Source: an uncultured Pseudomonadota bacterium (GTDB taxonomy: Bacteria; Pseudomonadota; Gammaproteobacteria; Ga0077536). Taken from it: a stretch of DNA of 64,000 nt. Location of the stretch: assembly GCA_903825645.1 (NCBI GenBank), contig CAIKBL010000013.1, positions 1 through 64,000 of the forward strand. The letters run 5' to 3'. Under the pieces are notes generated by a model. The model saw only the letters and a program-made list of their open reading frames with translations. It had not been told where the DNA came from and did no database searches. This document shows, piece by piece, positions 1-64,000 of this stretch (positions are counted from its first letter, which is position 1; the number at the start of each line of letters is the position of its first letter). Position numbers and translations under genes: made by a program.

Positions 1-169
1 GCGGGCGGGACTGACGGAAGAACGGGCGTTTCGCTCGGCCTTCCAGTAACGTGGGCGGGGGTGGAATAGTGGCGCGAGCCCCCTGAGCCAGGCTTTCCCG
101 AAGTCCTTCTTTGATCGATTAAGTCTGGTATCGCTGCTTGACACGAGGCGACGACTCCAGTGTGGTCAA

Positions 170-242
170 TGAACCGCCGGATGCGGAACCGCACGTCCGG
201 TGGTGTGGGAGGACGGCGGGGTAACCCCGCCTTCTATCCAAT
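170..242 (+). mobile_element. 3' end of a group II intron (domains V and VI), class C-like
   Basis: The stretch folds as group II intron domain V: ACCGCCGG pairs with CCGGTGGT (one G-U pair), and an inner TGCG/CGCA stem closes a four-base loop. It carries a CGC-type catalytic triad, as known for bacterial class C introns. It is followed directly by a domain VI-like hairpin (GGCGGGG / CCCCGCC with a TAA loop) and a CTTCTATCCAAT 3' end. The intron would read on the plus strand and end near 242. A reverse-transcriptase gene would lie upstream, mostly or wholly outside the window; bases 1-169 show no recognisable RT motif. This could be an intact intron cut by the window edge or a 3' remnant. Confidence 0.8.
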
Positions 243-502
243 GCTGACTTCCGGCAAGACCTAACCGCGCTAGTTCAAATGCCGATAATTAAGACGTGCG
301 TCGATTGATCTGGACAGACTGGGACACAGCGCTTGAGTTGTCTCCCCTAGACTGCTACTGGCCAAACCCAGCGCCTGTCAGTCATCCGCGGCGCTTGATA
401 TCCTGATTCCGCTACCCGCGGAAGGACGCCGTGGGTGATCTGCCAAGGATGTTAGTTTTTGGGCGCTTTGCCCTGCGATTCAACTGCCGGACTGCCTTGT
501 CA
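243..502. other. intergenic region between intron end and kinase gene
   Basis: About 260 bases without a convincing gene. It holds the 3' exon flank of the intron and presumably the promoter of the receiver-kinase gene. I see no clear -35/-10 pair, terminator or RNA gene. Confidence 0.4.
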
Positions 503-1786
503 ATGAAGATTATTATTGTGGATGATTCTCGCGCCTTCATGTCGCAGGCGCGGCAACTGATCGCAAGTGGCATCCCGGACGTCGAGATCACTGAATACGA
601 TCCTGACGAGCACGGGTTTCCCCGACGTGACTTCGACTGGGCCGTTTATGATGTGCTGTTGCTTGATTATCGGTTCGGCGGTCATCTGAACGGCTTGGAT
701 TGGCTAGTCCGCTATCAAGGCGTGCGCGGTTTCCCGCCGGTCATCTTGACCACCGATATCCCCGAAGAATATGTGGCCGCAAAGGCAATAAAGCTGGGTG
801 CCCGCGAGGTCATTTGCAAAGCAGAGTTGACGACCGCTCGTCTTTGTCCGCTGCTGCAGGAGATCGAAGCAGTGCGGCGCGGATTGGGTGCACGGTCGAT
901 GTCGCTCGCCAGTCCTGTCCTGCTCAGGGACGTCCTCCTGCTTGAGGATGTGCTTTCCGCCCCCCCCCCTAAAACGCCAAACGGCCAACCTATCGGCTAC
1001 CGCTTTGTGCGACTGATTGGCCAAGGGGCCGGGGCCAGGGTTTATCTCGCTGAGCGTGCTACCGACGGCGGCACGTTAGTTTTAAAGATCATCGACACCA
1101 CGAATATTAAAGATCTGCAGGTATTGCAACGATTCGCACGCGAGGCGGCCCTGATCGAGCAAGTGAATAGTCCGTACGTGGTGCGTTTTTTCGGGCACGG
1201 CTTTACGGAAAGCTACGGGTACATTGCAATGGAATTTTTCACGCGTGGAGATCTCAAACAACGCATGGAGCAGGGGGTTTCCGTAGACGATGCGCTGAAC
1301 TACGTCATCCATATCGCCTTAGGCTTACAAGCAATCCATTCGAACGGCATCGTGCACCGAGATCTCAAGCCGGGGAATATCATGTTCCGGTCCGACGATA
1401 GCTTAGCGCTTGCTGACTTTGGGATCTCGAAGCCGCTTAGCGACACGAGCGATCTGACGCTACCGGGTAGTGTGCTCGGCACGCCCAATTATATTTCGCC
1501 GGAGCAGGCCCAAGGCAGAGTGATTGACCATCGGTCAGATCTCTACAGTGTGGGGGTCATTTTGTTTGAGATGCTGGCGGGCAGAAAACCCTATCGTGCG
1601 GAGAGTGCGCCGGCCCTCATTTACCAGCATGTGCACGCCGATATCCCGCTGCTTCCCGAAAGACTTGCGGCCTATCAGCCCGTCATCGAGGGGTTGTTGG
1701 CAAAAGATCCCGCGCAGCGCTTTGGCTCGGCTCGTGAACTGGTTGCGACGCTCCATCACTTCTTGCTTGCGCGGGGTGGGGAATAG
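503..1786 (+). CDS. response-regulator receiver domain fused to a Ser/Thr protein kinase
   Basis: The protein has 427 residues from the ATG at 503, which starts directly at the first receiver strand (MKIIIVDDS); a GTG at 431 would add 24 residues with no domain sense. The N-terminal receiver domain (about 1-125) shows the acidic pair D7/D8, probable phospho-acceptor D55 (LLLDYRF), T83 and K106. A Hanks-type kinase follows: glycine loop GQGAGARVYLAE, lysine VLKI, catalytic loop HRDLKPGN, DFGISK, GTPNYISPEQ and DLYSVGVILFEML, so it looks catalytically competent. No membrane segment or sensor domain is seen, so it should be cytoplasmic. It is 76 bases upstream of lon on the same strand. Phosphorylation of the receiver may switch the kinase; substrate unknown. 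Confidence 0.9.
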   Translation: MKIIIVDDSRAFMSQARQLIASGIPDVEITEYDPDEHGFPRRDFDWAVYDVLLLDYRFGGHLNGLDWLVRYQGVRGFPPVILTTDIPEEYVAAKAIKLGAREVICKAELTTARLCPLLQEIEAVRRGLGARSMSLASPVLLRDVLLLEDVLSAPPPKTPNGQPIGYRFVRLIGQGAGARVYLAERATDGGTLVLKIIDTTNIKDLQVLQRFAREAALIEQVNSPYVVRFFGHGFTESYGYIAMEFFTRGDLKQRMEQGVSVDDALNYVIHIALGLQAIHSNGIVHRDLKPGNIMFRSDDSLALADFGISKPLSDTSDLTLPGSVLGTPNYISPEQAQGRVIDHRSDLYSVGVILFEMLAGRKPYRAESAPALIYQHVHADIPLLPERLAAYQPVIEGLLAKDPAQRFGSARELVATLHHFLLARGGE

Positions 1787-1862
1787 CGGCGGTCGGGGTT
1801 GAAATTTGGGATTTCCCCCCCCATATGAATCTCACTTTCCTCACAGAACGTGATCTACCGCC

Positions 1863-4289
1863 ATGAGTAAACGCGAGAATGCCATCGATACCTCGAAGGG
1901 TCCTGTTGATATCACGTCGACGGGGGGCAATGTGCCTGCCCGTTTGGAAGATTCCCTGCCGGGAAAAATTTTCCTGCTACCACTCTCTGGGCGGCCTTTT
2001 TTTCCGGCGCAGACGATGCCGATTGTTATTCCGGAGGAGCCTTGGCGAGAAACGATTGAGCGGGTAGGGAATACGCCGCACCAACTGATCGGCCTGGTTT
2101 ATGCGCCGGTCGCTGAAGGTGATCTGCCGATCATCACAGATCTCAAGACCATGGGTACGGTGGTGCGCATGCATCAACCGATGCGCGCGGATGGTCGTAT
2201 CCAGTTCATTGCCGAGGGGTTGCAACGTTTCCGCGTCACCAATTGGATCGCTCGGGAGCGACCCTTCCTCGCGCAGGTCGAATATCCAGGATTTCCTGTC
2301 GAGGAAAAGGCTCATGTCCGTGCTTACGCCCTAGCCATTATCGCCAAGATAAAGGAGTTGCTGCCCCTTAATCCACTCTATAAAGAGGGGCTGAGGGCTT
2401 ACCTAGAGCGCTTTAATCCGGATGAAGCCTCTCCGCTTGCCGACTTCGCGGCGGCACTAACCAGCGCTAGTCCGGAGGAGTTGCAGGATGTGCTGGAGAC
2501 GCTCCCGCTGATCGCGCGAATGGAGAAAGTGCTGTTGCTCGTGCAACACGAAATTGAGATTGCGGGACTCCAAAGTGAGATCCGTCAGCGCGTTGAACAA
2601 CGGGTAACAGAGAAACAGCGCGAATTTTTCCTGCGAGAGCAGTTAAAAGAAATTCAGCAACAACTGGGAATTTCTCGAGACGAGAAGGCTATCGAAGTGG
2701 AACGATTTCGAGAAAATCTCAAGGATGCGGTCGTTCCGCCAGATGCGCAACGTCGGATCGATGACGAGCTTAGAAAGCTTTCGCTGCTAGATACGGGAAC
2801 GCCGGAATATGGAGTGACGCGTAATTATCTTGACCAGCTCACCTACTTGCCGTGGGGAAAATATTCGACCGATCACCTCAATATTCGCGATGCGCGCCGG
2901 GTTCTGGACCAAGATCATGAAGGCCTGGAAGAAGTCAAAGATCGCATCGTGGAGTTCCTCGGAGTGGGTGCGCTGAAAGGTGAAGTCGCCGGTTCGATCC
3001 TGTTACTCGTCGGTCCGCCCGGGGTCGGCAAAACTTCGATAGGGCGCTCGATTGCGGCGGTGCTTGGTCGAAAATTCTTCCGTTTCAGCGTAGGGGGCAT
3101 GCGCGACGAAGCCGAAATAAAAGGACATCGCCGGACCTATGTCGGGGCAATGCCGGGAAAATTCATCCAGGCATTACGCGAAACAGGTACCTCAAATCCC
3201 GTTATCTTGCTCGACGAAGTCGATAAAATTGGCGCGTCCTACCAGGGAGATCCGGCATCCGCTTTGTTAGAAGTGCTAGATCCGGAGCAGAACGCGGCTT
3301 TCTTGGATCATTATCTGGATGTCCGAGTCGATCTGTCCCGTGTACTTTTTATTTGTACCGCCAATCAGCTGGACACTATCCCGCGTGCATTGTTGGATCG
3401 GATGGAGACTATTCGGCTTTCCGGTTACCTCGCCGAAGAAAAAATTGCGATCGCCAAGCGGCATCTGTGGCCTAAGCAACGTCAGCGGGCAGGACTGAAA
3501 AATACACAGTTATCCATCAATGATGCCGCGATCAGGCGCATCGTCGAGGAATATGCCCGGGAAGCCGGTGTACGCAATCTGGAAAAGCAATTGAGCCGCA
3601 TCGCACGCAAGGCGGTTATTCGCGTATTGGAGGAGCCCGGCTACAAAGTAAAAGTCGGCGCCGATAATGTACAGGAATTCCTGGGCAATCCGATCTTCCG
3701 CAAAGAGCAACCGCAGCATGGCGTGGGGGTGGTGACGGGGTTGGCGTGGACTGCCATGGGAGGGGCAACACTCGATGTGGAGGCAAGTCGAATCCATGTG
3801 CGCAATCGTGGTTTGAAACTGACTGGTCAGCTGGGTGATGTCATGAGGGAGTCTGCGGAAATTGCGTACAGTTATGTCGCCGCGCATGCGGCGGAGTACG
3901 GGGCTGAGGCCCAGTATTTCGACGAATCCTTTGTTCATCTCCACGTGCCTGAGGGCGCTACGCCCAAGGATGGGCCGAGTGCCGGCATCACGATGGCCAC
4001 GGCCCTCTTGTCTATCGCGAAAGACCAGCAGCCTTCCCTCAGCTGCGCGATGACCGGGGAGTTGACCCTAACCGGTCGGGTATTACCGGTCGGCGGGATC
4101 CGCGAAAAGTTGGTAGCAGCCAAACGCGCGGGCGTGAAATGCGTGTTGTTGCCGGGCGCTAATCGAGGTGACTATGAAGAGTTGCCAGCGCACATCACGC
4201 GTGGGCTTACGGTCCACTTTGTCGAGCATTTTCGAGAGGTGGCAGCGCTGCTGTTCGCAGGGCACGCCGTCCGTCGAAACGGGCGCTAA
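1863..4289 (+). CDS. lon: ATP-dependent protease Lon
   Basis: This 808-residue protein is a full-length Lon of normal size. The N-terminal substrate-recognition domain is preceded by about 35 extra residues. The AAA+ domain has Walker A GPPGVGKTS from G384 and Walker B VILLDEVDKIG. The C-terminal serine-lysine protease domain has nucleophile S706 (KDGPSAG) and K749 (GIREK), spaced 43 residues apart as in E. coli Lon. It degrades misfolded and regulatory proteins in the cytoplasm. It sits downstream of the receiver-kinase gene and converges with an MFS transporter gene whose end overlaps its own by 4 bases. No heat-shock promoter is obvious in the 76-base gap. Confidence 0.98.
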   Translation: MSKRENAIDTSKGPVDITSTGGNVPARLEDSLPGKIFLLPLSGRPFFPAQTMPIVIPEEPWRETIERVGNTPHQLIGLVYAPVAEGDLPIITDLKTMGTVVRMHQPMRADGRIQFIAEGLQRFRVTNWIARERPFLAQVEYPGFPVEEKAHVRAYALAIIAKIKELLPLNPLYKEGLRAYLERFNPDEASPLADFAAALTSASPEELQDVLETLPLIARMEKVLLLVQHEIEIAGLQSEIRQRVEQRVTEKQREFFLREQLKEIQQQLGISRDEKAIEVERFRENLKDAVVPPDAQRRIDDELRKLSLLDTGTPEYGVTRNYLDQLTYLPWGKYSTDHLNIRDARRVLDQDHEGLEEVKDRIVEFLGVGALKGEVAGSILLLVGPPGVGKTSIGRSIAAVLGRKFFRFSVGGMRDEAEIKGHRRTYVGAMPGKFIQALRETGTSNPVILLDEVDKIGASYQGDPASALLEVLDPEQNAAFLDHYLDVRVDLSRVLFICTANQLDTIPRALLDRMETIRLSGYLAEEKIAIAKRHLWPKQRQRAGLKNTQLSINDAAIRRIVEEYAREAGVRNLEKQLSRIARKAVIRVLEEPGYKVKVGADNVQEFLGNPIFRKEQPQHGVGVVTGLAWTAMGGATLDVEASRIHVRNRGLKLTGQLGDVMRESAEIAYSYVAAHAAEYGAEAQYFDESFVHLHVPEGATPKDGPSAGITMATALLSIAKDQQPSLSCAMTGELTLTGRVLPVGGIREKLVAAKRAGVKCVLLPGANRGDYEELPAHITRGLTVHFVEHFREVAALLFAGHAVRRNGR

Positions 4290-5596
4290 GCGTCTATGCG
4301 CCACAGCGCTTTGAGTCGCTGGCGAAATTCCGGGATGGCGCGCATGGCCGCCGCGAGGGCGACCAGATTTAAGAGCGCCACCAGCATGAAGATGGCCGGG
4401 ATGGTCCATTGAAACTGGAAGAGGATTGCGCTGAACAAAGCAGAGCACACCATGAACAGCGCGTTAAGGACGTTTAGCGCGCCGATCACGCGTGCGCGTT
4501 GTTGTGGCGCCGCGCGGGCCTGAAGAGCGGTATTGAGTGGCACGATATACAGTGCACCGCAGGCCCCGATGGCGACCAACGCCGCAAATATGCCACAGGC
4601 TGCGGGCTCTTCGAAGAAGTCGTGCAGCGAGAGTGTCGTGCGGGTTACCACCGGCATCCCCAGCCACCAGACGGCGCCAGCCGCGAGCGAAATGCCGAGC
4701 GCTGCTAGCGGCACAAGCCCTAGTTCAATCCGTCGGCGAGATAACGTTTCACAGGTCAGTGAGCCGATCCCAATTCCGACCGTGAAGGCCGCATTGAGGA
4801 GTGTCACGGTGCGCTCATCGGCATGCAGCAGATCTTTTCCGTACGCGGGTAGTAGACTGAGAAAAGTGGCGCCAAGGAACCAGAACCACGAAATGGTCAG
4901 CAGTAGTCCAGCCATTTCCCGATCGGCGAGTGTCGTTCGCAGCAGACGCAGCGTTGCCCGTCCGAGATGCCAATCGATCCGCACATCAGGATCATTGGGT
5001 GAAGCGATCGGGATTTGGCGCGCGCAAAGGTAGCCCGCGTAAGCGATGCCGATTAGCGCGACGATGATCGGGCGTGGATCCGCGGTAGAGATTGCCGCCA
5101 GCAGGCCGCCAGCCGCCGCCCCACACAGGATGGCGGCATAGGTGGCCATCTGAATCAGACCGTTGCCGCCCGTCAGCTCTTGCTCTTCGAGATGTTGAGG
5201 CAGGATCCCATACTTAAGTGGACCGAAGACGGCGGAATGGGTCCCCATCAGAAACAAGACGATTAATAGCCAGACAACGTTATGGTAATAAAAGCCAACA
5301 GCGCCGAGTGCCATCACCGCAATCTCAACAAGCTTGACCCATCGAATAAGTCTCGATTTTTCCCGCTGGTCAGCGAGCTGTCCGGCTAGGGCAGAAAAAA
5401 GAAAGAAGGGCAGAATAAAGATCCCGCCGGTCAATGCCACCAGACTTCCGGTGGGGATGCGGGTATGCGGCGCGAGTTGGAAGGTGACATAAATGATCAC
5501 CGCGAAGCGATAGACATTATCGTTGAAGGCGCCCAGAAACTGGGCCGTGAATAGTGGCCAGAAACGTCGGGACTGAAGGAGGGAAAGTTGGCTCAT
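4286..5596 (-). CDS. MFS transporter, LplT-like (lysophospholipid transporter family)
   Basis: The protein has 436 residues from the ATG at 5596. The reading frame stays open to 5692, but that would overlap the divergent pyk gene. The N-terminus (QFLGAFNDNVYRFAVIIY) is the signature of the LplT/Aas-type MFS group, which flips lysophospholipids across the inner membrane for re-acylation. About twelve hydrophobic segments are visible, with the usual loop QLADQREKSRLIRWVK between helices 2 and 3. No acyltransferase or ligase domain is fused. It is divergent from pyk. The family is clear; the lipid substrate is inferred. Confidence 0.8.
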   Translation of the reverse strand: MSQLSLLQSRRFWPLFTAQFLGAFNDNVYRFAVIIYVTFQLAPHTRIPTGSLVALTGGIFILPFFLFSALAGQLADQREKSRLIRWVKLVEIAVMALGAVGFYYHNVVWLLIVLFLMGTHSAVFGPLKYGILPQHLEEQELTGGNGLIQMATYAAILCGAAAGGLLAAISTADPRPIIVALIGIAYAGYLCARQIPIASPNDPDVRIDWHLGRATLRLLRTTLADREMAGLLLTISWFWFLGATFLSLLPAYGKDLLHADERTVTLLNAAFTVGIGIGSLTCETLSRRRIELGLVPLAALGISLAAGAVWWLGMPVVTRTTLSLHDFFEEPAACGIFAALVAIGACGALYIVPLNTALQARAAPQQRARVIGALNVLNALFMVCSALFSAILFQFQWTIPAIFMLVALLNLVALAAAMRAIPEFRQRLKALWRIDA

Positions 5597-5674
5597 AGAG
5601 AGACAAGCGTATAGTAAAAGCGTCCCCGATCGAATCGGGGGCAGCAGGTCAAGGTTTGTTTCAGGAGCACGGCG

Positions 5675-7126
5675 ATGTCGATTAACCCCCATCTAGAGTT
5701 GTTAACGTTCCGGCGAACTAAAATCGTGGCGACTGTCGGGCCACGCTCGAGGAATGCTGCGACGATCCGGGGGCTCATTGAGACGGGCGTGGATGTTTTC
5801 CGGCTTAACATGTCGCACGGTATCCACGCGGACCATGCGGAGGCCATTGCCCATATCCGGGCGGGCGCGGCGGCCTGCCGGCGGCACGTCGGCATTCTGG
5901 CAGATTTATGCGGGCCGAAGATCCGGACCGGTCGGTTCGCGGGAGCCAAAGTCGAACTATCGACCGGCACACGAGTCGTGGTGACGACGCGCGATGTCCT
6001 GGGCACGGCCGCGCTTATCCCCTCTCAATATGCCGCGTTGCCGAGCGATGTCCGGCTAGGTGATCGGGTCCTGCTCAATGACGGCGCCGTTGAACTGGTT
6101 GTGCGGGATATCGCGGGCACTGACGTGACCTGCGAGGTTGTCTCGGGCGGTGAAGTGGGCGATTACAAAGGGATCAATCTGCCCGGGGTGAACGTGTCGG
6201 CGCCGTCGATGAGCGCACGGGATATCGAAGACGCACGATTTGCGCTCGCTCAGAGGGTTGATTTCATTGCACTTTCCTTCGTGCGCACCGCGGATGATAT
6301 GACGGCGCTGCGGGCCTTGACTGAAGGCGATCCCAATCCGCCAGCCCTGATTGCCAAAATTGAGAAGCCGGAGGCGTTGGAAAATATCCACGAGATCATT
6401 CGCGCCGCCGACGGTGTCATGGTTGCGCGCGGCGATCTGGGTGTCGAACTGAATGCTGAGCAGGTACCGCATGCGCAAAATGCGCTCATTCACCTTGCAC
6501 GTGTCTATGACAAGCCCGTGATTGTGGCCACCCAAATGTTGGAATCCATGATTAGCCATGCACGCCCCACCCGGGCAGAAGTGACGGACGTTTCGTGCGC
6601 GGTGGCGGAAGGTACCGATGCCATCATGCTGTCAGGGGAGACTGCGGTAGGCGAATATCCGTTAGAGGCCGTTGGCATGATGGTGCGCATTGCCCACCAG
6701 ACCGAGGCCTATCAGATTCAGAACAGGAACGCCTTCAGCCCGCTCCGGGTTGACCGCACGCAACGCGTGGCCTTCGGGGACGCTATCGCCCATTCGGTCG
6801 CACAGCTTGCAATAGAGATTGGCGCAAGCGCGGTGGTGGTCATCTCCATGAAGGGCATGACGGCGACGACTGTTAGTGCGGCCCGCCCGGTGGCGCCGAT
6901 TGTCGCGATCACCCGTTACCCGGAAACGGGCCGACGGCTTAGTTTGCTCTGGGGCGTCATTCCCTATGTCGATCCCGCCGTTGGCGACGAAAATCCTAAC
7001 CAGGTGGCACGACGGGTCGCCACCACCCTTGGGCTGGTGAAGCCGGACGACTTCATCATCGTAGTCCGCGGTTTCAACGCGGACCCCACCCTGAATACTC
7101 CGACGATTACGCTGCTGAAAATATAG
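5675..7126 (+). CDS. pyk: pyruvate kinase
   Basis: This 483-residue enzyme transfers phosphate from phosphoenolpyruvate to ADP in the last step of glycolysis. It has RRTKIVATVGPRS at the N-terminus, NMSHG, the active-site stretch IAKIEKPEALENI with the catalytic Lys, MVARGDLGVE and VATQMLESM, followed by the C-terminal allosteric domain. Length and domain order are normal. The start is supported by a Shine-Dalgarno sequence (CAGGAG) just upstream. It is divergent from the LplT-like gene. Confidence 0.97.
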   Translation: MSINPHLELLTFRRTKIVATVGPRSRNAATIRGLIETGVDVFRLNMSHGIHADHAEAIAHIRAGAAACRRHVGILADLCGPKIRTGRFAGAKVELSTGTRVVVTTRDVLGTAALIPSQYAALPSDVRLGDRVLLNDGAVELVVRDIAGTDVTCEVVSGGEVGDYKGINLPGVNVSAPSMSARDIEDARFALAQRVDFIALSFVRTADDMTALRALTEGDPNPPALIAKIEKPEALENIHEIIRAADGVMVARGDLGVELNAEQVPHAQNALIHLARVYDKPVIVATQMLESMISHARPTRAEVTDVSCAVAEGTDAIMLSGETAVGEYPLEAVGMMVRIAHQTEAYQIQNRNAFSPLRVDRTQRVAFGDAIAHSVAQLAIEIGASAVVVISMKGMTATTVSAARPVAPIVAITRYPETGRRLSLLWGVIPYVDPAVGDENPNQVARRVATTLGLVKPDDFIIVVRGFNADPTLNTPTITLLKI

Positions 7127-7226
7127 CCCTCAGCGGATAAGGCGAAAGACTGTCAACGCTGTCGAAGCGCATCGGGCATTTCTTGCCTATCACCCGGCAA
7201 AGGGTTGCAGGCTGGGATCAGGTACT

Positions 7227-7700
7227 CTAAAAAGGGATATCGTCATCGAAATCCGGCATCGGGGCTTCGTGCTGTGCCGGCGGATTGTTGCGCGGGGCGC
7301 GAGGTGCCGCACTGCTGCGCGGGGCCGCTGACTCCTCTTGGCCGCCGCTGCCGCCACCGGCGCCACGTCCACCCAACATTTGCATTTCATTGGCGACGAT
7401 TTCGGTCGAATAGCGATCTGCCCCATCTTTGTCTTGCCATTTGCGGGTCTGGAGTCGGCCCTCGACGTAGATCTGGGAGCCCTTTTTCAAGTACTCGCCG
7501 GCGATTTCCGCAAGACGACCGAAAAAGACCACTCGATGCCATTCGGTGCGCTCCTGCTGCTCGCCGGATTCTTTATCACGCCAGGATTCGGCGGTGGCCA
7601 GACGGAGGTTTGCGATGGCGCTGCCTCCTGTGGTGTAACGGATCTCGGGGTCTGAGCCGAGATTGCCGATGATCATGACTTTATTGAGTCCTCGGGCCAT
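7227..7700 (-). CDS. ssb: single-stranded DNA-binding protein
   Basis: The 157-residue protein has the SSB OB-fold ([19 protein letters not shown], then [21 protein letters not shown] and [11 protein letters not shown]), a Gly/Pro-rich linker and the acidic tip DFDDDIPF that recruits replication and repair proteins. It coats single-stranded DNA during replication, recombination and repair. AAGGAG precedes the ATG. It lies downstream of an MFS gene and near uvrA, an arrangement common in gammaproteobacteria. Confidence 0.97.
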
Positions 7701-7830
7701 GAAGGGATCTCCTTAGTTAGGTGAATAGGCGTATCGCGTCCGTACTCCGTTCGAGGATTCTAATGAGGCGGATGGATGGGCGCCACCCAATTGGACAGGC
7801 TGTGAAGGCGGCGCTAGGTGCGTCGCGCCA

Positions 7831-9015
7831 TTAGGGCAGGGCGCGACGTGCGCCGAGCGCAAACCGGGGGTGCTGAATCAGTAACAGCCAAAGGAGGGCG
7901 ACAGCACCTGCCAGCGCAAAGACGCCATGATTGCCCAACACACTCGCCGCACTGCCACCTAACACCCCGCCCAGAAAGGTCCCAACGAACTGACCGGTGG
8001 AATAGGTCCCGAGCGCGGCACCCTTATTCGAGGTCGGCGCCACCCGTGAAATCATACTGGGCAGGGACGCCTCCAGAAAATTGAAGCCGACAAAAAATAG
8101 CGTCAGGGTTGCCAGCATGCCGGGGTAACCCATCGGCATGCCCCCTAACAGGCATTCCGCCACAAGCAGACACGCAATGGCGGCGGGGAATACGTTTTGG
8201 GTCAGATTGCCCCGGTGTGAACGTCCAAGCAAGGGGCCGATCAGAATCAATGAGCCGAGCAGGGCGGGGAGATAGACCGTGTAGTGCTCCGTTTTGGGCA
8301 ATCCCACCTCTTGGACCAATAATACCGGGATGGCCACAAAACTCGCCGAGAGGATGAGGTGCAGACAGAGCACGCCGAAATAGAGCGCGCGGAGTTCATG
8401 TGAAGTGTCCGCCGCGGCAGTAACGACAATCGCCTGCATGGGTGGCGCTTTGGGTACCGCAAACAGAATGAGCAGCAGGGCGCCGACGCCGCTTATCGCG
8501 CCTGCGAAAAACACCCCGTGTAGTCCAAAGTGCGCGTCGATGATGGGGCCGATCACGAATGCCAGAGAAAAAGCGGCGCCGATGCTGATGCCGATGATGG
8601 CCATGGTCTTGGTCCGTTGCTCGGGACGCGTCAGGTCGGCCGCCAGCGCGAGCGTTGCACCGGATACGGCCCCTGCGCCTTGCAGCGTGCGGCCTAGGAT
8701 GACGGTGAAAATATGTTCGGCACAGCCGGCGATGAGCCCCCCCACGGAAAAAATCAACAGGCCCACCGCGATGACCGGCTTACGACCGATCCGATCGGAC
8801 CAACGACCAAACGGGATCTGGAGGGTTGCCTGCGAAAAACCATAAAGACCGAGCGCGAGCCCCACATAGAGCGGGGTTGCGCCGCGCAGGGTATGGGCGT
8901 AGAGCGCTAGAACCGGCAGGACCATGAAAAGTCCGGTCATGCGCAGAAAGAAGGCGGCAGCGAGTGTGACGGCTGTTCGCAGCTCGGCGGCGGTCATGCG
9001 TTCGGGGGTGGACAC
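7831..9015 (-). CDS. MFS transporter (drug/proton antiporter type)
   Basis: The 394-residue protein has about twelve membrane segments and typical MFS motifs, including [18 protein letters not shown] between helices 2 and 3. It begins [16 protein letters not shown], as in the MFS protein that sits between uvrA and ssb in many gammaproteobacteria. The start used is GTG at 9015; an ATG at 8997 is an alternative. Its substrate cannot be read from sequence. It is divergent from uvrA and probably co-transcribed with ssb. Confidence 0.9.
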
Positions 9016-9150
9016 GGGAAGTTTACTTTGCCGCAGGTTGTGTTAAGCCCGTATAGTAATCGTTTGCCGTTTGCGCTCGCTACTCCAAGCCGGGTCGCCG
9101 CCGGTCTCTGCTCAACTCGGTTGCTACCTTGCACTGGAATCCCGAAGCTG

Positions 9151-12003
9151 ATGGATACGATTTTTCTACGCGGCGCGCGTACACATAACCTGAAGAACAT
9201 CGATCTTGATCTGCCGCGTGACAAGCTGATTGTCATCACCGGACTTTCGGGATCGGGCAAATCCTCGCTAGCGTTCGATACCATCTATGCCGAAGGACAG
9301 CGGCGTTACGTCGAATCCCTGTCGGCGTACGCCCGCCAGTTCTTATCGATGATGGAAAAACCTGATATCGATCATATTGAAGGGCTCTCACCCGCCATTT
9401 CAATCGAGCAGAAATCAACATCTCATAATCCTCGCTCGACGGTCGGCACCATTACCGAGATTTACGACTATTTGCGCCTCTTATATGCGCGGGTTGGTGA
9501 GCCCCGTTGCCCAGACCATGATGAAATTCTCGCGGCCCAGACCGTTTCTCAGATGGTTGATCAGGTCCTTTCTTTGCCAGCTGAGACGCGCTTGATGATC
9601 GTCGCGCCGGTAGTGAAGGATCGTAAAGGGGAGCACCAGCAGGTTTTTGAACAACTCGCGCGCCAGGGTTACGTCCGCGCAGTGGTCGATGGTCAGGTGG
9701 TCACATTAGATGATCCGCCGACGCTTGCACTGAACAAAAAACATGACATTGATGTGGTCGTCGACCGGTTGAAGGTGGGCGGGGACAATCAGTCCCGACT
9801 CGCGGAGTCCTTTGAGACCGCCCTTAAACTGGGTGAAGGGATCGCTAAGGTCCAGTTTATTGATGAGCCAACGCGCGCTGAATTGCTGTTTTCAGCGAAG
9901 TTTGCCTGTCCAATCTGTGGTTATAGCATCAGTGAGCTGGAGCCCCGGTTGTTTTCGTTCAATAACCCGCATGGGGCATGCGCCGCCTGCGATGGCCTTG
10001 GGATCTTGCAGTTTTTTGACGCTGAGCGGGTTGTGGAGCGGCCAGACGTGAGTCTGCCGGCCGGGGCCATCCATGGCTGGGATCGCCGCAACGCTTATTA
10101 TTTTCAGTTGATTAACGCACTGGCCGCGCACTACAAATTTGATCTCGATACGCCCTTCCAAGCGCTTTCCCCGGCCATCCAGAAAGCCATCCTCTACGGC
10201 AGCGGTAAGGAAGACATAGCGTTCAGCTACCTCACCTCAGGGGGGCGAAACTACACCCGGAAACACCCATTCGAGGGCGTGTTGCCCAATATGGAGCGGC
10301 GCTACAAAGAGACCGAATCGAATTTGGTGCGAGAAGATTTGGCCAAATTTCTCGGTTCGCGCCCCTGCACGGAATGCCTCGGGACCCGATTGAATCGGGC
10401 CGCACGGCATGTCTTTATCGGAGAGCACGCGATTCCGGCGGTGACTTCGATGCCTATCGGCGCCGAACTAGATTTTTTTGCCAGTCTTGAACTGCCGGGC
10501 GCGCGGGGCGAGATCGCCAGCAAAATAGTGAAGGAAGTTCGCCTACGGTTACAGTTTCTGGTGAACGTTGGTCTGGATTATCTGACGCTAGATCGCAGTG
10601 CTGACACGCTTTCGGGTGGCGAAGCGCAACGCATTAGGCTGGCCAGCCAGATCGGCGCCGGGCTTGTCGGGGTCATGTACATTCTCGACGAGCCTTCCAT
10701 TGGGTTGCACCAGCGCGATAATCAACGCCTTCTAGACACTTTATTGCATCTTCGGGATATCGGGAATACCGTCATCGTCGTTGAACACGACGAAGACGCG
10801 ATAAGGCTGGCTGATCACGTTGTCGATATGGGGCCGGGGGCCGGCGTGCACGGCGGACGCGTGGTCGCGCAGGGTACGCCCGCCGACATCGAAGCCAGCA
10901 GCGAGTCGCTGACCGGTCAATATTTGTCGGGACGGCGGCGAATTGCGGTGCCTGAGCACCGACATCCGGTTGATCCGACGCGGATGTTCCGGTTATTGGG
11001 GGTGCATGGGCACAATCTGCGCAACGTCGATTTCGAGATCCCCTGCGGCTTGATGGTTTGCGTGACCGGCGTGTCTGGATCAGGCAAATCGACACTGGTG
11101 AATGACACGCTCTATCACCTGTGTGCGCGGGAGTTGAACGGGTCAAGCCTAGAGCCGGCGCCCTACACGCGTCATGAGGGGCTCGACAATTTTGACAAGG
11201 TCGTGGCAATCGATCAAAGTCCTATTGGTCGCACCCCGCGTTCAAATCCGGCCACCTACACCGGTTTGTTCACCCCTATCCGGGAGCTTTTCGCCGGCGT
11301 TCCCGAGGCACGTACCCGCGGCTATCAACCCGGGCGCTTCAGCTTCAACGTTAAAGGGGGGCGCTGCGAGGCCTGTCAAGGCGACGGGGTCATCAAAGTC
11401 GAGATGCATTTCCTGCCGGATGTCTACGTGATGTGCGATATCTGCAAGGGCAAGCGCTACAACCGAGAGACGCTCGAAATTCTCTACAAGGGCCGCAATA
11501 TCAGCGAGGTTTTGGACCTGACGATTGAGGACGCATGCGCCTTTTTCTCCGCGGTGCCGACCATTGCGCCTAAGCTGCAAATGCTGCTGGAAGTCGGACT
11601 TTCGTATGTGCGTCTCGGCCAGAATGCCACGACCCTTTCGGGTGGCGAAGCGCAGCGCGTGAAGCTCGCCCGGGAGTTGTCCAAACGCGATACGGGTAAG
11701 ACCCTCTATATCCTCGACGAGCCAACTACCGGCCTGCATTTTTACGACATTGAGCAGCTTCTGAAAGTGCTTCACCGGTTACGTGATCATGGCAATACGA
11801 TTGTCGTCATCGAACACAATCTCGATGTGATCAAAACGGCAGACTGGGTCATTGATTTGGGTCCCGAGGGCGGGAATAAGGGCGGTATTATTATCGCCTC
11901 GGGGACCCCCGAGGAAATCGCGTGCCACCCGGCAAGTTATACCGGACAGTATCTCGCGCCGCTGCTCGGTCTTGCGCAGCGACGCGAGCAGAGCGTGGCC
12001 TGA
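9151..12003 (+). CDS. uvrA: excinuclease ABC subunit A
   Basis: The 950-residue protein from ATG 9151 ([20 protein letters not shown]) matches the usual UvrA start; the open frame continues upstream without UvrA sequence. UvrA finds bulky DNA lesions with UvrB in nucleotide excision repair. Two ABC ATPase modules are seen: the first has Walker [11 protein letters not shown] at 31-40 and signature [12 protein letters not shown]; the second has GVSGSGKST and [12 protein letters not shown]. Zinc-finger cysteine pairs are present (CPIC and CAAC in the first half, CEAC and CDIC in the second). Length is normal. The start is 135 bases from the divergent MFS gene. Confidence 0.98.
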
Positions 12004-12012
12004 GGCGACGGC

Positions 12013-12615
12013 TCACAGCGTGATTTCGCGTGCGAGGCCGAGCGCGTAAACCAGGGTCGCGATCAAGGCGGTTAACGGCGCGGATGTGTGTTCGACCCAG
12101 TGCCGTCGCTCGCGCGGTGGCACCGTCGAGTCCGGCGTGAAGCGATACCCGACCCAGAGAATCATCAGCAGGGCCATCACCAGATCGCCGCCGGGCCAGG
12201 GCGTGATACGGGTCATGCCAAGATAGACGCTCAGCGTCTGAAACAGAGCGGCGGTCGTGCAGATGCCGAGCGCCGCCAGTGAGAACAACGCGGGGCGCTG
12301 CCGCGCGGGTATCACGCAAAGACTCAATGAAAAGAGGAGGGGTATTGCCCAGCGTGGGTTGACCACGGTGCCAGTGTCGTTCAACAGTTTTAGGAAGGTC
12401 GGCGCAACGCGAAGTCCGAACAGTGCAGGATAACTGCCCGCGACGAAAAGCAGGATGACGATGGCTTGTGCGAGTGGCAGCCCGCTGCCCCCTCGGCTTG
12501 TGGCAGGTGCCTTGGCTAAACGCCACTCGATGTACCCGATTAGCATGACGAGACCGCTGCAGCTTATGAAGCAGATCAGCAGACGTTTGCTCAGAAAAGT
12601 ATCCAGAATGTACAT
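12013..12615 (-). CDS. hypothetical integral membrane protein
   Basis: The 200-residue protein has about six hydrophobic segments (for example LLICFISCSGLVMLIGYI, AIVILLFVAGSYPALFGL and PLTALIATLVYALGL) and basic loops. I do not recognise the family. The ATG at 12615 is the natural start. It converges with uvrA (9-base gap) and is divergent from the PfkB-type kinase. A longer, arginine-rich overlapping frame on the same strand looks like a shadow. No function is proposed. Confidence 0.7.
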   Translation of the reverse strand: MYILDTFLSKRLLICFISCSGLVMLIGYIEWRLAKAPATSRGGSGLPLAQAIVILLFVAGSYPALFGLRVAPTFLKLLNDTGTVVNPRWAIPLLFSLSLCVIPARQRPALFSLAALGICTTAALFQTLSVYLGMTRITPWPGGDLVMALLMILWVGYRFTPDSTVPPRERRHWVEHTSAPLTALIATLVYALGLAREITL

Positions 12616-12706
12616 CGAGTCTCACCAGAAGCCGATGCTATCGCTCCTATGCCCCCCTCGCTAATATGTACGACAGGTTACTTTACGCGACATCGGAGTG
12701 GTACAC

Positions 12707-13645
12707 ATGGCGGCGCTTATCTGCGGATCCTTCGCATACGACAACATCATGGTTTTTCAAGATCATTTCAAGAATCACATTCTCCCGGATAAAATTCATA
12801 TCCTGAATGTATCGTTCCTGGTGCCTAAGCTACGCCGCGAGTTCGGCGGCTGCGCGGGTAATATCGCCTATAACCTCAAGCTACTCGGGGGCGATCCGTT
12901 GCCGATGGGGACGGTTGGTCTCGATTTCACCCCTTATGGTGAATGGATGGACCAATGTGGGATCCCCCGGACGCACGTCAAAGTCGCCCTCGGCAGTTTG
13001 ACTGCACAGGCGTTCATCACCACCGATTTGGCGGACAACCAGATCACGGCCTTCCATCCGGGTGCCATGGAGTATTCGGCCGACAACCAGATCGCGGATG
13101 CGGCCGGTGTGACCATCGGTATTATTGCGCCAGACGGGCGGCAAGGCATGCTCGAGCATGCTGCCCAATTTAAGGCTGCGGGGATCCCGTTCATTTTCGA
13201 TCCGGGACAGGGAATGCCGATGTTTAACGGAGACGATTTGAAGGGACTCCTTGCCCAAGCTACCTGGGCCACCGTGAACGACTATGAGTCGGAGTTGCTG
13301 CAGGAGCGCACGGGTTGGTCGTTAACCGATATCGCCCAACATGTTGAAGCCCTGATTGTCACGCGCGGTGCTGAGGGCTCTCGTATTTACACGCGCGAGG
13401 GGCAGCTCGAAATCCCGCCTGCTCGGCCAGCGGCGGTCATCGATCCGACCGGATGCGGGGACGCCTATCGCGCGGGTATTCTCTACGGCTTGATGAATCA
13501 CCTTGATTGGTCCGTCACGGGCCGTATTGCCTCGCTGCTCGGCGCCATCAAAATAGAACATCCCGGTACGCAGAATCATCAGGTGACGCGCGCGGCGTTT
13601 GCCGCGCGTTATCTCAGCACCTTTGGCATCCCCCTCGCGTGGTAA
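12707..13645 (+). CDS. PfkB-family carbohydrate/nucleoside kinase (adenosine kinase-like)
   Basis: The protein has 312 residues from ATG 12707, with CGGAG eight bases upstream; an in-frame GTG at 12698 lies inside that ribosome site and is less likely. It has the ribokinase fold: N-terminal glycine motif FGGCAGNIAYNLKLLGG for the sugar site and C-terminal DPTGCGDAYRAG with the catalytic Asp and anion hole. The opening AALICGSFAYDNIMVF resembles proteins annotated as adenosine kinase or sugar kinase in gammaproteobacteria. It phosphorylates a sugar or nucleoside with ATP; the substrate is not determined. Confidence 0.88.
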   Translation: MAALICGSFAYDNIMVFQDHFKNHILPDKIHILNVSFLVPKLRREFGGCAGNIAYNLKLLGGDPLPMGTVGLDFTPYGEWMDQCGIPRTHVKVALGSLTAQAFITTDLADNQITAFHPGAMEYSADNQIADAAGVTIGIIAPDGRQGMLEHAAQFKAAGIPFIFDPGQGMPMFNGDDLKGLLAQATWATVNDYESELLQERTGWSLTDIAQHVEALIVTRGAEGSRIYTREGQLEIPPARPAAVIDPTGCGDAYRAGILYGLMNHLDWSVTGRIASLLGAIKIEHPGTQNHQVTRAAFAARYLSTFGIPLAW

Positions 13646-13706
13646 CGGCACAAGCTAAATGACCTGTTACCTGATGGCTTGTCCGGTGAAAACTGCCGCC
13701 TAGGGC

Positions 13707-14738
13707 TTAGGCAAAGTGCGGCATGACCTTCTCCGCGAAAAGCCGCATGGACTGTTCGGTGAGATGGCGGGCCATGCCGCCGATTTGCATCCACATGATT
13801 TGGTGCGTGACGGGTGCGGCGGCGGCTGAGCGTTCCAGCTCGCGGATGGCGTCTTCGGGTGTCCCGACGAGCATCGGTGCACCATAGAAATGTAGCCCTT
13901 CGGTATCGGCAAGTGCGCTTGCCGAGGGCAGCGGATCGGCGCCGAAGAAACCGCCGGGTGGCGCCGGTACGCCAGCTTCGCGAAGTTTGTGATTATAGGT
14001 CGTCAGGATTTCGTGGATGTGCATGGCGGCGTTGTGCCAGGCCTCGGCGCGGGTGTTGGCAATATGCACCATGCGTAAGGTGCCTTTATGAAAATCGGCC
14101 GGATCACGGCCATGTGCCCGCAGACACTGTTCATAGTGCGTAATGACCTCCGCGCTGCCAGCGCCCGCCAAGTGACAGCCGTGCCGCGCCGCACGTTCGA
14201 TCGCGTCCGGGGCAAGTGCGGCGACCCACATCGAGAGCGTCGGGGAGGTCGGGCGAGGTCTGAGCGACACCGGCGAAAATTTAAATCGGCGCCCCTCGAA
14301 CCCGAATTCTTCTTGTGACCATAAGCCGCGGATGATGGCGAGGCCCTCGGCCAATCGGGAGGGTCGCTGGTTGTGCGGGATCCCGAAGGCCGCGTACTCG
14401 TCCAGATAATAACCCTGCCCAAGGCCGAGCTCGAAACGCCCATTGGAAAGCGCATCCAGGGTCGCGGCTTGTTCGGCGACTTCGATCGGATGATGGAGCG
14501 GCAGGACAACGATATAACTCCCGATTCTGATCCGGGTCGTGCGCGCGGCAATCGCCGCAAGGACAGGCATCTGCTGGGAGAAATAACCGTCGCTGAAATG
14601 GTGCTCGGCCGTCCACACGCCGTGGTAGCCGAGATCTTCAGCCAAGGCTGATAATTCCAGGGTGTTCTGGAAGAAGCGCGCCGCCGGCAGCTGGAAAGGG
14701 GGTGGATTGCCGCCAGTCATGATCAGATCAAATTTCAT
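13707..14738 (-). CDS. LLM-class flavin-dependent oxidoreductase (luciferase-like)
   Basis: The 343-residue protein from ATG 14738 (MKFDLIMTGG) has GGGAGAG just upstream; upstream codons to 14777 lack a ribosome site. It has the bacterial luciferase-like TIM barrel: EDLGYHGVWTAEHHF, RIRIGSYIVVLPLHHPIEVAEQAA and the phosphate-binding region GRFELGLGQGY. Such proteins use FMN or F420; substrate unknown. It is divergent from an acyl-CoA dehydrogenase gene, so the two may share a control region. Confidence 0.85.
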   Translation of the reverse strand: MKFDLIMTGGNPPPFQLPAARFFQNTLELSALAEDLGYHGVWTAEHHFSDGYFSQQMPVLAAIAARTTRIRIGSYIVVLPLHHPIEVAEQAATLDALSNGRFELGLGQGYYLDEYAAFGIPHNQRPSRLAEGLAIIRGLWSQEEFGFEGRRFKFSPVSLRPRPTSPTLSMWVAALAPDAIERAARHGCHLAGAGSAEVITHYEQCLRAHGRDPADFHKGTLRMVHIANTRAEAWHNAAMHIHEILTTYNHKLREAGVPAPPGGFFGADPLPSASALADTEGLHFYGAPMLVGTPEDAIRELERSAAAAPVTHQIMWMQIGGMARHLTEQSMRLFAEKVMPHFA

Positions 14739-14808
14739 GAGGTCTCTCCCATTGCGTGCAATTGTTTCGCGCGACACACTCCGGGAACTTTAAACAGGAG
14801 TACCGCGC

Positions 14809-15957
14809 GTGTCCACGCTGAACGAAGACCAACGCTTATTTACAGAAACGGCGCAACGTTTCGTCCGTGAGCAGATCATTGAGCCCCGTCTTGATCAGGC
14901 GCTGGATCGCTCAGGCGACTTTCCGCACGATATCATTCGACAGCTGTGGGCACAGGGCCTGCTGCAACTTGAATTTCCTGAAGAGATCGGCGGCGCTGGG
15001 ATGAGTTGTCATGATCACACGCTCATCCTCGAAGAGATTAATTATGGCTGCCTCGGCATCGGGACCTCTGCCGTTGCGAACAGTCTGGCAGCCTTGCCCT
15101 TGCTGTTGTGTGATAACGCCGCGGCGCGTCGGGAATATCTCGGCCAGCTGATGGCGGAGCCGCGTTACGCCGCCTTTGCCTGTTCTGAGCCCGATGCGGG
15201 ATCCGATGTGGCGAACATGTCGACGCAATACGTCAAGCGCGGCGATCACTATGTGCTGAATGGTCGCAAACGCTGGATCACGAATGCCGATGTGGCTGAT
15301 TTTTACGTGGTGTTCGCCCGCGAACGCGGATCTCAGGGCCATCGCGGCGTTAGTGCCTTCGTGGTCGAGGCGGGGAGTCCTGGGCTGCGCTGGGAGAGTC
15401 TTATCCAAAAACTGGGGCAACGATGTTCGCACACCGGTGATGTGGTGTTCGAGGATGTCGAGATCCTCGCCAAAAATCTCATTGCGGGGCCTGAGCACGG
15501 CTTCAAGCTCGCTATGGCAACCTTCGATCGTTCCCGCCCGTGGATCGCGGCCGGGGCCGCCGGGGTCATCCGGCGGGCGCGCGATGAGTCGGTCAGGTAC
15601 GCGATGCAGCGACGCACCTTTGGCGAGCCCATTATCAATCATCAAATGGTGTCGGCGATGCTGGCGGACATGGAAATTTCGTATCAGGCGACGCGACTTC
15701 TGTGCTTGCATGCCGCAAGTGCCGTCGATGCCGGTAATTTGCGGGGTAGCCACAGTGCGTGCGCCAAGGCTTTTGGGGGCGATGCGGCGATGAAAGCCAC
15801 GACGGATGCGGTACAGATTTTCGGTGGCTACGGGTATACGCAAGACTTTGTGGTCGAGAAACTTATGCGGGATGCCAAGTTGCTGCAGATATACGAGGGG
15901 ACCTCCCAAATTCAGCGGCTCGTGATTGCCCGCGATCTGATGCGTCAACTGGGGTGA
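14809..15957 (+). CDS. acyl-CoA dehydrogenase
   Basis: The 382-residue FAD enzyme starts at GTG 14809, preceded by ACAGGAG. It has the full acyl-CoA dehydrogenase pattern: N-terminal helical domain, ACSEPDAGSD and the flavin-binding WITNADVADFYVVFA, the middle beta domain, and the C-terminal QIYEGTSQIQRLVIAR, where E of YEGT is the usual catalytic base. It oxidises an acyl-CoA to the 2-enoyl-CoA. Next to the badH/badI/badK-like genes it could serve as the cyclohexanecarboxyl-CoA dehydrogenase (BadJ/AliB role), but that is inference from position. Confidence 0.92.
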   Translation: MSTLNEDQRLFTETAQRFVREQIIEPRLDQALDRSGDFPHDIIRQLWAQGLLQLEFPEEIGGAGMSCHDHTLILEEINYGCLGIGTSAVANSLAALPLLLCDNAAARREYLGQLMAEPRYAAFACSEPDAGSDVANMSTQYVKRGDHYVLNGRKRWITNADVADFYVVFARERGSQGHRGVSAFVVEAGSPGLRWESLIQKLGQRCSHTGDVVFEDVEILAKNLIAGPEHGFKLAMATFDRSRPWIAAGAAGVIRRARDESVRYAMQRRTFGEPIINHQMVSAMLADMEISYQATRLLCLHAASAVDAGNLRGSHSACAKAFGGDAAMKATTDAVQIFGGYGYTQDFVVEKLMRDAKLLQIYEGTSQIQRLVIARDLMRQLG

Positions 15958-15971
15958 TCACCCCAACGGTG

Positions 15972-16017
15972 GAACGGAACGCCGGCGTGCTTGCACATAG
16001 ACCGGCGTACCCCGTTC
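15972..16017. terminator. compound hairpin between convergent genes
   Basis: Outer arms GAACGG (15972-15977) and CCGTTC (16012-16017) enclose perfect inner arms ACGCCGG (15979-15985) and CCGGCGT (16002-16008). It lies between the ends of the plus-strand acyl-CoA dehydrogenase and the minus-strand SDR. A 16-base perfect palindrome (TGGGGTGATCACCCCA, 15950-15965) overlaps the upstream stop codon. No T tract follows, so a bidirectional terminator role is only likely. Confidence 0.5.
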
Positions 16018-16029
16018 GGAGGGTGAGGC

Positions 16030-16785
16030 TCAGCGCGCGATAAATCCGCCGTCGACTGCCATGGCATGACCGGTCATGAAGGAAGCGCCGGCCGACAACA
16101 ACCACACCACCGCGCTGGCAATTTCCGCTGGCGCGGCCAGACGTCCCATTGGCTCGTGCTTGGTCAGTTTGTCAAGAAATCCAGGAAGCTCTCGCTCAGC
16201 GCTCTCGGTCATGTCGGTCAGTACGCCACCCGGACAAACTGCGTTGACGCGAATGTTCGATCGGGCGTATTCCAGGGCCGCATTCTTAGTCAGTCCGACA
16301 ACCCCGTGTTTCGCGGCGCAATAGGCCGGTGCGTGGCTCATCCCGACCAAGCCGGCGACGGATGCGGTATTGACGATGGCGCCGCCGCCCTGTTTTAACA
16401 TTTGCCGCAGTTCATATTTCATGCAGAGCCACACACCCGTTAAGTTGATGGCAATGACGCGGTGCCAGTCTGCGCTGGAATAGTCGGCCGTTTTGCTCAT
16501 TTCCCCTGAGACGCCGGCGTTGTTGAAAGCCAGATCGAGCCGACCGAAGGCCGCAACCGTCGCTTCAATCATGGCTTCGACCGACGCCTCATCGGCCACA
16601 TCCACCCGCACGGTTCGCGCCGTACCGCCGGCCGCCTGAATGATCTGGACGGTCTCCGTGCAGTCCGCGCGGTCGGCCACCATCACCAGGGCACCTTCGC
16701 GGGGGCGCGCCACCGCGCTCGCCCGTCCGATCCCCGCCGCGCCCCCGGTCACCAACGCTATTTTGTTTTGACACAGGCCAGTCAT
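16030..16785 (-). CDS. short-chain dehydrogenase/reductase
   Basis: The 251-residue classical SDR has the cofactor motif TGGAAGIGRA near the N-terminus, NNAGVSG in the middle, catalytic serine in VNTASVAG and YCAAK (Tyr-x-x-x-Lys). AGGAG precedes the ATG. The Asp after the second beta strand (VMVADRAD) suggests NAD(H) preference. It probably oxidises a secondary alcohol, perhaps a hydroxyacyl-CoA, given the flanking beta-oxidation-type genes. The exact substrate is unknown. Confidence 0.88.
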   Translation of the reverse strand: MTGLCQNKIALVTGGAAGIGRASAVARPREGALVMVADRADCTETVQIIQAAGGTARTVRVDVADEASVEAMIEATVAAFGRLDLAFNNAGVSGEMSKTADYSSADWHRVIAINLTGVWLCMKYELRQMLKQGGGAIVNTASVAGLVGMSHAPAYCAAKHGVVGLTKNAALEYARSNIRVNAVCPGGVLTDMTESAERELPGFLDKLTKHEPMGRLAAPAEIASAVVWLLSAGASFMTGHAMAVDGGFIAR

Positions 16786-16848
16786 CGTCGTCTCCTGTTC
16801 AGGGGCCGCATGATGCGATCACGCGCGCCCGCGCGGGGCTAAAAAATG

Positions 16849-16880
16849 GTGTCGACCTCGTTCAAGGTGGGCGTCGACAC
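16849..16880. promoter_or_regulatory. inverted repeat upstream of the SDR gene
   Basis: Perfect 8-base arms GTGTCGAC (16849-16856) and GTCGACAC (16873-16880) are separated by 16 bases. They lie between the badI-like stop and the SDR start, both on the minus strand. This could be an operator for the SDR gene or a weak terminator for badI; sequence alone does not decide. Confidence 0.4.
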
Positions 16881-16916
16881 GGCTGAGCGTACTGCCGGAC
16901 AGGTTCCCGAAGTGCG

Positions 16917-17714
16917 TTATTTATAGTACTTCATGAAGTCCGGTGTACGTTTTTCATTCAGGGCGTTCACCCCTTCTTGCGACTCTTCGGTGTTGTAGTA
17001 CAGGCGAAGGGCCTGCATGGCGAGCCCGCCCATGCCGCGGATGGACTCCGTATCGGCGTTGAAACTTTTCTTGGCCAGTGCGATGGCGGTGGGACTGCGT
17101 TGGTTCAGCTCATCACACCAGGCCTTGACCTCGGCATCGAGCTGCGCATCGGGCACCACGGCATTGACGAGCCCCATGGCGAGTGCTTCCTGCGCTGAGT
17201 AGCGTTTGCACATGTACCACATTTCGCGGGCCTTCTTTTCACCGACCACACGTGCCAGATAGGCGGTGCCGAAGCCCGGATCGACAGAGCCCATTTTGGG
17301 TCCCACTTGTCCGAAGACCGCATTATCGGACGCAATGGTCATGTCGCAAATGGTGGCCAGCACGTTGCCGCCCCCGATGGCATAGCCGCGCACCTTCGCA
17401 ATCACCGGTTTCGGGACGTCCCGAAGCACGGAGTGAAATTCCTCGACGGGCATGCCGACCGCGCCGCGCGCGTCATTTTCGCCATACTGGCCCCCCGCGT
17501 GATCGGATTGATCGCCCCCGGTACAGAAGGCTTTGTCGCCCGCCCCCGTCAGCACGATGGAGCCGACGTCGTTATCCCAACCAATTTTGAGGAAGGCATC
17601 GAGCAACTCGACGATGGTTCGCGGGCGAAAAGCGTTATATTTTTTGGGCCGATTGATAGTGACAATCGCTGTGCGTCCGTCACGGGTGAGGACGACGTCT
17701 TCGTAGTTGCTCAT
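16917..17714 (-). CDS. badI: 2-ketocyclohexanecarboxyl-CoA hydrolase-like (BadI family)
   Basis: The 265-residue crotonase-fold protein starts at ATG 17714, with GGAGGT directly upstream. It strongly resembles R. palustris BadI from memory: FCTGGDQSDHAGGQYG, a DVPKPVIAKVRGYAIGGGN oxyanion-hole segment, FGQVGPKMGSVDPGFGTA and REMWYMCKRYSAQEA. BadI hydrolytically opens the ring of 2-ketocyclohexanecarboxyl-CoA to pimelyl-CoA. MenB (naphthoate synthase) is the close alternative, but no menaquinone genes are nearby and a BadH-like SDR lies immediately upstream. The exact ring substrate is inferred. Confidence 0.78.
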   Translation of the reverse strand: MSNYEDVVLTRDGRTAIVTINRPKKYNAFRPRTIVELLDAFLKIGWDNDVGSIVLTGAGDKAFCTGGDQSDHAGGQYGENDARGAVGMPVEEFHSVLRDVPKPVIAKVRGYAIGGGNVLATICDMTIASDNAVFGQVGPKMGSVDPGFGTAYLARVVGEKKAREMWYMCKRYSAQEALAMGLVNAVVPDAQLDAEVKAWCDELNQRSPTAIALAKKSFNADTESIRGMGGLAMQALRLYYNTEESQEGVNALNEKRTPDFMKYYK

Positions 17715-17763
17715 AAGTAACCTCCGTTTTCTGATGAATGGCCAAGTCGGGCGCTGCCCGTTT

Positions 17764-18561
17764 TTAACCTGCCATGCTGTAACCGCCACTGACACTCAGG
17801 ACCTGGCCGGTAACATGGCCTGCGACGGCGTTTGAGGCCAGGAAGAGCACGGCATTGGCGATATCCCGCGGACGACCAACTTTTTTCAGCGGAAGGGCTT
17901 TCGCTATCTTGTCGAGTTGATCGGGGGTGAACATTGCGTCCTTGTTAACCCACATGCTGTTGGCCCCGACTTCATCCTCCTCTTCGGGAATGGTGACCCC
18001 AGGACACACGACATTACAGCGGATGCCGTTACGTCCATTCTCCTTTGCAATGGTCTTCATGAAGCTGTTGATGCCTGCTTTCATCCCGCCGTAGACCGCT
18101 TCGCGAGGCTCCCCTTGGCGGCTCGCATCGGAGCTGATCGAAACAATGGCCCCGCTATTTTTGGGGGCCATCACCGCCAGTGCCGCATAGGTGCAATTCA
18201 GGACGCCGATAAAGTTGATCTGAATTATTTTGTGCCAGAATTCTGGCGTGGTCTGGGTGAAGAACATGAGTTGGTCCCAGCCGACATTGTTGACCAGCAC
18301 ATCAACGGTGCCAAAACGTTCGACTGCGTACTTGAACATGGCTTGGACCTGATCAAGTTGTGTCACGTCACAGCGGATGACGTCGGCACTTGCGGCACCG
18401 AGAGATCGGGCTTGTCCTGCAACGGCTTCCGCTTGTTTGACATCGATATCGCCCAAGATGATTTTAGCGCCTTCACGCGCAAAACCGAGGGTGATGGCAC
18501 GCCCGATGTTAGAGCCGGCGCCCGTGACGATGACCGCTTTATCTTTAAGTTGCAGATCCAT
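17764..18561 (-). CDS. badH: 2-hydroxycyclohexanecarboxyl-CoA dehydrogenase-like SDR (BadH-like)
   Basis: The 265-residue SDR starts at ATG 18561 with GGAGAAGG upstream. It has TGAGSNIGRA, LVNNVGWDQ, catalytic SISSDASRQGEPREAVYGGMK (Ser and Tyr-x-x-x-Lys) and the C-terminal GQVLSVSGG. The NNxGWD and SDA...EAVY stretches match what I recall of BadH, which oxidises 2-hydroxycyclohexanecarboxyl-CoA to the 2-keto ester, the substrate of BadI. It lies 49 bases upstream of the BadI-like gene on the same strand, supporting a paired role. Another hydroxyacyl-CoA remains possible. Confidence 0.72.
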   Translation of the reverse strand: MDLQLKDKAVIVTGAGSNIGRAITLGFAREGAKIILGDIDVKQAEAVAGQARSLGAASADVIRCDVTQLDQVQAMFKYAVERFGTVDVLVNNVGWDQLMFFTQTTPEFWHKIIQINFIGVLNCTYAALAVMAPKNSGAIVSISSDASRQGEPREAVYGGMKAGINSFMKTIAKENGRNGIRCNVVCPGVTIPEEEDEVGANSMWVNKDAMFTPDQLDKIAKALPLKKVGRPRDIANAVLFLASNAVAGHVTGQVLSVSGGYSMAG

Positions 18562-18612
18562 GCTGCCTTCTCCTCGCACTCATGATTGATAGGGTACAGC
18601 CCGCAGGCCGCG

Positions 18613-19407
18613 TCAAATGTCGTCTGCGTACTGTGCGGGACGGCCTTCTTGAAAGGCTGCAATCCCTTCCTTGAAAAAGCCGGCACTGGCACACAGGATT
18701 TGTCCGCGATCTTCGAGCGCAACCGCCGCTTCGAGTCCCGGTGCATCCACCGCCAGCCGGAGTCCTTCCTTAGTCAAGCGCAACCCCATGGGCGAAGTTT
18801 TTAACATCTCGTTGGCCATGGCCCGCCCGGCCTCCGCTAGGCCCTCAGGGCTGACCACTTCCGAGACGAGACCGACCGCCAGCGCGCGGGACGCGCCGAT
18901 GAATCGCCCGGTCATCATGAGCTCGGCCGCAATCGATTGGCCGATTGCCCTGGGCAAGAAATAGCTAATGCCCACGTCGCACCCGGTGAGCCCGACCTTG
19001 ACCATGGCAACATTCATTTTGACATTGTCGGCGACAATCCGGACGTCACTCGCCAAGGCAAATGCGAACCCGCCGCCCGTGGTCGCCCCATGCGCGAGAC
19101 AGATAATCGGCTGTGGGCAGCGGCGCATGCGTAGAAAGACCTCGCTGACTTGACGCTGGACCTGCATACCGGCCACGGGCCCTGCACTGACCCCGTCAGC
19201 TTCTTTTAAATCGTAGCCCGCGCAGAAAACGCGTCCCGCGCCGCGCAGGATCACCACGCGCACGGCTGCACTGCGCTGCAAGCCATCAAAATAGTGCTGG
19301 AGCTCGTCACACATCAGTGGATTGATCGTGTTGAGGCGCTCGGGACGATTCAGGGTCAGCCAGTCGATGGCGCCTTCGTGGGTGATGTCAATCGTCTGAT
19401 AAACCAT
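18613..19407 (-). CDS. enoyl-CoA hydratase/isomerase family protein
   Basis: The 264-residue crotonase-fold protein starts at ATG 19407 (MVYQTIDIT), with CGGAG upstream; the frame is open further upstream but without family sequence. It has FCAGYDLKEADG and the second oxyanion-hole region ICLAHGATTGGGFAFALASDVRI. It hydrates an enoyl-CoA or isomerises its double bond. As first gene of the run leading to badH- and badI-like genes it would fit the BadK (cyclohex-1-enecarboxyl-CoA hydratase) step. Catalytic acidic residues were not assigned. Confidence 0.83.
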   Translation of the reverse strand: MVYQTIDITHEGAIDWLTLNRPERLNTINPLMCDELQHYFDGLQRSAAVRVVILRGAGRVFCAGYDLKEADGVSAGPVAGMQVQRQVSEVFLRMRRCPQPIICLAHGATTGGGFAFALASDVRIVADNVKMNVAMVKVGLTGCDVGISYFLPRAIGQSIAAELMMTGRFIGASRALAVGLVSEVVSPEGLAEAGRAMANEMLKTSPMGLRLTKEGLRLAVDAPGLEAAVALEDRGQILCASAGFFKEGIAAFQEGRPAQYADDI

Positions 19408-19513
19408 ACTGAGGCTCCGATGAAAGTCGAGAGATGAAAGCGTGTTCGCCCCCAAAGTGGTGTTCGAGCATACCATGCGGGGTTCGTATCCCGGCAGCGT
19501 CCCCGCGTCATTA

Positions 19514-20596
19514 CTATGCGGCGGAAGGGGCGCTCCTTCCACGCGTCTGATACTTAGTCCAGAGATGGCGGGTGAGCATTCCGGGCGGCATCTTGACCCA
19601 GTGTGAGCGCAGATAGAGGCCACGGAGCGCGCAGCGTTCCAGAAAGTTCGGGGGAAGTGCGGGTAAGAGCGTCTTTCTGATGGCCCAGTTCATCAGCGCC
19701 CTGAGCGGCCAGATGGGTGCCGCAGCCGACAGTGCGGCCATGATGGCCGGTGGTACCGCCGTCCCGAAGAGCGTGTGAGCGGCCTGTAGGGCATAGTAGG
19801 TCGGGCGCTCGAAGTGGAAGGCGGTGGTTCGCGCCTCAAAAGTCGGCCAGAAATCAGGGATCTGTGCCGCAAAGTGACTGATGAGTTCGTGCACGTCGAG
19901 CACGTCCCGCCAGCAGTTGGCGAATTCACCGCCGTAAAAGCCATGGACGATGCTGTGAAGCACCATGTCGGCTGGAGCCAGTATGCGCAGACGAGAGCCC
20001 GGCAGCGGTAATGAGGCAGAGATCAAGGTGGCAGCGTCCGGACATAATCTCGAAGTTCGGGGCAGAATATTGTGATGGAGATCAACGACTGCGCCCCGTG
20101 TTGTATGCACTAATGGGGGCAGCTCGTGCATCCATTCGCGATAGTAACGCTCGTCATAGCTGGAGTGGGGTTGGGACCGCCAACCATATTCCTTGAGCGC
20201 GGTCTCGGCTTCTGCTAGTCGCTCCTGCGGGACGAGGATGTCGACATCGGAGAGCATGCGTGCTGTTCCCGGTGGGAGCTCTGCTAGTATGTAGGCAGCC
20301 CCTTTCAGTAGCACGACTGGGTAGTCTTGGTCGCGGAGTGCATGATCGATGCGATCGGCTTCCCAGCGCGCCATGCGCACGCGCTCTTGCGCCCGCAGGT
20401 GTTCTGACCAGAGGTGATTGCGAACCGGTTCGATTAGCTGTGTCAGCGTCCCTCGGGCTTCGAGCTGTGCGTGCCACCGACCGGCAAGGCCGTGGATTCG
20501 GCCGAGCGCTAGCATCCGTTCCCACTCGAAGACATTGAGTTTCAATAAAATCGCGACATGATCTAACTGGAAGGGCAGGGGCGGTAGGGGATACAA
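19514..20596 (-). CDS. nucleotidyltransferase family protein (NTP_transf_5 type), HPr-rel-A cluster
   Basis: The 360-residue protein has the large uncharacterised nucleotidyltransferase pattern: VVLLKGAAYIL, then the metal-binding DxD in MLSDVDILVP and a third acidic residue in VVDLHHNILP. The C-terminal half is helical. Relatives occur beside HprK-like kinases and PqqD-like proteins, including in some lasso-peptide clusters. It is divergent from the Tat-exported protein and faces a shared 200-base control region. The start is TTG at 20596; the next Met is at residue 28, so the N-terminus is uncertain. It may add a nucleotide or phosphate-bearing group to a peptide, lipid or sugar; no target is shown. 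Confidence 0.75.
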   Translation of the reverse strand: MYPLPPLPFQLDHVAILLKLNVFEWERMLALGRIHGLAGRWHAQLEARGTLTQLIEPVRNHLWSEHLRAQERVRMARWEADRIDHALRDQDYPVVLLKGAAYILAELPPGTARMLSDVDILVPQERLAEAETALKEYGWRSQPHSSYDERYYREWMHELPPLVHTTRGAVVDLHHNILPRTSRLCPDAATLISASLPLPGSRLRILAPADMVLHSIVHGFYGGEFANCWRDVLDVHELISHFAAQIPDFWPTFEARTTAFHFERPTYYALQAAHTLFGTAVPPAIMAALSAAAPIWPLRALMNWAIRKTLLPALPPNFLERCALRGLYLRSHWVKMPPGMLTRHLWTKYQTRGRSAPSAA

Positions 20597-20638
20597 GTCA
20601 ATATTCTTTACAAAAGGGGGCTATTGGTTACTTGGATT

Positions 20639-20656
20639 TGTAAAGCCAGCTTTACA
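20639..20656. promoter_or_regulatory. perfect 18-base palindrome, TyrR-box type (TGTAAA-N6-TTTACA)
   Basis: TGTAAAGCCAGCTTTACA has perfect 8-base arms around CA. It matches the known TyrR/PhhR consensus TGTAAA-N6-TTTACA. Its centre is about 120 bases upstream of the start site expected from the sigma-54 promoter at 20742, the right distance for an enhancer-binding protein site. It could equally act on the divergent nucleotidyltransferase gene. Confidence 0.6.
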
Positions 20657-20741
20657 CAATGGACGACACTAACCTAACCTGAAACCCGGTCCAAAAAAAG
20701 ATCTCGAGCAAGATCAAAAAATTAGCCCTTACAAAAAAAAT

Positions 20742-20757
20742 TGGCACGTTTTTTGCT
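20742..20757 (+). promoter_or_regulatory. sigma-54 promoter of the Tat-exported protein gene
   Basis: TGGCAC, five bases, then TTGCT: the -24 GG (20743-20744) and -12 GC (20755-20756) are ten bases apart, a perfect match to the RpoN consensus. Transcription would start near 20768, leaving a leader of about 25 bases with the ribosome site CCAGGAG before the ATG at 20793. Confidence 0.85.
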
Positions 20758-20792
20758 TATTTATTTGCATCAAAGTGCGCCAGGAGTTGAAG

Positions 20793-21497
20793 ATGGAAAC
20801 CAACCACGAATCCTCTCAGTCCCCGTCTGAGCCCTCGACCGGTACCACGCGACGAGGATTTTTGAAGGGCACGAGCCTAGCGCTTCCTGCCATTGTCACG
20901 CTTCACTCGGGAGCGGCGCTCGCAAATAGTAGTGCAGCCGCGAATTGTACGGCGGCCTTGTCGAGCTACCCAGTGTGTTCCGTTGCGCCAACCAACGGTA
21001 CTTTGTTGCGTATACAAACGCACTGTTTAAGGGCCATTGAAGTCAAATCCAGCCTACCCGGTGGTACGAGTCTTAGTACGTCCAACGTTACGACATACTA
21101 CCAAGTGAGCCCGAACTCAGGCGCCGCCTATTTTCTTGGCTTCACGGGCCAAACGTCCGGCACCCCAGCCTGGCGCTCCACCGGAGACGGGTCTCTAGTC
21201 GCCGTTGACGCCAATATGATTGAGGCCATGAATTATTTTTATTATGGCTCACTGACCCAGCCAGACATTTCAACTGCACCCAGTTACCAATCAGATACAG
21301 GTTCTACAAGCGCCCTACCTGGGGCCGGCGCTTATTGCGATTCGAGCGGTACTGGTTATGCCGTGTGTTGGATAAATACGAATGGTGCGATTACGGACGT
21401 GGGCGCAGGCGCAGCGGCTACCTCAGGCGCCATTGTTATCAGCTATCAGGGTGGGTGCTATACATCCATTTTTGGCGGCACCCTGCCCATTGTCTGA
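20793..21497 (+). CDS. Tat-exported protein of the HPr-rel-A cluster, unknown function
   Basis: The 234-residue protein starts at ATG 20793 with AGGAG at the right distance; a GTG at 20775 lies upstream of that site. A hydrophilic Ser/Thr-rich leader leads to the twin-arginine signal TTRRGFLKG, a hydrophobic stretch and a likely cleavage after ALA (SGAALA-NSS). The mature part is Ser/Thr/Gly/Tyr-rich, with six cysteines (for example SYPVCSVAP, GAYCDSS and GGCYTS), suggesting disulfides in the periplasm or outside. I do not recognise the fold. It is first in a run with PqqD-like and HprK-like genes and has its own sigma-54 promoter, so it may be the substrate of that system. Confidence 0.85.
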   Translation: METNHESSQSPSEPSTGTTRRGFLKGTSLALPAIVTLHSGAALANSSAAANCTAALSSYPVCSVAPTNGTLLRIQTHCLRAIEVKSSLPGGTSLSTSNVTTYYQVSPNSGAAYFLGFTGQTSGTPAWRSTGDGSLVAVDANMIEAMNYFYYGSLTQPDISTAPSYQSDTGSTSALPGAGAYCDSSGTGYAVCWINTNGAITDVGAGAAATSGAIVISYQGGCYTSIFGGTLPIV

Positions 21498-21501
21498 TGA
21501 G

Positions 21502-21783
21502 ATGAAGCGCTGGCAGGTCAACTCGTTGGCCCCGCTTGTTCTGCATACTTGGGGAGCGGTATCTTTTGTGTACCACCGCGAGTCCGGGCAGACGCACTTC
21601 ATCAACGCGTCTTGCCGCCAAATTCTGGAGCTCATTGCTGAACAATCGCTCACGACGATACAGGTACACGAACGTCTTCTGGAACATCACGGAATCGATG
21701 AAGATTCCGATCTGCAGGAAGCTGTGATTACGGTCATCCGGTTGCTCGAAGGCTTGGGCGTGGTGGTCGCCTGCGGTGGATGA
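21502..21783 (+). CDS. PqqD-like protein of the HPr-rel-A system
   Basis: The 93-residue protein starts at ATG 21502 (MKRWQVNSLAP), four bases after the stop of the exported protein; the upstream open frame is a shadow of that gene. It has the small winged-helix PqqD fold pattern: a strand ending in VYHRESGQTHFINASCRQILELI, then helices with LLEHHGI and a final VIRLLEGLGVV. PqqD-type domains bind leader peptides in RiPP pathways. Its 3' end overlaps the HprK-like kinase gene, so the two are probably co-translated. It is named as HPr-rel-A PqqD-like on context and pattern. Confidence 0.78.
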   Translation: MKRWQVNSLAPLVLHTWGAVSFVYHRESGQTHFINASCRQILELIAEQSLTTIQVHERLLEHHGIDEDSDLQEAVITVIRLLEGLGVVVACGG

Positions 21784-22711
21784 GGAAAATGCTCCGGCTT
21801 GGCTTCGCGATCTCCCGATAAGCGTCCTGCAGCGTCGACTCCAGCGGGGCTTGCGTTGCAAGGTGGGTCCGTTTGTCGTCTGCTTTCAAGGGCAGGAACG
21901 CTCCTTGGCAGAACGATTCCACGCACACTACCCCAATTATCCGCTTGTCGACGAGAACCGCTTCGCGGATGTCAAACTGCAAATACGCCGTAATCCGACT
22001 CTAGGTCGCCAGAGATGGACAACACGCGCCATTTCTCTGGAAGACGGGCGAGTTTTTACCACTTTCCCGGTAGCGGCAACGCTCGCCCATATTGAATGGA
22101 GCATGAACTGGGCGGTGGCGAATCGGTCCCATCATTTCCTTTCGCTTCACGCGGGGGTGATGGCGAATGAACATGGTGCGTTGATCCTGCCCGCGAACCC
22201 AGGGGCAGGGAAGAGCACGCTATGTGCCTACTTGATGCACCGCGGCTGGCGCTTGTTGTCTGATGAATTCACCCTGCTGCGCGACGCCAATCTGGCGGTT
22301 CATCCGTTTCCCAGGCTCATTCCGCTCAAAAACCGGTCCATCGACGTTATCCGTGAATTGGTTCCAGAAGCGCATCTGGCACCGCCTATACCCGGCACCC
22401 ACAAGGGGACGATCTCTCATCTGCGGCCACCCGATGTACACCTCCGTGCCATGCACGAGACGGCGGTGCCGAGACTGATGATCTTCCCGAAGTACACGGC
22501 GGGCGCGAAGTTGTCGATTAGCCCAGCCGCCCGTGCGGATTGTTTTGTGCAGATTACGCAGAATTCTTTCAACTACACGCTCCGGGGAGAAGAAGGATTT
22601 CGGATGGCCGTGGCTCTGACGGAGCGCGTGCAGCCCTATCGGCTCGAATACAGCGATTTGCCAGAGGCGGCGCAGGCCATTGATGCGCTCATGCAGGAAG
22701 CTGCCGCCTGA
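21776..22711 (+). CDS. HprK-related kinase A
   Basis: The 311-residue protein starts at GTG 21776, overlapping the PqqD-like gene by 8 bases. The C-terminal half is HPr kinase-like: LHAGVMAN, P-loop PANPGAGKST (139-148), LLSDEFTLL with acidic pair D163/E164, and the downstream KGTISHLRPP. Classical HprK phosphorylates a Ser on HPr; related kinases phosphorylate the C-terminal Ser of lasso peptides. The N-terminal half (about 1-115) lacks the usual HprK regulatory sequence. With the nucleotidyltransferase and PqqD-like partner it matches the uncharacterised HPr-rel-A system. The target is unknown. Confidence 0.82.
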   Translation: MDEENAPAWLRDLPISVLQRRLQRGLRCKVGPFVVCFQGQERSLAERFHAHYPNYPLVDENRFADVKLQIRRNPTLGRQRWTTRAISLEDGRVFTTFPVAATLAHIEWSMNWAVANRSHHFLSLHAGVMANEHGALILPANPGAGKSTLCAYLMHRGWRLLSDEFTLLRDANLAVHPFPRLIPLKNRSIDVIRELVPEAHLAPPIPGTHKGTISHLRPPDVHLRAMHETAVPRLMIFPKYTAGAKLSISPAARADCFVQITQNSFNYTLRGEEGFRMAVALTERVQPYRLEYSDLPEAAQAIDALMQEAAA

Positions 22712-22727
22712 CGGCTGTCATCGATTC

Positions 22728-24356
22728 CTATTCTGCGCGTTGGCCTTCGGTACGGTAGCTTTCCAGATTTTGCCGCAGCTGCTTTTTATCAAACTTGCCA
22801 ACCCCCGTCTTCGGCAGTGCGGATAAGGCTATGAAGTCATCCGGCAACCACCATTTTGCGATGCCGTGTACGCTCAGATGGTGACGTAATTCCGCATCCG
22901 TGGGCATCGCGACAGTCTTGTCGAGTACCATGAAGGCGAGCGGGCGCTCGATCCATTTTTCATGGGGCGCACCTACTACGGTGGCTTCACGCACGGCAGG
23001 ATGGGCCATTAGGGCATTTTCAAGATCGACCGAGGAAATCCATTCGCCGCCAGATTTGATCAGATCTTTTGCCCGGTCCACCAGTCGTAGGACGCCTTCT
23101 TCGTTAACCGCCGCGATGTCGCCGCTCTTCCACCAGCCGTCGATGAAACTTTCCTGGCTGCGTGGCTCGTTGAGATAGCTCGTCGCGATCCACGGACCGC
23201 GAACGTAGACCTCACCCACCGCCTTGTCATCCCAGGGGATGGATAGATTTTCCTCATCAAGCACTTTCATTTCGACGCCGGGCACGGGAAGACCTTGACG
23301 TACCCGAATGCCGATTTTACCGTCGTCATCCAAGCTCTGCTGGTCGCGTTTGATACACATCGCAGTCGCCATGGGAGCACACTCTGTGGAGCCCCATGCG
23401 GTGAACACGACGACGCGGTGTTTTTCGAGGTAGCTTTTCATGACGGACGCCGGGGTCGCTGAGCCACCGAGTAAGAGTCCGCGCAGATTTTGGATCCGAT
23501 AGGGACGTTCTTGCAGTACGTTCAGCATATCGATGCCGACTGTTACCGCACCAAAGGCGAATGTCGCGTCATGGTCTTCAATCAACTTGAGGAGATCTTC
23601 GGCGTGCGGACGTTGGCCTGGGAAGACGAATTTCGCCCCCATCCATACGCCTGCAAACGGCAGGCCCCAGGAATTGACATGGAACATCGGCGCAATCGGA
23701 AGCAGGGTATCTTTCTCCGACACCGCCATGGTGTCGGCGTTGCAGAGCATCTGCGAATGCAGATAGAGGGCGCGATGGGAATAGACCACACATTTCGGAT
23801 TTCCCGTGGTGGCGGAGGTGAAGCACATCGACGCCGGGGCGTGCTCATCGACTTCGGGATATTCAAAATCCGGATCTCCGGATGCAATCAGATCTTCGTA
23901 TGCGTGGAGGGGGCTCAGCGTCGTGTTCGCGGGAACTTCGTCCGCCAGCATCACATAGGCCCGGACATGCTTGAGCAGCGGTGCGACGGCCTCGACCTGG
24001 GTGAGCAAATCGGGTGAGAAAAAAAGTGCGACGTCCTCGGCATGATTGATCGTATAGATCAGATGTTCGTCCGATAGACGCAAGTTTGCCGTATGCAACA
24101 CACGCCCCGCGCAGGGGACACCGAAATAGAGTTCGAGATGTTGATGGGTGTTCCACGCTAGGGTCGCGACTTTCTCGGCCGGTTTTACGCCCAGTTTTTC
24201 GAGCGCACTGGCGAGTCGACGGACACGCGCGCAATAGTCCTTGTAGGTGTAACGGAACATCGATCCATCATCCTGACGGGTCAGGATTTCGTTACGCGGA
24301 AAATACTTCTCGGGACGTTCAACGAGGCGTTTAAGATTCAGCGAATAGTCGGACAC
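22728..24356 (-). CDS. AMP-dependent acyl-CoA synthetase (long-chain fatty acid-CoA ligase type)
   Basis: The 542-residue ANL-family enzyme activates a carboxylic acid to its CoA ester via an acyl-AMP. It has the phosphate loop FTSATTGNPKCVVYSH, the AWGSTECAPM motif, W.KSGDIAAVNEEGVLRLVDRAKDLIKSGGEWIS (adenylate hinge) and a C-terminal KTGVGKFDKKQLR with the catalytic Lys. The start is GTG at 24356. It resembles medium/long-chain ligases used in alkane or steroid side-chain catabolism; chain length is not readable. It ends the long minus-strand run and converges with the HprK-like gene (16-base gap). Confidence 0.92.
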   Translation of the reverse strand: MSDYSLNLKRLVERPEKYFPRNEILTRQDDGSMFRYTYKDYCARVRRLASALEKLGVKPAEKVATLAWNTHQHLELYFGVPCAGRVLHTANLRLSDEHLIYTINHAEDVALFFSPDLLTQVEAVAPLLKHVRAYVMLADEVPANTTLSPLHAYEDLIASGDPDFEYPEVDEHAPASMCFTSATTGNPKCVVYSHRALYLHSQMLCNADTMAVSEKDTLLPIAPMFHVNSWGLPFAGVWMGAKFVFPGQRPHAEDLLKLIEDHDATFAFGAVTVGIDMLNVLQERPYRIQNLRGLLLGGSATPASVMKSYLEKHRVVVFTAWGSTECAPMATAMCIKRDQQSLDDDGKIGIRVRQGLPVPGVEMKVLDEENLSIPWDDKAVGEVYVRGPWIATSYLNEPRSQESFIDGWWKSGDIAAVNEEGVLRLVDRAKDLIKSGGEWISSVDLENALMAHPAVREATVVGAPHEKWIERPLAFMVLDKTVAMPTDAELRHHLSVHGIAKWWLPDDFIALSALPKTGVGKFDKKQLRQNLESYRTEGQRAE

Positions 24357-24425
24357 GTTCGGCCTCCCTCTAGGATTCTGGCGTGTCGACTATACGGAAA
24401 TTACCGACCAATCGCGTCGGTGAAT

Positions 24426-25190
24426 TTAGCGAAGGAGATAATGGCCGGCGGCGCCGATGCCGATGGCCACGACGGTGTAACGCAGCACCGTGGGTCGGAT
24501 ACGTTGCGCCAGGCGCCCGCCCATTGCCCCGCCACACAGCGCGCCAACGGCCATCACCCCGGCGAGGGGCCATAGGATGGGTGCAGCGATGACGAAGTAA
24601 ATTGTGGCCGCGAGATTGATGGCGAGCGAGAGCAACTGCTTGAGGGCGTTCAATCGGACCAGTGTATCGTTCAGGGTAATGCCGAGAGTGGCCAGCATAA
24701 TGACGCCGAGGCCTGCGCCGAAATAACCGCCATAGACAGCCCCCAAGGCAATGGGGAGCGTGGACCAGCGCTCATCGAGGTTTCCTGTGCCACGGCTCGC
24801 AAAACGTGTGGTTACCCACCGCTTGATGGGATCTTGTGCGGCCAGCAGGGCGGAGGCGAACAGTAGTAGGTAGGGAATAAGATTGCGGAACAGCTGTTCG
24901 CCGCTCACCATCAGCAGCAAGCCGCCCACGGCGCCGCCGAGTACTCCGGCCGGGATCAACCAGCGCAGCCGCGTTTTCTGATCTTGCAAATCCCGCCATT
25001 GCGCGCCGGCACCGGCGAGATAACCAGGGCATAGCGCCACGCTGTTCGTGACGTTCGCAATGATGGGCGGCACGCCTAGGGCGGTCAGCATGGGGAAAGT
25101 AATCAACGTCCCGCCACCCGCGATGGCATTAATCAGGCCCGCCGCGAGGGCGGCGAGTGCCGCCCAACCATAATCAAGCGCGCTCAACAC
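24426..25190 (-). CDS. TSUP family transporter (TauE/SafE type)
   Basis: The 254-residue protein has eight or so hydrophobic segments and the typical opening ALAAGLINAIAGGGTLITFPML, with the second-half repeat GAVYGGYFGAGLGVIMLATLGI. TSUP proteins export sulfite, sulfoacetate or related organic anions across the inner membrane. The start is GTG at 25190. It lies in the CoA-ester gene run; a link to sulfur chemistry is only suggestive. Confidence 0.88.
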   Translation of the reverse strand: MLSALDYGWAALAALAAGLINAIAGGGTLITFPMLTALGVPPIIANVTNSVALCPGYLAGAGAQWRDLQDQKTRLRWLIPAGVLGGAVGGLLLMVSGEQLFRNLIPYLLLFASALLAAQDPIKRWVTTRFASRGTGNLDERWSTLPIALGAVYGGYFGAGLGVIMLATLGITLNDTLVRLNALKQLLSLAINLAATIYFVIAAPILWPLAGVMAVGALCGGAMGGRLAQRIRPTVLRYTVVAIGIGAAGHYLLR

Positions 25191-25258
25191 CTCAGCCGTC
25201 CGACACTTGCGCGAAACCGCGCGGCAGTGATGAAGGTGGATACAGCGCGTTGATCATT

Positions 25259-25861
25259 TTAGGGGCCCTCGTTTACGACCAACACACGATGAACGAATGC
25301 ATACGTTAATGGCTCGGCCAGTCGGAATCGATAGGGTGTTCCATTGCGTTGGATCAAGGTGAGCTGCTCGCCGCTCAGCGCCTTGGCGACATGCCGAACA
25401 TCGCGCAGATCTGCAAACGCCAATGCGATGGACTCCACGATTTCGTCGCCGCGAACTCGACGATCTGAATCCGCCAACGACGACATCTCGCGGGGTGTCC
25501 ACACGAAACCCTGCGTCGTCCACAGCAGGTGTCCGGGACGGCGCGGCCGACCGGATAGCGTCGCTGAGCCGAGCCATATAGCGTCGTCAGGACCCGGCGC
25601 CCCGAGGTTTGCCACAGCGGTTTGAATCCAGACCAGGTGGCGCGCCGCGCCGCGTCGTGCCAGCAGACTCCAGACCAGACCCCAACCGATGAAAAGCAGG
25701 CACAACCAAGGGGTGGCTCGATTATGGCTTGCAGATCCCACAACGCCGAATACGCCGGCGCTGATAAAAAAAGGGATCCCGACGTGCCACCAGGGTCGCA
25801 GCATCGGTGCCGGCAGTGCCTGGATCAAGCTATCAACGCCGGGCTCCGCCAAGGGTTTCAA
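25259..25861 (-). CDS. hypothetical membrane protein
   Basis: The 200-residue frame probably starts at TTG 25861, which overlaps the TGA of the preceding quinone oxidoreductase gene (TTGA), suggesting translational coupling; the open frame upstream is the complement of that gene. Two adjacent membrane segments (HVGIPFFISAGVFGVVGSA and PWLCLLFIGWGLVWSLLA) are followed by a soluble C-terminal domain of about 120 residues with beta-rich sequence (HLLWTTQGFVWTPREM). I do not recognise the family. A Met 20 residues in is another possible start. Confidence 0.6.
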   Translation of the reverse strand: MKPLAEPGVDSLIQALPAPMLRPWWHVGIPFFISAGVFGVVGSASHNRATPWLCLLFIGWGLVWSLLARRGAARHLVWIQTAVANLGAPGPDDAIWLGSATLSGRPRRPGHLLWTTQGFVWTPREMSSLADSDRRVRGDEIVESIALAFADLRDVRHVAKALSGEQLTLIQRNGTPYRFRLAEPLTYAFVHRVLVVNEGP

Positions 25862-26874
25862 CGCGCGCCTTCCATGACGATGGCAATTCGACCAATGGCG
25901 CGGCGTCCGAGCACATCGGCCATCGCGGCCTGAAAGTCTTGCAATGGGTAGGTTGCCCCCACTACCGGATGGATACGTCCGGCGACGAACCAATCAAAAA
26001 GTTGTGTCATGTTGGCACGTACACGCGTCTCATAAACGTAACGCATATCCTGCGGGCTCCAGCCGTAGTACAGCCCCATGTTGAGACCGCAAACAGTCAA
26101 GTTCTTGACCAACAGCAGGTTGGCGGGGATCTGCGGGATCTCGCCGCCGGCAAAGCCAACCGGCATGATGCGACCTTCGGGGGCCATACAGCGGAGTGAT
26201 TGCATGAAGACTTCGCCGCCGACTGGATCGTAGACTGCATCGACGCCGCGTCCACCCGTGAGCGCGAGTACGCCTTCCCGAAAGTCGTGCGTCCGGTAGT
26301 TGATCGCATGATCGGCGCCGTGGGCGCGGGCAATCGCCAGTTTTTCGTCGGAACCCGCCGTCGCCACAACAGTGGCACCGAGGATTTTGCCAATTTCGAT
26401 GGCCGCGATACCGACCCCCCCGGTTGCGCCATGGACGAGCAACCAGTTCCCGGCTTTGACGTTCAGCAGATGTGGCCAGGTGAGTGCAGCCGCTGAGGTC
26501 GCGTACGAATTTGTGAAGGCAATCGCCTGCGGAAAAGGGAGTGAGTCCGGCAAGGCAAAAACGCTGACTTCTGCAACGCAGGTCTCTTCAGCAAGGCCGC
26601 CCCAGTCGAGCACGGCACAGACGCGATCGCCGACTTTGAAGCGTGATGTCTCTGCGCCGGTTTCGACGACGATGCCGGCCACCTCAGTGCCGGGCACAAA
26701 GGGCAGCGGTGGTCGCCGTTGATATTTGCCCTGGACAACCAAACTGGTCGCAAAACTGACGCCCGCGGCCCGCGTTTCAATTCTGACTTGGCGCGGACTC
26801 AGCACCGGACAGGGAAGCTCGGTTAGCTGAAGTTTTTCAAACGGCATCCACTCATGGACGAGTACACCTTTCAT
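25858..26874 (-). CDS. NADPH:quinone oxidoreductase-like MDR protein
   Basis: The 338-residue medium-chain reductase has the groES-like N-terminal domain (VPGTEVAGIVVETG) and a Rossmann domain with LVHGATGGVGIAAIEIGKILGATVVATAGS, followed by HGADHAINY. Zinc-binding cysteines of classical alcohol dehydrogenases are absent, as in quinone oxidoreductases. It uses NADPH to reduce a quinone or an activated double bond, perhaps a CoA ester. Its ATG overlaps the stop of the enoyl-CoA hydratase gene (ATGA). Confidence 0.88.
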   Translation of the reverse strand: MKGVLVHEWMPFEKLQLTELPCPVLSPRQVRIETRAAGVSFATSLVVQGKYQRRPPLPFVPGTEVAGIVVETGAETSRFKVGDRVCAVLDWGGLAEETCVAEVSVFALPDSLPFPQAIAFTNSYATSAAALTWPHLLNVKAGNWLLVHGATGGVGIAAIEIGKILGATVVATAGSDEKLAIARAHGADHAINYRTHDFREGVLALTGGRGVDAVYDPVGGEVFMQSLRCMAPEGRIMPVGFAGGEIPQIPANLLLVKNLTVCGLNMGLYYGWSPQDMRYVYETRVRANMTQLFDWFVAGRIHPVVGATYPLQDFQAAMADVLGRRAIGRIAIVMEGAR

Positions 26875-27704
26875 GACGATTGCTCCGGGGGCTGTGCGCC
26901 AAATTTGGGTGCGCGCTTTTCAAGGAAGGCCGCCATCCCTTCGCGGGCTTCCGCGGAGAGGAAAAGACGAATTTGTGCTTCGCGCTCGAAGGCCAATGTC
27001 GCGGCGAGAGGGGCCTGGGCGCCGAGATAGACGCCGTGCTTGATGGCGGCAACCGCTTCCCGCGGTGCGGCCGCCAAAAGTCGAGCCCGCGCCGTGACGC
27101 AGGCGCCGAACTCGGTGTCAGAAAAGACCTGATTTACGATACCGAGTCGGGCGGCCTCTTCGGCGCTGATTCGGGCGCCGGTCAACATGAGCTCCAGCGC
27201 ACGCGCTGTCCCGACCAACTGGGTCAGTCGCGCGTGGCCTCCCCAATCGGGGACGAGGCCTATTTTGATGAAGCTTTCAGAGAAGCTTGCGCTTTCTGCT
27301 GCGTAGCGAATATCGCAGGCGAGTGCGAGGTTCATGCCGCCGCCCGCCGCGACGCCGTTGATCGCGGCGACCACCGGCTTTTCCAGACACCGCATATAAG
27401 TCACGATCTCCCCGACCAGCGTCATGCGATCGGCGAGCACGGACACATCGTCGCGCGCCTGAAGCGCGGCCATGCCGGCAATATCCCCACCGGCGCAAAA
27501 CGCCTTGCCCGTGCCGGTCAGGACAAGGCAACCTACGGCAGGATCGGCGGCAGCCTGCCGGAGATAGCCCAAAAGAGCTTCCCGCATGGTGCCCATGAAA
27601 GCATTCATCGCGGTCGGGCGATTGAGGGTAATCGTCGCCACGCCTTCAGCGACCGCATACAACAGGGCAGCGCGCTGATCCGTCGGGGTCGGTGCTGTCA
27701 CCAT
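26871..27704 (-). CDS. enoyl-CoA hydratase/isomerase family protein
   Basis: The 277-residue crotonase-fold protein has FCAGGDIAGMAALQ and AAINGVAAGGGMNLALACDIRYAAESA, the two oxyanion-hole segments. The region SFIKIGLVPDWGG carries a Pro-Asp where hydratases have their acidic residue, so isomerase or another crotonase activity is possible. It starts three bases after the SDR stop and overlaps the next gene, so it is in an operon. Confidence 0.86.
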   Translation of the reverse strand: MVTAPTPTDQRAALLYAVAEGVATITLNRPTAMNAFMGTMREALLGYLRQAAADPAVGCLVLTGTGKAFCAGGDIAGMAALQARDDVSVLADRMTLVGEIVTYMRCLEKPVVAAINGVAAGGGMNLALACDIRYAAESASFSESFIKIGLVPDWGGHARLTQLVGTARALELMLTGARISAEEAARLGIVNQVFSDTEFGACVTARARLLAAAPREAVAAIKHGVYLGAQAPLAATLAFEREAQIRLFLSAEAREGMAAFLEKRAPKFGAQPPEQSS

Positions 27705-27707
27705 TTC

Positions 27708-28472
27708 TTAGCCGCGCCCGATGAATGGCATGGTGGTAGCCATCACCGTCATGAACTGGACGTTGGCCGACAGCGGGAGTCCCGCCATGTAGAGGACGGC
27801 GCTGGCCGCATGAGCGACCTCCATCAGCGGCTCAGCACGGACGCTCCCGTCTGCCTGACGGATCCCCTTTCGCATCGGCTCCGCAATCTCGGTTTCCGCA
27901 TTGCCAATGTCGATTTGGCCACAGGCGATATTGAAAGGCCGGCCGTCAAGAGACAGAGATCTGGTCAGGCCCGTCATGGCGTGTTTGGTGGTGGTATAAG
28001 CGGTCGTCCCCGGACGCGGTACCTGGGCCGAGATGGAGCCATTGTTGATGATCCTGCCACCTTGCGGTGTTTGTGCCCGCATGATTCGAAAAGCCTCGCG
28101 CGCGCAATAGAACGCGCCATTCAGATTAGTGTCGACAACCGCTCGCCAGCGATCGATCGCCATTTCGTCGACCGTCATCTGGGGGGCGCCGATGCCCGCG
28201 TTATTGAACAGGACATCGAGCCGGCCGAAACGGGCTTCGGTCTGATGGAACAGTGCCGCCACGGCGTTTGGATCGGCCACGTCGGTAGGGATGCACAGCG
28301 TTCTCGCGAGATCAGCCCCTGCGCAGGCGACGGTCTCGGTCAAGGCCTCGGCGCGTCTACCCGCCAGTACCACGGCGTAGCCGTCCCGGAGTAAACCCAA
28401 CGTGACGGCACGCCCGATTCCACTGCCGGCGCCGGTGACCACTGCTACGCGATCGGGTGTTCGAGACATCAT
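27708..28472 (-). CDS. short-chain dehydrogenase/reductase
   Basis: The 254-residue SDR starts at ATG 28472, with GAGGAA upstream; the open frame extends upstream into the hydrolase gene without family sequence. It has [26 protein letters not shown], catalytic serine in [21 protein letters not shown] (Tyr-x-x-x-Lys). AGRRAE after strand 2 suggests NADP(H). It sits between an epoxide-hydrolase-like gene and an enoyl-CoA hydratase gene with only a few bases between; substrate unknown. Confidence 0.87.
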
Positions 28473-28479
28473 GCTTTCC

Positions 28480-29442
28480 TCAACAAGGGGCGACTTCGCG
28501 TAAGAAGCGCAGCATTTGTGTCGTGGTTTCCGTGGGCTTTTCGACCTGCAACCAGTGTCCGGCGCCGGCAATGAGTTCGATGAACCGGAGATCATCAAAA
28601 GCCTGCGGAAACCACTGCCGCCAGGTCGAATCATAGAGGAGCACATTATCTTCGCGGCCAGCGATGAAGGCTGCCGGTTGCGTAAATTTTCGGTCTTCCA
28701 GTTCCAGCGTCAGGGCATTCATGGTGGGTAGGTTACGGTACAGGTTGCAAGGACCGCGGAAGCCGCTGTGTTGATACTGAGCGACGTAATAGGCGAGATC
28801 GGCTTCGCTTAACCACGCGGGTAAGCGCGCGGGCAGGGGCAGTACATCAAGAAGTCGGCTGCTTCGTGGATACTCGAGCTGTTTCATCCAGGTCAGGGTG
28901 GGGGCATCAGCCGAAATACCATAATAGATTCTGAGTAGGCTTGCGCGAATATCGGTTTCGAGTTCGGCCTCGACGACACCTGGGGTTTGGAAATACCGGA
29001 TATACCAGAATTTATCCTCCATCCCCGGGGGATCTATTGTGGCCCGACCGGCGCGCCAGAACGGCACTGATAGCCCCATGACAGTCTTGCAATGCGTCGG
29101 GTGCAACAGCGCGGTGTTCCAGGCAATGATGCAGCCCCAGTCATGTCCAATGAGGTTGAATTCGGCATACCCGAGTGCGTGTGCGAGCCCGACGACATCC
29201 GCCGCCATCTGGCGGATGTTGTAGTCTTCGATAGCCGGTGGTCTGCTACTACCCCCAAAGCCGCGTTGGTCGGGGACTGCGACCCGATAGCCTGCTGCCA
29301 CCAACGGGGCAATCTGATGCCGCCAAAGATACCAGCACTGCGGCCAACCATGGAGCAGGATGACGAGCGGTCCGTCCCCTTGAACCACTGTCCGTAGGGT
29401 GACGCCATTTGTCTCAATCATTTCAAAAGTAGGTTCAAGCAT
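28480..29442 (-). CDS. alpha/beta hydrolase, epoxide hydrolase-like
   Basis: The 320-residue protein has the oxyanion motif [13 protein letters not shown], the nucleophile elbow GHDWGC with an Asp nucleophile (as in epoxide hydrolases and haloalkane dehalogenases), cap-domain tyrosines ([20 protein letters not shown]) and the catalytic His in [11 protein letters not shown]. This pattern favours soluble epoxide hydrolase, which opens epoxides to diols. It overlaps the following P-loop gene by 8 bases. An oxygenase in the cell, such as the di-iron enzyme at 48.9 kb, could supply epoxides, but that link is inference. Confidence 0.85.
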
Positions 29443-30289
29443 GCGAATGCGCCTGTTTCAGGACGCCCTCCAGACAGTTGAGAAAATCATTTTCGGATTG
29501 TGCCTGTGCGAGCGTGTCCGCGCTGACGCGATAACCGTATTGGTGCGCAATGGCTTCATAGCGAGGGACACGGGCCTGCAATAGGCGCGGAAACATCCAG
29601 AGCACGAATTCGTCGGGGTTGATAGCCTCGCTCGTCAGCAAACCTCGTGAGGACATGAATCGGGCGAGCTCGGTCGCTAGAAACTCGGTCCGGTAGTAGA
29701 GCGGTTTCGGCTCGGCCTCTGCACGGCGGAGCAGCTCCTGTCCGTTTTCAGGGGTGGCTTCGATGTAGATCAGGAGCGTATGTTCGGCGAGGATCTTCAG
29801 GACATCCTCGTCGTCCAGCTCGCACAAACTGCCGGCTGAATCATTGATGAAATGTCGGTAACCGTAAATCTCTCGGGCCTTTCTGATGAAGGTCGGGACT
29901 TCGAGCATGGCGGCGACTTCGGCATCTCGGTAGAGTTTCTGTCGGCGCTGGAACTCTATTAAGGGCAAACCGCCTTGCGCCGGATCGCCGAGCTTGCCGA
30001 GAAAGGTCAGCACCGCCGTCAGGTTATCGACGGTGATGTTATTCGAAATGTAGATGGAATCCGTCCGCAGCAGATCCCGCAAAAATGGGATCTGCATGGC
30101 CTGTGATTTTATGTTGTCCAGGATCGGCTCATTCAGATAGCGGGTTCCGATCCGATAATCTGCTGAATAGTGAAACCAATGGGCTTGCCGCAGACGCGAG
30201 GACAGATACGTCTTGCCGACGCCGGACATGCCGATCAACGTCACCGACTTAGCTTCCCAGCGTCTAAATGCTGCTGCAGTCATTTTCAT
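29435..30289 (-). CDS. P-loop ATPase/kinase of unknown role
   Basis: The 284-residue protein has Walker A near the N-terminus (TLIGMSGVGKTYLS) resembling shikimate/nucleoside kinases, then WFHYSADYRIGTRYLNEP. Later features are HFINDSAGSLCELDDED and LLIYIEATPENGQELLRRAE, consistent with a kinase-like P-loop fold. No membrane segment is seen. It overlaps the epoxide-hydrolase gene and follows a PhyH-family gene by 54 bases. I recall similar proteins annotated only as ATPase. No substrate can be assigned. Confidence 0.75.
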   Translation of the reverse strand: MKMTAAAFRRWEAKSVTLIGMSGVGKTYLSSRLRQAHWFHYSADYRIGTRYLNEPILDNIKSQAMQIPFLRDLLRTDSIYISNNITVDNLTAVLTFLGKLGDPAQGGLPLIEFQRRQKLYRDAEVAAMLEVPTFIRKAREIYGYRHFINDSAGSLCELDDEDVLKILAEHTLLIYIEATPENGQELLRRAEAEPKPLYYRTEFLATELARFMSSRGLLTSEAINPDEFVLWMFPRLLQARVPRYEAIAHQYGYRVSADTLAQAQSENDFLNCLEGVLKQAHSHA

Positions 30290-30343
30290 GATGTCGTCAT
30301 GTCAATCAACGCGTGTCGGGTTAAGCCGTGATCTGGCCTGCGG

Positions 30344-31243
30344 TCACCTTGCGGCCGATTTACCGCGAAGGTTCCTAGTCAGTCCGCCCCGTTCATGGAG
30401 CGCTGTTTTGGCGCGAATTTGCTCAAAGCCGATTGGGAAGGGACGCAGTCGCGGAAAAGCCGGGTGGCGGAAGAGATCGCCATCCTTTAGCGTGTCATGC
30501 AGCCCACTGTTGAGGGGCAGTGGTGCCCGAATCGATCGCGCCGCATAGTGGGCATCTTCGCCAAAGAAATGAAGGGTGAGGGTGCGCTGCCGAACTCCGG
30601 CCTCGCATCCTCCATCAGCTTGCAGGACGGCGGGATGACAAATCAGGACATCGCCCGGCATGACATCCCACGCGACCACATCGCGCGTCTCGGACTGCTT
30701 TTCAATACCTTCGTTGGGCACGTCGACACCGTCACTGGGTCGCTCGTCAGCGGCGGCGTCGAACGCAGATCGCGCCTCGTTTGCCTCGTGATGAGAGCCC
30801 CGCACAAATTCGGGTGAGTGGGCCTTGCTGGTGGCATCCAGGATTATCCGAACCACTGCTATCTGTTTGCCGCGCAGCGCCAGCTCTGATGAGGGTCGGT
30901 GCCACGCTGTCCGACGGGTAGTCGGTCCGTCGAGGAGACACACCGTTTCATGGAGGAACCACACGGACGAAGGTCCCCATAAACCAGCAAGGATGTCGGG
31001 TAGCGGCGATTCGCATAGGAGCTCCTGGTAGATGTTCGCCGCCTCGGGATGACACCTATCCTCGTAGCAGGTCCCCCCGGCGTCCTCGGTGGACTGGATG
31101 GCCGCTGGCGTCGGGTGACCGAGGCTCCACTCGAAACCTTTCTCGGCGAGTGACAGCGCGTCGTTTTCCAAGACCTGCGGTAGGATAACGACACCGTCCT
31201 TGCGCAGCCGATCAGCGCAAATAATCAGAGGTTCACGCACCAT
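30344..31243 (-). CDS. phytanoyl-CoA dioxygenase family protein with altered metal site
   Basis: The 299-residue protein resembles PhyH-type 2-oxoglutarate/Fe(II) oxygenases: DGVVILPQVL at the N-terminus, FLHETVCLL, GKQIAVVRIILD, SPEFVRGSHH, the distal His in GDVLICHPAVLQADGG and an Arg in RQRTLTLHFFGED that could bind 2-oxoglutarate. The usual HxD iron motif is replaced by His-Arg-Pro (TAWHRPSSE), so the facial triad lacks its acid. The protein may be inactive, halogenase-like or re-purposed. It lies 8 bases after the start-side neighbour, the CoA-transferase gene. Confidence 0.72.
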   Translation of the reverse strand: MVREPLIICADRLRKDGVVILPQVLENDALSLAEKGFEWSLGHPTPAAIQSTEDAGGTCYEDRCHPEAANIYQELLCESPLPDILAGLWGPSSVWFLHETVCLLDGPTTRRTAWHRPSSELALRGKQIAVVRIILDATSKAHSPEFVRGSHHEANEARSAFDAAADERPSDGVDVPNEGIEKQSETRDVVAWDVMPGDVLICHPAVLQADGGCEAGVRQRTLTLHFFGEDAHYAARSIRAPLPLNSGLHDTLKDGDLFRHPAFPRLRPFPIGFEQIRAKTALHERGGLTRNLRGKSAAR

Positions 31244-31251
31244 AAATATTC

Positions 31252-32472
31252 CTAGGGCTGCTCAGCAGTGACGGGCGGGATGAGAGTAATGCCCTGGGCT
31301 ATCAGATCGGCGATTTTTTGGGGACTATAACCGGCCTCGGCGAGCACCTCGACACTGTGCTCACCGAGTCGCGGCGCGGGACGTCGGAGTGTCGCGGGGG
31401 ACTCGGTCCAGCGTGACGCGGGACGCATCTCGCGGATCGCACCTTCCGTTGGATGCGACGTCGACTGGAAATAATTCACGGCCGCCAGATGCGGATCAGC
31501 GGGCAGTGAGTCGAGTGTATGTAGGGGAATCGCCGGAATATCAGCTTGTTCGAAAAAGGCGAGCCACTCGGTGGTTGTGCGCGTGCGCAATATCTCAGCA
31601 AGCATGGCGTATAGCGCGTCGATGTGGGCGGTGCGCGTGGCGAGCGTGGCCAGTCGGGGATCGCGGTCAAAACGCGTCGGATCGCCCAACATTTTGAAGA
31701 AACTGCGCCACTGGCCGTCACTGTAGATGAGTGCGCAGACATAGCCATCCAGGGTCACGAAGGGCGTGCGTTCCCGTGCGAGCAGACGCGCATAACCGGG
31801 GGGGCCGAGCGGGGGTTCGAAAGTTTGGCCAGCCAGATGTTCAGCCAGCATGAAAGGTACCATCGTTTCGAACATCGGGATGTCGATGGCCTGGCCAACA
31901 CCAGTTTTTTCTCGACGATATAAGGCCGCTGAAACCGCCATCGCCGCGTGCACACCCACGGTACGATCGACCAGTGCGATGGGAACATAGCGCGGGGTGC
32001 CGTCGCCGACTTGGGCGACTAGCGAAGGCAGTCCAATGACACCTTGAATGAGATCGTCATACGCGGGGCGCGCCGCGTAGGGGCCGTCTTGACCGTAGCC
32101 AAAGACACCCGCATAAATCAGGCGCGGATTGATGGCAGCGAGTCGCTCCCATGTCAGCCCCAGTCGCGCCATCGCCTGCGGACGCACGTTGTACATGAGA
32201 ACATCGGCCGCTTTGACAAGGTGTAGGAGCGCGTCCAGCCCTCCGGGGGCTTTGAGATTCAGCACAAGACTGCGTTTGTTCCGGTTCACATGGAGGAATC
32301 CTCCCCCCATCCCGGAGTGGCGGGCTGGACCGATGGCTCGGGTCGTGTCGCCCGTGGGGGGTTCTATTTTGATGACTTCGGCACCCATATCACCCAGCAG
32401 TTGGGTTGCAAAGGGCCCCATGAGCACCGTCGTGAGATCGAGAACGCGGATCCCCTCGAGTGCGCCACTCAT
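31252..32472 (-). CDS. CaiB/BaiF family CoA-transferase
   Basis: The 406-residue class III CoA-transferase starts at ATG 32472 (MSGALEGIRVLDLTTVLMGP); upstream open sequence lacks family features. It has GDMGAEVIKIEPP, NRNKRSLVLNLK, the catalytic Asp in AYDDLIQGVIGL and the C-terminal PRLGEHSVEVLAEAGYS. It moves CoA between acids, activating a carboxylate without ATP. It is the first gene of the long minus-strand run, upstream of the PhyH-like gene. Confidence 0.9.
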   Translation of the reverse strand: MSGALEGIRVLDLTTVLMGPFATQLLGDMGAEVIKIEPPTGDTTRAIGPARHSGMGGGFLHVNRNKRSLVLNLKAPGGLDALLHLVKAADVLMYNVRPQAMARLGLTWERLAAINPRLIYAGVFGYGQDGPYAARPAYDDLIQGVIGLPSLVAQVGDGTPRYVPIALVDRTVGVHAAMAVSAALYRREKTGVGQAIDIPMFETMVPFMLAEHLAGQTFEPPLGPPGYARLLARERTPFVTLDGYVCALIYSDGQWRSFFKMLGDPTRFDRDPRLATLATRTAHIDALYAMLAEILRTRTTTEWLAFFEQADIPAIPLHTLDSLPADPHLAAVNYFQSTSHPTEGAIREMRPASRWTESPATLRRPAPRLGEHSVEVLAEAGYSPQKIADLIAQGITLIPPVTAEQP

Positions 32473-32837
32473 CGTAGACGGTCCGCTAAACACGTGAAGG
32501 ACAAAGCGAGAGCAGAACAGCGCATGGCATCCCCAGATCGCGAAGTAAGCCAACATTGTCGGCTACGCCTGCGTGATTTGCCAGAATCGCGCAGACCGCA
32601 CGTCGGTGCTTGGCGCGAGTTGCTGAGAAACTGGTTGGTGGGCGCGCGACCTGCGGGGCTTAACGTGTTGCGCGCAATCGGTCTCTAGACACTGGGTCCG
32701 TATCGCGGCCGCCGGCGCCGCAGGACGCTATCGAGGTGGTACTACAGGCGGGGCGCTGCCTGGCTCAGATCACCGCGCGCCTGTCTTTTTTCGAATCAGC
32801 CCGGATCCGATTGAATCACTTCTCGATTTGAGCGCGT
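32473..32837. other. intergenic region, nothing recognised
   Basis: About 365 bases between the start of the CoA-transferase gene and the end of the envelope operon, both on the minus strand. It should contain the promoter of the CoA-transferase run. Short open frames on the plus strand have no recognisable sequence. I see no hairpin with a T tract, repeat or RNA gene. Confidence 0.4.
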
Positions 32838-33440
32838 TTAAAGACCCTGTGCGTCTGCGCCCAGCGCCTGGTCCCATGACCATCGGATTTCTTCTTCACG
32901 AAAAAAAAGAGACTCCTGCGTGGGTGTCGAAAGTCTGGCTCTGGCTATCGCATAGTGTTTGCTCGCGATGCGAATCGCCTCGGCAAGTGATGTCCGCTGC
33001 TCGCGTGGCAAATCAAGGTAATCAGTCGAGATGATGTACTGCTGCTCCAGCAAGGCGTTCGCGTACGCCAGCCAGCGCGCTTCTGGAGCACCCCCAAGGC
33101 TCATCGCTATTCGTTGTTCCAGTGCGTCGAGATGTCTTTCATAGCGTTGGCAGGTCAGTGCCAGTGCTGCCGCGTTTCCGGCGCGGACAAGGACTTCCAT
33201 TTCCGCCAGACGCCTTCTGGCGAACGTTTCTAGCAGCGCGCGCGCCGCCTCTGGGCGAGGCGTCAAGTCCAGTTGCGCCTCTTCGAGCAGGCGCTTGGCA
33301 GGATAGGTCCAATCCGCCTCGGTGGTCCCGGCGGGTGGCAGCCAGCGGATCCCCGCAAACGAATTGATGAGGGCATGACCGGCAGATGCGGTCAGGGAAA
33401 GGAGCGACAGGACGATGAGACTGAATCGTCGGACAGTCAT
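32838..33440 (-). CDS. secreted helical protein, unknown function
   Basis: The 200-residue protein has a signal peptide (RRFSLIVLSLLSLTASAGHA, probable cleavage after GHA). The mature part is mainly helical, with charged, alanine-rich segments such as ARRRLAEMEVLVRAGNAAAL and YERHLDALEQRI, and no cysteines other than one. This pattern is seen in periplasmic DUF5667-like helical proteins, but I cannot assign a family firmly. It overlaps the lipoprotein gene (ATGA) and is last in the envelope operon. Confidence 0.7.
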   Translation of the reverse strand: MTVRRFSLIVLSLLSLTASAGHALINSFAGIRWLPPAGTTEADWTYPAKRLLEEAQLDLTPRPEAARALLETFARRRLAEMEVLVRAGNAAALALTCQRYERHLDALEQRIAMSLGGAPEARWLAYANALLEQQYIISTDYLDLPREQRTSLAEAIRIASKHYAIARARLSTPTQESLFFREEEIRWSWDQALGADAQGL

Positions 33441-34426
33441 GCGTCAGGTACGATGCTTTCCAGCTTGGTGTCGAGACCCTGATGATCAGGTGCAACCTCG
33501 ATCATAAAGGGAAACACCAGTGGTTTGCCTCCCGGCGCACACTGGATGAACAGCTGGTAGAAGCCAGGCTCCGGGAAAGTGATCCGAATAGGGATCCGCG
33601 GTCCGGGATACACGAGTCGCGCAGGAGCAGCCATCATCTTAAGCATCATCGCCTCTGAATGTGCGGCGGAGTGACCGGCCATTGCGCGCATCATGGCGAC
33701 CATTTCCGGCGTATAGCTGTGTGCATGGCCAAAATATTCGCCATCGATTCGCCACAGTGCGACATGTACTTCGGCACCGAGTAGTAGCTCGAGATTGGTG
33801 ACCGGCTCGCCCGCGTGCGTGAGCGTCAAGACGAGCTCTGCTTCCGCACCGGCGACCGCACGCGGCGGCGATAGGGCAAGCGAAGCCTGATATCCCTGCA
33901 CGATGCGCGCCCGGCCGAGATCGATATTCACCTGAGGAATCGCTGCCGGCGCCCCGACCGTGACGTTAAACTGCTTTCGCCAGGTTCGATCGTGGTGGGT
34001 GAATTCATTCACGATTCGGTACTGTCCGGCGCGCGGAAAAGCATATGGAAACGTAAATCGCGCGGCGGCCAAATCCTGCGCGGTCAGCGGACCAAAATCT
34101 TCCTGATGGATATGCGCGAAGCTGCTGAAGTCGCGGGCCACGATGAAGGTATGGAGCGCACGCTCATGGATGATCTGCAGATCGCTAACCGGTTTGCGAT
34201 TCTCGGTCCGGGTGAGGCTAAAGACAAGGGTGTTTGGGCGCCCCGGGACCGGTGGCGTGTCCAGATCGAGGGTCAAGGTATAAGGGCCGCTTGGCTGGCC
34301 CTCGAGCCCGGGTGCGACGGCGCGGCCGCACCCGGTCAAGGCCAGGAGGAACAGGACAATCCCTGGTAGGGACCGCGCACTCACCCTCGGCTTAAGGTAT
34401 TGCAGTCGCAGGTTTCGGTGCTTCAA
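33437..34426 (-). CDS. putative lipoprotein, possible metal-related
   Basis: The 329-residue frame has a lipoprotein signal ending in LFLLALTGC. The mature protein is beta-rich, with two related segments (FAHIHQEDFGPL and FGHAHSYTPEMV), several His/Met clusters (MMRAMAGHSAAHSEAMMLKMM) and FPRAGQYRIV / FPEPGFYQLF, like domains found in copper-handling or FixH/YtkA-like proteins. Metal binding is therefore possible but not shown. The start is TTG at 34426, overlapping the DUF1329 gene; GTG at 34384 would give a shorter n-region and is a fair alternative. Confidence 0.72.
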   Translation of the reverse strand: MKHRNLRLQYLKPRVSARSLPGIVLFLLALTGCGRAVAPGLEGQPSGPYTLTLDLDTPPVPGRPNTLVFSLTRTENRKPVSDLQIIHERALHTFIVARDFSSFAHIHQEDFGPLTAQDLAAARFTFPYAFPRAGQYRIVNEFTHHDRTWRKQFNVTVGAPAAIPQVNIDLGRARIVQGYQASLALSPPRAVAGAEAELVLTLTHAGEPVTNLELLLGAEVHVALWRIDGEYFGHAHSYTPEMVAMMRAMAGHSAAHSEAMMLKMMAAPARLVYPGPRIPIRITFPEPGFYQLFIQCAPGGKPLVFPFMIEVAPDHQGLDTKLESIVPDA

Positions 34427-35858
34427 CCGGTTTCCCTGTCTCGAATATCAGATGTCCCGCACGCTCCTGCGCCGCATATCGGGCTTCGACTTGAGGCGAG
34501 AGCTCGATTTGGCGCACGTCGGGGAACTTGCCACGGTCCAAAAATGGTCGCAGGAAAGCCTGCGCGGGATCTTTGAGCAAGACCTGTGTTTTGAGGGGCT
34601 GAAAATTCCATTCACGACGCATGAATTCAGGCGTGAAAATCATGTTTTTCTGCTCTTCGGTCCACTCATGTGCGACGTGCGTATCATGGAAGCTATAGCT
34701 CATGATGTCGTGTTCCAAATCCCAATAGACCGTATTGTGAGCCGCATAACCAAACCCTTTAAGCCCAGGATTTTCAAGTCGGACGTTTCTGACTTCTATC
34801 ATCATGAGCTTGTTATTCTGTCCGTATTTTTCAGTGCGAATCGGGAAGAAACTGTGCTTATCCAGCCATAAAACGAGGAATTTCTCATTGTAGTTCGGTA
34901 GGACCTCTTTTCGGATTGTCCCCATGACCACCCAACAATCAACGCCGCCATCCGGTCGATAGTAAGGGTACTGATCGCCCATCATCTTCAAGGTGGAGGT
35001 CTCGCGCTTGACGAATCCCTTGTTGTTATCGTTCAGGACAATTTCCGGACGTGTATTAGGGAAACGTACCGTTTGATAGAGAACGTCGGTTCCGAGCAGT
35101 TTCCACTCCATTTCCCACGGGTCGCGGCCAACCACATCATCGAAGGTCTGGGCATTGTCTGGGAAACGTTGGTCTCGCCGAGGTTGGGGTTGTCGCCGCA
35201 CCCGACGGAGTCCCGCAGAGTAAACAAAGAAATCCATTTTGTTCGCCATTTTCGGCGATGTACGATGCATTATCCACAATTGCTGCTCATCCTGTGACTC
35301 AGGCGGGAAGGTGCTGTACTGCATCCATCGGTCCTGGATCTCTCCCGGTTTGATCTCCCGTAGCGCGCCCTCAAATGGTGTGCGCATGCGCTTGGCGGAC
35401 GCGGAAAGACCGAGGTTACGCTGGCGGATCCGGGTCCAAAAACTGCAACGTTTCTCACAAACCGCTTCGGATGTCGTGTTGGTTATCGTGGGTGCGCTAT
35501 AAACGATGACGACACCCTGATTGATATATCCGGAGCTCGTAATCATGCCGAACGCGTCCACCAACGTATTAGGCCAGCGCGGGACATGCGGGAACTCCGC
35601 GCTCCGATAGCCCATTTCCTCCGCGGTGTAAGGCGCTTTGAATGGGTAGGGAGCGGCTGGAATATATGGAATATTCGGGTCACGTGGCTTGGTCGGGTTA
35701 GGATCGTAGAGCGCCCGGTCCGCCGGGGACATCTGCTCTACCGTGCGCCAGGTGAGCTCTTCTGCCGTGGCGAGGGGCAGGCTGGTGGCCCAAAGCATCA
35801 GGCTCACCACCGCGTACGTGGCGGCCTTTTTTGAGAAAGGCATGACATTAGAACGCAT
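34392..35858 (-). CDS. DUF1329 periplasmic protein
   Basis: The 488-residue protein starts at ATG 35858, overlapping the DUF1302 stop by 11 bases, with GGAG upstream. An N-terminal signal peptide (ATYAVVSLMLWATSLPLATA) precedes a large soluble domain; conserved-looking parts include RRVRRQPQPRRDQRFPDNAQTFDDV and GTDVLYQTVRFPN. DUF1329 proteins are thought to have a LolB-like lipid-carrier fold and are commonly encoded beside DUF1302 barrels and RND transporters. Here it likely works in the periplasm with the barrel on a hydrophobic compound. No RND gene is in the window. Confidence 0.88.
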   Translation of the reverse strand: MRSNVMPFSKKAATYAVVSLMLWATSLPLATAEELTWRTVEQMSPADRALYDPNPTKPRDPNIPYIPAAPYPFKAPYTAEEMGYRSAEFPHVPRWPNTLVDAFGMITSSGYINQGVVIVYSAPTITNTTSEAVCEKRCSFWTRIRQRNLGLSASAKRMRTPFEGALREIKPGEIQDRWMQYSTFPPESQDEQQLWIMHRTSPKMANKMDFFVYSAGLRRVRRQPQPRRDQRFPDNAQTFDDVVGRDPWEMEWKLLGTDVLYQTVRFPNTRPEIVLNDNNKGFVKRETSTLKMMGDQYPYYRPDGGVDCWVVMGTIRKEVLPNYNEKFLVLWLDKHSFFPIRTEKYGQNNKLMMIEVRNVRLENPGLKGFGYAAHNTVYWDLEHDIMSYSFHDTHVAHEWTEEQKNMIFTPEFMRREWNFQPLKTQVLLKDPAQAFLRPFLDRGKFPDVRQIELSPQVEARYAAQERAGHLIFETGKPVEAPKPATAIP

Positions 35859-37416
35859 AGTTGATCTCCCAGCCGACGTTATCCCATTTCTTATATTGGC
35901 CATAGAGACCGCTATCGGGGCCTCCACCGTAGCTGTTGTACACGAGATCAGTCGTCAGGAACTGAGAGATCTTGTAGGAGATACGGAGCTTCGACTTGAC
36001 ACCCTGCCACGTGATTTCGGGGCCGCCGAAAACAGGGTAAAGCGTGTAGTTCACAGTGAGTCTGTCGCGTGTGAAAGCAAAGGGGTGGGACAGGTAGAAC
36101 ACCGGAATGAGAGTCCATTGGTTCTCAATCCCGCCGCCGAACCCGTAGCTCAGCGCCGGATTCCAGCCGAAGGTGTAATACAGGGAAGGCTGCATGATGA
36201 AGGTGGTATTCCCCGGCAGGCCGAATTCTGCGGCGATGGCGGCCCGGAAAGTGTCGTGTCTGACGGTCCCGTCCGTGCCCGCATCACCGGCACGCGCCGC
36301 GGCTTGCAGATTGCTGTCGGTGAAACGTACGCCGAGCGTATAGAGCGCTTCTAGGCGAAAGACCGTCGGCACGGCGCCGACCAGTGGGACGTCCGGCAGT
36401 GTCGTTGAATAGTCCGCGGTGACGCCGAAGTGATTGAGCCGATTAACCTGAGGCTGGAATAAAAGGCGGGTGGCTGCGCCCTGACCTTCAGTGCCGATGA
36501 TGCGATCAACTGGATTTTTGTCCCATAGATACGCGTAGATAAAGCCGTAGGTCATGGCGCCGGCTGCACGGTCGAAGCGCATCGCAAATTCCTGGTTATC
36601 CAGATTCCCGGTGTGGGGTCGGCGCCATGGCAACGTGACATCGCCGCCCGGCGCGCTTGGCGTGTACAACGGAGAATACCAGGGTGAGCCAGGTAGGGAC
36701 TGCTGATCCTGCTCGTGACTGATAATGTCCAGCAACTGTAAGGAGCTGTCCCCAAAATGGAGTGTCGTGTTGATCATCCACGCGGGGAGGCGGCGGAGCT
36801 CATAATCTTCGGTCTCGAGCTGCGGACCTTCCCGGCGGTCCATCCCGTTGATGATGTCGATGAACTGGCCATCCATTTTGCCCCAGATGACTTGCTGCTT
36901 ACCGACGATGACATCATATTTTGCCGTCCGATAGCTCACGTAGAGCTCCCGCATAATGCGGTCGGTCGTGTTGTATCGCTCGGCGGTCTCATTGATTCGG
37001 TTGGCGTAGAGGCCTTTAGATTGTTGCCAGTCATACGCGCCGTCGTACATCGCGTGCGTGACCGCTTTGAAGTCTAGGCCGGGGAAAATCGCATAGGATG
37101 TCTTCAACTCCAACAGGTTCTGCAGCTGTGCGAAACGGTAGTCCTGCAGGCCTTTCCCACCATATCCCAATTGCTTGTCGGGATTGATCAGAATGTCGGT
37201 CCACTGCTTTATCCGGCCCTGCACGCTTAAATCGGGAAGGGCGCGCTCCAGTGGTTCACGAAAATACTCGCCGACCGGATTGAAGGTGGCCATGGTGCGG
37301 TCGAAATCGGAGACCACGTTTGAGAATATGTCAGATACATCCGCAAAAGCGATTGGCGGCAATCCTGCCAGGCTAATGAGTGTCATGCTGAGATAAAGAT
37401 GCAGAACTTTGCGCAT
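35848..37416 (-). CDS. DUF1302 outer-membrane beta-barrel protein
   Basis: The 522-residue protein starts at ATG 37416 (MRKVLHLYL) with GGAAG upstream. A signal peptide ends at PPIAFA. The body alternates amphipathic strands, carries the DUF1302 signature YDVIVGKQQVIWGKMDGQ with DIINGMDRREG, and ends in a strand with C-terminal Phe (WEINYAF), the mark of barrel insertion by BAM. The family is linked to uptake or export of hydrophobic molecules; the substrate is unknown. It is the first gene of a tightly overlapping four-gene operon. Confidence 0.9.
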   Translation of the reverse strand: MRKVLHLYLSMTLISLAGLPPIAFADVSDIFSNVVSDFDRTMATFNPVGEYFREPLERALPDLSVQGRIKQWTDILINPDKQLGYGGKGLQDYRFAQLQNLLELKTSYAIFPGLDFKAVTHAMYDGAYDWQQSKGLYANRINETAERYNTTDRIMRELYVSYRTAKYDVIVGKQQVIWGKMDGQFIDIINGMDRREGPQLETEDYELRRLPAWMINTTLHFGDSSLQLLDIISHEQDQQSLPGSPWYSPLYTPSAPGGDVTLPWRRPHTGNLDNQEFAMRFDRAAGAMTYGFIYAYLWDKNPVDRIIGTEGQGAATRLLFQPQVNRLNHFGVTADYSTTLPDVPLVGAVPTVFRLEALYTLGVRFTDSNLQAAARAGDAGTDGTVRHDTFRAAIAAEFGLPGNTTFIMQPSLYYTFGWNPALSYGFGGGIENQWTLIPVFYLSHPFAFTRDRLTVNYTLYPVFGGPEITWQGVKSKLRISYKISQFLTTDLVYNSYGGGPDSGLYGQYKKWDNVGWEINYAF

Positions 37417-37456
37417 CGTGAGCTTCCCGCTGCTAAGTGGCATCCTTTATATGTTA

Positions 37457-37469
37457 CTTGTGATACAAG
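37457..37469. promoter_or_regulatory. inverted repeat in the DUF1302 operon leader
   Basis: CTTGT-GAT-ACAAG is a perfect 5-base-arm palindrome 41 bases upstream of the DUF1302 start, inside an AT-rich region (about 37440-37560) that contrasts with the GC-rich surroundings. It resembles small repressor operators (TetR type), but no regulator gene is adjacent. Confidence 0.4.
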
Positions 37470-37695
37470 ATGCAACTCTATGTTTTAAATGATTTATGTA
37501 GGAAATAGTCAAGAGAGTATAGGAAATTTTACCCCTTAATAAATAGTGAATTTGCGGATTTTTCTGCAATCTGATGGCCAGTCATGGCTTTTTTCTTCCG
37601 CGAAGGCGCTCTCCTGATGGGACTGGTCCGGGGGAGAATCATCCGGACGAGGTTCCCGTTCATCTCTCCAGCAACGACGATTAAGAGGCGAAAAA

Positions 37696-38775
37696 ATGAA
37701 ATTCGGTGCAATGGTGGCCACCCATATTCAGGACTGGCGGTTACTCGTTCTGGCAGATAATCTCGGCTACGACCACGGGTGGGTGCCCGATTCACAAATG
37801 ATTTGGTCGGACTGTTATGCGGTGCTTGCGCTGGCTGCGGTTAACACCTCGCGCATTAAGCTGGGTACCGGGGTCTCAATCGCGCCGACGCGGATTGCCC
37901 CGGTCACCGCACATTCCATCGCCACGATTGCCGCCCTCGCCCCAGGGCGGGTGTTTCTCGGTCTGGGGACTGGCCATACGGCCATGCGCGTGATGGGCAT
38001 GAAACCCATGAAACCCAAAGCGTTCCGGGAATATCTGCGCGTGGTTCGCGGCCTGCTGAGTGGAGAGGAAGTTAGCTATACCTTGGGCGATGAAACTCGG
38101 GATATCCGCTTTCTCCACCTCGACCGGAAGTTTATCGACATCACGCAGCCGATACCTCTCTGGGTCGCAGCTAATGGTCCTGGCGCTTTGCGCGCGACCG
38201 GTGCTTATGGTGACGGACGGATCTCGGCCCTGAACGAGCCGCCGGGGATGATTCGGCAGAGTCTTGACCTCATCGATACGGGGGCTCGCGAAATTGGCCG
38301 CGTTCTGACTTCTGATTTTCACACCGCCGCGCTGAGCTCCGCGGTAGTGCTTGGCCCCGGCGAAAAACTGACCTCTACTCGCGTCATCGATCAATGCGGC
38401 TCTCAGGTCGCAGCGGCGCTTCATTACTGCTGGGAAAACTGGCGCCAGAGTGGCGATGATTCCTCTATACCCCCCGGGGTGCGAAACATTTGGCAAGAAT
38501 ATTGTGATTACGTCGCCAAAATGGAGACGCCCGAGCACAACCGGTATCTGCAGATCCACGAGGGGCATTGTTCCTTCCTGGTGCCCGAAGAGCGACGTTT
38601 CATCACGCCTGAGGCGATCGAAACCTGGATTCTGGCGGGAGAGCCTGCAGTGATCATCGAGCGGCTGCGCGCAGCTGAGAAGGCAGGGCTACGCGAAATT
38701 ACGCTTCTGCCCCCCATGGACCATGCCCGTACCGTGCTCCAGGACTTTGCGACCCACGTCATCGCGCGGTATTAG
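37696..38775 (+). CDS. LLM-class flavin/F420-dependent oxidoreductase
   Basis: The 359-residue luciferase-like protein starts at ATG 37696 with GAGG upstream. It has ADNLGYDHGWVPDSQM, RIKLGTGVSIAPTRIAPVTAHSIATIAAL and GRVFLGLGTGHTAMRVMG, followed by IPLWVAANGPGALRATGAYGDG. This pattern resembles F420-dependent methylenetetrahydromethanopterin reductase-like members, so the cofactor could be FMN or F420. It is divergent from the DUF1302 operon. Substrate unknown. Confidence 0.85.
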   Translation: MKFGAMVATHIQDWRLLVLADNLGYDHGWVPDSQMIWSDCYAVLALAAVNTSRIKLGTGVSIAPTRIAPVTAHSIATIAALAPGRVFLGLGTGHTAMRVMGMKPMKPKAFREYLRVVRGLLSGEEVSYTLGDETRDIRFLHLDRKFIDITQPIPLWVAANGPGALRATGAYGDGRISALNEPPGMIRQSLDLIDTGAREIGRVLTSDFHTAALSSAVVLGPGEKLTSTRVIDQCGSQVAAALHYCWENWRQSGDDSSIPPGVRNIWQEYCDYVAKMETPEHNRYLQIHEGHCSFLVPEERRFITPEAIETWILAGEPAVIIERLRAAEKAGLREITLLPPMDHARTVLQDFATHVIARY

Positions 38776-38839
38776 ATGTCCGACCACACTCGCACGGGTT
38801 CCTGAGAGTGTGGGGCCGCGCCTGAAAAAGAGCCGAAAA

Positions 38840-40582
38840 CTAGTGATGATTGCCGCCGCGTATCAACCGGCCGGGACGGGCTCCGGTCTCGTGCCCGGCC
38901 CGTTGCACCACTACGCCTTTGACATAGGTCGCAACGTAGCCGTCCACCCGTTCGACCAAACGAGGCATGCCGGCAGGGAGGTCATATCGCATCTCCGGTG
39001 TGTGTGCGTGTAGACGCGGGAGATCAATCAAGTTGAGATCGGCCCGTTTCCCGGGCAGTAGTTCACCGCGATCATGGAAACCATAAGCTTTGGCGTTATC
39101 GCTCGTCAGCTTTTTGACGACGAATTCGATGGGCAGGTGGTAGGGATGACCGGCGGGCCAATCACGCGACCACTGCCGCAGCACATATGAGTGAACCCCG
39201 CTGTCACAAACGAAGCGGACATGGGCGCCGGCATCGCTGAGACCGAGGAGGGTTAAAGGATGAAGGAGAAGCTCATGGACCGAGTCCGGGTTGCCTTCGG
39301 CGTATCCCGTCACGGTATACATCAGGAAAGTATGACCCTCTTGTTCGAGCAGGAGATCGTAGGCCACCGCCCAAGGATCGCGCCCCTCGCGTGCGGCGAT
39401 CGCCGCGACGCTCTGCGCCCGATCGGGCGTGTGGTTCAAGCGTTCTCCTGTAAAGAAGGTCTGTGCCCAGAGATTCGGACTTCGATAGAGTAGCGAAAAG
39501 CCGTTGTCGTTCGGATCTTTTTCCGCGAGCAGTGCCGCGCGGACCGCGGGATCACGCAAGCGGGCCAAGCGCTCGGGGAACGACAAATCCTTGATGGCCT
39601 GATAGCTCGGCATGAACCGCCAAGGATGTTCGCCCTCGAAGCAGAACAAGATATTGACCGGGCGTCCGGCCGTCTGCGGGATGAGCGTAACGCCGTTGGC
39701 CGCGGCCTCTTCGCACACCGCCAACTGACGTCGCCACTGCTGGGCATCCGCATTGTGCTGGATGAGGAGAAACATGACCGGACAGTTAGCCACCTCAGCG
39801 ACTCGCCGGATCATCGCCATTTCGCGGTCGAGCCCTTCGACATCCTCACCGGCGACTCCCGCCGTCACGATTTCGACCAATCCATGGCCGGCTGCCCGCA
39901 CCGCGCGTCCGAGCGCCACGAGCTCTTCTTCCTCTGCGAAGGTGCCAGGTACTGGCTCTCCGTCCACCGCAATGTGTACCGAGGTCCGTGAACTCGAGAA
40001 TCCGACTGCGCCAGCCCGCAGGGCTTCTTCCGTCAGCGCCGCCATTTTCGCAATATCCTCCCCGGTCGCGCGTTCGTTGCGGGCGCCTCGTTCACCCATC
40101 ACATATGCCCGCAATGCGCCGTGGGTGACCTGTGCGGCGATATCAATGGAGCGCGGAACGGAGGCCAACGCGTCCAGGTACTCTGGGAAGCTTTCCCAAT
40201 TCCAGGGCAGGCCGGCGGCGAGAGACTTGCCGGGAATATCTTCCACGCCTTCCATCAGTCCGATGAGCCATTCATGGCGATCGGGTCGTGCAGGTGCAAA
40301 GCCGACGCCGCAGTTTCCCATGACGACGGTCGTGACGCCGTGCCAGAGCGATTGGGCAAGAACGGGATCCCAGGTCACCTGGCCATCGTAATGCGTATGT
40401 ATATCGACCCAGCCCGGGGTCACGAGCAACCCCTCGGCATCGACAGTCTCTCGAGCGTCGCCAAGATCGTGGCCGATGGCCACGATGACACCATTCGACA
40501 GCGCAATGTCTGCCACGCGGGGGGCAGCTCCGGTGCCATCAACAACAGTACCGCCGATGATCAACGTATCAAACTGGGGCAT
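38840..40582 (-). CDS. amidohydrolase, N-acyl-D-amino-acid deacylase family
   Basis: The 580-residue metal-dependent hydrolase has DTLIIGGTVVDGTGAAPRVADI, the metal-binding VDIHTHYDGQVTWDP, NCGVGFAP, and the later LGLSDAGAHVRFVCDSGVHSY with a metal-ligand Asp, then GELLPGKRADLNLIDL. This fits D-aminoacylase / dihydroorotase-type enzymes that hydrolyse amide bonds, though many members have unknown substrates. AGGAG precedes the ATG. It sits alone between a luciferase-like gene and an SDR. Confidence 0.87.
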   Translation of the reverse strand: MPQFDTLIIGGTVVDGTGAAPRVADIALSNGVIVAIGHDLGDARETVDAEGLLVTPGWVDIHTHYDGQVTWDPVLAQSLWHGVTTVVMGNCGVGFAPARPDRHEWLIGLMEGVEDIPGKSLAAGLPWNWESFPEYLDALASVPRSIDIAAQVTHGALRAYVMGERGARNERATGEDIAKMAALTEEALRAGAVGFSSSRTSVHIAVDGEPVPGTFAEEEELVALGRAVRAAGHGLVEIVTAGVAGEDVEGLDREMAMIRRVAEVANCPVMFLLIQHNADAQQWRRQLAVCEEAAANGVTLIPQTAGRPVNILFCFEGEHPWRFMPSYQAIKDLSFPERLARLRDPAVRAALLAEKDPNDNGFSLLYRSPNLWAQTFFTGERLNHTPDRAQSVAAIAAREGRDPWAVAYDLLLEQEGHTFLMYTVTGYAEGNPDSVHELLLHPLTLLGLSDAGAHVRFVCDSGVHSYVLRQWSRDWPAGHPYHLPIEFVVKKLTSDNAKAYGFHDRGELLPGKRADLNLIDLPRLHAHTPEMRYDLPAGMPRLVERVDGYVATYVKGVVVQRAGHETGARPGRLIRGGNHH

Positions 40583-40770
40583 GGGACTCTCCTGCTATGC
40601 GTTAGGCGAGGGTGAAGTGGCTGCCCCTGAGTCTGCCGGATGTTGCAGTGCGTAGGAAAGCGGCGCCCCATCGGGGCTCTTAGCCCCCCAAGGGTGGAAA
40701 AAGGGCGCGGACGGATTAGACTTTCGCTTTTGCCGCTTATGTTAGACCCAACCGATAAAGGAAATTTCCA

Positions 40771-41679
40771 ATGATGTTGCAAGGTAAAGTCGTGCTCGTG
40801 ACGGGCGCGGGTCGTGGTGTTGGCCGGGCTATCGCCATCGAGGCGGCGCGTGAAGGTGCGGCCGTGGCGGTCAACGACCTTGGGGTCGCCCTCGATGGGC
40901 AGGGTCAGGATGCGGGTCCGGCGCAAGAAGTCGTTCGTGAAATTGAAGCCATGGGCGGGCGGGCGATCGCCCTGACCAAGAGTGTTGCATCCTGGAATGA
41001 TGCACACGAAATGATTGAAGAGACCGTTGATCGGCTCGGTGGCATCGATGCCGTGGTCAATAATGCCGGCAACTTACGTGACGTTATTTTCCACAAGATG
41101 ACGGAAGACGATTTTCATGCCGTCATCAATGTGCATCTCGTCGGCACCTTCAACATGAGTCGGGCAGCTGCCACACACTTCAAAAATCAGAACGGTGGCG
41201 CGTTCGTCCACATGACTTCCACGTCAGGTCTGATTGGCAATTTTGGACAAGCGAACTATTCGGCTGCCAAGCTCGGCATCGTCGGTCTTTCGAAGTCGAT
41301 TGCTCTGGACATGCAACGCTTCGGGGTGCGTTCGAACTGTATCGCGCCTTTTGCTTGGACGCGTATGGTCAGTTCTATTCCGATCACGGGGGTCGAACAG
41401 GCACAGCGCGTGGAGCGCCTGAAACAACTGGTGCCGGAAAAAGTAGCCCCTTGCGCGGTCGCCCTGTTGTCAGACGCAGCGGCTGGCGTCAATGGACAGA
41501 TTTTTGGCGTCCGCAACAATGAAATTTTCCTGTTTTCGCAGAATCGCCCGTTCAAGACCGCACATACTTCGGACGGCTGGACGCCCGCCTCTATTGCCGA
41601 ACGCGTTTTTGCCCAGTTTCAGCACGATTTTTATCCGCTGCTTCGTTCAGGGGACATCTTTTGCTGGGATCCCGTCTGA
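40771..41679 (+). CDS. short-chain dehydrogenase/reductase, MFE-2 (hydroxyacyl-CoA) type
   Basis: The 302-residue SDR has TGAGRGVGRAIAIEAAREGAAVAVNDLGV with an Asp favouring NAD, VVNNAGNLRD, and TSTSGLIGNFGQANYSAAKLG (Ser, Tyr-x-x-x-Lys). The long insertion after the first strands and the C-terminal extension resemble the 3-hydroxyacyl-CoA dehydrogenase part of multifunctional enzyme 2. AAAGGAAA precedes the ATG. It is monocistronic and close to other beta-oxidation genes. Substrate inferred only. Confidence 0.86.
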   Translation: MMLQGKVVLVTGAGRGVGRAIAIEAAREGAAVAVNDLGVALDGQGQDAGPAQEVVREIEAMGGRAIALTKSVASWNDAHEMIEETVDRLGGIDAVVNNAGNLRDVIFHKMTEDDFHAVINVHLVGTFNMSRAAATHFKNQNGGAFVHMTSTSGLIGNFGQANYSAAKLGIVGLSKSIALDMQRFGVRSNCIAPFAWTRMVSSIPITGVEQAQRVERLKQLVPEKVAPCAVALLSDAAAGVNGQIFGVRNNEIFLFSQNRPFKTAHTSDGWTPASIAERVFAQFQHDFYPLLRSGDIFCWDPV

Positions 41680-41791
41680 GCCGCGCGCACCACCACGGTT
41701 GTTTCGCGAAAGGTCTGTAGTGAGGTTGGCGGGTATGCCCATACCCGCCGGTTTTGCTTGAGATTGAGCGACACTGATTAAGGCAACGCCT

Positions 41792-42706
41792 TCAGTTTGC
41801 ACGGAACATGGGCAAAACCTCTTTCGCAAGCAGCGCTTCATTAGCGGCCAAATAGTCGGCGGGGCATGCAGAGGATAAGAAAATAGTCCGCGCGCCGGCA
41901 TCGATGTATTGCTGGATACGGGCCCGGCAATCTGCTGGGTTGCCCATGATGACGTACTTATCCGCGAGTGGCGAAAAATCCTGCGCGTATTGTTTGCTGA
42001 GTCGCGCGATGGCCATGGCGATCGCGTCTTCGCGGTTCGGGTGGCAGCAGGTAAACGCAAAAATAGCGGGTTTTACTGCCGCCGCGCCACGGCCCGCGGC
42101 GGTAGACCACTGCGTAATTTTCTCAATCGACGCATGCAGCATCTCTGGGGTGTACATGTAGGGCATCCAGCCATCCCCGTACCGCGCCGCCCGCTTCATG
42201 GCAGCGTCCTTACGACCGGAAATCCAGATAGGCAGTGGCCGCTGCAGGGGTGCCGGCTCGATGGACACATCGTGCAACGTGTTAAAGCGCCCCTCGAAAC
42301 TTACTTTTTGTTCGGTCCATAACCGACGGATTACCGCAAGGGCCTCATTCGTGCGCGGACCCCGCTCGCGGAGCGGAACGCCGCAGGCTTCGAACTCACG
42401 CGGCATTTCGCCACCCACCCCCACCCCCATGTGGTAGCGTCCATTCGAGGCCACGTCCAGTGTGGCGGCTAGCTTCGCCGCCAGTGTCGCCGGGTAGAGC
42501 GGGAGCAACACGATAGCCGAGATGAGCTTAATGGTGCGCGTGGCGCCCGCGGCGACGCTGAGCGAAATAAAACTGTTTGAAGTCGGCCCGTGAAAGCTCA
42601 CATGCTCTCCGCACCCGACATAATCGTAACCCAGACCTTCGAGTCGTACCGCGTTGCCGGCCACATTGTCGAGTCCAGTGATGGACATTCCGAATTCTAT
42701 TTGCAT
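41792..42706 (-). CDS. LLM-class flavin/F420-dependent oxidoreductase
   Basis: The 304-residue luciferase-like protein starts at ATG 42706 (MQIEFGMSITGLDN). It has LGYDYVGCGEHVSFHGPTSN, IKLISAIVLLPLYPATLAAKLAATLDVASNGRYHMGVGVGG and IWISGRKDAAMKRAARYGDGW, matching the group annotated as probable F420-dependent oxidoreductases. It is the third such enzyme in 29 kb. Divergent from the ABC importer genes. Substrate unknown. Confidence 0.83.
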   Translation of the reverse strand: MQIEFGMSITGLDNVAGNAVRLEGLGYDYVGCGEHVSFHGPTSNSFISLSVAAGATRTIKLISAIVLLPLYPATLAAKLAATLDVASNGRYHMGVGVGGEMPREFEACGVPLRERGPRTNEALAVIRRLWTEQKVSFEGRFNTLHDVSIEPAPLQRPLPIWISGRKDAAMKRAARYGDGWMPYMYTPEMLHASIEKITQWSTAAGRGAAAVKPAIFAFTCCHPNREDAIAMAIARLSKQYAQDFSPLADKYVIMGNPADCRARIQQYIDAGARTIFLSSACPADYLAANEALLAKEVLPMFRAN

Positions 42707-42823
42707 GATCAACGGTCTCCTAAATGGGGATGCCTGGGTGATAGGCGTCGCACGCGCACGCGGCTTTAAGTTGAAGTCGCGGGGGATCGTCCGGGATAAT
42801 CATCCTCCCTACCGGAGTCTCGC

Positions 42824-43867
42824 ATGCCATTTCGTCCCTTCACGCTATCACGTTTGATTCTCGCGCTCCTGCGCCTGCTCTGTCTAACGGCGTCGCTGCG
42901 GGCCGTCGCGGCCCCCCCGCTCATCGAGCAGCCCGAACTGACTCTTGCGGTCGGCGGTAAAGCCCTGCTGTACTACCTACCCCTGACGATTGCCGAGCAG
43001 TTAGGATATTTCACCGAGGCCGGTCTCAAGGTTCAGATCGTTGATTTTCCCGGTGGGGCGAAGTCCCTGCAGGCACTTATCGGCGGTAGTGCAGACTTCG
43101 CCGTAGGCTCCTTCGAGCATGTCGTACACATGCAGGCAAGAGGCCAAGCGGTTGAGGCGATTGTGCTTTTGGCCCGTTACCCGGCGCTAGTCCTCGCGCT
43201 GAGACCCGATTTCGCGGCGCAATATCATTCGCCGGCGGATCTGCGACATCACCGTGTAGGGATTTCAGCGCCTGGCTCATCCACCCAGCTTTTCCTCAAC
43301 AACCTGCTCGCCGGCGCTGGGGTAGCGGTCGAGGATGTCCCCGTCATCGGGGTCGGTGGGGGCGCTGGTGCGGTCGCGGCCATGCGCCAAGGTGCTGTCG
43401 ATGCCATTGTGCAGGCAGATCCCGTCATTCAACAACTTGAAAGCACGAAAGACGCGGTGGTGGTGCTCGATACGCGGACCCTCGCCGGCGCGCAGGCCGT
43501 CTATGGTGGGGCGTATCACGCCGCTTGCCTCTATGCGAAGAAATCTTTTCTTGACAGTCACCCGGGTACCGCCACGGCCATCGCCGGCGCGCAAATCCGG
43601 GCGTTGCGTTGGCTAGCGCAGGCTAGCCTTGCTCAAATTACTGCGGTCGTCCCCGTCCCCTATCAAGGGGCTGACCCTGCGGGTTATCGCGCTGCGCTTT
43701 CAAAAAACCGAGAGACTTGGTCGCCTGACGGAATGGTGGATGTCGCCGGTGCGCAACGCGTCGCGCAGACGCTGGCGGCCTCGGAGCCCTTTGTACGCGA
43801 CGCACATCTGAAGCCGGAAAAACTGATGAACAATCATTTTGGAGATGCGGCGCGGATAGCGCCGTGA
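42824..43867 (+). CDS. ABC transporter substrate-binding protein, NitT/TauT type
   Basis: The 347-residue protein has a signal peptide (LILALLRLLCLTASLRAVAA) and the SsuA/TauA/THI5-like fold: LTIAEQLGYFTEAGLKVQIVDFPGG, ALIGGSADFAVGSFEHVV, and a second lobe starting DLRHHRVGISAPGSST. It delivers a small organic anion or sulfonate/pyrimidine-like ligand to the permease. CGGAG is eight bases before the ATG. Its stop overlaps the GTG of the ATPase gene. Ligand not assignable. Confidence 0.9.
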   Translation: MPFRPFTLSRLILALLRLLCLTASLRAVAAPPLIEQPELTLAVGGKALLYYLPLTIAEQLGYFTEAGLKVQIVDFPGGAKSLQALIGGSADFAVGSFEHVVHMQARGQAVEAIVLLARYPALVLALRPDFAAQYHSPADLRHHRVGISAPGSSTQLFLNNLLAGAGVAVEDVPVIGVGGGAGAVAAMRQGAVDAIVQADPVIQQLESTKDAVVVLDTRTLAGAQAVYGGAYHAACLYAKKSFLDSHPGTATAIAGAQIRALRWLAQASLAQITAVVPVPYQGADPAGYRAALSKNRETWSPDGMVDVAGAQRVAQTLAASEPFVRDAHLKPEKLMNNHFGDAARIAP

Positions 43868-44679
43868 GCGCACTGTTACCGTCAATACCCGCCATCGCGC
43901 TCGTGGGGGTCGAGGTTAGCTTTCAGTCGGCAGCGCGCACAGTGACCGTACTCTCCGGCCTAACCCTGACGGTGGCGCCGGGTGAGTTTGTGTGTGTCGT
44001 TGGCCCAACCGGTTGCGGCAAGTCCACGATCTTGAACGTCGTGGCGGGTCTTCTCAGCCCGGATGCGGGAGAAGTCAACATTTTCGGCGCGCCCCTCCAG
44101 GGGGTCAATCGCGCAGCCGGTTATTTGTTTCAGGCGGACACGCTCCTGCCCTGGCGGAATGCACGAGATAATGTTGCCATTGGGTTGCTATTCAGGGGGC
44201 TGTCTCCACGGGCAGCGGCGGAGGAGGCCGAGCGCTGGTTGGCGCGCGTTGGTCTAGCCGACGCGGCCAGCCGCTATCCCCATCAGCTTTCAGGAGGGAT
44301 GAAAAAACGGGTCGCACTCGCACAGGTATTAGCTCTCGATCCCAAAATTTTATTGATGGATGAGCCTTTCTCCGCGCTTGATGTCCAGACGCGACACCTG
44401 ATGGAGAACGAGCTGTTGAGCCTGTGGTCAACGATGCAAAAATCGGTCATTTTCATTACGCACGATTTGGAGGAAGCCATTGCACTGGGCGATCGCGTGA
44501 TCGTGATGTCGGCCGGGCCAGCGAGCCATGCCGTGGCAGATTATCGTGTCAACCTCCCGCGCCCTCGTGACGTTGAAGAAATTCGTATGACGTCTGATTT
44601 TGTTGAGCTGCAACGAAAAATATGGCTTCAGCTCCGCCACGAGGTCCGCCAGCGTCAGGACGCTTCTGATGCAGCGTGA
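43864..44679 (+). CDS. ABC transporter ATP-binding protein, NitT/TauT type
   Basis: The 271-residue ATPase has Walker A GPTGCGKST, Q-loop FQADTLLPWRN, signature LSGGMKKRVALAQ, Walker B ILLMDEPFSALD and switch His ITHDLEEA. It powers the importer. Starts at GTG 43864, overlapping the binding-protein stop; its own end overlaps the permease gene by 11 bases. Confidence 0.93.
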   Translation: MSALLPSIPAIALVGVEVSFQSAARTVTVLSGLTLTVAPGEFVCVVGPTGCGKSTILNVVAGLLSPDAGEVNIFGAPLQGVNRAAGYLFQADTLLPWRNARDNVAIGLLFRGLSPRAAAEEAERWLARVGLADAASRYPHQLSGGMKKRVALAQVLALDPKILLMDEPFSALDVQTRHLMENELLSLWSTMQKSVIFITHDLEEAIALGDRVIVMSAGPASHAVADYRVNLPRPRDVEEIRMTSDFVELQRKIWLQLRHEVRQRQDASDAA

Positions 44680-45457
44680 CAGGCGAAAACCTCGTCGTCT
44701 TTGGCCTTACCAGCTCTTGCTTTTCGGGAGTCTAATAGGACTCTGGTACGGATTGACAGAATACGAATTATTGCCGTCATTTTTTTTCGGAAAACCGGTC
44801 CTCGTGGTGACGCAGCTCTACCATTGGATTTCCTCGGGTTCGGTATTTCGCCACTTGGGCGTAACGATCCTTGAAACCTTGATCGCCTTTAGTAGCGGAA
44901 CACTGCTTGGCGTTGGTTTCGGTATGTGGTTGGGCTTAAGCCCACTCGCGGCAGCGCTTACCGATCCCTACATCAAAGCGATGAATGCCATGCCCCGTGT
45001 TGTGCTGGCGCCGATTTTTGCCCTCTGGTTCGGGCTGGGGATTTGGTCGAAGGTCGCGCTGGGGATCACGTTGGTATTTTTTAGCGTGTTCTTCAACGTC
45101 TATCAAGGAATCAAAGAGGTTAATCCGATCCTCCTCGCCAACGCCCGAATGCTGGGTGCGTCCTCGCACAATTTGATTAGGCATATTTACTGGCCTGCTG
45201 CCCTGAGTTGGGTTTTTTCCAGCCTCCATACGTCGGTTGGGATGGCCTTTGTCGGTGCCGTCGTGGGCGAATATCTCGGCTCGGCGCAAGGTCTTGGATA
45301 CCTCATTCTTCAGGCCGAGGGTGTTTTCGATATCAATGCAGTGATCGCTGGCATGGTCATTCTGACTCTCTGCGCATTGCTCCTCGATACGGGGGTGACC
45401 CTGCTTGAGCGTCGGCTGCTCTTCTGGCGCATCGACAGCGCCCCCGAGCCGCGTTGA
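44669..45457 (+). CDS. ABC transporter permease, NitT/TauT type
   Basis: The 262-residue permease starts at ATG 44669, inside the end of the ATPase gene; the open frame upstream is that gene's complement. Six hydrophobic segments are visible, with the cytoplasmic EAA-type loop KEVNPILLANARMLGASSHN contacting the ATPase. It completes an SBP-ATPase-permease operon (42824-45457). Confidence 0.91.
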   Translation: MQRDRRKPRRLWPYQLLLFGSLIGLWYGLTEYELLPSFFFGKPVLVVTQLYHWISSGSVFRHLGVTILETLIAFSSGTLLGVGFGMWLGLSPLAAALTDPYIKAMNAMPRVVLAPIFALWFGLGIWSKVALGITLVFFSVFFNVYQGIKEVNPILLANARMLGASSHNLIRHIYWPAALSWVFSSLHTSVGMAFVGAVVGEYLGSAQGLGYLILQAEGVFDINAVIAGMVILTLCALLLDTGVTLLERRLLFWRIDSAPEPR

Positions 45458-45458
45458 A

Positions 45459-45896
45459 TTGCGCGGTTCTCGGTATCTTCTCCGCAACGGTCGGCAGATT
45501 CTCCTGAGCAGTGTCGTGTTGTGTAATCTCGGTTGTGTTTCGATCGCAAACCGAGGCCCAGCGGACGTTCATTGCAAAATGCCGTCGCAAGAGATGACGC
45601 GTGATGTGCTTTATTTTGGACGCGGTCCCGGCGTTGATGAGAACGCTTGACGAGTATTCCTAGCGAGGAGTGTGACACCTAGATTTCCGGCAGGACTCAC
45701 GGTCGTGGATGCGGCCGGGCAATGGCGTGATGCAGGCGGTACGGTCGAGCAGGAATCAGCAAAAATTCTGATCATTCTCCACCGTCAAGGGGACGCCGAA
45801 AACGCCGCGATTGAGCAAATCATGACAATCTATAAGCAGCGATTTATCCAGGTCTCGGTGCTGCGAGAAACGGGCGTTGTCTGCGCTGAATTTTAA
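45459..45896 (+). pseudogene. DUF3574 protein gene interrupted by one in-frame UGA
   Basis: One frame gives a lipoprotein-like start (LLSSVVLCNLGC), then DVLYFGRGPGVDENA, a UGA at 45648-45650, and RVFLARSVTPRFPAGLTVVD... to SVLRETGVVCAEF. From memory of the DUF3574 pattern (EWxxFLxxxVTPRFPDG) the UGA occupies a conserved Trp codon, so TGG to TGA is the simplest change. The frame is otherwise intact. The start is uncertain: TTG 45459 or GTG 45516 are options. It could be a recent pseudogene or a read-through gene. Confidence 0.72.
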
Positions 45897-45934
45897 CGCG
45901 ATGTCCATAAGCAGAAAATAGGCAGGCACGGACG

Positions 45935-46873
45935 ATGCTCACATTGTCACGAGTCAAACACCGCTATCGGAGTGCCTTTATGGATAGCGCGCGCTGGGCG
46001 GCGTTTGTGGCGCGCCCGGATGATATGTTGATTTTCACCGCTTATAAACCGGGCACGACCTGGCTGCAAATGATCTGCTCGCTACTGATTTTTCGCGGAG
46101 ATCCGCCCGCACCCCTCGCAGAGCTCTCACCTTGGCTTGATTTGCGTCCTTAACCACTTCCGGCATTATTAGAAAAATATGAAGCACAGACGCATCGACG
46201 CTTGATAAAAACCCATACCCCACTGGATGGGCTACCTTATTTTCCCCAAGCGACTTATCTGATTTGTGGGCGAGACCCGCGGGATGCCTATATTTCCATG
46301 CAGCATCACAGGGCCAATCAGAATGTAAAACGTGTGGTTGATATGATGCAGATGCGGGGCGAAGAATTGATGCCGAGCTCGGATATCCCCGCAGATCTAA
46401 ATAAGACGTTTCAATGATGGTTTTCGCGCGGCAGTTTCCCCTGGGAGAAAGATGGCTAGCCGTTCTGGTCAGTGTTCCATCATCTGGAGACTTTCTGGGA
46501 ATTCCGTCATTTACCCAACGTAAATTTTGTTCATTACGCGGATCTTGAAAAAGATCTGGAGGGGCAAATGCGCCGCGTCGCTGGGATCCTCGGGATCGAG
46601 GTCGACGAGCGACAGTGGACGGGCCTGATTAAAGCCGCCACCTTTGAAGAGATGGGGCGAAATGCAGATTGGACGGCACCCGATACCGATCTCGCGATTC
46701 TGCATGATAATGTTCGTTTCTTCCACAGAGGCACCAATGGAAAATGACGGGACGTCCTGTCGACGTCGAGATTGGAGCGCTACGCGGAAGTCGTGAGTGA
46801 ACGCCAGCCAGCGGCGATGATGCGGTGGTTGGAAGATGGCTCGAGCGTGGTTGGCGATCCTAAACAGCTTTAA
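45935..46873 (+). pseudogene. sulfotransferase family gene with four in-frame stop codons
   Basis: A single frame of 313 codons encodes a cytosolic-type sulfotransferase: PAPS loop YKPGTTWLQM, IKTHTPLDGLPY, the 3'-phosphate motif CGRDPRDAYISM, FPWEKDG.PFWSVFHH, FVHYADLEKDLEGQMRR and FFHRGTNGK. It is interrupted by TAA at 46151, TGA at 46415, TAG at 46457 and TGA at 46745, yet shows no frameshift. The last TGA replaces the Trp after GTNGK. All four can arise by single C-to-T or G-to-A changes. Functional genes would transfer sulfate from PAPS to an alcohol. It is almost certainly not expressed as a full protein. Confidence 0.88.
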
Positions 46874-46887
46874 ATGAAGGAATTCTA

Positions 46888-47460
46888 ATGCAGACGCTCA
46901 CTTATTTTTCGGCCATGTCGGAAAGCACGATCAAGGATTGGGAACTGATTGTTCCTGAGCAACGGAAATTTATTAGTCAGTTGCCTGAAAGAATTCTAGC
47001 GCATTTGTCGCTCCTCGCGGGCGACTACGGCGGTTATCCGGTCGACCGTCTGCAGCACAGCCTGCAGACGGCCAGTCTTGCAGCACGTGCAGGTGAAGAA
47101 GATGAATACGTCGTGTGTGCCTTGCTTCATGATCTCGGCGATACGTTGGGCAGCGCCAACCATGCCGATGTGTCGGCCGCAATATTACAGCCGTTCGTAT
47201 CGCCGGAAAATTTCTGGATGGTAAAACATCACGCGATTTTTCAAGGATACAACTTCTTTCATTACATCGGGATGGACAGAAATCTTAGGGAAGAATTTCG
47301 AGAAAATCCGAATTTTGAACGGACGGAGGCCTTCATCGCGTGTTACGACGATCCGGCGTTCGATGCCGGGCGTCCAGTGCTTTCGCTGGAGACCTTTGCG
47401 CCGCTTGTTCGTCAGGTATTTAGCAAGCCTAAGCACAGTCTCTATCAGCGCATGCTCTGA
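46888..47460 (+). CDS. HD-domain protein, PhnZ/oxygenase-like or phosphohydrolase
   Basis: The 190-residue protein has HD-superfamily metal ligands in order: H57 (LQHSLQ), H81-D82 (ALLHDLGDTL), H92 (ANHADV), H114/H115 (VKHHAIFQGY) and a late CYDDPAFD. The layout resembles the small HD proteins related to PhnZ/TmpB, which are mixed-valent di-iron oxygenases, but phosphohydrolase function cannot be excluded. The start at ATG 46888 has AAGGAAT upstream. It follows the dead sulfotransferase and precedes the thiolase. Confidence 0.8.
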   Translation: MQTLTYFSAMSESTIKDWELIVPEQRKFISQLPERILAHLSLLAGDYGGYPVDRLQHSLQTASLAARAGEEDEYVVCALLHDLGDTLGSANHADVSAAILQPFVSPENFWMVKHHAIFQGYNFFHYIGMDRNLREEFRENPNFERTEAFIACYDDPAFDAGRPVLSLETFAPLVRQVFSKPKHSLYQRML

Positions 47461-47513
47461 ACGAAATTGAGGTAAAGGTCGGCTGCGGCGGTCTCTAACG
47501 AGAGGGTGAAAGC

Positions 47514-48764
47514 ATGATTGATGTCTACATTGTAGGCGCGTTTTGTACGCAGTTTGGGAAGCGCCCGGACACGTCGGTGAAAGCGCTGACGCGCGAAGCA
47601 TACTTGGGAGCGCTCGCGGATGCGGGGATGGCCGATGGTGGCGGGATAGAGTCCGCTTGGTTCGGGAATTGCGGCATGTGGACGGAGGGTCAGGGCAGTA
47701 TTAGGGGTCAGGTCTGCATGACGCCCCTGGTACAGGAGGGGTTGTTTCCGGAGCGGGCGCCCTTGATCAATGTTGAGGGCGGTTGTGCGACGGCGTCGCT
47801 ATCGTTGCAAGGTGCCTGGAAGGATATCCTGAGCGGACAGGCAGATATGTGCGTCGCGCTCGGGGTTGAGAAGACGTTTTATCCCGGTGCACCAGAAAAA
47901 ACGGTTGCTTTGTTCGAGGGTGGTATCGATTGCTACGATCCGGCTGAATGGCAGGCCTACTACCGCGCGGCGGGGGAGACCGCCGGGAAGCCGTTTGCCC
48001 CCGGGACAGACCGGACCATCTTCATGGATACCTACGCGATGCAGGCGTGTTACCACATGAAGCGGCATGGGACGACGCAGCGTCAGATTGCGGCCGGCGC
48101 GGCGAAAAATCACAACATGGGTGCGCTCAATCCAAAAGCGCAATATCGATTTCGCATGACCCCAGAGGAGGTGATGGCCGATCGCGCGGTGTCTTTCCCA
48201 CTGACACGTGCGATGTGCGCGCCGATCGGTGACGGTGCGGCGGCGGCAATTGTGGTTTCTGCTCGAAAACTGCGCGAACTGCCGGCCAGCGTTCGTGAGC
48301 GGGCGATTAGAATCAGGGGATGGGGCCTTTCCGGTGGCAAGTATCGGACCCTTGAAGAGCCCGGGCTGAGTCAGATGGCGGCACGTAAGGCCTACGCCAT
48401 GGCGGATCTGATGCCGACGGACATTGATGTGGCGGAAGTACATGATGCGACCTCCTTCTGCGAAATTTATCAAGTTGAAATGATGGGCTTCTGCGCCATT
48501 GGCGAGGGAGGTCCGTTGGTGGAGGCGGGCGGCACCGCACTCGGCGGCGTGATTCCGGTCAATACCTCCGGTGGTCTTGTGTCTAAGGGACACCCGGTGG
48601 GGGCGACAGGCTTATCGATGGTTTTCGAGCTTTGTCAGCAACTCCGATGGGAAGCCGCGGAGAGGCAGGTCGAGGGTGCGCGTGTCGGGTTAGCGGAAAA
48701 TGGCGGAGGTGTGATCGGTTTTGATGAGGCGGCTTGTTCCGTATTGATCCTTGGTAAAACGTAG
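47514..48764 (+). CDS. thiolase family protein (SCP-x/acetyl-CoA acetyltransferase type)
   Basis: The 416-residue thiolase-fold protein has nucleophile C91 (VEGGCATAS), HDAT (AEVHDATSFCEIYQ) and GHPVGATG with the catalytic His. The final motif, Cys-x-Gly-Gly in classical thiolases, reads AENGGGVIGFDE, so the second Cys is replaced by Asn, as in SCP2-type thiolases. It would split or form 3-ketoacyl-CoA, with steroid or branched substrates common in this group. It lies upstream of the di-iron monooxygenase, separated by a hairpin. Confidence 0.88.
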   Translation: MIDVYIVGAFCTQFGKRPDTSVKALTREAYLGALADAGMADGGGIESAWFGNCGMWTEGQGSIRGQVCMTPLVQEGLFPERAPLINVEGGCATASLSLQGAWKDILSGQADMCVALGVEKTFYPGAPEKTVALFEGGIDCYDPAEWQAYYRAAGETAGKPFAPGTDRTIFMDTYAMQACYHMKRHGTTQRQIAAGAAKNHNMGALNPKAQYRFRMTPEEVMADRAVSFPLTRAMCAPIGDGAAAAIVVSARKLRELPASVRERAIRIRGWGLSGGKYRTLEEPGLSQMAARKAYAMADLMPTDIDVAEVHDATSFCEIYQVEMMGFCAIGEGGPLVEAGGTALGGVIPVNTSGGLVSKGHPVGATGLSMVFELCQQLRWEAAERQVEGARVGLAENGGGVIGFDEAACSVLILGKT

Positions 48765-48779
48765 AAACCAAGTAGAGCA

Positions 48780-48808
48780 TTCTAAATGCTGCTATGCAGC
48801 ATTTAGAA
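48780..48808 (+). terminator. strong hairpin after the thiolase gene
   Basis: Perfect 12-base arms TTCTAAATGCTG and CAGCATTTAGAA enclose a CTATG loop, 16 bases after the thiolase stop and about 90 bases before the monooxygenase operon. No T run follows, so it may terminate weakly or act as an mRNA-stability or operator element. Confidence 0.55.
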
Positions 48809-48899
48809 GCGTAAGCGTAAACACCGCTTGGCGACTGCAGTGTGGTCGGTTAAGGTTCATTACACAATGTTGCGATACTGATCGCGTGGAGAGGAACAC

Positions 48900-50441
48900 A
48901 TGAAGAATGCCGATTTCATCAAAGCGCACGATCGCGTCAAGGATTTCGATTGGAAGGCTTCCTACAGCCCGGCCGCCGCGCGATACGACATGCCCTACAA
49001 GATCCCGACCAAGACCAGTGATCCCTTCCGTCATTTGGTTCGCGACTATTGCTCCATGGAGCGAGACAAGGATGATCGTCAGTACGGCGCGATGAGCGAC
49101 GTCATGGCACGTGCCAAGATGCCGGCAAAGGCTTCCGAGCGTTGGACCGAGGTGCTCAAAATTGCCTTGCCGCTGACCTGCTATGCGGAATACGCGGCCA
49201 TGAAATGCACCGGACAACTCGTCGAGGCGGTGGATAATGCCGAGTTGCGTCAGGGTTACCTCGCGCAGATGATTGATGAGGTGCGTCACGTCAATCAAGA
49301 GGCTCATCTGGTGCGCTATCTTTCGAAGCACTCGGTGGACGCCGAAGGCTTCGAACGCGGCTTCAAGCTGCGCAACAGCAATTTTCTCATGCGTGCAAGC
49401 CGTGCCTGTTTCGACAGCTTCTTCGCGGGCAACCCGATTGAGGGCGCCTTGAATCTGCAGGTGGTGGCGGAAACTGCTTACACCAACCCGCTATTTGTGA
49501 CCTTGACTGAAGTGGCGGCGGCGAACGGCGATCAGGCAACGCCGACGACCTTCTTGTCGGTCCAATCCGATGAGGCACGTCACATGGCGAACGGCTATGC
49601 CACGCTTGCCGCAATCGCCTCTGTGCCGGACAACTTGCCGCGGCTGCAACGCGATTTTGATTCGGCCTTTTGGCGCCAGCATACTTTTCTCGATACGTTC
49701 ATCTCGGCCGTCTATGACTACTTTCAGGAGAACCGGGGCGGCTCCTACCATGAAGCTTGGACAGAGTGGGTCGATCATGACTGGGCCGGTGGTTACATCG
49801 AGCGACTTGAACCTTTTGGTGTCAGCTTGCCACACGGCTGGGCTGAGGCGAAGGAGCGTGTGAAGTGGGTCGGTCACACCGCGATGATGATGCTGGCGGC
49901 GACTTGGCCCATGCAGTTCATTCGTATTGATCCCTTGAACGCGCGTGATTTCGACTGGTTCGAGCGCAAGTACCCGGGCTGGTACGATCGTTACGGCAAG
50001 TTCTGGGAAACCTACGCTGAGATGAGTGATCCCACTCATGGTCAACTTCCGATTTCGCTGCTGGGTAGTGTGCCACCCCTCTGCCGAGTCTGTCATATGC
50101 CGTGCGTATTCCCGCGCCCCGATATATCGACTCTGCGGATCAAGGATTTCGGTGGCCGCAAGCATGCCTTCTGCTCCGATGGTTGTGAACGGACTTTTGC
50201 GTTTGAGCCCCATCGCTATGCGGAAAGCCGTACTTGGGACGAGCATTTCGATGGCTATTCAATTGCCGAGTACATCGAGAAATGTGGCCTGCTACGAAAT
50301 GACGGCAAGACGCTCCTCGCGCAGCCCCATCTGCGTGCCGACAAGCGGTGGACACTGGATGACATACGTCGACAACAATTCTGTATCACCGATCCGTTGA
50401 AGAACCTCCCTTCTCAGGGCGCGGTGGTGGTATTGCAATGA
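48900..50441 (+). CDS. soluble di-iron monooxygenase hydroxylase, alpha (large) subunit
   Basis: The 513-residue protein has all six di-iron ligands of the bacterial multicomponent monooxygenases: E97 (CYAEYAA), E127 and H130 (DEVRH), E191 (AETAYTN), E225 and H228 (DEARH). The C-terminus holds the zinc-ribbon-like part with C395/C398 (CRVCHMPC) and C425/C429 (FCSDGC). It is the catalytic subunit that hydroxylates alkanes, alkenes, phenols or ethers. Length fits propane/alkene/phenol monooxygenase alpha subunits. ATG 48900 has GAGAGG upstream; the stop overlaps the beta gene. Confidence 0.95.
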   Translation: MKNADFIKAHDRVKDFDWKASYSPAAARYDMPYKIPTKTSDPFRHLVRDYCSMERDKDDRQYGAMSDVMARAKMPAKASERWTEVLKIALPLTCYAEYAAMKCTGQLVEAVDNAELRQGYLAQMIDEVRHVNQEAHLVRYLSKHSVDAEGFERGFKLRNSNFLMRASRACFDSFFAGNPIEGALNLQVVAETAYTNPLFVTLTEVAAANGDQATPTTFLSVQSDEARHMANGYATLAAIASVPDNLPRLQRDFDSAFWRQHTFLDTFISAVYDYFQENRGGSYHEAWTEWVDHDWAGGYIERLEPFGVSLPHGWAEAKERVKWVGHTAMMMLAATWPMQFIRIDPLNARDFDWFERKYPGWYDRYGKFWETYAEMSDPTHGQLPISLLGSVPPLCRVCHMPCVFPRPDISTLRIKDFGGRKHAFCSDGCERTFAFEPHRYAESRTWDEHFDGYSIAEYIEKCGLLRNDGKTLLAQPHLRADKRWTLDDIRRQQFCITDPLKNLPSQGAVVVLQ

Positions 50442-51520
50442 GTGACACGTCTAGCACCACCGCCAGCGTCGCTGGCAAGCTGACACGCGACTTCACCTTC
50501 ATTAAACCGGCTGCCCGACGTCTGACTGAGTATGAAGCGTTGACCGTTCACCAGCAGCCCGATGCGTGGGGCTTCGACAAGGTAGGCGCGAATCTGGAGG
50601 ATCCAGAATGGTACTTGTTGCGTCCTGATGGCCGGACCCTATGGTCTCAGGATTCGACTCGGCTGCGTCATGACGACTGGTATGCTTTTCGCGATCCGGC
50701 CCAGCAGTGGCAGCGTACTTACATCCGCCACCAGGAACAGCAGGAAACCTCGATCGCGCGTGCGACCGAAGATGCTGGGTTGGACGGCATGCTCAGCGCG
50801 TTGTCGCCAGCCTGGGTCAAGGATATTCTGTGTGGGCATTACCGCGCCTGGTCGTTTTTTGAGTACGCGATTTTCCGTTGCCTTGCCCCTGCACAACGCG
50901 AGGCCTTATCTGACACGCTGGGTAATCTACTGTGCTTTCAGAGTTTCGATCACTTGCGCCACGCGCAGGATGTCATCGTGTATCTGGTCGAGCTCGAGAA
51001 CGCTAATCCGGCGGTCGATGACGGTTTTGGCAAGCAGCAATGGCTAGAGTCGCCGGCCTATCAGCCTGCCCGCAAGCTGGCGGAAGAGATCATGGGAACC
51101 CACGACTGGGGAGAGCTGCTCGTTGGCTTGAATCTGGTGGTCGGGCCACTGTTGCAGCAGATGGCGGTCAGTGACTTGGTGCGCCGTAGCGCGTTGTTGA
51201 ACAACGACGTGGTGGCGTCGCACATCGTGATGACTGCAGAGCGCGATCGGCGTCGTAATTTGGCGGGAACTCAGGCTTTTGTCCGTATGATGGTCGCGTC
51301 CGGCAGTCCGCATGCAGCGCACAATCGCGAGGTGATCCAAAGCTGGATAGACGACTGGAGCGCGCGCGCCGAGACGGCGGCGGTGGCCTTGACGCCGGTC
51401 TACGAGGTGGCGCCGGTCAAAGGATTGAGCTTCGGCCGCTCGTACGCCGAGGCGCGTGCGGCGTGCGCCTCGCTGGTCCGCGAACTCGGGTTCGCCAGCG
51501 CGTTGGACCGACAATCATGA
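50438..51520 (+). CDS. soluble di-iron monooxygenase hydroxylase, beta subunit
   Basis: The 360-residue protein is the ferritin-like beta subunit of the hydroxylase: KPAARRLTEYEALTVHQQPD near the start, then RHDDWYAFRDPAQQWQRTYI, WSFFEYAIFRCLAPAQREAL and SFDHLRHAQDVIVYLVELE. As usual, it lacks a complete set of iron ligands. It starts inside the alpha stop (ATGA) and its own stop overlaps the coupling-protein gene. Confidence 0.93.
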   Translation: MSDTSSTTASVAGKLTRDFTFIKPAARRLTEYEALTVHQQPDAWGFDKVGANLEDPEWYLLRPDGRTLWSQDSTRLRHDDWYAFRDPAQQWQRTYIRHQEQQETSIARATEDAGLDGMLSALSPAWVKDILCGHYRAWSFFEYAIFRCLAPAQREALSDTLGNLLCFQSFDHLRHAQDVIVYLVELENANPAVDDGFGKQQWLESPAYQPARKLAEEIMGTHDWGELLVGLNLVVGPLLQQMAVSDLVRRSALLNNDVVASHIVMTAERDRRRNLAGTQAFVRMMVASGSPHAAHNREVIQSWIDDWSARAETAAVALTPVYEVAPVKGLSFGRSYAEARAACASLVRELGFASALDRQS

Positions 51521-51831
51521 GCGAATTACGGGGTGGCCGCACGGACGTTTCCCTGGTGCTCATGCAGGGATCGCCTGAGGCACAGGCGACCCTTGACGTA
51601 CTACAGCGAGCGGATCCGGATGTGGTGGTGGCGGACCACGGGACTTACTGGAAGATTACAGCGCCAGGGGGTCGTATCGAAGTTGATTTGAACGTGGTGG
51701 CGGAGGAGTTGGGTACCGAGCTGACAATGTCACAATGGCTGGTGATCATGTCGACCTATGTCGGGCGCGTCATGACCGAGCCGGATAAGTTTATCCTAAC
51801 CAGCGATGTCACCCAGATGCATCGTGTATAA
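51517..51831 (+). CDS. monooxygenase coupling/effector protein (MmoB/DmpM family)
   Basis: The 104-residue protein starts at ATG 51517, overlapping the beta stop (ATGA). It has the family pattern VSLVLMQGSPEAQATLDVLQ, YWKITAPGGRIEVDLNVVAEELG and SQWLVIMSTYVGRV. It has no cofactor and binds the hydroxylase to tune oxygen activation and product specificity. Third gene of the operon. Confidence 0.93.
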   Translation: MSELRGGRTDVSLVLMQGSPEAQATLDVLQRADPDVVVADHGTYWKITAPGGRIEVDLNVVAEELGTELTMSQWLVIMSTYVGRVMTEPDKFILTSDVTQMHRV

Positions 51832-51848
51832 CGATCGGTCGAGCCTTC

Positions 51849-52871
51849 ATGAGTGAAGTTGAATACCTTGTCGAGCTAGAGCCCGGCGGCCAAACTTTTA
51901 AGTGCGGTGAAGACGAGACCATCCTCGATGGGGCGTTACGCCAAGGTATAGCGCTGCTGTACGGCTGCCGGCATGGTCGCTGTTCGACCTGCAAATATCT
52001 CGTCGAAGATGGCGAGGTCGATGTCGGTGACGTCACGGCCTATGCCCTACCGGACAATGAGCGCGAAGCGGGCTGGGCCTTGCTGTGTCGTGCCCGACCC
52101 CTGAGCGATGTCCTTATCCGCGACCATAAGCTGCCGGATGAACGCGTATTGCCGCTGCTGACACCGATGCGTGTTGACGCAACGGTTGCCGCGGTTATCC
52201 AGCTGACGCCCGAATTGTGGCAGCTCGATGTGGCATTGCCCACCGCGCTGCACTTCTACGCCGGTCAGTTTGTTGAACTTGGATTGGGCGAAAAAGAGGC
52301 CGTGTTGTGGCGCAGCTATTCGATGTCATCACCCCCCTCTTCTAGTCATCGACTCAGCTTTGTCATCAAGCGTATCGAGGGTGGTGCGTTCTCTGGGGCT
52401 ATCGAACATCTCGAGGCTGGACGCACTATTGCAGTGCGCGGCCCCTTTGGAGCAAGTTACCTACGCGCGGGGAGCCGCCCTGTCTTGCTGTGTGCCATCG
52501 GCTCGGGACTGGCGCCTATCCTGTCGATGCTGCGGGACGCTGGTGAATCCGGCGATAGGCGCGCCTTTACCTTATTCTACGGTGCACGCCGGCCCCAAGA
52601 CCTGGCTTACCTCGAAGAATTACGTGACTGCTGGGGGCTGCAGCTCGCGTTCGTACCGACGTTGGATGGCCTGGAAGACGGCGATGTATGGTCTGGCGCC
52701 ACGGGTACCGTCACGCGCGCGGTGCAACATGCGGTAGAGAGTGCTCGGGACGTCGACGCGTATCTCTGTGGTGCACCCCCTATGTGCGAAACCGTCGGTC
52801 GCTTGCTGAGCGCCAAAGGTCTGCCGGTTGAGCAGTTGTTCTTTGACCGCTTTTTTGCGGCGTCGGCCTGA
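51849..52871 (+). CDS. monooxygenase reductase (2Fe-2S ferredoxin / FAD / NAD)
   Basis: The 340-residue reductase has an N-terminal chloroplast-type ferredoxin with C40, C45, C48 and C80 (YGCRHGRCSTCKY ... LLC), an FAD-binding RSYSMSSPPSSSHRLSF and a nucleotide-binding lobe (CAIGSGLAPILSMLRD). It passes electrons from NADH to the di-iron hydroxylase. It is fourth in the order alpha, beta, coupling, reductase. No gamma subunit or MimG-type chaperonin gene is present. Confidence 0.94.
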   Translation: MSEVEYLVELEPGGQTFKCGEDETILDGALRQGIALLYGCRHGRCSTCKYLVEDGEVDVGDVTAYALPDNEREAGWALLCRARPLSDVLIRDHKLPDERVLPLLTPMRVDATVAAVIQLTPELWQLDVALPTALHFYAGQFVELGLGEKEAVLWRSYSMSSPPSSSHRLSFVIKRIEGGAFSGAIEHLEAGRTIAVRGPFGASYLRAGSRPVLLCAIGSGLAPILSMLRDAGESGDRRAFTLFYGARRPQDLAYLEELRDCWGLQLAFVPTLDGLEDGDVWSGATGTVTRAVQHAVESARDVDAYLCGAPPMCETVGRLLSAKGLPVEQLFFDRFFAASA

Positions 52872-52949
52872 GGGCGAGCACGCTTTCACAAAGTCGGCGT
52901 CGCTGACACCGACTGCGCCGCGTGCAGCCCGCCCGCGCAATGGGGTGTT

Positions 52950-52967
52950 GATGCCGCTACCGGCATC
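52950..52967. terminator. hairpin downstream of the monooxygenase operon
   Basis: Arms GATGCCG and CGGCATC flank a CTAC loop about 80 bases after the reductase stop and 90 bases before the convergent MetE-like gene. No T tract, so termination is only possible. The rest of 52872-53059 shows nothing recognisable. Confidence 0.4.
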
Positions 52968-53059
52968 GTCCTGAAGATCGACCACGCCGGCCTACGACGA
53001 AGTCAGAGAGTAGCCGTGCGCCAGAAGACTTTGCGCCGTACAACGTTTTCCTATCCCGC

Positions 53060-54091
53060 TCAGGTAAATTCCGCGCGCACGATTCTGGCGGCATCTACCA
53101 AGGCTTTCAATTTGCCGAAAGCCGACTCTCGGGTTAAATATTTCAAGCCACAGTCAGGTGCCGGCATCAGCTGATCGGCGCTGACAAACGGCAAGGCACG
53201 ACGGATCCGGTCAACTAATGTGGGTACAGACTCAACTTCGTTAGTCGACAAATCAATCACACCGAGCACGATGGTCTTCTGGGAAAGGTCGCGGAGCACG
53301 CCGAGATCGAGGTGGGGTTGTGCCGCCTCGATCGAGATCTGGTTGACCACGCAGTCCGCGAGTTGGGCAAGGAACGCGTACGCTTTGGGTTTCTGAGCGG
53401 AAACGACGAATCCATAGCCGAAGCAAAGATGGACCGCCGTGGTCGTTTGCAGGCCTTCGAGTGCTCTGTTGATGGCCTTGACGCCATACCGCACGGCGCC
53501 ATCAGGGTCACTTCTCAACCAGGGCTCATCGAGCTGAATCACGTCCACCCCGGCGGCCTCGAGATCACGAGCCTCCGCGTTAACGATCGCCGCGTAGGCC
53601 ATGGCAAGCGCCTCCTCGTCCCCGTAGAACTCGTCATAGGCTTGCTTAGCCAGGGTAAAAGGTCCGGGCAAGGTGATTTTTGTTAAGCGACTGGTATTTT
53701 TTTTGAGAAACAGGAGACCGTCTACCTCAATTGGGCCGGGCCGTCCCAGAGGACCGACGACGCGCGGCACCGGAATTTCAAAATCCTCCACCCGACGAAT
53801 GTAGGGGTTTTCCATCGCGATGCCCGTAAGCGAGGTCGCGAAGCGATTCGAGTAACTCTCCCGGCGTATTTCTCCGTCGGTAATGATGTCGATTCCCGCC
53901 CGCTCCTGCTCGCGGATGGCGAGGAGTGTCGCATCGTCCTGTGCCTCTTTCAGATAGGCTGGCAGGACCCGCCAAATTTCGTGCGCTTGTACGCGAGGAA
54001 CTAGTTTGGCCTTGAGTATTGCGTGATCGACCAGCCAGGACGGTTGCGGATAGCTGCCGATGACGGCGGTAGCCAACGGGGGAAATTTCAT
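53060..54091 (-). CDS. cobalamin-independent methionine synthase C-terminal type (core MetE)
   Basis: The 343-residue protein covers only the catalytic barrel of MetE, which is normally about 750 residues. Zinc ligands are visible: His and Cys in AVHLCFGYGF, Glu in NQISIEAAQP and Cys in PAPDCGLKYL. Further family markers are AVIGSYPQPSWL, ITDGEIRRESY and VIQLDEPWL. It may methylate homocysteine from a small methyl donor or corrinoid protein, or act on another thiol. It is not fused and no partner is adjacent. It is divergent from PBP7. Confidence 0.85.
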   Translation of the reverse strand: MKFPPLATAVIGSYPQPSWLVDHAILKAKLVPRVQAHEIWRVLPAYLKEAQDDATLLAIREQERAGIDIITDGEIRRESYSNRFATSLTGIAMENPYIRRVEDFEIPVPRVVGPLGRPGPIEVDGLLFLKKNTSRLTKITLPGPFTLAKQAYDEFYGDEEALAMAYAAIVNAEARDLEAAGVDVIQLDEPWLRSDPDGAVRYGVKAINRALEGLQTTTAVHLCFGYGFVVSAQKPKAYAFLAQLADCVVNQISIEAAQPHLDLGVLRDLSQKTIVLGVIDLSTNEVESVPTLVDRIRRALPFVSADQLMPAPDCGLKYLTRESAFGKLKALVDAARIVRAEFT

Positions 54092-54238
54092 TCAGAGCCC
54101 TCTGTTTTGGGATAGTAAACGCGGTCTTTGTCCGACAGTCCGCGCGCGGCGTCAAGCCGGTCGCCATGAATGCATGGTCTGGCACGACATCCCCTACTAT
54201 ACTGTCACCGCGTCGGCTGAATGGAATTTGAGTCAAAA

Positions 54239-55141
54239 ATGAAATTACGTGGATTGGTCTTTCTGCTGGCCGTGGGCCTCCTTAACCCGCTCTGCGCGCA
54301 AGCGCGGGTGCGGACGCATGTGCCGTCCTCTCCAGCGGCTGCGAATGGCACCGACACCGGTGCGGCCGATGTCGACCCGGGGCGGCTCCGGCTTCGCTCT
54401 AGCTCGTTGATGGTGCTCGACCAGTCGAAATCAAAAGTCCTGTTTGCACGCAATACAGAGACAGTCAGGCCGATTGCATCGATCACCAAGCTGATGACGG
54501 CGATGGTCGTTCTCGACGCTCATTTGCGCATGGATGAAGCCCTGAACATCACGGAGGCTGACATCGATCATCTGAAAGCCTCTCATTCGCGCCTGCCGGT
54601 GGGCACGCAATTGACGCGGCGCGAGTTCCTGCGACTGGCGCTGATGGCCTCAGAAAATCGAGCGGCCTCTTCCCTTGCCCGCAACTACCCAGGCGGATTT
54701 ACCGCCTTTGTTGCGGCCATGAATCGCAAGGCACAGGGTCTCCAGATGGCCCATAGCCACTTTGTCGACTCGACCGGTCTGAGCGAAAGTAACGTATCGA
54801 CCGCGCATGATTTGACGCGGATGGTCAGTGCCGCCTACGGATACGCGCCGATTCGTGAGTTTACAACCACCTCTTCGCACACGATCAGTACGCGACGAGG
54901 ACGAGCTCCTATCCTTTACCGCAACTCCAATCGATTGGTACAAGCGTCTAACCGGCGCTGGCAGATCGATGTATCAAAAACCGGCTATACCTCGGAAGCC
55001 GGCCATTGTCTCGTCATGCACACGAAAATCGGGCATCAGCCGGTGATCTTTGTGTTGCTGAATTCGTGGGGAAAACTCACGCCCGTTGGCGACGCAGATC
55101 GGATTCGGCAATGGCTGGAAGCCCATCCGGCGCGGATTTGA
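54239..55141 (+). CDS. pbpG: D-alanyl-D-alanine endopeptidase (PBP7-like)
   Basis: The 300-residue protein starts at ATG 54239; an in-frame ATG at 54221 adds six residues. The signal peptide ends near CAQA. Penicillin-binding motifs are SITK (S81 nucleophile), SEN and KTG (SKTGYTSEAGHCLVM), typical of low-molecular-weight class C PBPs of the PbpG/DacA group. It trims peptidoglycan cross-links in the periplasm. The upstream spacing to metE-like is about 150 bases, divergent. Confidence 0.9.
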   Translation: MKLRGLVFLLAVGLLNPLCAQARVRTHVPSSPAAANGTDTGAADVDPGRLRLRSSSLMVLDQSKSKVLFARNTETVRPIASITKLMTAMVVLDAHLRMDEALNITEADIDHLKASHSRLPVGTQLTRREFLRLALMASENRAASSLARNYPGGFTAFVAAMNRKAQGLQMAHSHFVDSTGLSESNVSTAHDLTRMVSAAYGYAPIREFTTTSSHTISTRRGRAPILYRNSNRLVQASNRRWQIDVSKTGYTSEAGHCLVMHTKIGHQPVIFVLLNSWGKLTPVGDADRIRQWLEAHPARI

Positions 55142-55177
55142 GAGCGATCTGACTTCGTCGGCACGAGTTCCGCAACG

Positions 55178-56347
55178 GTGTTGACGGCCTCATCTCGAAC
55201 GCACCTGCTGACAGGTGTGCGCGTGGCGGAATTCTGCTCAGTCGCGGCGGGGCCGTTCTGTGGCATGTTGCTCGCCGATCTCGGTGCGGATGTGATTAAG
55301 GTGGAGCCGCCGGAGGGCGACGCGCTACGGCAATGGCCACCGTTGACCGCCGGAGATAGCGAAAATTTCGCATCACTCAACCGCAATAAACGTTCGATTG
55401 TCCTGAATCTGAAGGATCCGGCAGATGTTGCGGTGGCGCTGGAGATCATCGCCGGGAGCGATGTTCTGCTGGAAAATAGCAGGCCGGGCGTGATGGCGCG
55501 GCTTGGGCTCGGGTACCCGCAGATTAAGCACAAATTTCCTCGGCTTGTCTATTGCTCTATTTCGGCCTTTGGACAGACCGGTCCGCGTGCCCAGGAGGGA
55601 GGCTTTGATCTCACTATTCAGGCCGCGTCTGGCATCATGAGTGTCACCGGCGAGCCCAATGGTGATCCGGTTAAATGCGGCGTCCCGATTTCTGATTTCT
55701 CCTCGGGGCTTTACGCGGCGTTCGCGATCGCCGCGGCGATCGTTCGGGCGCGTGCCGAAGGCGTGGGGGCTTGGTTGGATATCCCGATGCTGGGCTGTTC
55801 GCTGGGAGTTGCGGCGCTTCAGACCAGCGAATATTTCGGTACCGGCCGTAGCCCCGGTCGGCTCGGCTCTGCACATCCCCGCAATGCGCCCTACCAGCGC
55901 TACAGGGCGGCGGATGGGGACTTCGTGATCGCTGCAGGTAATCAGAAGCTGTGGATCGCAGTGTGCCAGGTCGTCGGCCTGCCCGAACTCGTGCAAGATC
56001 CCCGTTTCCTGACGACGACGGATCGTGCACGTAATCAGCACCTCCTGCGGGAGCTTCTCGAAGCGCGGTTCAAGCTCGCCTCGGTCGACGACTGGATCAG
56101 GGATTTCAACGAGGGAGGGATCCCCCACGCGCGCATCAACGACTTTGCGACTGCTCTGGCGGATCCGCAGGTACAAGCGCTGGGTTGGGTTATGCCGCTC
56201 AGTTTGCCCGGTGGCGGGCAGACGCGGACATTCGGCTCTCCCCTTCGGATAGACGGGGAGAGTCCGACGGTCTATCGCCATCCGCCCGCCCTTGGGGAAC
56301 ATACGGCTACTGTCAAAGCGGAAATGGGCTCGGGCAAAGTCAAATGA
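55178..56347 (+). CDS. CaiB/BaiF family CoA-transferase
   Basis: The 389-residue class III CoA-transferase starts at GTG 55178. It has LADLGADVIKVEPPEGD, LNRNKRSIVLNLKDP, VYCSISAFGQTGP and the catalytic Asp in EGGFDLTIQAASG, with a C-terminal PPALGEHTATVKAEMG. It moves CoA onto a carboxylate. Its stop overlaps the thiol-dioxygenase gene (ATGA), so the two are co-translated. Together with the dioxygenase and the acyl-CoA dehydrogenase this resembles the 3-mercaptopropionate route, in which a class III transferase activates 3-sulfinopropionate. Confidence 0.9.
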   Translation: MLTASSRTHLLTGVRVAEFCSVAAGPFCGMLLADLGADVIKVEPPEGDALRQWPPLTAGDSENFASLNRNKRSIVLNLKDPADVAVALEIIAGSDVLLENSRPGVMARLGLGYPQIKHKFPRLVYCSISAFGQTGPRAQEGGFDLTIQAASGIMSVTGEPNGDPVKCGVPISDFSSGLYAAFAIAAAIVRARAEGVGAWLDIPMLGCSLGVAALQTSEYFGTGRSPGRLGSAHPRNAPYQRYRAADGDFVIAAGNQKLWIAVCQVVGLPELVQDPRFLTTTDRARNQHLLRELLEARFKLASVDDWIRDFNEGGIPHARINDFATALADPQVQALGWVMPLSLPGGGQTRTFGSPLRIDGESPTVYRHPPALGEHTATVKAEMGSGKVK

Positions 56348-56949
56348 TGCCAAACCAAGGGGTCCCATGTCTGCTCGATTTCGTGCGTCAGGTTCACGAT
56401 CTGGTGACGCTACCGGGACAGACCGAGGCCATGTTGTTACCCGCCGCGACGCGACTGCTGACACAGCTCATAGCCACGGATGCCTGGCTACCCGATGACT
56501 GCGCGCGTCCCCATCCGGTCCGGTATCAGCAGTACCTACTTTATGGCGACCCCCTCGACCGTTTTTCGGTTGTCAGCTTCGTGTGGGCGCCAGGCCAGGC
56601 CACGCCTATCCATGATCATACGGTCTGGGGTCTGGTGGGGGTCTTGCGTGGCGCGGAATACAACGTCTCCTATCGTCTGGATTCGGGACGGCTCGTCCCC
56701 AACCCGGTGATAGAGCGCTACGAAGCCGGCGAAGTGGCCGTGGTATCGCCCACTATTGGCGATATTCATCAGGTTCGTAACGCCCATCCCGACAAAACCT
56801 CCGTGAGCATTCACTTGTATGGTGGAAATATTGGTCGGATTAGGCGTCATGTCTTTGACCCGCTTACCGGCACCGAAAAAACGTTTGTATCCGGCTATGC
56901 GAATGTGACCGTCCCCAACTTGTGGCGGGCAGAGCCGACGGATCTTTGA
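56344..56949 (+). CDS. thiol dioxygenase, 3-mercaptopropionate dioxygenase-like
   Basis: The 201-residue cupin starts at ATG 56344 overlapping the CoA-transferase stop. Iron ligands are H90 and H92 (IHDHTVWG) and a third His in GDIHQVRN. The Ser-His-Tyr outer-sphere triad of thiol dioxygenases appears in SVSIHLYGG. At the position of the carboxylate-binding Arg of cysteine dioxygenase it has Gln (RYQQYLL, Q62), as in bacterial 3-mercaptopropionate dioxygenase. It would turn a thiol to a sulfinate with O2. Cysteine remains a possible substrate. Confidence 0.83.
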   Translation: MMPNQGVPCLLDFVRQVHDLVTLPGQTEAMLLPAATRLLTQLIATDAWLPDDCARPHPVRYQQYLLYGDPLDRFSVVSFVWAPGQATPIHDHTVWGLVGVLRGAEYNVSYRLDSGRLVPNPVIERYEAGEVAVVSPTIGDIHQVRNAHPDKTSVSIHLYGGNIGRIRRHVFDPLTGTEKTFVSGYANVTVPNLWRAEPTDL

Positions 56950-56991
56950 TAAATCAATTGCGCATGCTCAGTCAGCTGCAGGAGGTCTTTG

Positions 56992-58266
56992 ATGTGGAGT
57001 TTTGAAACCGAGCCTGAATTCCAGGTCCAACTAGATTGGGTCGGCCGTTTTGTCCGAGAGGAGGTCGCGCCCCTCGATTATCTACTGGGTAGCCAATGGG
57101 ATATTCATGATCCGAAATTCGTGAAACTGGTTCGTCCCCTGCAGGCGCGCGTACGTGAGCGAGGTCTTTGGGCTTGTCATCTTGGTCCCGCCTTAGGAGG
57201 GAAGGGTTACGGTCAGTTGAAGCTTGCGCTGATGAACGAATTATTCGGATATGCGCGGTTCGGACCCATTGTCTTTGGTGCGCAGGCACCTGACACCGGG
57301 AACGCCGAAATCCTTGCCCACTACGGCACCGACGAGCAGAAGAAGCGGTACCTGGAACCACTCTTGGCAAACGAAATAGTGTCCTGCTTCTCGATGACTG
57401 AGCCGCAGGGCGGTGCAGATCCTCTGGTCTTCACCACAACCGCGACGCGCGAGGGTGACGAGTGGGTGATCGAGGGTGAAAAATGGTTTTCCTCTAATGC
57501 ACGGTATGCCGCTTTTTTCATCGTCATGGCCGTCACAGATCCTGACGCGCCGGCTTATCGACGGATGTCGATGTTCATCGTCCCGGCGGAGACCGTGGGC
57601 GTGGAAATTATTCGAAATCTCACCTTTCACGGGGAGCCTGCAGCGACACACGCCTATATGCGATACAACAAAGTGAGGGTCCCGCTCGATAGCATGTTGG
57701 GGGGACAGGGCGAGGCTTTTGTGGTGGCGCAGGTAAGGCTTGGCGGCGGTCGGTTGCATCATGCTATGCGTACCATTGCGCAGGCCACACGGGCGTTAGA
57801 CATGATGTGCGAACGCGCGTTGTCCCGTGTCACCAAGGGAGAACCACTCGGTATGAAACAGATGGTGCAGGAAAAAATAGCCGATTCCTGGGTCCAACTA
57901 CGTCAGTTCCGTCTTTTGGTGCTGGAGACCGCTTGGCTAATCGATCAGGGCAAGGACTATAAATCGGTGCGGAAAAATATCGCGGCCGTCAAAGCCGTGA
58001 TGCCGCAGGTCCTCCACGATATCGCGGCCCGGGCGCTGCATTTACATGGTTCATTGGGCATATCGACCGAAATGCCCTTTGCGGACTGGGTAATCAATTC
58101 GTTTCACGTCGGCCTCGCCGATGGACCGACTGAAGTGCACAAGATCACCGTTGCGCGCGAAGTGCTGAAAGAGTACGCGCCGTGTTCGACGCTCTTTCCG
58201 GACGCCATTGAGCCCGAGGCGGAGGCGCGCGCCCGCGCACTCTATGGTGATCTGCTCGAGTCCTGA
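56992..58266 (+). CDS. acyl-CoA dehydrogenase family protein
   Basis: The 424-residue flavoprotein starts at ATG 56992 with AGGAGG upstream. It has CFSMTEPQGGADPLVF, EGEKWFSSNARYAAFFIVMA, LGGGRLHHAMR and the C-terminal LADGPTEVHKITVAREVL, of the ACAD10/11-like subgroup, with Asp where many family members carry the catalytic Glu of YEGT. It lies 42 bases after the thiol dioxygenase. It could be a dehydrogenase or, by analogy with the Acd enzyme of sulfinopropionate degraders, a desulfinase; sequence alone does not settle this. Confidence 0.88.
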   Translation: MWSFETEPEFQVQLDWVGRFVREEVAPLDYLLGSQWDIHDPKFVKLVRPLQARVRERGLWACHLGPALGGKGYGQLKLALMNELFGYARFGPIVFGAQAPDTGNAEILAHYGTDEQKKRYLEPLLANEIVSCFSMTEPQGGADPLVFTTTATREGDEWVIEGEKWFSSNARYAAFFIVMAVTDPDAPAYRRMSMFIVPAETVGVEIIRNLTFHGEPAATHAYMRYNKVRVPLDSMLGGQGEAFVVAQVRLGGGRLHHAMRTIAQATRALDMMCERALSRVTKGEPLGMKQMVQEKIADSWVQLRQFRLLVLETAWLIDQGKDYKSVRKNIAAVKAVMPQVLHDIAARALHLHGSLGISTEMPFADWVINSFHVGLADGPTEVHKITVAREVLKEYAPCSTLFPDAIEPEAEARARALYGDLLES

Positions 58267-58339
58267 GCACACGACAGCAAGCGTCAGGCAGAGGCTGCCG
58301 CTTGCTGGTTTGGGGTAAGGTGATTTGCTGGCGGGTGGC

Positions 58340-58639
58340 TTATCGGTGCCGCTTGCCGTGGCCGGCACCAAGGCACTCGAGGGGCGCGCCCTCTGCATTT
58401 CCACCCGCTGGTCCGTCACAGACGCCGCTCACGGGCGCGCCCTGAGCGTTTGTGAAAGAGCAGGGCACGCCCGCCGTCTTCCCTTCGCAGGCCGCGATCA
58501 TGGTCGCGGCCTCCGCATTGTCGGACGCAGCCTCCGCGGCGTCATTTTCCGCGAGGACGTTAACACCATCGGATTGGGCGCACACGCTAAGATGGGCACT
58601 CGCCAGCACAACGGCGAAAATAAGGCCGTAACTTCTCAT
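58340..58639 (-). CDS. small secreted cysteine-containing protein, unknown function
   Basis: The 99-residue protein has a signal peptide (MRSYGLIFAVVLASAHLSVC, cut near CAQ). The mature part has four cysteines in the order CEGKTAGVPCSFTNAQG, VSGVCDG and LECLGA. I recall this GxxxGxxC-F-x-GxCxxxxxxLxC pattern from small exported bacterial proteins annotated as hypothetical. It probably forms two disulfides. Transcribed alone, divergent from the GST gene. Confidence 0.7.
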   Translation of the reverse strand: MRSYGLIFAVVLASAHLSVCAQSDGVNVLAENDAAEAASDNAEAATMIAACEGKTAGVPCSFTNAQGAPVSGVCDGPAGGNAEGAPLECLGAGHGKRHR

Positions 58640-58898
58640 AGTCTAATCCCCTTGTTCGGTTTTTTAGGGCTGGAACACAGCCGATAGTGTGTTTTTATCC
58701 CCACGCTAGCGCAAGGCAGGTCCCCAGAAGCTGGACGCAAATCTGGTCGAGCAACCGCTGTCGCTTGTTCCGATGCTTTAGCTCGCCAGAACGGGTGGTC
58801 CCGGTCGTAATCGCGGCAACTGGGGAAGGGATAGCGGCCTGTTTTCCGAATTCTGCTAGGCTGTGTGCGCGGGTTGCGCTGACTTTTAGGGAGGGCCC
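58640..58898. other. divergent intergenic region
   Basis: About 260 bases between the divergent small secreted protein and the glutathionyl-hydroquinone reductase-like gene, so both promoters should be here. A Shine-Dalgarno AGGGAGGG precedes the ATG at 58899. I see no clear operator. Confidence 0.4.
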
Positions 58899-59915
58899 AT
58901 GGGGCTGCTGATCAACGGACATTGGGATTCTGCCGCGACGATGATTCCGATCGAGGCCGGGCGGTTCGTGCGCGAGCCTGCCGCCTTTCGCCAAGTGATT
59001 ACCACCGACGGCAGTAGCGGCTTTAGGGCTGAACCTGGGCGCTATCACCTGTATGTAGCCTACCACTGCCCATGGGCGTGGCGGACAATGCTGTATCGCG
59101 CCATAAAAGGTCTAGAACCGGTCATCTCTATGACTATTGCGATCCCCAATGATCGGCAGGAGGGCTGGATTTTCGGAGACTATCCGGGGGGATGTACGCC
59201 CGATGCGGTGAATGGCTTTACCCATCTGCATCAGGCTTATACCGCGGCGCGACCGGATTATTCAGGTACCGTCTCCGTGCCCGTCTTATGGGATCGCGCA
59301 GAACATACCATCGTCAACAACGAGTCTTCTGAAATTATCAGAATGCTGAACGACGCCTTTGATGACTTCACTGACATCAAGACTGATTTCTACCCGAAAT
59401 CCCTGCGACGGGAAATCGACGAGGTGAATGAACGGGTCTATCGAGGCATCAACAACGGAGTTTATCGCTGTGGGCTCGCCAAAAGCCAAGAAGCCTATGA
59501 TGAGGCTTTTGATACGCTATTTGAGACGCTGGACTGGCTCGAACAACGGCTCTCCCGGCATCGCTACCTGGTCGGCGGCAGCATTACGGAAGCAGACTGG
59601 CGTTTGCTCGCCAGTCTTTTGCGGTTCGACCTTGTCTATCACGGTCTTTTCAAGTGTAACCAGCGCACGATCGCCAGTTATCCGCAACTCGGGAATTACA
59701 CGCGCGAGCTCTACCAGTATCCTAAAGTCGCTTCGACCGTGAATGTGTCGCATTTTATCCGCGGTTACTATTCCATCCCCGGGATAAATCCGACCGGCAT
59801 CATTCCCCGTGGACCTGGCGGATATGAAGAAGCGCTGGCTGCAGCGCATGACCGCGCCCGGCTTCCCATCAAAGGCGTTGTGGGGAGCGGACACCCGGCG
59901 CCCGGGCCGACGTGA
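58899..59915 (+). CDS. glutathionyl-hydroquinone reductase-like GST (Xi class)
   Basis: The 338-residue protein is of the YqjG/PcpF Xi-class GST group: catalytic C57 in YHCPWAWRTM, GSxGF-type segment upstream, VPVLWDRAEHTIVNNESSEIIRMLN and the helical C-terminal domain with CNQRTIASYPQLGNYTRELYQYP. It reductively removes glutathione from glutathionyl-hydroquinones using GSH. Its stop overlaps the potassium-channel start, an unusual pairing. Confidence 0.9.
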   Translation: MGLLINGHWDSAATMIPIEAGRFVREPAAFRQVITTDGSSGFRAEPGRYHLYVAYHCPWAWRTMLYRAIKGLEPVISMTIAIPNDRQEGWIFGDYPGGCTPDAVNGFTHLHQAYTAARPDYSGTVSVPVLWDRAEHTIVNNESSEIIRMLNDAFDDFTDIKTDFYPKSLRREIDEVNERVYRGINNGVYRCGLAKSQEAYDEAFDTLFETLDWLEQRLSRHRYLVGGSITEADWRLLASLLRFDLVYHGLFKCNQRTIASYPQLGNYTRELYQYPKVASTVNVSHFIRGYYSIPGINPTGIIPRGPGGYEEALAAAHDRARLPIKGVVGSGHPAPGPT

Positions 59916-60844
59916 TGCTGTTCCGTCCTCGGCAGCCGCGCGTCCACCAATGGCGGTTGTGGATTGGCCGCCGTCTGATTATCGGGCGCGGTCTCCCGCG
60001 TCATCGTTGGCGAGATATTTTCCATCTGTGTATGACCATTTCTTGGCCGCGCCTCATTGCGGGCTTCGTCGGGTATTTCCTCGTAGTCAATTTCGGGTTC
60101 TCCATTCTTTTTTGGCTCGGTAAAGACGCCCTCGTGGGAGCATCAAAACCGGCTTATCTGGATATTCTTTTTTTTAGTTTCGAAATGTTCGGTACGGTAA
60201 GTTTTGGGGGGTTGGTGCCCGCTAGTTTGTATGGCCACCTTGTGGCGACCCTTGAAATTTTGATTGGGCTGGGTAGTGTAAGCGTCATGACCGGCTTGAG
60301 CTTCGCCCGTTTCACGCGGCCCCAAGCGAATATCCTGTTTACGGCGCACCCGTTGATTCACCAGCAGGATCACCAATCGATGCTCATGTTGCGCATCGCC
60401 AATACGCGCCACAATTTTCTTTCCGATGCGCTGGCGAAAGTCTGGTTTATGGCCAATCTTCGAGAACAAGCCCTTGGCGGCGGCCCCCGTGGACGGCGCT
60501 CCTATCGCCTAAAACTGCTGCGTGACGAAAATCCGGTTTTCGCGCTCAGCTGGACGCTTTACCACGTCATTGACGATACCAGCCCGCTACAAGGCTTGAC
60601 CGCCGAGGATTTCGCTGCGCTCGATGCGGGGCTCGCGGTCATCCTCACTGGATATGATGAGAATTACGCGCAAGAAGTTCGGGCGCGGCACCTTTATCAC
60701 TACGACGATTTCCGCCGAGACCATGATTATGTGGATGTCATCGAGGAGACAGCGCCAGGGATCGTCGAAGTGGACTACAGCCGTTTCCACGAAACCCGTC
60801 CGATCGACCGGACGCCACCTATCGCGCCCACGAACCAAGGATAA
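59915..60844 (+). CDS. inward-rectifier K+ channel (Kir/KirBac family) with altered selectivity filter
   Basis: The 309-residue protein has an N-terminal slide-helix region, two membrane segments around a pore loop and a C-terminal Kir beta domain (RLKLLRDENPVFALSWTLYHVIDDTSPLQGL). The pore reads T94-V-S-F-G (FGTVSFGGLVP) where potassium channels have T-V/I-G-Y/F-G. The Ser comes from AGT, one transition from GGT. The rest of the protein is intact. It should sit in the inner membrane. Co-translated with the GST gene (TGATG). Confidence 0.88.
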   Translation: MLFRPRQPRVHQWRLWIGRRLIIGRGLPRHRWRDIFHLCMTISWPRLIAGFVGYFLVVNFGFSILFWLGKDALVGASKPAYLDILFFSFEMFGTVSFGGLVPASLYGHLVATLEILIGLGSVSVMTGLSFARFTRPQANILFTAHPLIHQQDHQSMLMLRIANTRHNFLSDALAKVWFMANLREQALGGGPRGRRSYRLKLLRDENPVFALSWTLYHVIDDTSPLQGLTAEDFAALDAGLAVILTGYDENYAQEVRARHLYHYDDFRRDHDYVDVIEETAPGIVEVDYSRFHETRPIDRTPPIAPTNQG

Positions 60845-60883
60845 CGCGCAGTGCGCGCCGTTATCCCTGGTTTTGATCCTCCG

Positions 60884-61420
60884 TCATCGGCGCGGAATTC
60901 CCAATTGCGCTAAACGCGCAGCAGCATCCGCGCCTGCAGTCAGCGGATTTACGTCTTTATCAATATAAAGAATGTGGCCGTTGACATCGATATAGAATGT
61001 CCAGCGACTTGCAAAAGCGCCTAACCTGAGCGCGCCGTAGCGGGACGCCGTCTCCCCTTGCGGATCGGACAGGACCGGAAAATTCGCCTGGTTGACTTCC
61101 GCAAACTTGCGGCACGTTTCCGCATCGTCGGTGCTGGCCATGAACCAGGTCACCGCGAATTTTTTTAAGACTTCGCCACTCTCACGGAGCGACTTACATT
61201 CCGCCGTTCAGCCACCCGTGAAGGCTTTTGGAAACCAGGCAAGCACGACCGTCTTCCCACGATAGTCGACGAGGCGGTGGTGTGCACCATCGGAACCTTT
61301 TAAATCAAAGTCCGGCGCCAGATCGCCGATCTTCAGTTCTGCCGCAAATCCCTGCAGGACAAAGAGGCCGCACGTGACCGCAAGCCAGGGTATGAAACGT
61401 TTGACGAGAGTGTGTTGCAT
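60884..61420 (-). CDS. periplasmic peroxiredoxin, probable selenoprotein (UGA at the peroxidatic position)
   Basis: The frame of 179 codons is continuous except for a UGA at 61208-61210. Residues 1-28 are a signal peptide (LAVTCGLFVLQGFAAE). The AhpC/TSA domain follows: GDLAPDFDLKGSDG, VVLAWFPKAFTGG, then UGA (residue 71), TAEC (C75) and, on the other side, FAVTWFMASTDDAETCRKFA through GHILYIDKDVNPL. Homologues carry PKAFTGG-Cys at this point, so the codon is either selenocysteine or TGC mutated to TGA. Candidate SECIS-like hairpins follow. It would reduce peroxides in the periplasm. Confidence 0.83.
61174..61191 (-). promoter_or_regulatory. candidate bacterial SECIS hairpin after the UGA
   Basis: On the mRNA, bases 17-34 after the UGA read CGCUC-CGUGAGA-GUGGCG: five pairs with one bulged U, and a GU in the apical loop. 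This is within the distance window of known bacterial SECIS elements. A second, weaker stem (ACGG/CCGU) starts immediately after the UGA with a GU-containing loop. Read by eye, not energy-calculated. Confidence 0.45.
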
Positions 61421-61705
61421 AAGTGATTCTCCTCAAGAATTAAGGTCTAAAGTGTAAACCGATCGTCAGGAGATAAGCAGCTAATTGGCGGGCAGTGTTT
61501 GCCTCGGCTGCGCATGCCGTGGCCGAGTGGCCGAGCCGAGCCGAGACTGGCTACCGCCTCGCCCGCCCGACGGTTTCTGTTTCCCTGTGGCTTCGAGATC
61601 GGTACGGGTAGAATCGCGGAATTGAGCGAATGGACGTCTGTAGCTGCTCAGCTGAATGAACGAGCTATATGGGCGATTGGCACACAGACTTCAGTGGGAG
61701 CGATC

Positions 61706-62716
61706 ATGAAAGCGTGGGAAATAAATTCGAGTAGTGGCATCGATGCCTTAAGCGCAACCATCCGGGCGGTTCCTTCACCGGGACCCGGTGAAATTCTCGT
61801 GCGGGTCCGCGCCGTGTCACTTAATTATCGCGATCTACTCCATGTTCTCGGTCATGCCGATAATGATCGTTGGCCCCTAGTGCCCTGCTCGGATGGTGCC
61901 GGTGAAGTGATCGCTGTCGGGGACGCTGTTACGCGTTTCCAGGTGGGCGATCTCGTCGCCGGAACTTTCTTCCAACGCTGGCACAGCGGACTCATCAGTC
62001 CGGACGTCATGGAGTCGGCGCTCGGCGGTCGGTTGCCCGGCATGCTAGCGGAGTTTGTTTGTTTGCATGAAGATGGCGCCGTGAATATCCCCGCAGGCTG
62101 GAGCTTCGAGCAGGCCGCCACCTTACCCTGTGCGGGCCTTACGGCATGGCATGCTCTCGTTTCGAAGGGCCATGTCGCCGCAGGTGAGACGGTCCTGATT
62201 CTTGGCACCGGTGGGGTCTCTCTATTTGCGCTCCAGATCGCGAAGATGCACGGTGCGAAAGTTATCGTGACCTCGAGCAGCGATGAAAAACTTGCACGGG
62301 CGAAGCACTTGGGCGCCGATGCTACAATCAACTATCGAAATTCACCGGACTGGGACGCACAGGTACTGTCATTAACGGACGGCAAGGGCGTCGACCACGT
62401 CGTCGAGGTCGGGGGCGCGGGCACGCTCGAAAAATCCTGTCTCGCGACTCGACTGGGTGGTAGTGTTTGGCTTATCGGTGTGCTCACCGGATTTGCCGGT
62501 ACGGTCAATCCCACCTTGATTTTGCGAAAAAGCTTACACGTCCAGGGCATTTACGTGGGGAGCAGGGAAATGTTTGAAGCCATGAATGCCGGATTCGAAC
62601 ATAACGGGCTGACCCCGGTCATCGATCGGGTTTTCTCATTCGACGATGCCCGCGCAGCGTTCCATTGCCTGCAGGGCGCAGGTCATTTTGGAAAAATCGT
62701 GATTAGCGTCGAATGA
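61706..62716 (+). CDS. zinc-type alcohol dehydrogenase-like MDR oxidoreductase
   Basis: The 336-residue protein starts at ATG 61706 with GGGAG upstream; the frame is open to 61499 without family sequence. It has VPCSDGAGEVIAVGDAV, LPCAGLTAWHALVSKG and the cofactor motif LILGTGGVSLFALQIAKMHGAKVIVTSSSDEK, then LGADATINY. It lacks the structural zinc cysteines, so it is a reductase of the quinone-oxidoreductase/crotonyl type. It precedes the HsaA-like gene by 31 bases. Substrate unknown. Confidence 0.88.
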   Translation: MKAWEINSSSGIDALSATIRAVPSPGPGEILVRVRAVSLNYRDLLHVLGHADNDRWPLVPCSDGAGEVIAVGDAVTRFQVGDLVAGTFFQRWHSGLISPDVMESALGGRLPGMLAEFVCLHEDGAVNIPAGWSFEQAATLPCAGLTAWHALVSKGHVAAGETVLILGTGGVSLFALQIAKMHGAKVIVTSSSDEKLARAKHLGADATINYRNSPDWDAQVLSLTDGKGVDHVVEVGGAGTLEKSCLATRLGGSVWLIGVLTGFAGTVNPTLILRKSLHVQGIYVGSREMFEAMNAGFEHNGLTPVIDRVFSFDDARAAFHCLQGAGHFGKIVISVE

Positions 62717-62747
62717 AAAACGTAATCGACCCAACGAAGCGTTATCA

Positions 62748-63905
62748 ATGAATATTGAAAATGGACTCATCGAAGGCGCACGGGCTCTGCAGCCAACGCT
62801 TCGTCAGGCTTCAGCTCAGATTGAGCATACACGTCGTTTAGGCGACGACGTCTTCGCCGCGCTCTATGAGAGCAAGGCTTTCAATCTACAGTTGTCTTCA
62901 GTCTACGGGGGCGGCGGTGCGGATCCTCTTATGCACTTGGAGGTTATCGAGACCCTTTCCGCCGCCGACGCCTCCAGTGGTTGGTGCGCCATGGTCGGAT
63001 CCGAGTCAAGCGGTTGCATCAATGCGTTCCTTGAACCTGCGGTAGTACGTGAAATGTTGGTAGATATCCCGAGCGCCGTGGCCGCGCTGACTGTGGTGGG
63101 TAGCGGGCAAGCGCTCGAGTCTCCAGAGGGCTTTTCCGTGTCAGGGCACTGGCGCTTCGCCAGTGGCTGTCGCCACGCGCGTTGGCTCGGCGGACTCTGC
63201 ACGGTTCATGATAAAGCAGGCCCTCGGCAGCACGATAACGGCAAGCCCATCATGCGCATGATCTTTGTGCCGGTTGAACAAGCGACTTTGATCGACACCT
63301 GGCACGTGAGTGGCTTGCGAGGCACGGCGAGCGATGACTTCAAGCTGGATGGAGTATTTGTCCCCACGCGCCGCACCTTTGATCTATTCGGACCTCGCAG
63401 AGATCCCGCCCCGGTGTGGCGGTTGCCGGTCAGCTTGAGGTTCGCTATGAGCAAAGCGGCCGCGACGCTCGGTATTGCAAGGGGGGCTATGGATGCCGTG
63501 ATGCCGTTGCTCACGCGCCCGTCATTTGCGTCCACCGGTCTAGCTCGTGAAGAGCCACGAGTGCAGCTTCGATTCGCCGAAGCGCAAGCCGCGATCGAGG
63601 GAGGAAGAGCCTATCTATACCAGAGTGTCGCGCGGGTATGGGCGCTTGTCCAAGGCGGTGACTCCCTCAGTATTGAGGCGGTCGCTGGCGTACGACTTGC
63701 GATTGTATTCGCGGCACGGCAGGCGCAGATCGCCATGAATCTTGTGCAGGAATTGGGTGGGACGGCCGGTGTTCTCGAACCGATGCTAGATCGTGCGGTG
63801 CGTGATTTGAACGTGGCTCGGCATCACCTCCAACTTCAACCACATGTGATGGAGGATGCCGGACGGGTACTTCTTGGCATGCTTCCCCGGAATCCATTTT
63901 TTTGA
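62748..63905 (+). CDS. acyl-CoA dehydrogenase-fold flavin oxygenase, HsaA/DszC-like
   Basis: The 385-residue protein has the acyl-CoA dehydrogenase fold but the markers of group D flavin monooxygenases: SSVYGGGGADPLMHLEVIE, ASSGWCAMV, SVSGHWRFASGCRHARWL and GLRGTASDDFKLDGVFVP. It lacks the C-terminal YEGT glutamate. Relatives hydroxylate phenols (HsaA of steroid ring catabolism) or oxidise sulfur (DszC) with reduced flavin from a separate reductase. The preceding MDR gene is not an obvious flavin reductase. Substrate unknown. Confidence 0.83.
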   Translation: MNIENGLIEGARALQPTLRQASAQIEHTRRLGDDVFAALYESKAFNLQLSSVYGGGGADPLMHLEVIETLSAADASSGWCAMVGSESSGCINAFLEPAVVREMLVDIPSAVAALTVVGSGQALESPEGFSVSGHWRFASGCRHARWLGGLCTVHDKAGPRQHDNGKPIMRMIFVPVEQATLIDTWHVSGLRGTASDDFKLDGVFVPTRRTFDLFGPRRDPAPVWRLPVSLRFAMSKAAATLGIARGAMDAVMPLLTRPSFASTGLAREEPRVQLRFAEAQAAIEGGRAYLYQSVARVWALVQGGDSLSIEAVAGVRLAIVFAARQAQIAMNLVQELGGTAGVLEPMLDRAVRDLNVARHHLQLQPHVMEDAGRVLLGMLPRNPFF

Positions 63906-63913
63906 AAAAATGG
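63894..63913. terminator. perfect AT-rich hairpin over the last stop codon
   Basis: Arms CCATTTTTT (63894-63902) and AAAAAATGG (63905-63913) flank TG and overlap the stop codon of the HsaA-like gene. It could act as a terminator. The remaining 87 bases of the window show no gene. Confidence 0.5.
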
Positions 63914-64000
63914 CGACGCGCCACAGATCTTCGATAGCGGCGTGCCGCTTCACTGAGGCGACCCTTTATAAGTCTAGTGCTGCGCGGACTTTGTCGCCGT

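Follow-up and report, generated by a model that had tools for sequence, protein, structure and literature searches.

A conserved HPr-rel-A gene cassette proposed to modify a Tat-exported protein before export

The window analyzed here, a stretch of 64,000 nucleotides from an uncultured gammaproteobacterium, contains a four-gene HPr-rel-A cassette which we read, on balance, as a RiPP-like system that tailors, ahead of export, a protein which Tat delivers to the exopolysaccharide matrix. The cassette enzymes and the Tat protein almost certainly form one functional unit, and the Tat protein is likely to be the substrate that is modified; the peptide-binding protein, the kinase, and the nucleotidyltransferase very probably work on this product of the neighboring gene. 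The cassette appears to be switched on together with the machinery of the extracellular sugar matrix, and it suggests a form of chemical modification, not previously described, for a secreted protein.

Gene content of the cassette

The features of the locus are listed in Table 1. The kinase and the PqqD_rel_X protein both score over their curated NCBIfam cut-offs and a PF14907 nucleotidyltransferase adjoins them, which is the HPr-rel-A cassette of NCBIfam. An earlier note, made from the DNA alone, had described the same set of parts, and its description held up: the nucleotidyltransferase is of the NTP_transf_5 type with a DxD motif, the PqqD-like and kinase genes overlap (by 8 nt), the P-loop PANPGAGKST occupies residues 139 to 148 of the kinase, and the first gene of the plus-strand run encodes a Tat protein with six cysteines, its twin arginines at residues 20 and 21. 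An ORF listed from position 21382 is a mechanical extension of the PqqD-like gene, whose start was taken as the ATG in Table 1. The PF05402 score of the PqqD-like protein was slightly below the cut-off of that family in the Pfam scan.

TABLE 1 Features of the HPr-rel-A locus, in window coordinates
Feature	Position	Strand	Remarks
NTP_transf_5 nucleotidyltransferase (PF14907)	19514..20596	(-)	168.4 bits (cut-off, 31; Pfam scan); divergent from the other three genes
PEP-CTERM motif 1, first copy, AGTCAATATTCTTTACA	20596..20612	(+)	Candidate PrsR site; matches published motif
PEP-CTERM motif 1, second copy, GTAAAGCCAGCTTTACA	20640..20656	(+)	85 nt before sigma-54 site
Sigma-54 -24/-12 promoter, TGGCACGTTTTTTGCT	20742..20757	(+)	Score 15/17
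Tat-exported type B protein, 234 aa	20793..21497	(+)	ATG start; orthologues at equivalent position in relatives
PqqD-like peptide chaperone (PqqD_rel_X, TIGR04353)	21502..21783	(+)	ATG start; 44.7 bits (curated cut-off, 35; NCBIfam scan)
HprK-related kinase A (HprK_rel_A, TIGR04352)	21776..22711	(+)	GTG start; 306.2 bits (curated cut-off, 200; NCBIfam scan)

Both enzymes look active, judging from the residues that they conserve. H125, G143, G145, K146, D163, and E164 of the kinase are invariant in 51 sequences, as are K98, R113, D117, D119, E131, D172, H174, and H175 of the nucleotidyltransferase in 49. From the His-Lys-Asp-Asp set of the lasso peptide kinases, H125, K146, and D163 are kept; the fourth residue, judged from sequence, seems to be E164 in 51 of 51. 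Sequence searches against solved structures found nothing for the kinase and a chance match only for the nucleotidyltransferase.

Ten flanking proteins were scanned, nine of which match general-metabolism or transport families (an acyl-CoA dehydrogenase, two short-chain dehydrogenases, two enoyl-CoA hydratases, an AMP-ligase, TauE, a zinc-binding dehydrogenase, and an alpha/beta hydrolase); the tenth, at positions 29435 to 30289, has no family match. Lasso protease and cyclase families, whose absence had also been claimed, were not found among these ten proteins. A PHROGs search of the window's proteins returned no match for the Tat protein and did not support a phage origin.

A Tat-signal protein is encoded directly upstream of PqqD

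The kinase profile scored over its cut-off in 40 of the 369 genomes of the class that were searched, and the cassette recurs across the gammaproteobacteria. PqqD, kinase, and nucleotidyltransferase genes are grouped in nearly all neighborhoods fetched; the nucleotidyltransferase adjoins nearly every intact cassette examined, lying on the opposite strand in the window's family. The earlier note had proposed co-occurrence as its own test, and the outcome was clear: a Tat-signal protein stands immediately 5' of PqqD in 50 of the 51 loci with a readable upstream side, in many families. This count includes two loci (L127 and L132) in which the frames were read directly and one (L050) that shows only the C-terminal part of the protein; locus L129 ends too soon and was left out. 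In the sole exception, L051, PqqD and most of the nucleotidyltransferase are missing as well. The position of the Tat gene directly upstream of PqqD is a criterion for the HPr-rel-A system that we propose here, not a published one. With the window's Tat protein as the query, 58 related genomes yielded ten matches at E values below 1e-4, all of them beside the kinase.

Two types of exported protein match two kinase clades

The window's Tat protein begins with the signal TRRGFLKG-TSLALPAIVTLHSGAALA, in which the twin-arginine motif, the hydrophobic stretch, and an AxA site are all present; its score against TIGR01409 is 13.4, below the cut-off of 16.7. The RR pair is invariant in all 16 Tat proteins compared. 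A search of the window's protein for a PEP-CTERM tail (TIGR02595) gave no match at E values up to 1. The exported proteins belong to two unrelated types, A and B, the window's being of type B, and representatives of both matched weak Tat-signal models only when compared with Pfam and NCBIfam.

Similarity among type B proteins is limited to the leader and the C terminus, the middle being very variable, and the leader motif P-x-x-x-T-L (P32, T36, and L37 in the window) occurs in 19 of the 19 proteins compared. Judged by its sequence profile, the type B leader is distinct from Tat signals in general: the profile gave 36 matches in the 369 genomes, 29 of them beside an HprK-like kinase, where 20 adjoin a kinase over the cut-off and 9 have a diverged one no more than about 3 kb away. 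The Tat peptides near the diverged kinases are short (57 to 149 aa) and sometimes in tandem, a third set that suggests a wider class.

The two substrate types split the kinase tree (47 rows) at one branch, with a single change and support of 100/100; shuffled labels gave 15.4 changes, and none of 500 shuffles was as low as the observed value. Kinase clade and substrate type co-segregate without exception, even within one family (f134), in which one genome (G280) has a type A protein and another (G168) a type B protein, each with the matching kinase. Coinheritance of an operon would by itself make the substrate and kinase trees agree, so the match is support and not proof. Together with the co-occurrence and the specificity of the leader profile, it supports the proposal in the earlier note of a protein-modification system with the exported protein as its predicted target.

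A different role for the PqqD-like protein would be that of a Tat proofreading chaperone, which binds the Tat signal and holds back export until the protein is folded or has been modified by something else; the kinase and nucleotidyltransferase would then have some other target, for instance a nucleotide sugar or a polysaccharide carrier. Chaperones that proofread Tat substrates are well established, and both the conserved leader motif and the polysaccharide genes that surround the cassette in some genomes fit such a role. We consider it unlikely, however, since PqqD-like domains in known systems serve peptide-modifying enzymes, and a shared small-molecule substrate would not require the kinase clade to follow the substrate type as it does. 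In a model of the window's Tat protein and PqqD fused in a single chain, made to look for leader contacts, the PqqD part was confident (block pLDDT 87 to 96, residues 251 to 329) but the leader was of low confidence (block pLDDT 42 to 64, residues 11 to 50).

Each substrate type has a conserved candidate acceptor serine

The motif [CAS]-x-x-S-[LIFA] lies close to the C terminus in 19 of 19 type B proteins, its serine being invariant; in the window it makes S225, within C222-x-x-S225, the candidate acceptor. The form C-x-x-S is found in 16 of the 19, and in the other three the cysteine is replaced by alanine or serine with the acceptor serine kept. Most substrates are 120 to 290 aa long, and the shortest type B member (L123), at 74 aa, consists of the leader and a short peptide. 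In type A (27 proteins aligned), the motif C-x-x-S-G-x-x-S-G-N-x-S follows the signal, and the cysteine and one serine are kept in 27 of 27; the helical domain that comes after this Ser-rich tail contains S-P-G-Y-W and H-A-V-A-A-L-L-N. A model of one type A protein has low confidence in the tail and high confidence in the domain, as would be expected of a flexible acceptor tail, and the Ser-rich stretch is probably flexible on the strength of this model. Neither Foldseek nor VIA-align returned a convincing match to the domain, a result that does not establish a new fold.

The recurrent C-x-x-S, in type A as well as in most type B proteins, could also be taken as the mark of RiPP-type natural products, in which the kinase activates the serine for elimination or for a cross-link with the nearby cysteine, and a terminal peptide is set free to serve as a signal or antimicrobial. 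The 74-aa type B protein and the tandem short Tat-leader peptides beside related kinases have the look of such precursors. The cassette has no lyase, cyclase, or protease gene, however; the three type B proteins without the cysteine still keep the serine; and most substrates have 120 to 290 aa, the one type A protein modeled having a folded domain. We regard this route as slightly less probable than the chaperone.

The promoter region carries a PEP-CTERM regulatory signature

The region from 20596 to 20757, which the earlier note did not mention, holds two 17-nt copies of PEP-CTERM motif 1, each ending in TTTACA, and a sigma-54 promoter, upstream of the Tat gene. The TTTACA and the spacing of the first copy are conserved in relatives of the same genus and the same family. 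Haft and colleagues described the pairing of motif 1 with a sigma-54 site before PEP-CTERM genes and tied it to the regulator PrsR, with 32 to 92 nt from motif 1 to the -24/-12 site (PMC1569441), a range that includes the 85 nt of the window; RpoN dependence of a PEP-CTERM gene has been demonstrated experimentally in another bacterium (PMC9850573).

The joint pattern of motif 1 and sigma-54 site was found in 28 of 48 upstream regions of Tat genes, compared with 15 of 3000 random windows (0.5%). It is unique on both strands of the 64-kb window, where it stands before the Tat gene, and occurs four times in nine loci of the window's family, always before the Tat gene. Around the PEP-CTERM matches of the window's own genome it is present in 7 of 19 loci, two of which are one site. 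A narrower genome-wide search, set too tight for the 85-nt site of the window, gave two matches, both upstream of PEP-CTERM matches, and still another narrowly set search gave none. Box-to-sigma-54 spacings cluster near 52, 63, 74, and 85 nt and so recur about every 11 nt (Rayleigh p of about 6e-7, by a statistic that ignores kinship of the sequences), the pattern expected if an activator binds a single side of the DNA helix. The window box differs somewhat from the PEP-CTERM boxes of its own genome, in spacing (85 versus 71 to 76 nt) and in its flanking letters, and other NtrC-type activators are present in the genome.

The same genome encodes PrsR (684 bits), with two exosortase matches and about 18 PEP-CTERM matches. 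Across the genomes searched, PrsR is present in 39 of 40 with the kinase and 66 of 329 others (p = 4e-23, from counts that ignore shared ancestry); the single kinase genome without it is 75% complete. In four genomes (G394, G141, G377, and G158) the cassette lies within a PrsR/PrsK polysaccharide locus, 3 to 7 kb from prsR, among genes for PrsT, PrsK or another histidine kinase, the XrtA-associated ATPase, a sugar transferase, GalE, and UDP-glucose dehydrogenase.

Discussion

We propose that PrsK/PrsR and sigma-54 turn on the operon along with the PEP-CTERM genes, a step for which the promoter argues strongly. The Tat signal would double as a leader, its P-x-x-x-T-L motif being bound by the PqqD-like protein, which would retain the preprotein in the cytoplasm. 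The HprK-like kinase would then phosphorylate the invariant serine, S225 near the C terminus in the window's type B protein and a serine of the tail past the signal in type A, as conservation and the lasso peptide kinases suggest. The NTP_transf_5 enzyme might next add a sugar or nucleotide cap to the phosphate, the presumed action of PsmN on pseudomycoidin; this step is weaker than the others. Tat would then export the modified protein to a role on the cell surface or within the matrix, consistent with its regulation and location. Because the enzymes are cytoplasmic, their work must precede export; this fits the Tat pathway, a route that can carry folded proteins.

The gene content, the co-occurrence, the conservation, and the promoter pattern were observed; binding, phosphorylation, capping, and a matrix role are the parts of this scheme that we infer, and they differ in strength. 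Phosphorylation of the conserved serine, suggested by sequence and by analogy, has somewhat better than even prospects; a matrix role for the Tat protein we put at even chances; and addition of a sugar or nucleotide to the phosphate, drawn from analogy, is tentative. Equally speculative is the broader idea of a so far undescribed kind of protein modification that is general among gram-negative bacteria, with the Tat signal peptide in the part of a RiPP-type leader and an exported matrix protein that bears phosphoserine or a phosphate-linked sugar or nucleotide that anchors or primes exopolysaccharide. That the four genes are mere neighbors sharing a promoter region, with a structural Tat protein in the matrix and enzymes of separate role, would suit the opposite strand of the nucleotidyltransferase in the window's family and evidence that is genomic throughout, but is very improbable given their linkage over many families, kinase clades that match two unrelated types of substrate, and a leader profile nearly confined to kinase neighborhoods.

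With a Tat protein, a likely acceptor residue, and a regulon named, the function of HPr-rel-A becomes directly testable. The cassette connects tailoring enzymes of the RiPP type with Tat export, and it joins the two to the exosortase/exopolysaccharide machinery involved in floc and biofilm formation.

Four known systems bear comparison. HPr-rel-A itself (TIGR04352 and TIGR04353), to which the window's kinase, PqqD-like protein, and adjoining PF14907 enzyme conform, had been named without a described substrate, and the Tat protein and PEP-CTERM box are assigned to it here; the open literature searched had no mention of HPr-rel-A or of the HprK-related kinase under those names, and part of this may be held in the notes of the NCBIfam curators. 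In lasso peptide tailoring (PadeK/ThcoK and PsmK/PsmN), a kinase of the HprK-like kind phosphorylates the C-terminal serine of the precursor prior to maturation, and PsmN, a homologue of the nucleotidyltransferase, is required for hexoses on the serine phosphate (PMC9266682). Those systems share with the window an HprK-like kinase, a nucleotidyltransferase, and a PqqD-like leader binder, and their precursors, like type B substrates, have a conserved serine near the C terminus (PMC9266682); it is from the three shared activities and this serine that we propose leader-guided phosphorylation. Unlike them, the cassette and the ten flanking proteins scanned include no lasso protease or cyclase, the substrates are Tat exported and mostly of 120 to 290 aa, and Glu seems to stand in place of the fourth catalytic Asp. 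The SynChlorMet cassette also pairs an HprK-like kinase (ScmC) with a PqqD-like protein (ScmD), but the window's kinase gives a weak 23.8 bits against the ScmC profile, far under the cut-off of 125. With the PEP-CTERM/exosortase system (PrsK/PrsR/sigma-54) the cassette has in common the promoter box, the co-occurrence with PrsR, and some locations among PrsR/PrsK and polysaccharide genes; unlike PEP-CTERM proteins, the window's Tat protein carries no PEP-CTERM tail and takes the Tat pathway in place of Sec and exosortase.

Spacing of the putative PrsR site and related loci

In the window (20640-20757) and the other Tat upstream regions, the distance from motif 1, a PEP-CTERM box and candidate PrsR site, to the sigma-54 site groups around 52, 63, 74 and 85 nt. 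These classes lie approximately one helical turn apart, which suggests that PrsR-type activation requires helical phasing.

Two related genomes carry the cassette in decay. In G005, from the window's genus, the kinase is intact, the PqqD and Tat genes are gone, and the nucleotidyltransferase is reduced to 93 aa. The second decaying copy, in G022, has a kinase frame interrupted by an in-frame stop, and an intact Tat gene was not found. A kinase 75% identical to that of the window is encoded on CAMATU010000038.1 (L032), a public record titled Klebsiella pneumoniae that is probably a mislabelled metagenome bin.

Locations of cassette remnants, other window ORFs and third-group loci
Locus	Position	Strand	Feature
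L051 (G005)	8671-9818		decaying cassette
L052 (G022)	3482-5812		decaying cassette
Window	29435-30289	minus	P-loop protein (GMSGVGKT), 284 aa
Window	30344-31243		299-aa ORF, adjoining the P-loop protein gene
L139	4775-7178		third group
L163, L164, L165, L166, L167, L168, L169, L170, L171, L172			third group

A Pfam scan of the P-loop protein gave no match.

A third group of Tat-leader peptides, beyond types A and B, is short (57-149 aa), with the leader pattern SRRxFLKKTAYVAPAVLTLKAxPALA-GS...; several members carry CNNGxGNGxDCxPPGH, and tandem arrays reach at most three copies. Genes for PqqD proteins of the lasso type, for HprK-like kinases that have diverged and for weak relatives of NTP_transf_5 often lie next to theirs.
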